Source: Candidatus Sulfopaludibacter sp. SbA3
GTDB taxonomy: Bacteria > Acidobacteriota > Vicinamibacteria > Vicinamibacterales > UBA2999
Direction: 5' to 3'
NCBI GenBank assembly: GCA_945876205.1
Contig: CAMCNL010000006.1
Span: 1-37,391, forward strand
DNA: 37,391 nt
A program made the translations under genes and the position numbers. Shown piece after piece: positions 1-37,391 of this stretch; positions within the stretch are counted from its first letter, which is position 1; each line of letters opens with the position of its first letter. The notes beneath the pieces were generated by a model, which saw only the letters and a list, made by a program, of their open reading frames with translations, had not been told where the DNA came from and did no database searches.

Positions 1-9
1 GATCCAAGC

Positions 10-1470
10 GTGACGTCGCACGAGCCGGGCACGCGGGGGACGCCAGCCGTGCTGTTGACGGGCGCGACCGGCTACGTTGGAGGACGACTCGTGCCCGTCC
101 TCGAAGCCGCGGGTGTTCGGCTTCGCTGTCTCGCGCGGCGTCCGGCCGCGCTCCAGTCACGGGTATCGCCGATGACAGAAGTGGTCGCCGGGGATCTCCT
201 CGATCCGGCGTCCCTCGATCGCGCGCTCGCTGGCATCGACCTGGCCTATTACCTCGTGCACTCCATGGGAGCGCACGGCGACTACCTCGAGAAAGATCGG
301 GTTGCCGCCCGTCATTTTGGCGACGCGGCGCGACGAGCGGGGGTCCGGCGGATCGTGTACCTCGGTGGCCTCGCCACCCTTGAAGAGGCGCTCAGCAAGC
401 ATCTCAGGAGCCGAATCGAGACGGGCGAGGTGCTGAGAGAGAGCGGCGTCCCTGTCGTGGAGTTCCGGGCCTCGGTCGTAGTCGGGTCTGGCAGCCTCTC
501 GTTCGAGCTCATCCGCGCGCTCGTCGAGCGCCTGCCGGTGATGATCTGCCCGCGGTGGGTGTCTACGTTGGCACAGCCAATCGGTATCGACGACGTGCTC
601 GCGTATCTTGCGGCCGCGCTCTACCTGCCTGAGGGCGACAGCCGCACGTTCGAAATCGGTGGCGCCGATCAGGCGAGCTACGGCGACCTGATGCGGGAGT
701 ACGCACGGCAACGCGGGTTGAGGCGCGTCATGATCTCGGTTCCGTTTCTGACTCCTCGTCTGTCGAGCCTGTGGCTGGGACTGGTGACGCCCGTCTATGC
801 ACGGGTCGGGCGCGAACTGATCGAGGGGCTGAAGAACAAGTCCGTGGTCACTGATCCCTCGGCACTCTCGGTATTCGCCATCAGGCCCGTCGGTCTGCGG
901 GAGGCGGTCGGTCGCGCCATTCGCCACGAGGATCGTGCGTTCGCGTTGACGCGCTGGTCCGATGCGCGCTCCTCGGGTGGGGATCCGCAATCGTCGGCCG
1001 CGGCGCGATTCGGCAACAAACTGGTCGATGCGCGGCGGACTCACGTGGCGGTCGGCGCGAGCCGGGCGTTCGCTCCCATCGCGGGAATTGGGGGCGAGCG
1101 CGGTTGGTACTACGCCACCTGGCTGTGGCGACTCAGAGGCGCGATCGACCTCCTGATGGGCGGCGTGGGGATGCGGCGGGGACGCCGCGATCCGGACGCG
1201 CTCGCCGTTGGCGACACGCTCGATTTCTGGCGTGTCGATGCCTACGAACCGGGACGACGATTGAGGCTCTCGGCGGAGATGAGAGTGCCGGGCCGCGCCT
1301 GGCTCGAGTTCGACGTCGAGCCGGATGCCGACGGGGCCATCGTCCACCAGACCGCCGTGTTCGAACCAGTCGGATTGTCCGGCTTGCTCTACTGGTATGC
1401 GCTCTCCCCGGTTCATGCGGTGATCTTTGGAGGCTTGCTGCGCGCGATCGCCAGGCGAGCGTCAGCGTAG
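10..1470 (+). CDS. NAD(P)-binding SDR-type oxidoreductase with C-terminal DUF2867 domain
   Basis: A Rossmann-fold protein of 486 aa, predicted cytosolic. The N-terminus has the dinucleotide-binding loop 'LLTGATGYVGGRL' (GxxGxxG, about residues 15-30). The nucleotide-sugar-epimerase-like fold runs to about residue 290. The last ~170 residues, ending '...VIFGGLLRAIARRASA', fit DUF2867, a domain often fused to such reductases. The GTG start at position 10 is the first available and lies at the window edge, so the true start could be further upstream. It is followed 9 bases later by the DUF1295 gene and then an SRPBCC gene. Related genes co-occur in clusters for modified lipids or stress responses in other bacteria, but the substrate here is unknown. 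Fold assignment is firm; specific function is not. Confidence 0.85.
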   Translation: MTSHEPGTRGTPAVLLTGATGYVGGRLVPVLEAAGVRLRCLARRPAALQSRVSPMTEVVAGDLLDPASLDRALAGIDLAYYLVHSMGAHGDYLEKDRVAARHFGDAARRAGVRRIVYLGGLATLEEALSKHLRSRIETGEVLRESGVPVVEFRASVVVGSGSLSFELIRALVERLPVMICPRWVSTLAQPIGIDDVLAYLAAALYLPEGDSRTFEIGGADQASYGDLMREYARQRGLRRVMISVPFLTPRLSSLWLGLVTPVYARVGRELIEGLKNKSVVTDPSALSVFAIRPVGLREAVGRAIRHEDRAFALTRWSDARSSGGDPQSSAAARFGNKLVDARRTHVAVGASRAFAPIAGIGGERGWYYATWLWRLRGAIDLLMGGVGMRRGRRDPDALAVGDTLDFWRVDAYEPGRRLRLSAEMRVPGRAWLEFDVEPDADGAIVHQTAVFEPVGLSGLLYWYALSPVHAVIFGGLLRAIARRASA

Positions 1471-1479
1471 GATGCGTTG

Positions 1480-2271
1480 ATGGCGACAGGCGTGATGACG
1501 GCGCTCGTCGGGCTGGTCACCCTCCTCACGGTCCTGACCCTGGCGTGGATGCTCAGCCTGAGGCGTCGCGATGCGAGCATCGCGGACGTCTGCTGGGGCC
1601 TGGGCTTCGTGCTCCTGGCGTGGGTGTACTGTCTTCTGTCGCCGTCGCTGACACGGCGGTCCTGGCTGGTCGCGTCGCTGATCACGCTGTGGGGAGCGCG
1701 GCTCTCGGTACACATTTTTCGCCGCAACCATGGCAAAGGCGAGGACCCGCGTTATCAGACCATGCGCGCCGCGCATGGACGGGCCTTCTGGTGGCGCAGC
1801 CTGTTCACGGTCTTCTGGCTGCAGGGCGCGCTCCTGTGGTGTGTCGCCCTTCCGCTGCTGGTCGCGGTGCGCGCCACCCAGCCCGTCGCGCTGACCGCGG
1901 TCGATGGCCTTGGGGTCGTGCTATTCGCGGTCGGGTTCGGCTTCGAGGTCGTCGGCGACTATCAGCTCGAGCGCTTCACGACGCAGCCGGAGAATCGCGG
2001 CAGGGTGCTCGACACGGGGCTGTGGCGCTACACCCGCCATCCGAACTACTTCGGAGACGCGACGCTGTGGTGGGGCATCTATGCCATGGCTGCGTCGACG
2101 CCAGGTGGCTGGACGACGTTTCTCAGCCCCGCTCTGATGCTGCTGCTCTTGATGCGTGTGTCCGGCGCGACGCTGCTCGAGGACGGCCTGAAGGCCTCGA
2201 AACCCGGCTACCGCGCCTACATCACCCGCACGCCTGCCTTCTTCCCATGGTTTCCGCGCGCTCCGAGGTGA
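1480..2271 (+). CDS. DUF1295 membrane protein (steroid 5-alpha-reductase/ICMT-like fold)
   Basis: An integral membrane protein of 263 aa with about six hydrophobic segments. The C-terminal signature 'RYTRHPNYFGDATLWWG' (about residues 185-201) is the conserved cofactor-binding region shared by DUF1295, isoprenylcysteine methyltransferases and steroid 5-alpha-reductases. Such proteins are usually reductases or methyltransferases acting on a membrane-embedded lipid. A TTG sits one codon upstream at 1477, but the ATG at 1480 is the better start. The gene lies 9 bases after the DUF2867 gene, and its TGA overlaps a GTG start of the SRPBCC frame (GTGA), which indicates one operon and coupled translation. 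The exact reaction cannot be stated. Confidence 0.85.
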   Translation: MATGVMTALVGLVTLLTVLTLAWMLSLRRRDASIADVCWGLGFVLLAWVYCLLSPSLTRRSWLVASLITLWGARLSVHIFRRNHGKGEDPRYQTMRAAHGRAFWWRSLFTVFWLQGALLWCVALPLLVAVRATQPVALTAVDGLGVVLFAVGFGFEVVGDYQLERFTTQPENRGRVLDTGLWRYTRHPNYFGDATLWWGIYAMAASTPGGWTTFLSPALMLLLLMRVSGATLLEDGLKASKPGYRAYITRTPAFFPWFPRAPR

Positions 2272-2660
2272 GGGTCACGATCGAAACCATCGAGATGCAC
2301 CGCACCACCTTCGTCGCACGCACCCGCATTTCCGCCACGACCGACGCGGTGTTCGACTGGCACGAAGCGCCGGGGGCATTCGAGCGGCTCACGCCGCCCT
2401 GGGAACGGGTGCGCGTGCTGTCTCACGAAGGCGGCATCCGTGACGGCGCCCGGCACCGCATGATTCCCCAGGGCTCGCACGCCTGCGTCCTGGAAGACAT
2501 GATCGAGTACGAATTGCCGCTCGGCACCATCGGCCGGCTGTTCGGTGGACCGTTCGTGCGGAGGAAATTGCAGCGGCTGTTCACGTATCGTCATGCCGTC
2601 ACGCGCCGGGCGTTTGAGGGACCAGAGCAGGGTCAATCGCCGGCACGGGCACGCGAATGA
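2268..2660 (+). pseudogene. SRPBCC/polyketide-cyclase-like protein with internal deletion
   Basis: The frame reads like the SRPBCC family often found with DUF1295 and SDR genes: 'AFERLTPPWERVRVL' near the start and 'LEDMIEYELPLG...GGPFVRRKLQRLFTYRH' near the end. Intact relatives, from memory of the family, have roughly 45-50 more residues between 'GGIRDGAR' and 'HRMIPQG', covering strands that line the hydrophobic pocket. Here the two blocks are joined directly and in frame. The C-terminus trails into an Arg/Pro-rich tail. The start could be GTG 2268, overlapping the upstream stop, or ATG 2295. A collapsed binding pocket makes function doubtful, so I call it a probable pseudogene; a shortened but folded protein is not excluded. 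Confidence 0.6.
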
Positions 2661-2719
2661 CATTCCGCGGGAGCGCAGACTCGGCGCGCGCGAGCGACGC
2701 TCTCGGAGAGGACGGGATT

Positions 2720-3349
2720 CTACTGAGCGCGTCGAAAGTGCTCGGTGGTGGTGCTGGGAGCGACCTTCATCGTCTTCATCTTCTTGATGTATTCGGGATA
2801 GAGGGTTTCCTCGCCGCCCAGCGCAGCCTCGAGCGGTATCCCGTATTCGGTCGCACACTCGCTCAGCACGTCGTTCTTGCCGGGCAGAAAGCTTGGCACC
2901 TTGCCCGCTGGAACGATGGTTCCTTCCGGAGTGATTTCACACGGGTATGGGGGGATGACCTGGTTGGGATCGGCGATCCAGCTGGATTCGCGAATGTACG
3001 GCGCGGTCAGATAGGCCGGGTCGTTGATGATGAAGACGATCGTCAGGAGATTCCCGTACCGGTGAATCCGCGTCGTCACGGTGGCCGTCAAGCCTGCGTC
3101 GCTCAGTTGCTGGGGCGCGGCGCCTTCGATGATCCAGATCGCCTCCACGACCGTGTCGCTCATCGCGGCTATGCCGGAGTCGACCAACAGGACGCCGTCC
3201 CGGCCGACCTGCACCGTGATGTTGCCGCCCGCTCCCGCGAGCATCCTGACATTGCCTTGGACGGGCAACAGTTCGAGGGCGGGGCCCTGGGTCGACCCCG
3301 ATACCCCAAGGAAAACGAGTAGCGACGCGATGCACGCGAACCGCCGCAT
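2720..3349 (-). CDS. Chimeric exported protein: MBL-fold N-terminus fused to the C-terminus of a secreted 'LYPEY' family
   Basis: 209 aa from the ATG at 3349; an upstream in-frame start at 3406 would put residues before the signal peptide. Residues 1-22 look like a signal peptide. About residues 24-70 ('LPVQGNVRMLAGAGGN', 'GVLLVDSG') match the first strands of metallo-beta-lactamase-fold proteins, as in the gene at 35367-36392. About residues 88-200 ('IVFIINDPAYLTAPYIRES', 'FLPGKND', 'GGEETLYPEYIKKMK') match the C-terminal half of the unrelated secreted family seen at 36389-37285. The metal-binding HxHxDH block is absent, so it cannot be an active MBL enzyme. It lies divergent from the hydrolase pair with 55 bases between start codons. 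It may be a remnant or a stable fusion; the reading frame is open throughout. Confidence 0.7.
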   Translation of the reverse strand: MRRFACIASLLVFLGVSGSTQGPALELLPVQGNVRMLAGAGGNITVQVGRDGVLLVDSGIAAMSDTVVEAIWIIEGAAPQQLSDAGLTATVTTRIHRYGNLLTIVFIINDPAYLTAPYIRESSWIADPNQVIPPYPCEITPEGTIVPAGKVPSFLPGKNDVLSECATEYGIPLEAALGGEETLYPEYIKKMKTMKVAPSTTTEHFRRAQ

Positions 3350-3388
3350 GTCGGCAGCATCCCATAACAGCCAGCCGGTGTGTTGCGC

Positions 3389-3394
3389 TATAGT
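3389..3394 (+). promoter_or_regulatory. Possible -10 element (TATAGT) for the hydrolase pair
   Basis: TATAGT lies 10 bases before the ATG at 3405. No purine-rich ribosome-binding site is visible between them, so a transcript starting here would have almost no leader. There is no convincing -35 element. Confidence 0.4.
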
Positions 3395-3404
3395 CCGCTT
3401 CACC

Positions 3405-4160
3405 ATGCCCTTCTACGAAAAAGGCCCCGTTCGCATCCATTACGAGGAGTTCGGTTCCGGCTTCCCGTTGCTGCTCATCGCCGGCGGAGGATTGGGCGCA
3501 TCGACGATCGCCGGCCTGATCCGGACATCGCCCTATAACCCGATCGAAGAGTTCAAGGGCGAGTTCCGATGCATCGCGTCGGACCTGCGCAACACCATCG
3601 ACGGCCAGTCGACCGGCCCGCTCGAAGTCGACCGGCCGTGGGATTCCTATACCGATGACCACATCGGTCTGATGGATCACCTCGGCATCGACAAGTTCAT
3701 GGTGATGGGCTTCTGCATCGCCGGCCCGCTGATCTGGAACCTCCTGGAGCGCGCACCGGATCGTGTCGCCGGCGCGGTGCTGGCACAGCCGAGCGGGTTC
3801 CGGCCCGAGCTCCCCACCCTTTCGTACGACAACAACATGACCGGCTGGGGCCCGGAGCTGGTCAAGCGCCGGCCCGACATCACGATGCAGATGGTGGATA
3901 GATTTCTCACCAAGATGTACCGCGACAAACCCGACTTCGTCTGGACCGTGACGCGCGATTTCGTGCGCACGTGCCGGACGCCGGTGCTGATCCTGCCCGA
4001 CGATGTCCCGGGGCATCCGCTGGTTGTCGCCATGGAGGCCGCGATGCTCGCGCCGAAGGCGGAAGTCAGCATCTACCCGTGGAAGGAGCCCAAGGAGCGC
4101 ATTCCCCTGGCCGTGCGCCAGGTCCGTTCGTTCCTTCGCGCGCATCGACCTACTACTTAG
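3405..4160 (+). CDS. Alpha/beta-fold hydrolase with Cys nucleophile elbow (cytosolic paralogue)
   Basis: 251 aa. Visible landmarks are the oxyanion-region strand 'FPLLLIAGGGLG' (about residues 22-33), the nucleophile elbow 'MGFCIAGPL' (about 104-112) with Cys where most family members have Ser, and 'PVLILPDDVPGHP' (about 192-204) carrying candidate Asp and His residues. The C-terminal helix ends 'VRSFLRAHRP'. There is no signal peptide, so it should be cytosolic. The next gene is a clear tandem paralogue that carries an export leader. A Cys nucleophile recalls dienelactone hydrolase (GxCxGG), but overall similarity to that family is not claimed. The start at 3405 is chosen because homology with the paralogue begins at 'FYEKGPVRIHYEE'. 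Confidence 0.85.
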   Translation: MPFYEKGPVRIHYEEFGSGFPLLLIAGGGLGASTIAGLIRTSPYNPIEEFKGEFRCIASDLRNTIDGQSTGPLEVDRPWDSYTDDHIGLMDHLGIDKFMVMGFCIAGPLIWNLLERAPDRVAGAVLAQPSGFRPELPTLSYDNNMTGWGPELVKRRPDITMQMVDRFLTKMYRDKPDFVWTVTRDFVRTCRTPVLILPDDVPGHPLVVAMEAAMLAPKAEVSIYPWKEPKERIPLAVRQVRSFLRAHRPTT

Positions 4161-4179
4161 AATCCGAAAGGACCCGCAT

Positions 4180-5037
4180 ATGGATCCGATGAGACGCAAG
4201 ATACTGAAGGGTGGCGCCGCGGCGACGGCCATCGCCGCCGCCGCGAAAGGCGTGTTTGCGCAGCAGGCCGGCCCAGCGGGACCTGCCCCGACCTTCTTCG
4301 AGAAAGGCGGAGTCAAGATCCGCTACGAGGACACCGGCGGCTCCGGCTTCCCGTTATTGGCCATCTCTGGCGGCGGACTGAATTCGTCGGTTGCCGGCTT
4401 GCGCACCTCGCCGTTCAATCCGCTCGAGGAGTTCAAGGGCGAGTACCGCGTCATCGGCGCCGACCTGCGCAACGCCAACACGGGCCTCTCCACCGGCCCG
4501 CTCGACGTCGATCGGCCGTGGGATACGCACACCGACGATCAGCTCGCGCTGATGGATCACCTGCGCATCGACAAGTTCATGGTGGTCGGTTTCTGCATCG
4601 GCGGTCCCTTCATCTGGAACCTGTTGAAGCGCGCACCGAATCGTGTGGTGGCCGCCGTGCCGGCACAGCCGGTTGGCTTCAGGCCGGAGATGCCCACCGT
4701 GCTCTATGACGGCAGCATGGCCGGTTGGGGGCCCGAGCTGGTCAAGCGCCGGTCCGACATCACGATGGCGATGATCGAGAGATACCTGACCCGGATGTAT
4801 CGCACCAACCCCGACTTCGTCTTCACCGTGACGCGCGATTTCGTGAAGAGCTGCCAGACGCCCGTGCTGATCATGCCGGACGATGTGCCCGCGCATCCGT
4901 TCGCCGTCGCCATGGAATGCGCGATGCTCGCGCCGAAGGCCGAAGTGAGCATGTACCCGTGGAAGGAGCCGAAGGAGCGAATTCCCCTGGCGGTACGCCA
5001 GATCCATTCGTTCCTGAAAGCGCATCGCCCTGTGTAG
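4180..5037 (+). CDS. Alpha/beta-fold hydrolase with Cys nucleophile elbow and twin-arginine leader
   Basis: 285 aa, tandem paralogue of the gene at 3405-4160, 19 bases downstream on the same strand. The first ~29 residues contain 'MRRKILKGGAAATAIAAAA', a twin-arginine-type export signal followed by an Ala-rich hydrophobic stretch and 'VFAQQ', a likely cleavage site. The mature part aligns along its length with the upstream protein: 'FPLLAISGGGLN', 'VVGFCIGGPFI' (Cys nucleophile elbow, GxCxGG) and 'PVLIMPDDVPAHP'. A purine-rich 'GAAAGGA' stretch precedes the ATG. It probably performs the same chemistry as its neighbour but outside the cytoplasm after folding inside. The substrate is unknown. 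Confidence 0.87.
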   Translation: MDPMRRKILKGGAAATAIAAAAKGVFAQQAGPAGPAPTFFEKGGVKIRYEDTGGSGFPLLAISGGGLNSSVAGLRTSPFNPLEEFKGEYRVIGADLRNANTGLSTGPLDVDRPWDTHTDDQLALMDHLRIDKFMVVGFCIGGPFIWNLLKRAPNRVVAAVPAQPVGFRPEMPTVLYDGSMAGWGPELVKRRSDITMAMIERYLTRMYRTNPDFVFTVTRDFVKSCQTPVLIMPDDVPAHPFAVAMECAMLAPKAEVSMYPWKEPKERIPLAVRQIHSFLKAHRPV

Positions 5038-5039
5038 CC

Positions 5040-5064
5040 CGCGGAGGCGCCACGCGCCTCCGCG
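5040..5064. terminator. Strong hairpin between convergent genes
   Basis: An 11-bp perfect inverted repeat (CGCGGAGGCGC / GCGCCTCCGCG) with a 3-base loop lies between the stop codons of the hydrolase (5037) and the convergent beta-propeller gene (5077). There is no T-run on either side, so it may stop both transcripts only with help, for example from Rho. Confidence 0.6.
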
Positions 5065-5076
5065 ATCTCGTTTGCG

Positions 5077-6411
5077 CTACGGCAGCCGCGAGAGCTGCTC
5101 GAGAAGCTTCCCTCGCGCGCTGTCGGACGGGACCAGCCGCTGCACGCGTTCGCCCTGAAAGACCTCGCCCGTGTAGATGTTGCCACGCGAATCGGTGGCG
5201 GCCAGTTCCAGGCCGTAGAATTGCCCCCCGCTCTCCCCCATGCTCCCGTAGCGGCCGACAGTGGTGCCGTCGGCGCGGTTCACGAACCAGATCGTGTTGT
5301 TCTTCATGTCGGAGACGTAGAGGAACTTCTGATCCTTGTCGGCGGAGAACGTCACGCCTCCCGCCGCGCCACGGCTGCCAGTGCGCTCATCACGTCTGGT
5401 CCCCGAGGGGGCGACGACGAATTCCTTCACGAACTTCCCTTCTCGAGTGAACGCCTGGACACGTTCCGCCGCACGATCCGCGGCATACACCATCCCGTCG
5501 CGCGAGACGGCCACCACCAGGTGCGACTGAAAATCTTTCGGCGGCGTGGTGCCCACCCACTGGTGGTCGGCGGGATCCGTCGAGATGTCCGCGAGCTTCT
5601 TCCCGTAGGCGCCCCAGCCGCGCTTGAATGCCAGGGTGGTGAGGTCGAACACGAGCACGCGTCCGCCAAGATAGTTCTCGGCGACATAGATTTCGTTGTG
5701 CGCTTCGTCGACACGCACTTCCTCGGTGGTGCCGACCATCATCGGCGTGGACGGAGGGTACTTCGCGTAGAACCCCGCCAGCTTCTTCATCTCCGCGGCC
5801 TCCAGCGCCACCGGGTTGTACCCCGGTCCGTGCGGCGGCAGCAGAAAGCGCGTAATCGGCGCGGGATTGCCCTGCCCCGGCACACGCGGCGCGATTGCCG
5901 CCGCCTGGTTCGGCCCGCCGCCAACGCGCTCGGGGATGCGGGGAATCTCACCAACCAGCTTGCCGGTCCGCGTGTCGTACTTCCGGACGGTGTCCTGGCC
6001 GAGATACGCGAACCCGCGGTCGTCGACGTCCATGCCGTGTCCCTGCGGCGCGTCGAACGAGCCCAGCACGCTCCCGTCTTTACCGAGGTGGATCATCGCC
6101 GGGGCGCGCACGCAGCAATCGGAGACGCCGACCTCCGCTTCGAGCTCGAGGCTCGTCAGGTCGGTCGGCCGCTGGTAGACCCAGACGTTGTCGTCCTTGT
6201 CGATCCCCAGCCCGATGACGCCGCCGATCTTCCATTTGTTCGGCAGCGGCTTCGGCCAGTCGGGGTCGAACTTGTAGCGCGGCGCGTTCGAGCCTGCCCC
6301 GAGCGAAGTCGAGGGGCCCTGCGCCCCCACTCCAACGAACAGCCCCGCCGCACTCAGCACAACGGCAAGAACGACGGCGCTCACACGCACGCGATCAGCA
6401 TTCTTCTTCAT
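5077..6411 (-). CDS. Exported NHL/6-bladed beta-propeller protein
   Basis: 444 aa with an N-terminal signal peptide (about residues 1-31, ending 'VGVGAQG'). The rest holds repeated propeller motifs: 'GVIGLGIDKDDNVWVYQRP', 'GHGMDVDDRGFAYLGQDTVRKYD', 'VDEAHNEIYVAENYLGGRVLVFD', 'VVAVSRDGMVYAADRAAERVQ' and 'GLELAATDSRGNIYTGEV'. This pattern fits NHL-repeat proteins of the peptidyl-hydroxyglycine amidating-lyase-like group, common in Acidobacteria, usually without known substrate. Just after the signal peptide, 'GPSTSLGAG' is encoded by a dispersed repeat element inserted in frame. GGAGA lies 6 bases upstream of the ATG. Periplasmic location is likely; function is unknown. Confidence 0.85.
   Translation of the reverse strand: MKKNADRVRVSAVVLAVVLSAAGLFVGVGAQGPSTSLGAGSNAPRYKFDPDWPKPLPNKWKIGGVIGLGIDKDDNVWVYQRPTDLTSLELEAEVGVSDCCVRAPAMIHLGKDGSVLGSFDAPQGHGMDVDDRGFAYLGQDTVRKYDTRTGKLVGEIPRIPERVGGGPNQAAAIAPRVPGQGNPAPITRFLLPPHGPGYNPVALEAAEMKKLAGFYAKYPPSTPMMVGTTEEVRVDEAHNEIYVAENYLGGRVLVFDLTTLAFKRGWGAYGKKLADISTDPADHQWVGTTPPKDFQSHLVVAVSRDGMVYAADRAAERVQAFTREGKFVKEFVVAPSGTRRDERTGSRGAAGGVTFSADKDQKFLYVSDMKNNTIWFVNRADGTTVGRYGSMGESGGQFYGLELAATDSRGNIYTGEVFQGERVQRLVPSDSARGKLLEQLSRLP
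6291..6320. repeat. Short dispersed repeat inserted in frame in the beta-propeller gene
   Basis: The segment contains GAGCGAAGTCGAGG. Its opposite-strand reading gives 'CPERSRG', a hallmark of short repeats scattered through many bacterial genomes. On the coding strand it gives 'STSLGAG' in the linker after the signal peptide, keeping the frame. Confidence 0.65.
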
Positions 6412-6439
6412 GAAGTCTCCAGCAAAATATGGCGGGGCT

Positions 6440-6445
6440 ATTGTA
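6440..6445 (-). promoter_or_regulatory. Possible -10 element (TACAAT) for the beta-propeller gene
   Basis: TACAAT on the minus strand lies about 28 bases upstream of the ATG at 6411, with a GGAGA ribosome-binding site in between. No clear -35 element is seen. Confidence 0.4.
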
Positions 6446-6474
6446 AGCGCGAGCGGTCGCCGGGACGCGTCGAA

Positions 6475-6996
6475 TCAGCCCTGCGTTCCGCTGATGACGC
6501 GCAGATACGCTCGCCAGGGGCCGACTTCGTCCGAGTACTGCCGGGCCAGCACCCGCGAAACCTGCATGACGTGATCGAGATCGTGCGCCACCCATGTGGC
6601 CAGGAGCTGGCGGAGCGTCACCACTCCAAGTTCGGGGTGCCGCCCTCGACGATCGAGGTCCGCGTCCGTCAGGCGCATTGCCGCCAGCTCACGGAGGTTG
6701 GTGTCGCGCAGCGTCGCGAGCTCGTCGAGCACGTTCGCCAGCGTTCGTCCCTCAGACACCGCCAACTGCGCGAAGCGATCGAACTTGTCGAAGGCCCTCG
6801 CCTCGCCGTGCTCGAGGATGATCCTGGCGCGGGGCAACCAGTCCGTTTGCTCGCCGTGGATCAAGTGTCCGATGACATCGAAGGGACTCCAGGTGTCGCC
6901 GCCTTCGTTGGCCACGACCCAGCCGTCCGGAAGACCGCGCAGCAACGCATCGAGCGCCGCCGGCGTTCGCGCCAGGATGGCCACCGCTTCTTCCAT
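6475..6996 (-). CDS. DinB/YfiT-like putative metal-dependent protein
   Basis: 173 aa from the ATG at 6996; an in-frame start at 7035 would add 13 residues. This is the DinB four-helix bundle: 'TWSPFDVIGHLIHGEQTDW' carries the first helix His residues (about H44, H47), and 'ATWVAHDLDHVMQVSRVLA' carries the HxxxH pair (about H138, H142). Together these give the three-His metal site expected of the family. The sequence ends 'GPWRAYLRVISGTQG'. Characterised relatives are bacillithiol, mycothiol or maleylpyruvate transferases, and many have no known substrate. It stands alone between the beta-propeller gene and the tRNA, on the same strand as both. Confidence 0.88.
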   Translation of the reverse strand: MEEAVAILARTPAALDALLRGLPDGWVVANEGGDTWSPFDVIGHLIHGEQTDWLPRARIILEHGEARAFDKFDRFAQLAVSEGRTLANVLDELATLRDTNLRELAAMRLTDADLDRRGRHPELGVVTLRQLLATWVAHDLDHVMQVSRVLARQYSDEVGPWRAYLRVISGTQG

Positions 6997-7093
6997 TACA
7001 AACGAACGTCGGATGCGATTGGCCTGGCCTGTCATTCCTGCTTGTTCAGGTGGAGTGATTTATCGGGGGTGAGGGGGGAAGGAGGGCTGGCGC

Positions 7094-7151
7094 GCCCCGC
7101 CGCGAAGCGGCTATGGCGGGCATCCTTCACGCGCATCAAGAGCGAAGGATG
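7094..7151. repeat. Palindromic repeats downstream of tRNA-Ser
   Basis: Two adjacent inverted repeats. GCCGC-GAA-GCGGC (7099-7111) is nested in GC-rich arms (7094-7121). CATCCTTC (7121-7128) pairs with GAAGGATG (7144-7151), touching the encoded CCA end of the tRNA. It could mark the 3' end of the tRNA transcript or be a dispersed repeat. Confidence 0.4.
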
Positions 7152-7239
7152 GCGGAGAGGGCGAGATTCGAACTCGCGGTAGAGTTTCCCCTACAACAGT
7201 TTTCGAGACTGCCGCCTTCAACCACTCGGCCACCTCTCC
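7150..7239 (-). tRNA. tRNA-Ser (anticodon CGA)
   Basis: On the minus strand the acceptor arm GGAGAGG (7239-7233) pairs with CCTCTCC (7160-7154), followed by discriminator G and an encoded CCA. The D-arm has 'GCCGAGTGGTTGAAGGC'. The anticodon stem GCAGT/ACTGT encloses loop CTCGAAA, giving anticodon CGA for UCG codons. A long variable arm (serine class II) and the T-loop 'GTTCGAATC' follow. The gene begins 28 bases after the stop codon of the last secreted protein of the large operon, on the same strand and without an obvious terminator, so it may be partly co-transcribed. Confidence 0.97.
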
Positions 7240-7267
7240 AGCCCTTCAAGTCTAGCATCGAGCCGGC

Positions 7268-8119
7268 TTACTTGGCCTTGCTCTCGACTTCCTTCAGCTT
7301 GTTGAGTTCCTCGACGTCCTTGTTGTTGTCGCAGTAGAACTCGTAAACCTCGCCGTTGCCCAGCGTCCAGCGGCGGTTGGCCGACTTCCAGGGCTTGGTC
7401 AGCACCTTCGGGTCCTCGACCGTGATCTGGACGAACAGGTAGTTCATCGACGGCCGGGTGTAGCGTTCGGTGACCTTCAGCTCGTCGCTGTGGAACCAGC
7501 CGTTCGGCATGATGTAGGTGCGATCGTCGAACGCCACCGACTCGACGACGAACGTGTCGCCGTCCCAGCGCGTCGTGCTGTTGCCGTGAAACCAGGGCTC
7601 CGGGCTCTTGGGCACCGGCCGTCCGTCGGTGTGGATGAGGCGCCAGTTGTTCAGCACCTCGTAGAGCTGCGCCATCATCGCCGGCGTGTGCACGATGACG
7701 GTCGAATACGGATTCTGCAGCCAGATCGCCGGCACGCCGCGCGGCATGCAGTTCACCGACGACTTGGCCAGCTCCTTCTCCGTCTCCGTCATGCTCTTGA
7801 TTTTTGCCTCGGCCCACGGCTGGAACGAAGGCGGCTCCTCCGGGTTCGCGCGGCGATCGAACTGGCCGAGCGCAGCCGGATCGACGCCGAAGCGGCCGCT
7901 CACGCCCTGGCCCGCGCCATTGGGCAGCCAGTGGCCCGACAAGTCAGGATGGCCATCCGCGAGCTTCGGCGCCGGGCCGCCGGGCGGCAACGGCTTGATC
8001 AGGTATTCGGTCGGCTTGGCCGCCTGTGTCTGGGCGCCGACGGAGGTCGACAGGACGCCGGTGAGCGCCACCGCCGTCGCGCACGCAATGCTGTAGCGAA
8101 GATGAAGTGTCATGGTCAT
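7268..8119 (-). CDS. Secreted PDLSGVW-family protein (module 3)
   Basis: 283 aa with a signal peptide (about residues 1-29, ending 'STSVGAQ'). The mature start carries 'GGPAPKLADGHPDLSGHWLP'. Other conserved blocks are 'PPSFQPWAEAKIKSM', 'NCMPRGVPAIWL', 'WDGDTFVVESVAFDDRTYI', 'WFHSDELKVTERYTRPS' and 'VQITVEDPKVLTKPW'. The gene at 16508-17365 is a full-length paralogue and 11975-12760 a more distant one. I know the family only as secreted proteins of unknown function in Acidobacteria. It follows its DUF6152 gene with TAG and ATG directly abutting, so the two are translated together. It is the last protein gene of the operon. A role in handling a receptor ligand in the periplasm or at the surface is inference. 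Confidence 0.8.
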   Translation of the reverse strand: MTMTLHLRYSIACATAVALTGVLSTSVGAQTQAAKPTEYLIKPLPPGGPAPKLADGHPDLSGHWLPNGAGQGVSGRFGVDPAALGQFDRRANPEEPPSFQPWAEAKIKSMTETEKELAKSSVNCMPRGVPAIWLQNPYSTVIVHTPAMMAQLYEVLNNWRLIHTDGRPVPKSPEPWFHGNSTTRWDGDTFVVESVAFDDRTYIMPNGWFHSDELKVTERYTRPSMNYLFVQITVEDPKVLTKPWKSANRRWTLGNGEVYEFYCDNNKDVEELNKLKEVESKAK

Positions 8120-8530
8120 CTAGTCCTGAAGTTGGCCCATCTGCCGCAGCACACCGTCTGACGCGAACTTGAGCGAGCCGGCGGCCGCGTAGTGCTCGCG
8201 GCCGTTCTTCGCGAGGCACCCTCTCACCGAGACATCCTTGCCGACGTTGTCGAGGAAGAGCTCACGCGTGGTGCCCGCCCGGCGCAGCGTGATCAGCGCG
8301 TAGGTCTGAAACGACCAGTTCTGCACCTTGCCCGTGGCGTCCTTGACGTCAACGTAGAAGAACCCGTGCGGGTTGGTCCACTCCACCTTGGTGAGCTTGC
8401 CGCTGAAGTCCTTGCAGTTGCCGCCGTCGAACTCGGCGGCAAACGAGTGATGCGCCAATGATGGCGACGCCGGGACGAGAAGCAGTCCCGCCATCACCAC
8501 CGCCGCGCCGAGCGCCTTCATGATGTTCAT
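8120..8530 (-). CDS. DUF6152 exported protein (module 3)
   Basis: 136 aa. Signal peptide residues 1-26 end 'SPSLA', after which the predicted mature protein starts with His-His-Ser (H27, H28). Conserved features are 'VEWTNPHGFFYVDVKD' (NPH His at residue 55) and two Cys (about 39 and 103) that also occur in the copy at 17365 and could form a disulfide. The ribosome-binding site AGGAGG overlaps the stop of the receptor gene, only 9 bases upstream. DUF6152 is a domain of unknown function. The family call rests on the 'AHHSFAAEFD' and 'TNPH' motifs. It is probably periplasmic. Confidence 0.85.
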   Translation of the reverse strand: MNIMKALGAAVVMAGLLLVPASPSLAHHSFAAEFDGGNCKDFSGKLTKVEWTNPHGFFYVDVKDATGKVQNWSFQTYALITLRRAGTTRELFLDNVGKDVSVRGCLAKNGREHYAAAGSLKFASDGVLRQMGQLQD

Positions 8531-8539
8531 CGAATCCTC

Positions 8540-11500
8540 CTAGAAGCCGTACTTGATGGCGAACTGCATGATGCGCGGGTCGCCCACCTGGGTGGTGATG
8601 CGGCCGAAGGTCCCTGCATCCAGGCTGGTGTTGGGATCGCCCCAGTTGACATTGTTGGTCAGGTTGAACGCCTCGACGCGAAGCTCCACGGTCCGCTGGG
8701 CCGAGACGTTGATCACCCGCGCGATCGACATGTCGACCTTCCAGAATCCCGGCCCTTCGATACTCCGGGCCGCTTCGTTACCGTAGGTCCCGCTGGCGGG
8801 GAACGCAAACGCTGCCGGGTTGAGGAAGTTGGTGAGTGACTTGTCGCCGTACGGATTCTCGCTGACCTGGTTCACGCGCTGCGAGGGAATGCCGGTGAAC
8901 GCGATATCTCTCGTCGTCGTCACGGTCAGCCAGCTTCCCGTGTTGGCGGTGACGATGCCCGAGACGCGCCAGTTGGAGGCGATGACGCGCAGCGCCGAGT
9001 TGGAGAACTGCGGCGTCAGGTACCCGGCCGTCCAGTTCGAGATGATGCGCTGGTTGTACGGGCAGTTGCCACGCTCGTAGGAGGGATCGCCGGGCTTGAG
9101 CCACGTGTTCTGGAACTGCACGAAGTTGCCGGTGACCGGCGTATCGGTCTCGCAGTGCGACACGGTGTAGTTGCCGCCGAGCGTGAGACCGTTGGCGCCA
9201 CGGCGCTGGAACGACAGCTTCAAGCCGCGATACGCCTGCGTGCCGATCGCCCGGTACTGCGATACGTACGAGTATTTCTGGGCCGCCTCGGCGCTCACCT
9301 GCGAGAAGACGCGCCGCGCATCGGTGTTCGCGGTCGTCGAGCAGACCGGATACGACACGCCGCGGATCGTGCAGGGGCCGAGGCCCATGTAAACGCCGGG
9401 ATTGAGCGCATCCTGGCCCCAGATGCGATCGAGGTAGGTGCCCAGGTAGCTCGCCGCCACCTGCCACGTCGACCCGAGCTGCTTCTCGAGGGTGACGTTC
9501 CACGACTGGCCGCGCGTCGAGTTGATGTTCGGATCGATCGCCGCGTACGAACCCTGGTTCGGAAACACGACGTTGACCGGAGGTGGCACCGCAACCGGCA
9601 GGACGTGCGCGCCGGGATAGTTGCGGTACGGATCGTCGAGCGGGATGTTGCCGGCCTGGGTCAACGCGAGCCGGTTGCCGAACGGCGCGCCCGACGCGGG
9701 CACCTGCTGGAAGATCGCGGTCGGGATGTCGTAGTTGACGGCGTACGACGAGCGAACGGCGAGACGACCGTTGCCGCTGACGTCCCACGCGAGCCCGAGA
9801 CGCGGCGAGAAGTTCTTCCACTGCTTGTTCAACCCGGTGTTGCCCTTGGGGAAGCCGGCGTCGCCGGGATAGAGCAGGCCGGGAGGCGCGTTCACGAACT
9901 GCGTGCTGCGGATGCCCTTGGCGAAGTTGTCGGGGGAGAAGTTCGAGATCGCGCCGTTCTTCGACCAGGTGCCGAAGTAGGGCTCCCAGCGAAGGCCGAC
10001 ATTCAGCGTCAGCCGCTCGGCCGCGCGCCACGAGTCCTGCCCGTAGACGCCGTTGTACCACTGATAGTTGTGCAGGATGCTTGGCGTCCCGTGGGTCAAG
10101 GTCGAGACCTGGCCGACAAGAAAGTCGGCGAGGCCGATGCCGGTGACGCTGCCGTTGATCGCGAAGTTGCCCGCGGCATTCGCGTAGTCGAAGGAGTCGA
10201 GCGTCGCGTAGGCGATGTTCACGCCGGCCGACAACTGGTGCCGGCCCCAGACTTTCGAGAAGTCGTCCTGGATCTGATACGCGCGGTTGTCGACGACACC
10301 GGCCACCGAGCTTCCACCCGAGAAGGAGAAGCCGTTGGTCACGGAGAGCGCCATCACGCCAGGCACATAGGTGTAGATGGGGATGCCGAGCGAGGGGGCG
10401 TCGAAGAACTCGTCCGCCGGCGCGTTGGAGCGCGTGGACGTCCGGACGTAGGTGGCGCGGATCGCGTTGACGGTGCTCGAGCCGAACACCTGCGTGTCGC
10501 CAAGGGCGAGTGTCTGCGCCTTCTTGCGGCTCTTCGGTCCGAAGATGTTCCGGATCGCGAGGATGTTGTGCGTGCGCTCGAGCGTCGCCGGGCGCGCCTC
10601 AATGTGATTCAGGTAGCGTCCAAAGATCGAGTGGTTGCCGTTCAACTGAAAGTCGATCCGCGCCACGCCCTGCCCGTTGTTGTCGTCGAGCGGCACGCTG
10701 TAGCGGATTTCGCCGCACTGATCGTCCGACTTGGGAATGAAGCCGGAGTTGATGATCTTCAGCGCCGCCGGGCTGTACTGGGCGGGACTCACCCGGTTGT
10801 TCACGAACGGCGCGCGCAGCGTGACCTGCCGGCCGGCGTTGCATGCGGGCGACGCGGCGGCCGTGAAGTCGCCGGCGAGCATCGCCGCAGTCGGCACGAA
10901 GGCGACGTTGTCGTTGGACAACTGCCGGGCGCGCGTGCGCTGGTAGGCGCCGAAGAAAAAGAGCTTGTCGCGCAAGATGGGACCACCGAGCGTGCCGCCG
11001 AACTGGTTGCGGTTGAGGCCGTCCTTCTGCTTCTTGCCGTCGGCGCCAACCGGCGCGAAGTACGCCGGCGCGTTGAACCGGCTGTCGCGCAGGAACTCGA
11101 AGGCGTTGCCGTGCAGGCTGTTGGTACCCGACTTGGTCACCGCGTTCACCGACGCCGCCGAGTGCATGCCGTTGGACGCCGACTGGCCGCTGGTGGCGAC
11201 GCTGAACTCCTGCAGCGCGTCCGGAAACGGAAACGGCAGGTTGGTGTTGTCGTAGAAGTCACTGTTGAGAGCGCCGTCAAGCGTGTACGAGACGCCGGTG
11301 CGCAGTCCGCCCGCCACCGAGATCGCGACGCCGTCGTTGCGATTCAGGTTCGACAGGACCTTGCCGGTGTTGACCGCCGACCCCGCCAGCATGATCAGGT
11401 CGGTGACATTGCGGCCCTGCAGCGGCAGTTGGACGATCTGCTCCTGCTGCACGACCTGGCTGATGCCGGCGCTGCGGACGTCGACCAGCGGCGCGGCGGC

Positions 11501-11860
11501 TTCGACCGCCACCGTCTCCTCGAGGTTGCCCACGCCCAGCGACGCGTTGATGACCGGGTTGGTGTTGACCTGCAGCACGATGCCGGTCTGTGCGTAGGTC
11601 TTGAACCCCTGCAGCGAGACTTCCAGCTTGTAGGGCCCGAGCGGCAGGTTCGGCATGGCGTAGGTGCCGGTGTCGTCGGTCACCGTGGTGCGGACGAACC
11701 CGGTGTCGGTCTGCGTCGCGGTGACGGTGACGCCGGGCAGCACGGCGCCGCTTTCGTCGGTCACGCGACCGTTCAACTGCGCCGTGCCCTGCGCCCACGC
11801 GGCGCTGCTCAACCCGAGCAGCACGAGCGCAACCCATGCCATCCTCAAAAAGCGCGTCAT
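8540..11860 (-). CDS. Oar-like TonB-dependent receptor (module 3)
   Basis: 1106 aa outer-membrane protein. Signal peptide about 1-23. A carboxypeptidase-regulatory/Cna-B-type domain (about 25-110) opens 'GTAQLNGRVTDESGAVLPG'. The plug region (about 115-260) has 'LPLQGRNVTDLIMLAG' and 'DALQEFSVATSGQSASNG'. The barrel follows with 'FGGTLGGPILRDKLFFFGAY' and ends in '...FAIKYGF', a terminal Phe as expected for barrel insertion. AGGAGG lies 5 bases before the ATG. It is closely related to the receptors at 13182 and 17783 and differs most in the barrel. It should bind a ligand at the surface and import it with TonB energy; the ligand is unknown. A repeat-rich inverted array separates it from the preceding gene. 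Confidence 0.92.
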   Translation of the reverse strand: MTRFLRMAWVALVLLGLSSAAWAQGTAQLNGRVTDESGAVLPGVTVTATQTDTGFVRTTVTDDTGTYAMPNLPLGPYKLEVSLQGFKTYAQTGIVLQVNTNPVINASLGVGNLEETVAVEAAAPLVDVRSAGISQVVQQEQIVQLPLQGRNVTDLIMLAGSAVNTGKVLSNLNRNDGVAISVAGGLRTGVSYTLDGALNSDFYDNTNLPFPFPDALQEFSVATSGQSASNGMHSAASVNAVTKSGTNSLHGNAFEFLRDSRFNAPAYFAPVGADGKKQKDGLNRNQFGGTLGGPILRDKLFFFGAYQRTRARQLSNDNVAFVPTAAMLAGDFTAAASPACNAGRQVTLRAPFVNNRVSPAQYSPAALKIINSGFIPKSDDQCGEIRYSVPLDDNNGQGVARIDFQLNGNHSIFGRYLNHIEARPATLERTHNILAIRNIFGPKSRKKAQTLALGDTQVFGSSTVNAIRATYVRTSTRSNAPADEFFDAPSLGIPIYTYVPGVMALSVTNGFSFSGGSSVAGVVDNRAYQIQDDFSKVWGRHQLSAGVNIAYATLDSFDYANAAGNFAINGSVTGIGLADFLVGQVSTLTHGTPSILHNYQWYNGVYGQDSWRAAERLTLNVGLRWEPYFGTWSKNGAISNFSPDNFAKGIRSTQFVNAPPGLLYPGDAGFPKGNTGLNKQWKNFSPRLGLAWDVSGNGRLAVRSSYAVNYDIPTAIFQQVPASGAPFGNRLALTQAGNIPLDDPYRNYPGAHVLPVAVPPPVNVVFPNQGSYAAIDPNINSTRGQSWNVTLEKQLGSTWQVAASYLGTYLDRIWGQDALNPGVYMGLGPCTIRGVSYPVCSTTANTDARRVFSQVSAEAAQKYSYVSQYRAIGTQAYRGLKLSFQRRGANGLTLGGNYTVSHCETDTPVTGNFVQFQNTWLKPGDPSYERGNCPYNQRIISNWTAGYLTPQFSNSALRVIASNWRVSGIVTANTGSWLTVTTTRDIAFTGIPSQRVNQVSENPYGDKSLTNFLNPAAFAFPASGTYGNEAARSIEGPGFWKVDMSIARVINVSAQRTVELRVEAFNLTNNVNWGDPNTSLDAGTFGRITTQVGDPRIMQFAIKYGF

Positions 11861-11882
11861 CTCATCCTCCTACGCAACGAAT

Positions 11883-11973
11883 TAACCACGAAGACCACGA
11901 AGGTCACGAAGCACACGAGCGCACTAAAGGTCTTTGTGACCTTCGTGATCTTCGTGTCCTTCGTGGCCTCCGT
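11883..11973. repeat. Inverted array of ~9-base CACGAAGGn units
   Basis: The left arm is CCACGAAGACCACGAAGG plus TCACGAAG. After a spacer of about 20 bases the right arm is CTTTGTGACCTTCGTG followed by more TTCGTG units. Arms are built from 8-10-base tandem units and can pair in several registers; the best core is CACGAAGGTCAC against GTGACCTTCGTG. It fills the gap between the secreted protein (stop 11975) and the next receptor (start 11860). Similar arrays are dispersed in many GC-rich soil bacteria and are often mistranslated as 'HEGHEG' peptides. It could attenuate transcription or protect mRNA here. Confidence 0.85.
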
Positions 11974-11974
11974 C

Positions 11975-12760
11975 TTACTGCGGCGCGGCGCCGTTGGCGC
12001 TCGGGCTGTTCGCGAACCCGCGAATGTGCTCGGCGCTGGTCTCGTTTTCCTGGCAGATGTATTCCATCAGCTCCCAGCTCGGCTCGTAGCGCGCACGGGT
12101 CTGCACCGTGAACGGCTTGGCGTAGGCGCCGGGATCGTCGATGGTGATATCCCACAGCATCGTGTTGGCGTCGGCGCGCGTGAAGCGCTCGACGGTGTGA
12201 AGCCTGGTCGTGTGCGGAAGGCCGGTCGCGCCAAACCAGAACTTGTCGTTGAAGCCGACGGTGTCGACGACCAGCGTGTCGCCTTCCCAGTGGCCAATCG
12301 AGTGGCCGTACCAGGTGGGATCGGGATCCGAGAGGTGCTTGCGTCCGTCGAGGAAGATCTGCCGGTAGCTGTGGATGTTCCCCTCGAAGAGGATGAAGAT
12401 GTACTTCATGTCGATCGACTGCACCATCCGCCATGGATACGGATTCATGCGCGGCACGCCGGTCGGCAGGCAGTTGGCCTCGGGATCGTCCTTGGCGAGC
12501 CGCGAGTCCTGGAGCTTCTTCGCTTCAGGCAGGAGCGTCAGCGTGTCGCCGGGCTTGAGGTTTCGCATCGAGACACCGCCGCCGCCCATCAACACGCCCG
12601 AGAAATCCGGCGTGCCGTTCGGGAGACGGGGCGCAGGGCCCGCCGGAGGACCGGCGGCGCGGCCACGACCCTGCGCGGCGATCGGTGATGACGCCACCGG
12701 CAACAACAGCACCGCCAGCGCGGCGGCCCCGGCGAGTGAGCAGATGATGCGCGTCTTCAT
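11975..12760 (-). CDS. Secreted PDxSGV-family protein (module 2, divergent)
   Basis: 261 aa with a signal peptide (about 1-30, ending 'SPIAAQ'), followed by a Gly/Pro/Arg-rich linker and 'LPNGTPDFSGVLMGGGG'. Conserved blocks are 'NCLPTGVPRMNPYPWRMVQ', 'HWEGDTLVVDTVGFNDKFW', 'LHTVERFTRADANTMLWDI' and 'WELMEYICQENE'. It belongs to the same broad secreted family as 7268-8119 and 16508-17365 but is clearly more distant and ends in a low-complexity tail. Its ATG overlaps the stop of the DUF6152 gene (ATGA), so translation is coupled. Function unknown; the operon position suggests it serves the same process as the receptors. Confidence 0.8.
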   Translation of the reverse strand: MKTRIICSLAGAAALAVLLLPVASSPIAAQGRGRAAGPPAGPAPRLPNGTPDFSGVLMGGGGVSMRNLKPGDTLTLLPEAKKLQDSRLAKDDPEANCLPTGVPRMNPYPWRMVQSIDMKYIFILFEGNIHSYRQIFLDGRKHLSDPDPTWYGHSIGHWEGDTLVVDTVGFNDKFWFGATGLPHTTRLHTVERFTRADANTMLWDITIDDPGAYAKPFTVQTRARYEPSWELMEYICQENETSAEHIRGFANSPSANGAAPQ

Positions 12761-13170
12761 CGCTGGGTCTCCTGGTTGCTGCGTCCGGCATCGCCCGCCA
12801 TCACCTGCCGGCCGTCCGCCAGCGTGATGTTGCCTCTCGCGTTGCCGCGCTTCGAGCCGTCGACCGCCAGGTAGGCGGTGACCGTCACGCTCTCTCCGAC
12901 CTTGAGGTCATACTTGTTCCAGCCGGCGCGCGTCAGCGTATTCAGGCTCATGAGCTCGAGATCCCAGTTGGTGACGACACCCTTGTCGTCCTTGACGTCG
13001 ACGTAGAACCGCACGTGCGGGTTGGTCCATTCGACCTTCGTGATCACGCCCTTGAGCACGAGCACCTTGTTGATGTCGTACTCCGCCGAGAACGAGTGAT
13101 GCGCGAAGGCCTGGCCCGCCTGGCAGAGCACGGCGGCGAGGCCGATCATGATGGCAAGTTTCAATTTCAT
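12757..13170 (-). CDS. DUF6152 exported protein (module 2)
   Basis: 137 aa. Signal peptide 1-23 ends 'QAFA', leaving a predicted mature N-terminus His-His-Ser (H24, H25). 'VEWTNPHVRFYVDVKDDKG' carries the conserved NPH His. Unlike the other two copies it has no Cys in the mature part, so the putative disulfide is missing. It starts 11 bases after the receptor stop and overlaps the next gene by 4 bases. The family has no known function; a periplasmic, possibly metal-binding role is inference. Confidence 0.85.
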   Translation of the reverse strand: MKLKLAIMIGLAAVLCQAGQAFAHHSFSAEYDINKVLVLKGVITKVEWTNPHVRFYVDVKDDKGVVTNWDLELMSLNTLTRAGWNKYDLKVGESVTVTAYLAVDGSKRGNARGNITLADGRQVMAGDAGRSNQETQR

Positions 13171-13181
13171 CTCGCTGATCC

Positions 13182-16100
13182 TCAGAAGCCGTACTTGACG
13201 GCGAACTGCATGATGCGGGAGTTGCCCTGCTGGGTCGTGATCCGGCCGAACGTGCCGGCATCCAGGTTCACGGCCGGGTTGCCCCAGTTGAAGTGGTTCA
13301 GCAGGTTGAACGTTTCGACGCGCACTTCGACGGTCTGCCCCGCGCCGAGCGTGAGGAGCCTGGCGAGCGCCATGTCGATGTTCCAGAAGCCGGGACCTTC
13401 GATGCTCCGGTTCGGCTCGTCACCGAACGTGCCCGCGGCCGGATACGCGAAGGCGGCCGGGTCGAGATAGGCCGTCAGCGTCTTGTCCTTGGTGTAGGGA
13501 TCGTCGCGCACCTGGTTCACGCGCTGGCCGGGGATGCCGGTGAACGTGATCTCGCGGCCCGTCGTCACCGTCAGCCAGTCGCCCGTGTGGGCGCTGAGGA
13601 TGCCCGACGCGCGCCAGTTGGACGCCACCGCGCGCAGTGCGCGGTTGGCAAACTCCGGCGTTTTGTATCCCACGTTGAACGACGCGATCTGGCGCTGGCT
13701 CTGCGTGCAGTTGCCGCGATCGTAGGTCGGGTCGTTCGGGTTCTGGTACCCGGCGCTGAACTGCAGGAAGCTGCCGCTCACCTGCGTGTCGGTCTCGCAG
13801 TGCGCGGCCGTATAGTTGCCGCTGAGGCTGATGCCGTCGCTCGAGCGGCGGCGGAACGAGAGCTTCAGGCCGCGGTAGGTCTGCGTGCCCGCCGCCTGAT
13901 AGAGCGCGACGTTCGAGAGGAGCCGTCCCTCGACCGGATTCTCCAGCGACAGCACGCGGCGCTGCTCGAGATTCGCGGACGTGGAGCACACCGGATAGTT
14001 CACGCCCTGCAGCACGCACGGACCAAGCCCGAGATAGACGCCGGGATTGAGCTGGTTCTGGCCCCACAGGCGATCCATGTAGCTGCCCAGGTAGGTCGCC
14101 GACACGCCCCACGCCGTGCCGATCTGCCGCTCGAGGGTGACGTTCCACGATTGCACGCGGGTCGAGTTGATGTTGGGATCGATCGCCGCATAGGAGCCGG
14201 CGCCCGGGAACTTCGCGTCCTTGGGTGGCGCGCCCGTGACCGGATGCTGCTGGCCACCGGCGATGATCCGGTACGGATCGTCGAACGGATAGTTGCCGAT
14301 CAGATCGAGCCGGTTGTTGAAGGGCGCGGCCTGCACGGCGGTGTTCTGGAAGACGGCGCCGGCGAAGTCATAGTTGAGGGCGTACGACGAGCGCATCGCC
14401 AGGCGTCCGTCGCCGGTGACGTCCCACGCGGCGCCGACGCGCGGCGAGAGATTCGTCCAGTTCTTGTTCAACCCGCTCTGCCCCGGAGGGAAGCCCGGGT
14501 CGCCGGGATAGATCAGGCCGAGCGGCGCGTTGACGAACTGCGTGCTGCGGATGCCCTTGCGGAAGTTGTCCATGCTGAAGTTCGAGATCGCGTTGTTCTC
14601 GAAGTTCGTGCCGAGATACGGCTCCCAGCGCAGGCCCAGGTTGAGGGTCAGGCGATCGGTCGTTCGCCAGGTGTCCTGGGTGTAGAGCCCGATGTACCAC
14701 TGGTTGGTGATCAGCAGCCCAGGCGCGCCGTGGCGGAACTGCGAGACCTGGCCGGTGAGGAAGTCCGCCAGGCCCAGGCCGGTCGCGCGGCCGTTAAAGA
14801 TGAAGTCGCCGACCGAGAGTGCGGCGTTCATCTGATCGAGGGTCGAGTAGGCGATGTTCGCGCCGAACGATGTCTGGTGACGTCCGATCACCTTCGAGAA
14901 GTCGTCCTGCATCTGGTAGGCGGCGTTGTCCGACACCGCGCCGACCGACGGGCCTCCCGAGAAGGTAAAGCCGTTGGTCACGCTCAGCGACAGCAGCCCC
15001 GGGATGTAGGTGTGGACCGGGATGCCGAGCGACGGGGCGTCGAAAAAGGTCTCGGGCGGCTGGTTCGACTTGGTGGACGTCTTCACGTAGGTCACGCGGA
15101 ACGAGTTGACCGTGTTGGCGCCGAAGACCTGCGTGTCGCCGAAGGCGGACGTCTGGGCGCGCTTGGAGATATTCGGCGTGCCGCGCAAGGTCAGCAGGTT
15201 GCGCGTCTGCGCGAGCGTTGGCGGACGACGCTCGAAAGTGTCCATGTAGCGGCCGAAGAGCGAATGGTTCGCGCCCCACTGGTAATCAACGCGGCTGACG
15301 TACTGCTCGTCGTTGTTGTCCATCGGCAGGCTGTAGCGCATCTCGCCGCAGGGGTCGGTCGACTTCGGGAACATCTCGAACTGCGTGATCTTCACCGCCG
15401 CCGGGCTGTAGAGCGCGGGATTGATCCGGTTGCCGACAAACGGCGCCAGGAGATTCACCTGGCGGCCGGCGTTGCACGCGGGCGAGGCCGCGGCGGTGAA
15501 GTCGCCCGCCAGCATCGCGGCGGTCGGCACGAACGCGAGGTTGTCCGGCGTGATCTGGCGGATGCGCGTGCGCTCGTAGCCGCCGAAGAAGAACAGCTTG
15601 TCGCGGATGATCCGGCCGCCCAGCGTGCCGCCGAAGACGTTCTTGCTGAGGCCGTCACCCTTCTTCTTGCCGGCGGGGCCGATCGGCGCCAGCGCGCCGG
15701 CCGCGTTGAACTTGCTGTCGCGGAAGAATTCGAAGGCGTTGCCGTGCAGCGTGTTGGTGCCCGACTTGGTCACGGCGTTCACCGACGCGGACGAGTGCAT
15801 CCCGTTCTCGGCGGAGAGGCCGCCGGTGGCGACGCTGAACTCCTGCAGCGCGTCCGGGAACGGAAACGGCAGGTTGGAATTGTCGTAGGTGTTGTTGTGC
15901 ATCGCGCCGTCGAGGGTGTACTCGACGCCGTTGCGCAGGCCGCCCGCCACCGAGATCGCCACGCTCTTGGCGACGCCGAGCTGGGTCACCGAACCGGTAT
16001 TGACCGCGCCGCCCGCGAGCAGGATCAGGTCGGTCACCTGCCGCGTCTGCAGCGGCAGCTCCACGATCTTCGACTGCTCGACGACCTCGTTGATGCCGGC

Positions 16101-16493
16101 ACTGCGCACGTCAACCAGCGGCGCCGCCGCATCGACCGATACGGTCTCTTCCAGGTTGCCGACCGCGAGCGCGGTGGTGATCGTCGGGTTCGCGTTGACC
16201 TGCAGGACGATACCCGTCTGCTCGTAGGTACGGAAACCCTGCAGCGAGACCTCGAGCGTGTACGGCCCGATCGGGAGGTTGGGCATGAGCCACTCCCCCG
16301 TGTCGTCGGTCACCGTGGTACGGGTGAACCCGGTGTCGGTCTGCGTCGCGGTGACCGTGACGCCCGGCAGCACCGCGCCGCTCTCGTCGGCCACGCGGCC
16401 GTTGAGTTGCGCGGTGCCCTGCGCCGAGGCGACGTTCGCCGCCAGGAGCAGCGCCAGTGCGAGGCACGAGAGAGTTGTGAGCGAGCGCGTCAT
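13182..16493 (-). CDS. Oar-like TonB-dependent receptor (module 2)
   Basis: 1103 aa from the ATG at 16493. The frame is open far upstream through the preceding gene, but the signal peptide 'TTLSCLALALLLAANVASA' fixes this start, and GGAAAG lies just upstream. Domain order is as in the other two receptors: regulatory domain from 'GTAQLNGRVADESGAVLPG', plug with 'LPLQTRQVTDLILLAG' and 'DALQEFSVATGGLSAENG', barrel with 'FGGTLGGRIIRDKLFFFGGY', C-terminus 'FAVKYGF'. It starts 14 bases after the secreted-protein gene. N-terminal and C-terminal ends are much more alike between the three receptors than the mid-barrel, which suggests diversified ligands after duplication. Confidence 0.92.
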   Translation of the reverse strand: MTRSLTTLSCLALALLLAANVASAQGTAQLNGRVADESGAVLPGVTVTATQTDTGFTRTTVTDDTGEWLMPNLPIGPYTLEVSLQGFRTYEQTGIVLQVNANPTITTALAVGNLEETVSVDAAAPLVDVRSAGINEVVEQSKIVELPLQTRQVTDLILLAGGAVNTGSVTQLGVAKSVAISVAGGLRNGVEYTLDGAMHNNTYDNSNLPFPFPDALQEFSVATGGLSAENGMHSSASVNAVTKSGTNTLHGNAFEFFRDSKFNAAGALAPIGPAGKKKGDGLSKNVFGGTLGGRIIRDKLFFFGGYERTRIRQITPDNLAFVPTAAMLAGDFTAAASPACNAGRQVNLLAPFVGNRINPALYSPAAVKITQFEMFPKSTDPCGEMRYSLPMDNNDEQYVSRVDYQWGANHSLFGRYMDTFERRPPTLAQTRNLLTLRGTPNISKRAQTSAFGDTQVFGANTVNSFRVTYVKTSTKSNQPPETFFDAPSLGIPVHTYIPGLLSLSVTNGFTFSGGPSVGAVSDNAAYQMQDDFSKVIGRHQTSFGANIAYSTLDQMNAALSVGDFIFNGRATGLGLADFLTGQVSQFRHGAPGLLITNQWYIGLYTQDTWRTTDRLTLNLGLRWEPYLGTNFENNAISNFSMDNFRKGIRSTQFVNAPLGLIYPGDPGFPPGQSGLNKNWTNLSPRVGAAWDVTGDGRLAMRSSYALNYDFAGAVFQNTAVQAAPFNNRLDLIGNYPFDDPYRIIAGGQQHPVTGAPPKDAKFPGAGSYAAIDPNINSTRVQSWNVTLERQIGTAWGVSATYLGSYMDRLWGQNQLNPGVYLGLGPCVLQGVNYPVCSTSANLEQRRVLSLENPVEGRLLSNVALYQAAGTQTYRGLKLSFRRRSSDGISLSGNYTAAHCETDTQVSGSFLQFSAGYQNPNDPTYDRGNCTQSQRQIASFNVGYKTPEFANRALRAVASNWRASGILSAHTGDWLTVTTGREITFTGIPGQRVNQVRDDPYTKDKTLTAYLDPAAFAYPAAGTFGDEPNRSIEGPGFWNIDMALARLLTLGAGQTVEVRVETFNLLNHFNWGNPAVNLDAGTFGRITTQQGNSRIMQFAVKYGF

Positions 16494-16507
16494 GACGCTT
16501 TCCACTT

Positions 16508-17365
16508 CTACTTGGCCTTTTCCTGTTCGATGATCTTCTCGAACTCGCCGATGTCCGGGTTGTCGGTGCAATAGAACTCGCCGACGCGCTCGGTGGTCCG
16601 CGTCCAGTTGCGCACGGCGGAGGTCCACGGCTTGGTCAGCACTTTCGGATCCTCGACGGTGATCTGCACCTGCAGGTAATTCATCGACGGCCGCGAGATG
16701 CGCTCCGTCACCTTCAGATCGTCGCTGTGGAACCAGGTGCCGTTGTTGCTGACAAACGTCCGCTCGTCGAAGCCGACCGACTCGACCACGAGCGTGTCGC
16801 CTTCCCAGCGGCCCGATGGGTTGCCATGGAACAAGGGGTCGGGATTCTTCGGATGCGGACGGCCGTCGGTGGGGATGACCCTGAAGTTGTTGAGGACTTC
16901 GATCAGCTGCACCAGTTGTCCCGGCGTCTGCACGAACTGGATCGCGTAGGTGTTGCTCAGCCAGATCGCCGGCAGGCCGCGAGGCATGCAGTTGACCGAC
17001 AGCTTCGCGCGCTCGCTTTGCGTGGCGGTCATCGTCTTGATCTTTTCCTGCGCCCATGGCTGGAACGACGGCCGCTCTTCGGGCGTGGCCCGGGCGTCGA
17101 ACTGCCTCAGCGCCGCCGGATCGACGCCGAACTTGTCGCCGGGCTCGACCTGGTTTTCGACGTGCGGAATGCCGGTGCGATTCGGCCACCAGACGCCGGA
17201 CAAATCGGGATGACCGTCGGCGGTTCGCGGCGCGGGACCGCCCGGCGCCATCACCTTGTACCTGTACTCAGGATTCTGGGCGCCGGCGGCCGGCGCGAGG
17301 AGGTAGACGAGGGCGAGCGCCGCGATCGACGCGACGCCGAGACGAAGGCGAAGTGTGGAAGCCAT
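16508..17365 (-). CDS. Secreted PDLSGVW-family protein (module 1)
   Basis: 285 aa. Signal peptide about 1-29 ('LLAPAAGAQ'). It has 'ADGHPDLSGVWWPN', 'RPSFQPWAQEKIKTM', 'NCMPRGLPAIWLSN', 'RWEGDTLVVESVGFDERTF', 'WFHSDDLKVTERISRPS' and 'VQITVEDPKVLTKPW'. It is a full-length paralogue of 7268-8119, with nearly every block conserved. Its ATG shares one base with the TAA of the DUF6152 gene (TAATG), a strong sign of coupled translation. Unknown function; exported. Confidence 0.82.
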   Translation of the reverse strand: MASTLRLRLGVASIAALALVYLLAPAAGAQNPEYRYKVMAPGGPAPRTADGHPDLSGVWWPNRTGIPHVENQVEPGDKFGVDPAALRQFDARATPEERPSFQPWAQEKIKTMTATQSERAKLSVNCMPRGLPAIWLSNTYAIQFVQTPGQLVQLIEVLNNFRVIPTDGRPHPKNPDPLFHGNPSGRWEGDTLVVESVGFDERTFVSNNGTWFHSDDLKVTERISRPSMNYLQVQITVEDPKVLTKPWTSAVRNWTRTTERVGEFYCTDNPDIGEFEKIIEQEKAK

Positions 17366-17766
17366 TAGTTGTTGTCCTGGAGCTGGCCGACCTGGCGCAT
17401 GCGTCCATCGGCAAGCTTGAGTACGCCCGCGGCGGCCTTGTGCTGGGTGCCACTTCTCGCGAGGCAGCCTCGCACGAAGATTTCCTTCCCGACGTTGTCG
17501 AGGAAGTCCTGCCGGCTGGTGCCCGCTCTGGTCATCGTCAGCGTCGAGTAGCCCTGGAACGACCAGGACTCCACCTTGCCGCTCGCATCCTTCACGTCAG
17601 CATTGAAGTGCATGTGGGGGTTCTGCCAGCTGACGCCGGTCAGCGTGCCGGTGAAGTCCCTGCAGTTCTTGGTGTCGAACTCCGACGACACCGAGTGATG
17701 CGCCAACGCCGGCGCCGCAAGCAGCGCCGATGCGACGGCCGCGCCAAGAATGGTTCGAATGGTCAT
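17365..17766 (-). CDS. DUF6152 exported protein (module 1)
   Basis: 133 aa. A signal peptide ending 'APALA' is followed by mature His-His-Ser. Other conserved points are 'VSWQNPHMHFNADVKD' and the two Cys ('FDTKNCRDF', 'VRGCLARSG') shared with the module 3 copy. It lies 16 bases downstream of the receptor stop. The three DUF6152 copies agree on the signal-cleavage site and on NPH, which points to conserved use of the N-terminal histidines. Function unknown. Confidence 0.85.
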   Translation of the reverse strand: MTIRTILGAAVASALLAAPALAHHSVSSEFDTKNCRDFTGTLTGVSWQNPHMHFNADVKDASGKVESWSFQGYSTLTMTRAGTSRQDFLDNVGKEIFVRGCLARSGTQHKAAAGVLKLADGRMRQVGQLQDNN

Positions 17767-17782
17767 AGGAAACCTCGGTCCG

Positions 17783-20700
17783 TTAGAAGCCGTACTTGAC
17801 GGCGAACTGCATGATGCGTGAGTTGCCGGACTGGCTCGTGATCCGGCCGAACGTGCCCGCGTCGAGGCTGGTGGCGGGATTGCCCCAGTTGAAGTGGTTC
17901 AGCAGGTTGAACGTCTCGACGCGCACTTCGAGCGTCTGCGCGTTGCCCACGGGCAGGAGCCTGGCCAGCGACAGATCGACGCTCCAGAATCCCGGCCCCT
18001 CGATGCTGCGCGCGCGCTCGTTGCCGAGCGTGCCCGGCGCCGGAAACGCGAATGCCGCGGCGTTGAGATAGTTGGTCAGCGTCTTATCGCCATAGGGATC
18101 GTCGTTGACCTGGTTGACGCGCTGGCCGGTCACACCCGTGCCCGCGAGCTCCTGTGTCGTCGTCACGGTGAGCCAGTCGCCCGACCGCATCGTGTAGATG
18201 CCCGACGCCCGCCAATCGGAGGCCAGCACGCGCAGCACGCCGTTGTCGAACTGCGGCGTCACGTACCCCAACGTCATGCTGCCGATCTGCCGGCGGTTCT
18301 GCGGGCAGTTGCCGAGATCGTAGGAGGGGTTGGTGGGATCCGTGTAGCCGTCGCTGAACTGCACGAACTTGCCGCTGACCGGCGTGTCGGTCTCGCACGT
18401 CGACAGCGTGTAGTTGCCGCTGAGGCTGATGCCGTTCACCGAGCGGCGGCGGAACGACAGCTTCAATCCGTTGTAGTGCTGCGTGCCGATGGCCGAGTAC
18501 TGGGAGACGTACGACAGGAGCTTCCCTTCGTTCGGATTCTGCAGCGTCAGGGTGCGGCGCTGCTCCAGGTTTGCGGCGGTCGTGCAGACCGGATACGCGA
18601 CGCCCTGGAGCGTGCAGGGTCCCAGGCCGAGGAAGACGCCCGGGTTGAGCGGAACCCCGCCCCACAGCCGATCGAGGTAGCTGCCCAGGTACGACGCCGA
18701 CACCTGCCACGCGGCGCCCAACTGCCGCTCGATGGTCGCGTTCCACGACTGGACGCGCGTCGAGTTGATGCCCGGATCGATGGCCGAGTACGAGCCGAAG
18801 CCGGGGAACACGACGTTGCTCGGAATCGGGCTTGGCACCGGATGCCGCTGTCCGCCGGGGACGCCGGCGTATGGATCTTCGAACGGCAGGTCGCCGCTGA
18901 GATCGATGCGGTTATTGAACGGCGCGGCCTGCACCGCGACCTGCTGGAAGACGGCGCCCGGATAGTCGTAGTTGATCGCGTAGGAGGAGCGCACCGCCGT
19001 GCGGCCGTCTCCGCTGAGATCCCAGGCCAGGCCGAGGCGCGGCGAGAAGTTCAGCCACTGCTTGTTGAGTCCGGTCTTGCCTTCCGGGAATCCGGGATCG
19101 CCCGGGTAGATGAGGCCAGCCGGCGCGTTGGTGTAGACCGTGCTCTTGATGCCCTTCTTGAAGTTGTCGAGCACGAAGTTGGAGATGGCGCCGTTGTCGA
19201 AGTTGGTGCCGAAGTACGGCTCCCAGCGAAGACCCGTATTCAGCGTCACGCGCTCCGACAATCTCCAGGTGTCCTGCGCAAATAGTCCCAGGTACCACTG
19301 GTGGTTGTCGAGGATGCCGGGGGCGCCGTGCTGCAGCCGGCTCACGTGCCCGGTGAAGAAGTCCGACAGCGAGAGCCCGGTGGCGCGGCCATTGAACGTG
19401 AAGTTGCCGGCGGCCTGCGCTGAATTCGACGAGTCGAGAATCGAATACGCGACGTTGGTGCCGAAAGCGAGCTCGTGCCGGCCGCGGACGATCTGGACGT
19501 CGTCCGACGCCTGGTACGAATGGTTGTAGACATCCGCACCGACAGCGCTCGCGCCCGAGAACGCGAAGGCGTTAGACACGCTGACCGCCATCACGCCGGG
19601 CACGTACGAATACAGCTTGACGCCGACCGACGGCGCGTCGAAGAACTGCTCCGCCGGCACGTTCGAACGGGTCGCGGTGCGCACCAGCGTCACGCGGAAC
19701 GAGTTGACGGTGTTGGCGCCGAACACGCGCGTATCGCCGAGCGCGGTCATCTGCGCCCGCTTGTTCATGTTCGGGTTGTTGCCGCTCACCAGCGTGAGGA
19801 TGTTCTTCGTCTTCGCCAGGTTCGGCGGACGCCGCTCGAAGGTGTCGTAATACCGCCCGAAGATCGAGTGGTTGGCGCTCAACTGGTAGTCGGCGCGGAC
19901 GACGTACTCCTCGTCGTTGTTTTCGAGCGGCACGCTGTAGCGGATTTCGCCGCACGGGTCGGTGGACGAGGGGAGAAACCCGGAGGTCGCAATCTTCACC
20001 GCCGCCGGGCTCATGAGCGCCGGATTGATCCGGTTGTTCACGAACGGCGCGCGCAGCGTGACCGGGCGGCCGCCGTTGCAGGCCGCGGACGCGAGTGCGG
20101 TGAAGTCGCCGGCCAGCATGGCGGCCGTCGGCACGAACGCCACGCGATCGGGCGGCGTCGAGCGGAGCCGCGTGCGCTGGTATCCGCCGAAGAAGAACAG
20201 CTTGTCGCGAACGACCGGGCCGCCCACCGTGCCGCCAAACTGATTGCGGTTCAGGCCGTCGCCGAGCTTCTTGCCGTTTGCCTGAATCGGGGAGAACGGA
20301 CTCGCCGCGTTGAAGCGGCTGTCGCGCAGGAACTCGAACGCGTTGCCGCGCAGCGTGTTGGTGCCCGACTTGACGACGGCGTTGACGGCCGCGGCCGAGT
20401 GCATGCCGTTTTCGGCGGAGAGGCCGCCGGTGGCGACACGGAACTCCTGCAGCGCGTCCGGAAACGGGAACGGCAGGTTGACGTTGTCGTAGGTGTTGTT
20501 GTGCATCGCGCCGTCGAGCGTGTACTCGACACCGTTGCGCAGTCCGCCGGCGACGGAGATCGCAACACTGCCCGAGTTGCTCAACGCCGAGAGCGTCCCT
20601 TCATTGACCGCCGAGCCCGCGAGCACGATCAAGTCGGTGACCTGTCGGCCCTGCAGTGGCAGCTCGACCAGCCGCTCCTGTTCGACCACTTCGCTGATGC

Positions 20701-21097
20701 CCGCGCTTCGCACGTCAACCAGCGGCACGGCCGCTTCGACCGAGACGGTCTCCTCGAGATTGCCCAGGCCCAGCGTCGCGTTGATGACGGGATTGGCATT
20801 GACCTGCAGCACGATGCCGGTCTGCACGTAGGTGCGGAATCCCTGCAGCGCGACCTCGAGCTTGTAGGGACCGATCGGCAGGTTCGGCATGACCCAGTTG
20901 CCGGTCTCGTCGGTGACCGCGCTCCGGGTGAAGCCGGTATCCGTGTGCGTGATGGTGATCGTGACGCCTGGCAGCACCGCGCCGCTCTCGTCGGCCACGC
21001 GGCCGTTGAGTTGCGCGGTGCCCTGCGCCCAGGCGACACCGGTCGCGAGCAACAGGCTGAGCGCGAGAAGAGAGAAACTCCTCATGGAGCCCTTCAT
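17783..21097 (-). CDS. Oar-like TonB-dependent receptor (module 1, first gene of the operon)
   Basis: 1104 aa from the ATG at 21097, chosen for its TAGGAGGA ribosome-binding site 7 bases upstream and the following signal peptide 'FSLLALSLLLATGVAWA'. The frame stays open to 21211 but those residues look untranslated. The regulatory domain begins 'GTAQLNGRVADESGAVLPG'; the plug contains 'LPLQGRQVTDLIVLAGSAVN' and 'DALQEFRVATGGLSAENG'; the barrel contains 'FGGTVGGPVVRDKLFFFGGY' and ends 'FAVKYGF'. A sigma70-like promoter lies at 21158-21186. It leads a series of nine protein genes that run to 7268 with gaps of at most 16 bases, except for the repeat array at 11883-11973. Confidence 0.92.
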   Translation of the reverse strand: MKGSMRSFSLLALSLLLATGVAWAQGTAQLNGRVADESGAVLPGVTITITHTDTGFTRSAVTDETGNWVMPNLPIGPYKLEVALQGFRTYVQTGIVLQVNANPVINATLGLGNLEETVSVEAAVPLVDVRSAGISEVVEQERLVELPLQGRQVTDLIVLAGSAVNEGTLSALSNSGSVAISVAGGLRNGVEYTLDGAMHNNTYDNVNLPFPFPDALQEFRVATGGLSAENGMHSAAAVNAVVKSGTNTLRGNAFEFLRDSRFNAASPFSPIQANGKKLGDGLNRNQFGGTVGGPVVRDKLFFFGGYQRTRLRSTPPDRVAFVPTAAMLAGDFTALASAACNGGRPVTLRAPFVNNRINPALMSPAAVKIATSGFLPSSTDPCGEIRYSVPLENNDEEYVVRADYQLSANHSIFGRYYDTFERRPPNLAKTKNILTLVSGNNPNMNKRAQMTALGDTRVFGANTVNSFRVTLVRTATRSNVPAEQFFDAPSVGVKLYSYVPGVMAVSVSNAFAFSGASAVGADVYNHSYQASDDVQIVRGRHELAFGTNVAYSILDSSNSAQAAGNFTFNGRATGLSLSDFFTGHVSRLQHGAPGILDNHQWYLGLFAQDTWRLSERVTLNTGLRWEPYFGTNFDNGAISNFVLDNFKKGIKSTVYTNAPAGLIYPGDPGFPEGKTGLNKQWLNFSPRLGLAWDLSGDGRTAVRSSYAINYDYPGAVFQQVAVQAAPFNNRIDLSGDLPFEDPYAGVPGGQRHPVPSPIPSNVVFPGFGSYSAIDPGINSTRVQSWNATIERQLGAAWQVSASYLGSYLDRLWGGVPLNPGVFLGLGPCTLQGVAYPVCTTAANLEQRRTLTLQNPNEGKLLSYVSQYSAIGTQHYNGLKLSFRRRSVNGISLSGNYTLSTCETDTPVSGKFVQFSDGYTDPTNPSYDLGNCPQNRRQIGSMTLGYVTPQFDNGVLRVLASDWRASGIYTMRSGDWLTVTTTQELAGTGVTGQRVNQVNDDPYGDKTLTNYLNAAAFAFPAPGTLGNERARSIEGPGFWSVDLSLARLLPVGNAQTLEVRVETFNLLNHFNWGNPATSLDAGTFGRITSQSGNSRIMQFAVKYGF

Positions 21098-21157
21098 CTG
21101 GATTCCTCCTACGAATTGCCTATGTGCGGGACGGTGTGAGGCCGGTTGGGAATGGCG

Positions 21158-21186
21158 AAAATACCTCTGCCAGCAGGGCAAGTCAA
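21158..21186 (-). promoter_or_regulatory. Sigma70-type promoter of the three-module operon
   Basis: On the minus strand TTGACT (21186-21181) and TATTTT (21163-21158) are separated by exactly 17 bases. The expected start near 21151 gives a ~54-base leader with AGGAGG before the ATG at 21097. This is the best promoter in the window. Confidence 0.75.
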
Positions 21187-21206
21187 GAATCGCGTTGGTC
21201 GGTTTA

Positions 21207-21227
21207 CACACCGCATGCAGCGGTGTG
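21207..21227. terminator. Hairpin after the lactate permease gene
   Basis: CACACCGC and GCGGTGTG form a perfect 8-bp stem with a 5-base loop, 5 bases past the permease stop codon. There is no T-run, so termination strength is uncertain. Confidence 0.45.
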
Positions 21228-21232
21228 CAGGC

Positions 21233-22915
21233 CTATTCGGGCGTGACCTGCGGCACGTATCCGGGGAACACGTAGGCGTAGAGCAACGACACGAGACCCA
21301 TGACGATCATCAGCAGCACGCTGTGCTTGATGGTGAAGCGGAACAGCCGGCTTTCATCCGCTGTCGACATGCCGGTGGCCGCGACCGCGACCGCGATGCT
21401 CTGCACCGAAATCATCTTGCCCATCACGCCGGCGGCCGAGTTCACCGACGCGGTCAGCACCGGATTGAGGCCCAGCGCGTTGGCCGTCACCACCTGCAGG
21501 TTGCCGAAGAGCGCGTTCGCGGACGTATCGCTCCCGGTCAGGAACACCCCCAGCCAGCCGACCACCGCGCTGAAGAACGGAAACGCCACACCCGTTCCAG
21601 CCAGCGCCAGCCCCAGCGTCGAGGTCATCCCCGAGTAATTCATCAAATACGCGAGACCGAGCATCGACGCGATCGTGAGCATCGCCATCGACAGCTGCTT
21701 GAACGTCGCCACGTACAGGTTGGCCAGCCGCCTCGGTTTCACGCGTAACACCAGCGCCGTCGCCAGGATCGCGAGGAAGCATGCTGTTCCCGACGCGCTC
21801 AACCAGTTGAACGCGAACACCGCGGCGTATGGCGCGGGCGCCGGCGTCACGGGCGGGATGCGCGTGATGACGTTGTGCAGCCCGGGGACGTTGAGGCCAT
21901 TCAGCGCCTGGCCTACCGGCAGGAACGACGGCAGCAGGCTGTGCGTCCAGCGATCGAGCGCACCCTTGATTTGCGGCTCCCCCCACGCCAGCACGAAGAC
22001 CACGAGCAGCAGGTAGGGCACCCACGCCATGAACAGCTCGCCGGTCGAATGCCGCTTCACAGCCGCGCTCACCGGCTGGTCGCCCTCGAGTCGAAGGATG
22101 GTCTTCGGCTTCCACAGCTTCAGCACCGCCACCATGACGATGATGCAGGTGAGCGAGCTCATGATGTCGGTCAGCTCGGGGCCGATGTAATTCGAGACGT
22201 AGAACTGCATGCCCGCGAACGAGAGGCCGCACGCGAGAATCGCCGGCAGCACTTCGAGCGCGCGCCGCGGTCCGGCCATGACGACGATCAGGTAACCCGG
22301 GATGAAGACGGACATCATCGCGCAGAGCCGTCCGACCATCGCGCTGAGCGGCATCACCGGCAGTCCCGTGACGTTGGCCAGCGTGATGACCGGAATACCG
22401 ATCGAGCCGAACGCGACCGGCGCGGTGTTGGCGAGCAGGCAGATGCCGGCGGCGTAGAAGGGGGAGAAACCGAGGCCGGCGAGCATCGCGCCCGACACGG
22501 CGACCGGTGCGCCAAAGCCGGCCGCGCCCTCGATGAACGCGCCAAACGAGAAGGCGATGAACATCGCCTGCAGGCGGCGATCGTCGGTCAGGCCGCCAAC
22601 CGAGTCCTTGATGATCTCGAACTTGCCGGTATCGACCGCGAGGCGGTAGAGCATGATCGAGGTGAAGACGATCCACGCGATCGGGAAGAGTCCGTAGGCA
22701 GCGCCGTAGACGGTGGAGATGAGCGCCAGGTCGATCGGCATCCGGTAGACGGCGAGCGCCACGATCAGCGCCGAGGCCAGCGCCGCGAGCGCGGCCACCC
22801 ACGCCGGCTTGCGCTTCACGCCAAGCATGAAGAACAGGACGACGATCGGCACGGCCGCGAGGACGGCCGACATGCCAAGGCTTCCGCCGACGGGATGATA
22901 GTTGTGCTGCCACAT
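21233..22915 (-). CDS. lctP: L-lactate permease family transporter
   Basis: 560 aa, close to the usual ~550 aa, with about 12-14 hydrophobic segments. Family landmarks are 'WIVFTSIMLYRLAVDTGKFE', 'FSFGAFIEGAAGFGAPVAVS', 'LLANTAPVAFGSIG', 'FLTGSDTSANALFGNLQ' and 'NSAAGVMGKMISVQSI'. It should import lactate (or glycolate) across the inner membrane with protons. It is transcribed divergently from larA with only 32 bases between starts, so uptake and racemisation of lactate are probably co-regulated. TACTAT on the minus strand, 14 bases before the ATG, could be its -10 element. Confidence 0.93.
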   Translation of the reverse strand: MWQHNYHPVGGSLGMSAVLAAVPIVVLFFMLGVKRKPAWVAALAALASALIVALAVYRMPIDLALISTVYGAAYGLFPIAWIVFTSIMLYRLAVDTGKFEIIKDSVGGLTDDRRLQAMFIAFSFGAFIEGAAGFGAPVAVSGAMLAGLGFSPFYAAGICLLANTAPVAFGSIGIPVITLANVTGLPVMPLSAMVGRLCAMMSVFIPGYLIVVMAGPRRALEVLPAILACGLSFAGMQFYVSNYIGPELTDIMSSLTCIIVMVAVLKLWKPKTILRLEGDQPVSAAVKRHSTGELFMAWVPYLLLVVFVLAWGEPQIKGALDRWTHSLLPSFLPVGQALNGLNVPGLHNVITRIPPVTPAPAPYAAVFAFNWLSASGTACFLAILATALVLRVKPRRLANLYVATFKQLSMAMLTIASMLGLAYLMNYSGMTSTLGLALAGTGVAFPFFSAVVGWLGVFLTGSDTSANALFGNLQVVTANALGLNPVLTASVNSAAGVMGKMISVQSIAVAVAATGMSTADESRLFRFTIKHSVLLMIVMGLVSLLYAYVFPGYVPQVTPE

Positions 22916-22930
22916 GGTCGCAGGGCGGGA

Positions 22931-22939
22931 TAGTACACT
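22931..22939. promoter_or_regulatory. Overlapping divergent -10 elements for lctP and larA
   Basis: TACACT (22934-22939, plus strand) lies 8 bases before the GTG of larA. On the other strand TACTAT (22937-22932) lies 14 bases before the ATG of lctP. The two overlap, so the genes may compete for polymerase. Confidence 0.35.
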
Positions 22940-22947
22940 CCGGTGCC

Positions 22948-24213
22948 GTGAAACTGCGACTGGATTATGGAACCGAGGGGCTGGACGTCGACCTGCCCGA
23001 CCAACGGCTGACGATTATCGAGCCGGTCTACCGGGCGCCGGTGCCTGACGCGCACGCGGCGTTGCGCGAAGCGATGCGCGCGCCCATCGGCCGGCCCCCG
23101 GTGCGGGACCTGGTGCGCCCCGGCCAGTAGATCGCGATCTCGGTCTGCGACATCACGCGCGCACAGCCTCGCCGCGACACGCTGGAGGCGCTCTTTGCGG
23201 AGCTGCCCGGCGTGCGCATGGAGGACGTCACCGTCCTGATCGCCACCGGCACCCACCGCGTCAACACCGCCGAAGAACTCGAGCGGATGCTCGGCCCCGA
23301 GATCGTCTCGAAGTGCCGGGTCATCAACCACAACAGCCGCGACGGGTCGGTGCTCGAACACGTCGGCACGACCAGCACCGGCGTCCGCGTCCTGCTCAAT
23401 CGCGAATGGCTGAAAGCCGACGTGCGCATCACGACCGGCTTTGTCGAACCGCACTTCTTCGCGGGCTTCAGCGGCGGACCGAAGATGGTGGCGCCGGGCC
23501 TGGCCGCGCTCGAGACGGTGATGACGCTGCACGACGCGCGGCGCATCGGCCACCCCAACGCCACCTGGGGCATCACCGAGGGGAATCCGATTCACGACGA
23601 CGTGCGGGAGATCGCGCGGATGGTGCCGGTGACGTTCTCGATCGACGTCACGCTGAACCGCGACCAGAAGATCACCAAGGTGTTCGCGGGAGATCTGCTC
23701 GAGGAGCATCGCCTCGCCTGCGCCTCTGCGACGGACACGGCGATGCGCGCCGTGCCCGCGGCGTTCGACGTCGTCTTGACCAGCAACTCCGGATACCCGC
23801 TGGATCAGAACCTGTATCAGGCGGTGAAGGGGATGTCGGCCGCCGCGAAGATCGTCAAGCCAGGCGGCACGATCGTCTGCGCCGCCGAGTGCCGCGACGG
23901 CCTGCCCAATCACGGCAGCTACGGCGAGGTGCTCGCGTCGCGGCCGGATCCGCAGGGACTGCTGGAAATGATCTGCGCGCCCGGCTACTCGGCGCCCGAC
24001 CAGTGGCAGGTGCAGATCCAGGCGCAGATCCTGATGAAGGCGCGCGTGCTGATCAAGACGAGCGGACTCGGCCCGGAGGATCTCCGGCAGGCCCACTTCG
24101 CGCCGATTGACGATGTGTCGACGGCGGTGAAGGACGCGCTCGAGAAGGCCGGGCCCGGGGCGACGCTGTGCGTGTTGCCGCAAGGCCCTCAGACCATTCC
24201 GTACGTTGCCTAG
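22948..24213 (+). pseudogene. larA: Nickel-pincer lactate racemase interrupted by one in-frame amber codon
   Basis: The full frame is 422 codons, the normal LarA length, and is open except for a TAG at 23128-23130. The part before reads 'LRLDYGTEGLDVDLPDQ...VRDLVRPGQ'. The part after continues directly with 'IAISVCDITRAQP', the expected next strand and DxTR motif. Known active-site positions are kept: 'TGTHR', 'EPHFFAGFSGGPK' (His and the cofactor-bearing Lys, equivalent to K184 of the Lactobacillus enzyme) and 'GHPN'. LarA interconverts D- and L-lactate and needs LarB, LarC and LarE for its cofactor; none are in this window. The intact remainder argues for a recent mutation, a sequencing error or read-through rather than old decay. 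The start is GTG. Confidence 0.85.
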
Positions 24214-24225
24214 ACCTAGATCACG

Positions 24226-24243
24226 GTCCGGCTAACGCCGGAC
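24226..24243. terminator. Hairpin between convergent larA and tadA
   Basis: GTCCGGC and GCCGGAC form a perfect 7-bp stem with loop TAAC. It lies between the larA stop (24213) and the tadA stop (24261). It resembles a dispersed palindrome type (flanking reading 'GPANAGHY') and has no T-run. Confidence 0.5.
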
Positions 24244-24260
24244 ACTACCTACGGTACACA

Positions 24261-24716
24261 CTACGTACGCTGTCGCTTGGCGCGAAAGAATTCCTGCACC
24301 AGCCCTCGGCACTGCTCCTCGAGCACGCCGCCGGTCACCGCGAAGCGATGATTCAGCCCGGGCGTCTCCAGCGCTCGCATCGACGACACCAGCGCTCCCG
24401 TCTTCGGCTCGACCGCGCCGTAGACGACCTCTTTCACGCGCGCGTGCACCAGCGCCCCGACGCACATCAGGCACGGCTCGAGCGTCACGTAGACCGTGGC
24501 ATCGGTTAACCGGTAGTTGCCGGTCGCTTTCGCTGCGGCGCGCAGCAGGACGACTTCGGCGTGCGCGGTTGGGTCGACGGAGGTAATCGGCCGGTTGTAG
24601 GCGCGCGCGATGATCTCGCCGCCTATCACCAGCACCGCGCCGATCGGCACTTCGCCCGAGGCGAGTCCGCGGCGCGCCTGGTCGATCGCCGCCTCCATGA
24701 ACGACTCGTGCGACAT
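24261..24716 (-). CDS. tadA: tRNA-specific adenosine deaminase
   Basis: 151 aa cytidine-deaminase-fold protein. The zinc site is complete: 'AHAEVVLL' (H52, E54) and 'LEPCLMCVGALVHARV' (C82, C85). 'YNRPITSVDPTAHAE' and 'GAVEPKTGALVS' match TadA, which converts A34 to inosine in tRNA-Arg(ACG), an essential activity. The C-terminus ends 'LVQEFFRAKRQRT', as in TadA. It lies 15 bases downstream of ilvA on the same strand and is probably co-transcribed. A related nucleoside deaminase is the only serious alternative. Confidence 0.93.
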   Translation of the reverse strand: MSHESFMEAAIDQARRGLASGEVPIGAVLVIGGEIIARAYNRPITSVDPTAHAEVVLLRAAAKATGNYRLTDATVYVTLEPCLMCVGALVHARVKEVVYGAVEPKTGALVSSMRALETPGLNHRFAVTGGVLEEQCRGLVQEFFRAKRQRT

Positions 24717-24731
24717 CGCGTGGGTGAGTAT

Positions 24732-26264
24732 TTATCCGAGGAAGAATCTGTACGCGGGATTGTCGTATTCGGTCGTGTACGGGTAACCGAGTCCCTCGAG
24801 AAAATCGCGGAACGCCGGCAGGTCGGCGTCTTCGACCTCGAAGCCTGCGAGCACGCGCCCGAAGTCGGCGCCGTGGTTGCGGTAGTGGAACAGGCTGATG
24901 TTCCAGCGTCCACCAAGCTTGTCGAGAAAATCGGTCAGCGCACCGGGCCGCTCGGGAAACTCGAACCGGCAGAGCCGCTCGTGGCGCACGTCGGGGGCAT
25001 GTCCCCCGACCATGTGGCGCACGTGCAGCTTCGCCATCTCGTTGTCGGTGAGATCGGCCGTCTCGTATCCGCCCGCGTTCAACTCTGCGGCCAGCGCCGT
25101 GGCATCGTTCCGCGACCGCGTCGCGATGCCGACGAAGATATGCGCCTGGCGGCGATCGCTCAATCGATAGTTGAACTCCGTGACCACGCGGCGGCCGATC
25201 GCCGCGCAGAACTCGCGAAAAGCGCCGGGGCGCTCGGGAATGGTGACCGCCAGCAGCGCTTCGCGCGCTTCGCCCACCTCGGCGCGCTCGGCCACGAAGC
25301 GCAGCCGGTCGAAATTCATGTTGGCGCCACTCAGCACGGCGACCAGCGACTGGCCGCGCACGCCTTCGCGTGCGACCCAGGCCTTCAACCCCGCGGTCGC
25401 CAGCGCGCCGGCCGGCTCCATCACCGTCCGCGTCTCGTCGAAGATGTCCTTGATCGCCGCACAGATCTCGTCGTTGGAGACGCGGATGATCTCGTCCACC
25501 GTCTCCTGCACGATCGGGAAGGTGATCTCGCCGACTTCGCGCACCGCGACGCCGTCCGCGAAGATGCCGACGTGGTCGAGGCGCACGCGCCGGCCGGCGG
25601 CGACCGACTGGTACATCGCGTCGGCCTCGAACGGCTCGACGCCAATCACCTTCACGTCCGGCCGCAGCATCTTGATGTAGCCGGCAATGCCGGCAATCAG
25701 GCCGCCGCCACCGATCGGCACGAACACCGCCGACAGCAGGTCCTGGCTGTGCCGGAGGATCTCGGCGCCGATCGTCCCCTGGCCGGCGATCACCAGCGGA
25801 TCGTCGAACGGATGAATGAACGTCATCCCGTTCTCCGCCGCGAGCGTGTCGCAATGCGCCTTCGCGTCGGCGTAGCTGTCGCCCGCGAGCACCACCTCGG
25901 CGCCCATCCCCTTCACCGCGTCCACCTTGATCGACGGCGTCGTCTGCGGCATCACGATGACCGCGCGCAATCCGAGCTTGCGCGCCGAAAACGCGACGCC
26001 CTGTGAATGGTTGCCGGCGCTGGCGGTGATGACGCCGCGGTGGCGTTCTTCCAGGGTGAGGTGCGCGATCTTGTTGTAGGCGCCGCGCAGCTTGAAGCTG
26101 AAGACCGGCTGCAGGTCTTCGCGCTTGAGCAGGACATAGTTGCCGAGACGGCGCGAGAGGATCGGCGCCCGATCGAGCGGCGTCTCGCGCGCGACGTCGT
26201 AGACGCGGCTCGTGAGAATCGCGTGCAGCAACTGCGTCAGCGAGAGGGGGGCGGTCACGGGCAT
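24732..26264 (-). CDS. ilvA: Threonine ammonia-lyase (threonine deaminase), biosynthetic
   Basis: 510 aa, matching the ~514 aa biosynthetic enzyme. The frame is open upstream to 26612, but homology starts at the ATG at 26264. 'PVFSFKLRGAYN' holds the PLP-binding Lys (about K58), 'ASAGNHSQGVA' the substrate loop, and 'PIGGGGLIAGIAGYIK' the PLP-phosphate loop. Two ACT-like regulatory repeats follow, 'IPERPGAFREFCAAIG' (about 325-400) and 'FPERPGALTDFLDKLGG' (about 420-500), so isoleucine feedback is expected. It makes 2-oxobutanoate for isoleucine synthesis. It lies downstream of the PHP gene (38-base gap) and upstream of tadA. Confidence 0.95.
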   Translation of the reverse strand: MPVTAPLSLTQLLHAILTSRVYDVARETPLDRAPILSRRLGNYVLLKREDLQPVFSFKLRGAYNKIAHLTLEERHRGVITASAGNHSQGVAFSARKLGLRAVIVMPQTTPSIKVDAVKGMGAEVVLAGDSYADAKAHCDTLAAENGMTFIHPFDDPLVIAGQGTIGAEILRHSQDLLSAVFVPIGGGGLIAGIAGYIKMLRPDVKVIGVEPFEADAMYQSVAAGRRVRLDHVGIFADGVAVREVGEITFPIVQETVDEIIRVSNDEICAAIKDIFDETRTVMEPAGALATAGLKAWVAREGVRGQSLVAVLSGANMNFDRLRFVAERAEVGEAREALLAVTIPERPGAFREFCAAIGRRVVTEFNYRLSDRRQAHIFVGIATRSRNDATALAAELNAGGYETADLTDNEMAKLHVRHMVGGHAPDVRHERLCRFEFPERPGALTDFLDKLGGRWNISLFHYRNHGADFGRVLAGFEVEDADLPAFRDFLEGLGYPYTTEYDNPAYRFFLG

Positions 26265-26302
26265 GGGGCTAAGAGAAAGGTTAGCCCAAGTTGCCGCCTG
26301 TA

Positions 26303-27007
26303 TCAGGCGGTAACGTGCGACGGCTGGGCCGCGCGCGACTCGCCGCCGACGTACTTCGTCCAGTACAGGCTTCCCATCACGCCGACGGCGGTCGCCCACG
26401 AAATCGGCTGGCTGACCACCGTGACGCGTCCGGCGGCGATGGCGGCGCAGATCGCCGAGGCGTTGGGTTGAGCGTCGACCAGCGAATAGGTCGACCCGAA
26501 CTGCTCCATCCGGTGAACGTCGCCGTTGCCGACCATCGGCTTCCCGTGACGGGCCGCCCAGCGTTCGGCCAGCCGGTTGAAGTTGAGCGTCGAGGTGTAC
26601 ATCGCGTTGCATTCGACCGCGTCGAAAAGCTCGGGATACTGGTTCATGCGGCCACGCAGCGACATCCCCGCGGGAAAGAACGGGTGCGGCGCGACCACGA
26701 GTCCCGACCGCTCCTGCTTCAGCGTCCGCAGGTCTTCGAAGGTCTCGACGTCCTCGGCGCCCTGCTCGAAATTCAGCAACAGGACATGCCGGCCCTCCAC
26801 GGTGCGTTCGATGCCCGGGATGAGCACGATGCCGCGCTCGATCGCGTAGCTCTCGAGCGGCCGTAAATCCAACTGGCGATCGTGCAGCGTGACCGCCAGG
26901 GCGTCGTACCCCAGGGCGGCAGCGCGGTCGATTAAGTCGCGTGTGGTGTAGGAAATGCGGTCTAGCGGGTCGTCCGCGGTATGGCTGTGGAGCTCGACCT
27001 TCAGCAT
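26303..27007 (-). CDS. PHP-domain phosphoesterase
   Basis: 234 aa from the ATG at 27007; the frame is open to 27070 but the PHP fold starts at 'LKVELHSHTADDP'. Metal-ligand blocks are 'ELHSHT' (H7, H9), 'AVTLHDRQ', 'PGIERTVEGRHVLLL', 'VVAPHPFFPAG' and 'GNGDVHRMEQFG'. PHP proteins hydrolyse phosphoesters with two or three bound metals; small stand-alone members often act on nucleotides or histidinol phosphate. The substrate cannot be read here. TATGGT lies only 6 bases before the ATG and no Shine-Dalgarno sequence is visible, so the transcript may be leaderless. Confidence 0.85.
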   Translation of the reverse strand: MLKVELHSHTADDPLDRISYTTRDLIDRAAALGYDALAVTLHDRQLDLRPLESYAIERGIVLIPGIERTVEGRHVLLLNFEQGAEDVETFEDLRTLKQERSGLVVAPHPFFPAGMSLRGRMNQYPELFDAVECNAMYTSTLNFNRLAERWAARHGKPMVGNGDVHRMEQFGSTYSLVDAQPNASAICAAIAAGRVTVVSQPISWATAVGVMGSLYWTKYVGGESRAAQPSHVTA

Positions 27008-27013
27008 GCCTGA

Positions 27014-27019
27014 ACCATA
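27014..27019 (-). promoter_or_regulatory. Possible -10 element (TATGGT), leaderless spacing
   Basis: TATGGT on the minus strand ends 6 bases before the ATG of the PHP gene, which would place the transcript start at or next to the start codon. Confidence 0.4.
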
Positions 27020-27098
27020 TTCACAACTCCTGCCGCCCATTTCAAGCCCCACCGGACCTCTTTCTTCCATTTAGTGGGCCTCGGACGGGGGAAAACGG

Positions 27099-27127
27099 TA
27101 TGATTCCCCGTCTTTTTTCGACGGAGG
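27099..27127 (+). promoter_or_regulatory. Possible -10 element (TATGAT) and GGAGG ribosome-binding site
   Basis: TATGAT (27099-27104) would start a transcript near 27111. GGAGG (27123-27127) sits 6 bases before the ATG at 27134. No good -35 element is seen. Confidence 0.45.
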
Positions 27128-27133
27128 CCGTGA

Positions 27134-28087
27134 ATGAGGAGACAGATCGTCCTGGGCGCCCTGCTGGTATTCGGTGCCCTTTCCCTGACCGTGGCGGCAT
27201 TGCAACAGCCCCCGGCACCTTCGGCGGCCGGCCTCGAGGTCGAGAAGCTGACCGACAACCTCTACGTCCTCAAGGCGCTGACCAACGGCGGCGGCGGCAA
27301 CACGTCGGTCTTCATCACGGCGAACGGCGTCACGGTGGTCGACACCAAGAACCCCGGCTGGGGCCAGCCGCTGCTCGAGAAGATCAAGACGATCACCAAC
27401 AACCCGGTGACGATGATCATCAACACGCACACGCATGGCGATCACGTGAGCGGCAACGTCGAGTTCCCCGCCACCGTGGACGTCGTCTCCCACGAAAACA
27501 CCAAGGCCAACATGGCGGCGATGCGGCCGCCGTCGTTCACCGCGCCGCCAGCCGGCGGCCCGGCCCCGAACATCTTCGCGGCGCACCAGGGGCACAACCT
27601 TCCGAAGCGGACGTTCAAGGACAAGCTGACGATCGGCGCCGGCGCCGATCGGATCGATCTCTATTACTTCGGGCCGGCGCATACCAACGGCGACGCGATG
27701 GTCTTCTTCCCGTCGGCGCGCGTGCTGCACATGGCCGACGTGTTCGCGAACAAGGGCCTGCCCGGCATGGACGCCAACAACGGCGGCACCGGCATCGGCT
27801 ACGCCGCCACGCTGACGAAGGCGGCGAACTGGGCCGACTCGGCCAATGTCGAGAAGATCGTCAACGGGCACAACGCCGCCACGACCACCCGCGCCGAGCT
27901 GCGCGAGTTCATTTCCTACATCCAGGACTTCGTGAAGGCCGTCCAGGACGGGAAGAAGGCCGGCAAGAGTGTCGATGAAACGGCGAGCGCCTGGAAGACC
28001 CCGGCGAAGTACGCCGGATACGAGGCCGCGCCGGTCCCGGTTCGCGTACGCGCCAACGTCGACTTGATCTACAAGGAGACGAAGTAG
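27134..28087 (+). CDS. Exported metallo-beta-lactamase-fold hydrolase
   Basis: 317 aa with a signal peptide (about 1-24). The metal site is complete: 'INTHTHGDHVSGN' (H99, H101, D103, H104), 'YYFGPAHTNGDAMVFFP' (third Zn1 His), 'LHMADVF' (bridging Asp) and 'IVNGHNAATT' (last His). This matches subclass-B3-like or quinoprotein-relay-type hydrolases acting in the periplasm. The C-terminal region is Lys-rich and helical. It stands alone, divergent from the PHP gene and 62 bases before a membrane protein. Substrate unknown; a lactamase role is possible but not implied. It contrasts with the MBL-like protein at 35367-36392, where the Zn1 ligands are changed. Confidence 0.9.
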   Translation: MRRQIVLGALLVFGALSLTVAALQQPPAPSAAGLEVEKLTDNLYVLKALTNGGGGNTSVFITANGVTVVDTKNPGWGQPLLEKIKTITNNPVTMIINTHTHGDHVSGNVEFPATVDVVSHENTKANMAAMRPPSFTAPPAGGPAPNIFAAHQGHNLPKRTFKDKLTIGAGADRIDLYYFGPAHTNGDAMVFFPSARVLHMADVFANKGLPGMDANNGGTGIGYAATLTKAANWADSANVEKIVNGHNAATTTRAELREFISYIQDFVKAVQDGKKAGKSVDETASAWKTPAKYAGYEAAPVPVRVRANVDLIYKETK

Positions 28088-28137
28088 CCGAGGCGGGCCT
28101 GCGACCGGCGGAAAGGCTCGGCCCGGGCCTCTCCTGT

Positions 28138-28143
28138 TAGACT
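28138..28143 (+). promoter_or_regulatory. Possible -10 element (TAGACT), leaderless spacing
   Basis: TAGACT ends 6 bases before the GTG at 28150, with no Shine-Dalgarno sequence in between. Confidence 0.35.
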
Positions 28144-28149
28144 TCTGCC

Positions 28150-29352
28150 GTGAGCAGCGTCGTCAACACCTCCGGATCCCGCCTGCACCTCGACGGCGCC
28201 GGCGACGCGACGGCGCCGAGCCGCGTACTGACGACGCGCTTTCTCGACTTCTGGCTGCTGGGCGGCGCGAGCATCCTCGTATGGCTGGTGATGATCGCCG
28301 TGCAGGGATTCAGGGCGAGCTGGGCCGTCGATCAGCATTTCAAGAACCTGACGGTCACCACCGCCTCGCTCTCGCTGCTCGTCAACTACCCGCACTTCCT
28401 GATTTCGTACAAGCTGGCGTACAGCCGCGGGCGCGGGTTCATCTTCCGCAACTGGTGGCAGCTCATCGCCGTGCCGTTGCTGATGACGGCGACGTTCGCG
28501 ATCGCCTACTTCTATTTCGCCGTGCCGGTTGGCAATCTGCCGATGGTGGCGACGCTCCAGAGCGCGCTCTCGCCGTGGGGCGCGAACGCGGGCGTGGTCG
28601 CGGGACCGCGGCTCGGCGACGTGCTCTTCACCGCCGTCTTCAACCTGATGATCTTCACCGTCGGCTGGCATTACACCAAGCAGGTCTTCGGCTGCATGAT
28701 GGTCTACGCGCATTTCGACGGCTACACGATGACGAAGCCGCAGCGCGATCTCACCAAGTGGGGGCTGCTCAGCATCTGGGGGATGAACTTCGTCTACAGC
28801 AACATCAGTGGATCGGAGAGCATCTTCTCGAACTTCAGGTACCACACGCTCGATCTACCCGACATCGCCGGACCGATCTCGCTCATGGCCGTCGCCGCCG
28901 GCTTCCTGCTCGTCGTCTACAAGGTGTTCTACGTCAACTACCGGGACAGCAGACAGGTGCCCAGCCTGAACCTGCTGGCGCCGTTCGTCGCGCTCTACAT
29001 CTGGTGGCTGCCGCAGACGCGGCAGTATGAGTTCTACTTCCTGCTGACGCCGCTCTTTCACTCGCTGCAGTACCTGGCGTTCGTCTACAAGATGGAAGAC
29101 ACACGCCTCAAGAAAGTCCACAACCGCGAGGTCCAGGCCACCGCCGTGATCGTCGGCGCCGTGTTAGCCGGCTGGCTGTTCTTCGAGTTCCTGCCCAACA
29201 CCGTCGACAACGTGCTCGGCACCTACAACTCGTGGCAGATGTTCTTCTTCTTCACCGCCGCGATGCTGTTCATCAACATCCATCACTACTTCATCGACAA
29301 CGTCCTCTGGCGTTTCCGCGACCCCGAAGTCCGCGAATATCTGCTCGCGTAG
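28150..29352 (+). CDS. Polytopic membrane protein of unknown function
   Basis: 400 aa with roughly nine to ten hydrophobic segments, from 'FWLLGGASILVWLVMIAV' to 'MFFFFTAAMLFINIHHYFID'. His residues recur at membrane borders: 'LVNYPHFLISYKLAY', 'FTVGWHYTKQVFGCMMVYAHF', 'FHSLQYLAFVYKM' and the C-terminal 'NIHHYFIDNVLWRFRDPEVR'. The spacing resembles di-iron membrane oxidases or desaturases only loosely, so I do not assign one. The start is GTG with a TAGACT hexamer 6 bases before it. It may be co-transcribed with the upstream hydrolase (62-base gap) or read from its own promoter. Confidence 0.8.
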   Translation: MSSVVNTSGSRLHLDGAGDATAPSRVLTTRFLDFWLLGGASILVWLVMIAVQGFRASWAVDQHFKNLTVTTASLSLLVNYPHFLISYKLAYSRGRGFIFRNWWQLIAVPLLMTATFAIAYFYFAVPVGNLPMVATLQSALSPWGANAGVVAGPRLGDVLFTAVFNLMIFTVGWHYTKQVFGCMMVYAHFDGYTMTKPQRDLTKWGLLSIWGMNFVYSNISGSESIFSNFRYHTLDLPDIAGPISLMAVAAGFLLVVYKVFYVNYRDSRQVPSLNLLAPFVALYIWWLPQTRQYEFYFLLTPLFHSLQYLAFVYKMEDTRLKKVHNREVQATAVIVGAVLAGWLFFEFLPNTVDNVLGTYNSWQMFFFFTAAMLFINIHHYFIDNVLWRFRDPEVREYLLA

Positions 29353-29365
29353 TCTTCACAACCTA

Positions 29366-29393
29366 CGGCACACCGAGGCACTGAGGCACCGAG
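29366..29393. repeat. Short tandem repeat (GAGGCACnn units)
   Basis: Three near-copies of an 8-9-base unit (GGCACACCGA, GGCACTGA, GGCACCGAG) follow the membrane protein gene. The style is similar to the CACGAAGG array at 11883. Confidence 0.6.
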
Positions 29394-29409
29394 CCCTCTC
29401 TTCTTGCAG

Positions 29410-29430
29410 CGCGGACCTTCACGGTCCGCG
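29410..29430. terminator. Perfect 8-bp hairpin downstream of the membrane protein
   Basis: CGCGGACC and GGTCCGCG enclose loop TTCAC, 57 bases after the stop at 29352. AAAG follows but no T-run, so it is only a possible terminator. The stem sequence is nearly that of the real terminator at 31498-31518 on the other side of the island. Confidence 0.4.
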
Positions 29431-29483
29431 AAAGACCTCGCTCAGTCGTACCTAGTGTCCTTCTTGGAGCCGGACCGAGTAAG

Positions 29484-29632
29484 ACCGCGTCCTGACGACG
29501 CCGGGCATCTCGCTCCGACTCGGCGGCTCGGCACGCCCACCGAGAGTCGTGACGTCCCAGCCTTCGTTGCCGCACCTGTTCTCCGGCGACCGAGTCCACC
29601 TCGCTCCGCGAGACACCCGACGCCGCAGGCCG
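29484..29632 (-). repeat. ~145-bp imperfect palindrome, copy A
   Basis: Read on the minus strand it aligns with copy B at 31344-31487. Shared blocks include CCTGCGGCGTCGGGTGT, CTCGGTCGCCGGAGAAC and GGGCGTGCCGAGCCG. The element is itself palindromic: its outer arms (about 29487-29512 and 29607-29630) pair, and within the core block mismatches are of the kind that become G-U pairs in minus-strand RNA. It marks the left edge of the lower-GC segment. No coding capacity is apparent. Confidence 0.8.
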
Positions 29633-29702
29633 CTGGAGAATCGTCCAATCTCGGGATGGCGAAGACCCTATCACTCGTTGTCCTGCAGCGACCAAGGCTC
29701 GT

Positions 29703-29882
29703 GAAATCACATTCACGGAGCAGGAATTTCTGGTCGCCGTACGCGATGCGGCAAGCCTTCTTTCGCAAACGTCGGCCATTTTTGCCTCCCTGTTCACCTT
29801 CGCAGCACTCGGAGCGTGGCTGCTGTGGGCAATCCCCGTCTTCGCGTTCAGTATTCTGGTCGAAGGGTCAGTCGGCGCCTAG
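29703..29882 (+). pseudogene. Protein-like reading frame without start codon
   Basis: The frame ending at TAG 29880-29882 reads 'EITFTEQEFLVAVRDAASLL', then a hydrophobic stretch 'AIFASLFTFAALGAWLLWAI', then 'LVEGSVGA'. Its composition is that of a real small membrane protein with one or two transmembrane segments. There is no ATG, GTG or TTG in frame. Upstream the frame runs into palindrome copy A. I read it as the 3' part of a gene cut by that element. The family is not recognised. Confidence 0.35.
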
Positions 29883-30086
29883 GTTGTCCTGATCGTCCAC
29901 ATCAATCACATGGGCGACCGCGTCGTTCGCCAGCAGAAGGCGTTGCAGCGCCCATGTCAGGTGAGCCGGGAAACGAACCCGTCAGCGTGCGAAGCGACAA
30001 AGACATGCCGATGTTGCGATGGTCAGAGCCAGCAGCAGGCAAGTGAGAGCGACGGACGTTCGCCCACTTCTGGTCCAATCCGAATC
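29868..30086 (-). pseudogene. Degraded small exported-protein frame with internal TGA
   Basis: On the minus strand one frame gives 'VALTCLLLALTIATSACL' (like a signal peptide with lipobox-like end), then 'CRFAR', a TGA (29979-29981 region), then 'RVRFPAHLTWALQRLLLAND' and 'AVAHVIDVDDQDNLGAD'. No usable start codon is in frame; the nearest ATG (in 'MRFGLDQKWANVRR') is in another frame, which suggests a further frameshift. It overlaps the end of the opposite-strand frame at 29882 by 15 bases. Probably a decayed gene. Confidence 0.3.
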
Positions 30087-30156
30087 TCATGCTTGTTCCG
30101 AGCAGGACGTTTCGACATGCTTGAATCGATTTCCGACTCTCGTGGCTTGAGGCGGT

Positions 30157-30258
30157 CACGCGTTGGGCGATCCTGTAAAAGAACAACCAGATCCGTGTCA
30201 CAGAATGCAGGATCAGAGGTCTGGATCCGCTTCTACGCTTTGAGGTTCTGGATTGGCC
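30157..30258. other. Non-coding 3' region with nested inverted repeats
   Basis: CGCGTTGGGC (30159-30168) pairs with GCCCTAACGCG (30256-30266, with one bulged base). GATCCTG (30169-30175) pairs with CAGGATC (30208-30214). It follows the stop of the split gene on the minus strand and could fold as its 3' end. No gene is seen. Confidence 0.3.
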
Positions 30259-31008
30259 CTAACGCGCGGAGTTGTGCTCCGAGTGCATGAACAGCGTGTA
30301 CTCAACGTCGGTGCCGGCGGGGTTCTTGGCAGTGCGCGGATTGGCTGGGTCACCGAGCACATTCGTGATCCGGTAGCAAAACCTAACCTCGTGGACCAGT
30401 CCCGCCGGATCGAACACATCGGCATAGCCAGCCGTGCCCCAGACGTAAACATGTCGACTGCCGTTCTTCACCGCCACCAGGTCGCTAGCTGGAATAACCC
30501 CGGTGGCAGCACTAAGGTGCCCATGCGGCCCTATGACTACGGGGGCCATGGACTCTGAATAGGAAAAATCGAAGCCTGCGGGCAACGGAGTTGTACGAAC
30601 CTCGTACTCAACCACTAACCTCATGTCGACGGTAGGCGTCGCGCCACTGTTCTCCAAAATCGGCGTGACTCTGTATTCGATGTTGGTTGGGGTGCCATCT
30701 GGTAGATCGTCCCATCGCATGCTCTGATGGAAACCTTGGACGTGGACAAACGGTCGCTGCACTGCAACCAGCGATTCGTCAGCAGTTCCCGCGCTCTCGA
30801 CGGCGGCGTCGGCCGCCTTGCGCGTTTCGGCCAGTCCGTCTCGCATGTACTCCGACTGCTTGTCGGCGGCGTCGCGCTGGCCAGTCATGATCGTGTTTTG
30901 CCTCTCGATGATGGCGTTCTGGCGTGAGGCTATTCGGACTTGGAACGCGATGGCTGCCAACTGCAGCGTGCCGAGAATGGCGGTCGCGATGGCAAGCCAG
31001 CGGGTCAG
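30259..31008 (-). pseudogene. Membrane-anchored hypothetical protein, 3' part of a split gene
   Basis: 249 codons if read from CTG 31008, which overlaps the TGA of the upstream frame. The first normal start in frame is TTG 30960, but that would delete half of the only transmembrane segment 'RWLAIATAILGTLQLAAIAF'. After it comes a charged coiled region 'QRDAADKQSEYMRDGLAETR', then a beta-rich domain from 'VQRPFVHVQGF' to 'CYRITNVLGDP'. In relatives I remember, the upstream piece ('DLRGTDASPLIVNVRP...') and this piece form one protein. A -1 frameshift here would restore that fusion. Base composition is lower in GC than its surroundings, which suggests acquisition. Function unknown. Confidence 0.6.
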
Positions 31009-31247
31009 GCAGCAGACTCCTGCTCCTTCTCGCGTTGTTCTCTGGTTGCTTCGTCGTCAGTCTGCGGGGTTGGTCGTACGTTGACGATCAGTGGTGAGGC
31101 GTCAGTACCACGCAGGTCAACGGGTGGCACCTGTTGAATGCGGATGCTCTCGGGCTGAGGTGGCTGTGTCTGCGCGAACGCACACGCACCTACTGAGAGC
31201 AGCAGCGTAACCGTCGAGAAGCTACGGGACGCCCAACCGTGGATCAC
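31005..31247 (-). pseudogene. 5' part of the split gene, with signal peptide
   Basis: 80 aa from GTG 31247 (TTG 31250 is also possible). Residues ~8-25 ('SFSTVTLLLSVGACAFA') look like a signal peptide, followed by a Pro/Gln-rich stretch and 'VDLRGTDASPLIVNVRPTPQ', then a Glu/Arg-rich helix. The frame ends at TGA 31005-31007, one base out of register with the downstream transmembrane part. Standing alone it would be a short exported peptide, but the composition fits the periplasmic N-terminus of the next frame. Confidence 0.55.
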
Positions 31248-31297
31248 CAAGCCTCACCTCGCTGTCGATCAGATATTGGACGCTGCCGAAGGATGAG

Positions 31298-31303
31298 ATT
31301 GTA
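31298..31303 (-). promoter_or_regulatory. Possible -10 element (TACAAT) for the split gene
   Basis: TACAAT on the minus strand lies about 50 bases upstream of the GTG at 31247. The -35 region falls just outside palindrome copy B and is not recognisable. Confidence 0.35.
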
Positions 31304-31343
31304 CGGCTAGTAAGGCGGGTGCGGTGCACCACGACACGGTTCG

Positions 31344-31487
31344 GCGTCCTGCGGCGTCGGGTGTTTGCGCAGCGAGCCGGTCTCGGTCGCCGGAGAACCG
31401 GCGCTACAACCGAGCCTCGGGCCTAGCGCCTCTCGGCGGGCGTGCCGAGCCGGCGAGCGGAGGCAAATACCCGGCGTCGCAGGGCGC
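31344..31487 (+). repeat. ~145-bp imperfect palindrome, copy B
   Basis: Outer arms 31344-31368 and 31463-31487 form a 25-bp helix: 21 Watson-Crick pairs and 4 G-U pairs on the plus strand, no unpaired position. Inner arms (GCCGG, CTCGG, GGCGCTA blocks) continue the pairing with interruptions. The whole aligns with copy A in inverted orientation. It lies between the promoter region of the split gene and the terminator of the receptor operon. Confidence 0.85.
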
Positions 31488-31490
31488 ATC

Positions 31491-31518
31491 AAAAAAAGGC
31501 GGACCCGGAAGGTCCGCC
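31491..31518 (-). terminator. Rho-independent terminator of the second receptor operon
   Basis: On the minus strand GGCGGACC-TTCCG-GGTCCGCC (perfect 8-bp stem) is followed directly by seven T. It lies 90 bases past the receptor stop at 31608. Confidence 0.88.
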
Positions 31519-31607
31519 TCCACGAGCACCGTGCTTAGCCTGTCGGCGCGAGGATGCGCACTCTAGAACAATCGCACCGAATCGCAGACCGACCGCACCG
31601 ACCAGCG
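31519..31607. other. 3' untranslated region of the receptor operon
   Basis: 89 bases between the terminator and the receptor stop codon. No gene or further structure seen. Confidence 0.5.
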
Positions 31608-34544
31608 TCAGAAGTCGAACTGGTAGCCGATCTTCACGAACCGCGCGGGCAGGATGGCGGTCGGGCGGCGGAAGGTGCCGAACGCGGGATTTTCGGTCAG
31701 CACCGTGTTGGCGTTCAGCAGGTTGAACAGATCCAGGTGAATCGTCGACCTGGTGCCGCCGAACCTGAGGTTCTTGCCGATCCGGAGGTCGACCTGGTTC
31801 AGCCGCTCGCCGACGATCGACCATGGTTCGACGATGTTCGCGGTGACATTGGCGGCACCGCCTGAGAGCGGACGGCCGAGCGACGGCTGCACGATCGCAT
31901 TCGCCGCGACAAAGTTGCCGATCACCTGCGATCCGGGCACGCTCTGCACGGTGGTGCTCACCTGCACGTCGATCACCGGCACCGTGTACAACAGCAGCCC
32001 CTTGAACTGTGTCTGCAAGGGCGTCTGTGTTCGGCAGTACGGGTTCACGTCCGCCGTCTCCGGCAGCTTCGCGCGAATCTCGCACGAGTCGGTCGTTCGG
32101 CGGCCGGTGCTCGTGCCGCCCTGGACCGTGAAGCCGGCCCGCGGCCGCAGCGCGAGGCTGACATCAACGCCGTTCCAGTGCTCGATCTGCTTGCCGTAGT
32201 TGTCGGCAAACGTCACGTAGTTGTCGGCCGGGACGCCGAACCTCGAGGGGTTCAGGTTGTAGAGACCGGAGACGGTGTAGCCGCCGCCCCCTGGCAGCCG
32301 CGGATCCGATGGCGCGACGATGCTGAAGGCGTTGTAGTCGGCGGCGCTCACGGCGCGGTTGTCGGTGACGACAAAATTACCGAACAGCCGCCGGAAGTAG
32401 TCGACCGACAGCGAGACGCCGGTGACGAGCTCGTGCTGCACGCCGCCCGAGAATTCCCAGTCGAACGGCCGCTTCCCCCACCCGGTCACCGTGTCCGGGT
32501 CGTAGTTGTTGCCGGGGACCGAGGTGCCGAAGTTGCTGTTGGCCATCGCCGCGCACTCGCCGTTGGCTGCCGGGAGCGTGACGTTGCAATCCGGGATGAA
32601 ATTCCTGTTGGCGTCGGTCCAGGCGCGAGTCGTGGTCTGAACCAGGCGGCTGCCCGGGTTCAGGCCGTCACCAAACGGACCGCTCAGGCCCTGGCCGGCG
32701 ACGTACTTGTTGGCGCTCGCCTTCAGCGCGGTCTTACCGTTGCCGAAGACGTCGTAGGAGACGCCGAGCTTCGGCGTGATGTCCTTCCACGAGATGCCAT
32801 GGGTCGCCGCCAGCGTGAGGCTGCGCGCGGGGACGAGCGGCCCAGGCCCGAGCTGCTGCTCGGGATAGGCGATGGAGATGAAGTCGTAGCGCACGCCGAA
32901 CCCGAGGGTCAGGCGATCGATCGTCCACTTGTCCTGCGCGAAGATGCCGCCGTCGGAGGTGAACGTGCCCGTCAACCGGTAGGGCACCGCCTGCAGGGTG
33001 ATCAGGTTCGGAACCGGCACCCCGGTGGCGGTGTTCAACCGGTAGCTCACTGGCTGATCGGCGGTCGTGAGCCGCTCGATCGTCTGCCGGCCGTTGTTGA
33101 ATCCTGTCTTGAATGCGTGTGATCCGGTGACGTAGGAGAGCGCCGCGCGGTACGAAATGAATCTCGTATCAGTCGTGCCGCCGGTCACGCGATTCCGGTA
33201 GGTCAGCCCGGTGAACTGATCGTTGACCGAGATCATGTTGGGCGTCACACCGGCGCCCGGCCGCGAATCGATCGGCTCGGTGCGCCGCATGATCGTCGAT
33301 TCGAGCAGCACTCGATTCGTCACCGGGGAGGTCCAATCGACGAAGGTGTTGGCCATGCCGGGATACCGCCGATCCTGCCCCGCTTCAGGCGCAGTGGTGG
33401 CCGTCACGCTGCCCAGGCACTGGCACTGGAAGTTGCGGTCGTACATCACGCCGATCTTGTTCTTCGCGTTCGCCTGCCAGGTGATCCGTCCCTGGGCATT
33501 GCCCCACGTGGTCCGGAGTACGGCCGGGCGACTGAGATCCGCCTCGTAGGTCCAGACATCAGGGTTGTTGGCGTTCTTGTTGTAGAACATCCCCGCGACG
33601 CGATTCGCTGCGCCGTTATTGGCGTACGACGAGTAGAACCACAGCTTGTCCCGCTTGATCGGCCCGCCGAGACCGGGATTGAAGCTCCAGTTCTTCTCGA
33701 GGGTGCCGGGCGCGTTCAGGCCGCGGTCCTTCAGGTCCTGCGTGTAGTTGCTGCCTTGCATCGCGCTGTTCGCGTAGGAGGTCACCAGCGTTCCGCTGAA
33801 GGTGTTGCCACCGTCCTTGGGAATCAGGTTGATGCGTATGCCGCCCTGCCCGAGCTCGGCGTTGACCGCGCCGGTGTCAACCGCCACTTCCTGCACGGCG
33901 CCCATGTTGTAGGTGTTGGACGACTTCGCGCCTCCGCTCAGATTGGTGCCGAGCGACACGCCGCCCTGGGTGACGCGCATGTCGTCGCCGCGTCCACCGT
34001 GGATCGACATCGTCTGACCCTGCTGGTTGCCGGCCACGCCGCCGACGTCCTGGCTGCTCGTCGTCACGCCCGGCAGGAGCACTACCAGTGAATAGTGGTT
34101 TCGACTGGTTGGAAGCGCGTCGATCATCTCGGCGGCCAGCACCCGTTCGCGCGTCGTGCTCTGCACGTCCACGACCGGCGCTTCGCCGGTCACGGTGATC
34201 GTCTCCTGCAGCGCGCCAACGCGCAGCTGCGCGTCGATGGTCGCGACAAACGATCCGGTCAGTTCGATACCCTCGCGCTTCACCGTGCTGAAGCCCGGCA
34301 AGGTGAACGTGATGGTGTATGCGCCGGGGCGCAGATCGACGACGCGGTAGCGGCCGGCGCCGTCGGTCACCACGGTGCGGACCTTCTCGATGAGCGCAGG
34401 GCTGGCGGCTTCGACCGTCACGCCGGGGAGCACGCCACCCGATCCGTCCGTGACCGATCCGGCGATGACCGCCTGCGCGTACGCCGCCGCCGGCACAATC
34501 ATCAGAGACCCGAGGAACATCGTCAGAGTTCTCAATGCACGCAT
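31608..34544 (-). CDS. Oar-like TonB-dependent receptor (second operon)
   Basis: 978 aa. Signal peptide about 1-24 ('VPAAAYAQ'). The regulatory domain starts 'VIAGSVTDGSGGVLPGVTVE' (about 25-110). The plug contains 'IDALPTSRNHYSLVVLLPG' and 'GAVQEVAVDTGAVNAELGQG'. The barrel contains 'GGPIKRDKLWFYSSY' and ends '...FVKIGYQFDF' with terminal Phe. It is a different branch from the three receptors at 8.5-21 kb and is about 125 residues shorter. AAGGAG lies upstream of the ATG. It is the last gene of an operon with overlapping upstream cistrons and ends at a clear terminator. Ligand unknown. Confidence 0.92.
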   Translation of the reverse strand: MRALRTLTMFLGSLMIVPAAAYAQAVIAGSVTDGSGGVLPGVTVEAASPALIEKVRTVVTDGAGRYRVVDLRPGAYTITFTLPGFSTVKREGIELTGSFVATIDAQLRVGALQETITVTGEAPVVDVQSTTRERVLAAEMIDALPTSRNHYSLVVLLPGVTTSSQDVGGVAGNQQGQTMSIHGGRGDDMRVTQGGVSLGTNLSGGAKSSNTYNMGAVQEVAVDTGAVNAELGQGGIRINLIPKDGGNTFSGTLVTSYANSAMQGSNYTQDLKDRGLNAPGTLEKNWSFNPGLGGPIKRDKLWFYSSYANNGAANRVAGMFYNKNANNPDVWTYEADLSRPAVLRTTWGNAQGRITWQANAKNKIGVMYDRNFQCQCLGSVTATTAPEAGQDRRYPGMANTFVDWTSPVTNRVLLESTIMRRTEPIDSRPGAGVTPNMISVNDQFTGLTYRNRVTGGTTDTRFISYRAALSYVTGSHAFKTGFNNGRQTIERLTTADQPVSYRLNTATGVPVPNLITLQAVPYRLTGTFTSDGGIFAQDKWTIDRLTLGFGVRYDFISIAYPEQQLGPGPLVPARSLTLAATHGISWKDITPKLGVSYDVFGNGKTALKASANKYVAGQGLSGPFGDGLNPGSRLVQTTTRAWTDANRNFIPDCNVTLPAANGECAAMANSNFGTSVPGNNYDPDTVTGWGKRPFDWEFSGGVQHELVTGVSLSVDYFRRLFGNFVVTDNRAVSAADYNAFSIVAPSDPRLPGGGGYTVSGLYNLNPSRFGVPADNYVTFADNYGKQIEHWNGVDVSLALRPRAGFTVQGGTSTGRRTTDSCEIRAKLPETADVNPYCRTQTPLQTQFKGLLLYTVPVIDVQVSTTVQSVPGSQVIGNFVAANAIVQPSLGRPLSGGAANVTANIVEPWSIVGERLNQVDLRIGKNLRFGGTRSTIHLDLFNLLNANTVLTENPAFGTFRRPTAILPARFVKIGYQFDF

Positions 34545-34563
34545 CGTCCACTCCTTCTCGGTG

Positions 34564-35370
34564 TCAGTCGCCGCCCTGGCCCTTGGCGATGACGTTCACC
34601 GTCGGCGGCATCGTCTCGCACGGCTGGGGATTCCACTTGGATCCGTCAGGCTCTTTCTTGAAATGCGTCGTCGTGACAAACGGCGATACGTAGTAGGTCG
34701 GGTCGTCAACAATCGTCATCACGGTGAACCATTCAGACCCGAAGTCTTCGTGGCGGTCGTAGTACTCCGTCAACACCGTGCGGTCGCTGTAGGGAATGCC
34801 GTTCTTGCGCGTGTAGCCCGCGCGCAGGTTGGTGGTGACCACCTTCAACGATCCCTTCGGCCGGACGCCGCTCCCTTGTCCTCGCCCGCCCGCGGGCGCC
34901 AGCAGAGGGGTCCCCGTGTTTCGCAGTTGCCAACTGGCGATCGAGAAGCCTTGCAGGCTTGGTTCGCCGGTCGGACGCGGCGGCACCGAGCCGTAAAAGC
35001 GCAGCACGCGGGTCTGGGTGCCGGCATCGGTTTCGAGCTTCAGCGTCGAGTCGTCCTGCCAGCTGATGCGCACGCGGGTCGGGATGCGCATGATGCCGCC
35101 GGCGCCGAACGCCTTGCATTGATTGCCCGTGGCGTTGTCGCGCGCGAGGTCCCAGGCGTTGGTCACCTTGATGCCTTCGGCATTCAACGGAATGCCGGGC
35201 GCATCGCCCTTTGCCGGCGTCAGCATCCGCCAACGCCAGTCCTCGGTCACGACCGACACCCAGTTACCGGTGAGATCCAGCGGCGCCGTGGCGCGGGGCG
35301 TCTGCTGCGCGGCGCCTGGAACGACCGCCGCGATCGTCAGCGCGACGGCGGCGAGCATCGCCCGTGTCAT
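34564..35370 (-). CDS. Secreted protein of the D(I/L)(S/T)G(V/N)W family (second operon, third gene)
   Basis: 268 aa from the ATG at 35370; the frame is open further upstream but this ATG overlaps the stop of the MBL-like gene (ATGA). Signal peptide about 1-21 ('VVPGAAQ'), then 'LDLTGNWVSVVTEDWRW'. Later blocks are 'TRVRISWQDDSTLKLETDAG', 'LKVVTTNLRAGYTRKNG', 'LTEYYDRHEDFGSEWFTVM' and 'IVDDPTYYVSPFVTTTHFKK'. The C-terminal blocks match the family at 36389-37285 and the C-terminal half of the chimeric gene at 2720-3349. Unknown function; probably periplasmic or surface. Confidence 0.8.
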   Translation of the reverse strand: MTRAMLAAVALTIAAVVPGAAQQTPRATAPLDLTGNWVSVVTEDWRWRMLTPAKGDAPGIPLNAEGIKVTNAWDLARDNATGNQCKAFGAGGIMRIPTRVRISWQDDSTLKLETDAGTQTRVLRFYGSVPPRPTGEPSLQGFSIASWQLRNTGTPLLAPAGGRGQGSGVRPKGSLKVVTTNLRAGYTRKNGIPYSDRTVLTEYYDRHEDFGSEWFTVMTIVDDPTYYVSPFVTTTHFKKEPDGSKWNPQPCETMPPTVNVIAKGQGGD

Positions 35371-36392
35371 CGCCCCTCCTTCGAGACAGCCGGCGACGGC
35401 TTCGCGGTAAGGTTCTTGTACACGGCCTCGAGGAACATCTCGGTCGTCCATGGACCGCCCTTGCCGCCGTAGCGCTCGTCGTACTCGAGCGCGATGCGCT
35501 TGTCGGCCTTCACCTGGGCGAGCGTCTGCCCTCGCGTGACGGCGTCCTGCACCCGGTCGCGCATGATGGTCACCATGTCGCGATACTCGGCGACGTCGAG
35601 CTCGTCGGCGACGCGTCCGTGCCCCGGGATCACCAGGGTCCCGTCCTCTTCGTTGTTCCTGGGGATGATCACTTCGAGCAGATCGTTCAGTCCCTTGAGC
35701 ACGCCGTTGATGTGCCCGCCGGCCTCCACGTTGATCTCCGGGAAGGTCGTGTTGATGTAGAGGTCTCCGGCGGCGATGACATCCGAGCGCCGGAAGAAGA
35801 CGTAGGTATCGCCGTCGGTCGAGCCTGGCTGGTGGGACATGATGGCCGGCTCGCCGTTGAAATACACCTCTTTGCGCTGCGTGAAGAACGTATCGGTCGG
35901 CCACGCGGGCACCGGCCTGGGCGGCACGCGGCCGTCTGGAGCGCTCATCCGGTTGAGGATGCTCTCGTGCGAGAGGATGACCGCCTGCGTGCTGTCGGCG
36001 TCCACGAGCCTGCGGCCGGCCTTCGCGATCACGTCGTTGCCGCCGGTGTGGTCGGGCTTGTGCGTCGTGTTGAGGATGTACTGAACCGGCAGCTTCGGCG
36101 ACAGCGTGCGAACGGCAGCGAGCACCGCCTCGCTCGACGCCTCATTGCCCGTGTCCACCAGCAGGACGCCCTGCTCGCCGACCGAGGCGGCGATGTTCGC
36201 GCCGGCACCCACCAGCATGTAGACGTTTCCCTGCACGTGAAGCACCTTCACCGGACCACTCGCGACGGACGCGGGCGTCTCGCCTTGTGCGGCAGGATCG
36301 GCCGCGGGATCCGCCGCGCCGACGAAGGTTCCGCCCAGGAGCATCACCATTGCCGCCGATGCGGCCAGGAGGTTGATGACGTGTCGGCTCAC
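35367..36392 (-). CDS. Exported metallo-beta-lactamase-fold protein lacking the Zn1 ligands
   Basis: 341 aa from GTG 36392, which overlaps the TGA of the upstream gene (GTGA). Signal peptide or anchor about 5-28. The fold is recognisable from 'VLHVQGNVYMLVGAGAN', 'GVLLVDTG', 'NTTHKPDHTGGND', 'SHQPGSTDGDTYVFF', 'IAAGDLY' and 'LVIPGHGRV'. In canonical numbering the Zn1 ligands H116, H118 and H196 are replaced by T110, K112 and S191. The Zn2 and bridging ligands D120, H121, D221 and H263 are kept (D114, H115, D210, H258). It may be a one-metal enzyme or a binding protein. It sits between two secreted-family genes, coupled to both by 4-base overlaps. Confidence 0.88.
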   Translation of the reverse strand: MSRHVINLLAASAAMVMLLGGTFVGAADPAADPAAQGETPASVASGPVKVLHVQGNVYMLVGAGANIAASVGEQGVLLVDTGNEASSEAVLAAVRTLSPKLPVQYILNTTHKPDHTGGNDVIAKAGRRLVDADSTQAVILSHESILNRMSAPDGRVPPRPVPAWPTDTFFTQRKEVYFNGEPAIMSHQPGSTDGDTYVFFRRSDVIAAGDLYINTTFPEINVEAGGHINGVLKGLNDLLEVIIPRNNEEDGTLVIPGHGRVADELDVAEYRDMVTIMRDRVQDAVTRGQTLAQVKADKRIALEYDERYGGKGGPWTTEMFLEAVYKNLTAKPSPAVSKEGR

Positions 36393-37285
36393 TTTTTCTG
36401 CGCCCCGATCATCTTCTTCAACTCCTGGATGTATTCGGGATACAACGTCTTCGAGCCGCCCCGCGCAGCGTCCTGCGGCACGCCGAACATCGTCCCAAAC
36501 TCGGTCAGCTGCGGGTTCTGCCCGGGCAGCCAGTGCGGCACGAAGCCGGGTGGCTGATCGACGTTCACGACGCTCTGGTCGAAGGGCTGGCACTCATCCA
36601 CGCCGATCAGCGTGCTCGGATCGAACTTCGCCTGCGTGGTGCGGATGAACGGCTCCTCGAAGTGCTCGGGATCGTTGACGATGAAGATGACCGTCAGGTA
36701 GTCGTCGTGCCGGATGAAATGCTCGCGCAGTGTGCCGTGGTCGCTCATGTGAATGCCGTTGCGATTCACCCATCCCTCTTTCAGGTGCGTCGTCGTCACG
36801 GTGAGCATGTTGCCTTCCCACACGCCGGTCGAAAACCCGGCCCACGTGTGGCGGGCGTATTCCGGCGGGTGTGGACGGCCATCGAACCAGATCTGCCGCC
36901 GCATATCGCCGTTCAGGCCGTCCATGACGATCCCGATGATCTGATTCGTCAGCGGATCGAGGGTGTTGGTGATGCGGAAGTTACCCGGACCCCACAGCGT
37001 GTATTGCGCGGGATGCGGGTGGCACAGGTGCTCGGGCAACTCCATCCGCGAGGCCATCCAGGAATCGGTCTGTTGGCGGCCGGCATCGTTGAGCGGAAAT
37101 CCGGTGTAGTCACCAATGCGGGCGCCGCCGCCGGTGCCGTTCATGATGATCGCCCGGTCTTCCACCATCAGGCCGTTGTGGTTCCAGACACCCGAGATAT
37201 CCATGGCCTGCTGGGCAGCCGCGGGCGTCACCGCCCCTCCGAACGCCAAGAAACCGACGACCGCCGCTCGTAACAATTGATTCAT
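36389..37285 (-). CDS. Secreted 'DISGVW...LYPEY' family protein (second operon, first gene)
   Basis: 298 aa from the ATG at 37285, chosen because the signal peptide 'LLRAAVVGFLAFGGAVTPAA' follows directly; the frame is open to 37336. The mature part has 'QAMDISGVWNHNG', 'RRQIWFDGRPHPPEYARHTW', 'TGVWEGNMLTVTTTHLKEGW', 'REHFIRHDDYLTVIFIVNDP', 'VPHWLPGQNPQLTEFG' and 'SKTLYPEYIQELKKM'. It belongs to the broad Acidobacterial secreted family found beside TonB receptors. It gives the closest in-window match to the C-terminal half of the chimeric gene at 2720-3349. No clear Shine-Dalgarno sequence precedes it. Function unknown. Confidence 0.82.
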   Translation of the reverse strand: MNQLLRAAVVGFLAFGGAVTPAAAQQAMDISGVWNHNGLMVEDRAIIMNGTGGGARIGDYTGFPLNDAGRQQTDSWMASRMELPEHLCHPHPAQYTLWGPGNFRITNTLDPLTNQIIGIVMDGLNGDMRRQIWFDGRPHPPEYARHTWAGFSTGVWEGNMLTVTTTHLKEGWVNRNGIHMSDHGTLREHFIRHDDYLTVIFIVNDPEHFEEPFIRTTQAKFDPSTLIGVDECQPFDQSVVNVDQPPGFVPHWLPGQNPQLTEFGTMFGVPQDAARGGSKTLYPEYIQELKKMIGAQKK

Positions 37286-37391
37286 GTGGCTGACCCGTTT
37301 GCAGGGAAGTAGACACGAAAACGTCACGTCTCGCAAACCGACATTGGCACGGGCAAGCGCGATAGCGATCGCACCGACGACCGTCAGACCG
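37286..37391. other. Upstream edge of the second operon
   Basis: 106 bases to the window end. No promoter of good quality and no gene can be identified. Confidence 0.3.

Follow-up and report, generated by a model that had tools for sequence, protein, structure and literature searches.

Two families of strand-selective hairpins at gene ends, some enclosing accessory DNA, in one acidobacterial family

Results

The hairpin pair and its surroundings

The window (the whole stretch of DNA analysed, 37,391 nt) is contig C6 of a draft genome of 4.06 Mb in 391 contigs, referred to below as the host genome (G000). Two hairpins, A and B, were located between two convergent genes. The features of the region were as follows.

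28150..29352, plus strand: left neighbour gene, its 3' end preceding A; orthologous genes in five relatives are followed by different neighbours
29487..29636, model orientation plus: hairpin copy A; better-folding strand minus
29492..29513, plus: outer stem of A, 5' arm (family 1 alignment columns 2-23)
29608..29629, plus: outer stem of A, 3' arm (family 1 alignment columns 120-141)
29637..31339, no strand: enclosed lower-GC DNA, GC 0.590 vs about 0.65 on either side
30259..31017, minus: open frame of 252 codons, no Pfam, NCBIfam or PADLOC match, one distant homologue in G002
31005..31250, minus: small 81-codon frame that overlaps the 252-codon frame, no family match
31340..31488, model orientation minus: hairpin copy B; better-folding strand plus
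31348..31368, minus: outer stem of B, 3' arm (family 1 alignment columns 120-141)
31462..31483, minus: outer stem of B, 5' arm (family 1 alignment columns 2-23)
31495..31521, minus: terminator-like hairpin carrying a T run; lies between B and the right gene
31608..34544, minus: right neighbour gene, 978 aa, its 3' end preceding B, no NCBIfam match; the product looks like a TonB-dependent receptor

A preliminary description of this DNA had placed two inverted copies at 29484-29632 and 31344-31487, and the alignment bore this out. A and B were about 80% alike in opposite orientation, with a local alignment score of 82, while shuffled segments set against the window scored no higher than 22. The repeat match comprised two segments, 91 nt long at 79% and 21 nt long at 95%. 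The inverted order of A and B also follows from the convergent neighbour genes, since each copy stands behind the 3' end of the gene next to it. B folded more strongly than its own shuffles (DNA z -3.1), with RNA z values of -3.7 and -8.3 on its two strands. The plus strand of A was a poor folder (z -0.2) and its minus strand a good one (RNA z -3.3).

The enclosed 1.7 kb formed the GC minimum of the contig (0.590, all other stretches of equal length showing at least 0.628), in line with the poorer GC remarked on in the preliminary description. The additional statement that only broken or split frames occur there was too strong in view of the 252-codon frame. Third-position GC was 0.70 over a 233-codon part of this frame, and one distant homologue was detected among 161 genomes (G002; 33% identity, E 4e-13). 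Searches for a phage, plasmid or viral-contig origin gave no match, and terminator-like sites in the region were not more numerous than in shuffles. An empty site was sought at the loci of the left-gene orthologues in relatives, where the right gene was downstream in none; as the downstream neighbours differ between these relatives, an empty site was not definable. Other palindromes were present 3' of two orthologues (L072 264-430 in G013 and L073 4215-4280 in G003); their sequence differs from A and their model match was weak or absent. Short GCGGACC..GGTCCGC hairpins occurred just beyond A and B (window 29411-29429 and 31499-31517), and similar ones adjoined the hairpins of genome G012. A tRNA-Ser (CGA) gene was located at 7150-7239 of the window on the minus strand.

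Further copies and two hairpin families

In the host genome, DNA searches revealed one more full copy at C124:3838-3982, besides a half copy at C124:11191-11247; among 99 relatives they identified copies in G015 and G016. A covariance model, the check proposed in the preliminary description, added a third G015 copy and four copies in direct order in G017. A weak model match led to two palindromes of 131 nt in G012, inverted, 84% alike and with 2.57 kb between them. They had a different sequence and the same build, and represent a second family. Family 1 comprised about 12 copies in four genomes (the host genome, G015 with three, G016, and G017 with four) and family 2 about 13 copies in six genomes (G012, G002, G026, G014, G008 and G003), numbers that are lower bounds because the search scored a limited set of candidates per genome and weak copies were possibly missed. 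All genomes compared were metagenome-assembled drafts. Family 1 matched only 4 of 162 genomes across the whole order, all in one bacterial family, and family 2, at the level of the class, 6 of 193, again confined to the same bacterial family. Together, the two families placed hairpins in nine genomes beyond the host genome. Family 2 included two inverted copies some 1.7 kb from each other on contig C56 of G002 and two near-identical direct copies on contig C99 of G026. Small inverted-repeat inserts were present within copies 1 and 2 of G017 (L036 7728-7826 and 8902-9133), and the insert common to both suggests that one copy was derived from the other after the insertion.

A local inverted duplication, with no family behind it, would account for A and B being alike and inverted. 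It is hardly conceivable in view of the further copies in the host genome and elsewhere. In addition, the C124 copy was nearer to A (86%) and to B (87%) than A was to B (81%), and a local duplication was rejected as the origin of the pair.

Fold, covariation and strand preference

The favoured strand formed an outer stem of 20-25 bp, an internal loop, an inner stem and a terminal region. The internal loop, as read from the folds, held GGA opposite GGA on this strand in most copies of both families; the terminal region was partly conserved in family 2. In family 1, 13 of 38 pairs were changed on both sides (22 cells, which, like the mismatch cells below, are not independent events, the copies being related). 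None of 500 shuffles reached that value, and sliding the partners abolished the signal. Family 2 showed 19-21 pairs changed on both sides vs shuffle maxima of 14-15.

Each of the 18 distinct copies was folded on both strands, and the better-folding strand was the complement of the model orientation in all of them. Transition-type mismatches in family 1 were G-U on the favoured strand in 27 cells vs 4. Counted by columns, G-U-compatible mismatches numbered 13 vs 3 in family 1, where the structure came from the disfavoured strand, and 12 vs 1 in family 2, a count that leans towards the favoured strand on which that structure was derived. Summed over both families, 25 columns vs 4 favoured the better-folding strand. 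The two hairpin families share fold, covariation and strand preference. The G-U compatibility remarked on in the preliminary description is therefore right and family-wide, and the selection for a one-strand hairpin that it proposed is supported in two families. Where it had allowed for a pair with neither further copies nor covariation, the covariance model yielded additional copies with compensatory changes.

Gene-end position and enclosed accessory DNA

The copies were intergenic and mostly situated at gene 3' ends. The model orientation in family 1 was that of the preceding gene, and the favoured strand antisense to it, in 11 of 12 copies; for the C124 half copy, at a contig end, the neighbour gene was read by eye. 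Exceptions in the orientation of family 2 were the right copy of G012 and copy G026a. Four inverted pairs (window, C124, G012 and G002) and two direct sets (G017 and G026) enclosed accessory DNA. Close-set copies were both pairs of the host genome, the four of G017, the two of G012, two of three in G026 and two of five in G002. The probability of such clustering within 7.3 kb under random placement was 5e-5 for the host genome, 8e-5 for G017, 0.003 for G012, 0.009 for G026 and 0.03 for G002. About ten copies were solitary (three each in G015 and G002, C140 of G026, and those of G016, G014, G008 and G003). The GC content between copies was lower in all four measured cases (0.590 vs 0.65, 0.644 vs 0.661, 0.631 vs 0.65-0.66 and 0.577 vs 0.69-0.71). 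Hairpins at gene ends thus enclose accessory DNA above chance. That copies cluster about accessory DNA in five genomes lends support to the possible recombination boundary considered in the preliminary description.

The enclosed DNA of C124 carried toxin-antitoxin genes of the ParE type and PF09720. That of G017 held PemK/MazF, DUF433/DUF5615 and frames with DUF6883 and DUF4926, which we take to be toxin-antitoxin-like, and the direct copies of G026 surrounded a gene with a PIN domain together with a small frame. Two units in G017 with unrelated toxin-antitoxin genes had about 120 nt in common from stop codon to hairpin, the same pattern as in cassettes. Copy C11 of G015, from family 1, and copy G026b, from family 2, stand behind oxidoreductase-like genes that are orthologous and 84% identical; this is a common spot, reached by descent or repeated insertion. 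The C124 enclosed DNA also contained IS110-type and IS30-type transposase genes (L005 6509-7642 and 8165-9118). Near hairpins, attC-like sites were located at L005 (G000:C124) 5016-5085 and 7993-8062, L036 (G017:C106) 9832-9915 and L054 7625-7717, together with the integron-type genes ParE and DUF433/DUF5615.

Discussion

The bottom strand of integron attC sites is the folded, functional strand (PMC2727003). The hairpins resemble attC as imperfect palindromes behind a gene, with an internal unpaired region and one functional folding strand, and in forming sets with toxin-antitoxin genes (G017, G026). A fold selective for one strand was present as well (18 of 18 copies), and in family 1 this strand lay antisense to the preceding gene in 11 of 12 copies. 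However, the outer stem is much longer, the pairs are mostly inverted, and the R'' RYYYAAC and R' GTTRRRY boxes (AAC/GTT), sought at the hairpin foot in aligned copies, were absent. Moreover, no integron integrase was found in the drafts of G015 and G016, which carry four copies. With no R boxes, and with no integrase found in these two drafts, the hairpins are not attC, though alike in strand choice and place. The drafts of G000 and G017 did contain integron integrases, and attC-like sites were detected in the C124 and G017 islands by search and also by eye. Together with the two full integrases of the host genome and the gene-end position and strand choice of family 1, this would fit divergent attC sites or secondary sites used by the IntI of the host's integrons. 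The missing boxes, the two drafts in which no integrase was found, the mostly inverted pairs and the frequency of integrases in the bacterial family regardless of hairpins make this very improbable. Integrases occurred in 28 of 43 genomes of that family, with or without hairpins, and their presence was uninformative as a hairpin predictor. Within the window's enclosed DNA, attC candidates were at about chance level, and the C124 contig carried no integrase.

ERIC and YPAL repeats measure about 130-170 bp, form a single long stem-loop and are intergenic (PMC2267715). The hairpins share these three traits, in a comparison by size and shape only, but differ in sequence, phylum and copy number (1-5 per genome here, tens to hundreds there), and in that their pairs enclose accessory DNA. 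In REP, as opposed to inverted REP, a hairpin that contains an internal mismatch region is used in a strand-specific way (PMC8266576). REP and REPIN are similar to the hairpins in this respect; REP, however, measures 20-50 nt and bears a tag, GTAG or CGTC, whereas single hairpins of 130-150 nt are present here, in which no such tag was recognised. The only Y1 (RAYT-like) transposase found in the host genome, at locus L021, is flanked by GGGGTCAGACCCC-type repeats. The hairpin is absent at this locus, where other repeats stand, and a RAYT association was rejected. MITEs and composite elements have inverted arms and copy pairs around cargo in common with the hairpins. However, edge repeats at 17 copies, whose exact edges are uncertain, were no longer than at random positions, and no autonomous transposon with shared ends or parent transposase was seen in the host draft genome. 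An ordinary MITE, a possibility raised in the preliminary description with target-site duplications as a sign to look for, is thus not supported. More broadly, a self-spreading hairpin repeat of the ERIC, YPAL, REPIN or MITE type, which would be moved by some transposase, might meet accessory DNA in shared tolerant spots at gene ends. The ERIC/YPAL-like build, the intergenic position at gene 3' ends, the many solitary copies and the occurrence of both families behind orthologous genes point in this direction. The very low copy number despite strong clustering, the lack of target-site duplications and of a partner transposase, and the other repeats at the sole RAYT-like locus render it rather unlikely. 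A structured RNA, with the favoured strand transcribed into a long hairpin acting on the neighbouring mRNA or elsewhere, would keep its base pairing through RNA function, and in family 1 it would be antisense to the neighbouring gene. Covariation with a one-strand G-U bias is the classic signature of such an RNA, the conserved internal loop and the partly conserved terminal region of family 2 would suit it, and a one-strand preference is equally expected. Yet the hairpins matched no model in an Rfam search, and a scan of 29.3-31.7 kb, covering the sigma-70 type alone, revealed no promoter-like site. The terminator-like hairpin separates the putative receptor gene from B, the presence is patchy (4 of 162 and 6 of 193 genomes), and the pairing around accessory DNA is left unexplained. 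A structured RNA consequently appears decidedly unlikely.

Our tentative preference, at somewhat less than an even chance, is that the hairpins are recombination or mobile sites used as one folded DNA strand and mark the edges of captured DNA. The elements of about 145 bases would fold on the favoured strand, which for A and B is antisense to the neighbour gene. A strand-specific recombinase or HUH-type transposase could recognise the folded strand whenever it is exposed, as in replication. Copies would then recombine with one another, or a resident copy with one on DNA entering the cell, and accessory genes would come to lie between hairpins at gene 3' ends. We infer that the folded molecule is DNA rather than RNA, that the copies take part in the capture, and that such an enzyme acts on them. 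The established logic of strand-selective hairpins in attC (PMC2727003) and REP (PMC8266576) supports this reading, as do the families themselves, their covariation and strand bias, the clustering, the low-GC accessory cargo and the cassette-like units of G017. Against capture through a folded strand stands the inconsistent company of recombinases and transposases, with a Y2/IS91-type transposase and a tyrosine recombinase at the G026 pair and none in the window. The enclosures are inverted in four of six cases, although direct repeats are what attC-like recombination produces. About ten copies are solitary, the strand preference would fit RNA equally well, and accessory DNA and hairpins could both gather in tolerant intergenic spots. 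The main rivals remaining are the self-spreading ERIC/REPIN-like repeat and the antisense RNA.

Only a handful of known systems read DNA as a folded single strand, among them integron attC, REP/IS200-type elements and some phages. A gene-capture system apart from integrons in one acidobacterial family, with one-strand hairpins of 130-150 nt and a GGA/GGA loop as its sites, is an unlikely but consequential proposal. If true, it would constitute a second cassette-like folded-strand system, with toxin-antitoxin cargo, and this mode of gene movement would be broader than integrons. Should the hairpins turn out to be an antisense RNA or an ERIC-like repeat, the two families would still present a clear and testable example of selection acting on one strand of a bacterial repeat.

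Several recombinase genes were recorded alongside the hairpin survey. The Y2/IS91-type transposase and the tyrosine recombinase adjoining the direct pair of G026 are encoded at L119 (G026:C99) 1096-3194. In the host genome, further tyrosine recombinases below the cut-off for integron integrases were located at G000:C295:2427-3230, C288:103-933 and C352:2693-3514, the one on C295 following a full integron integrase.
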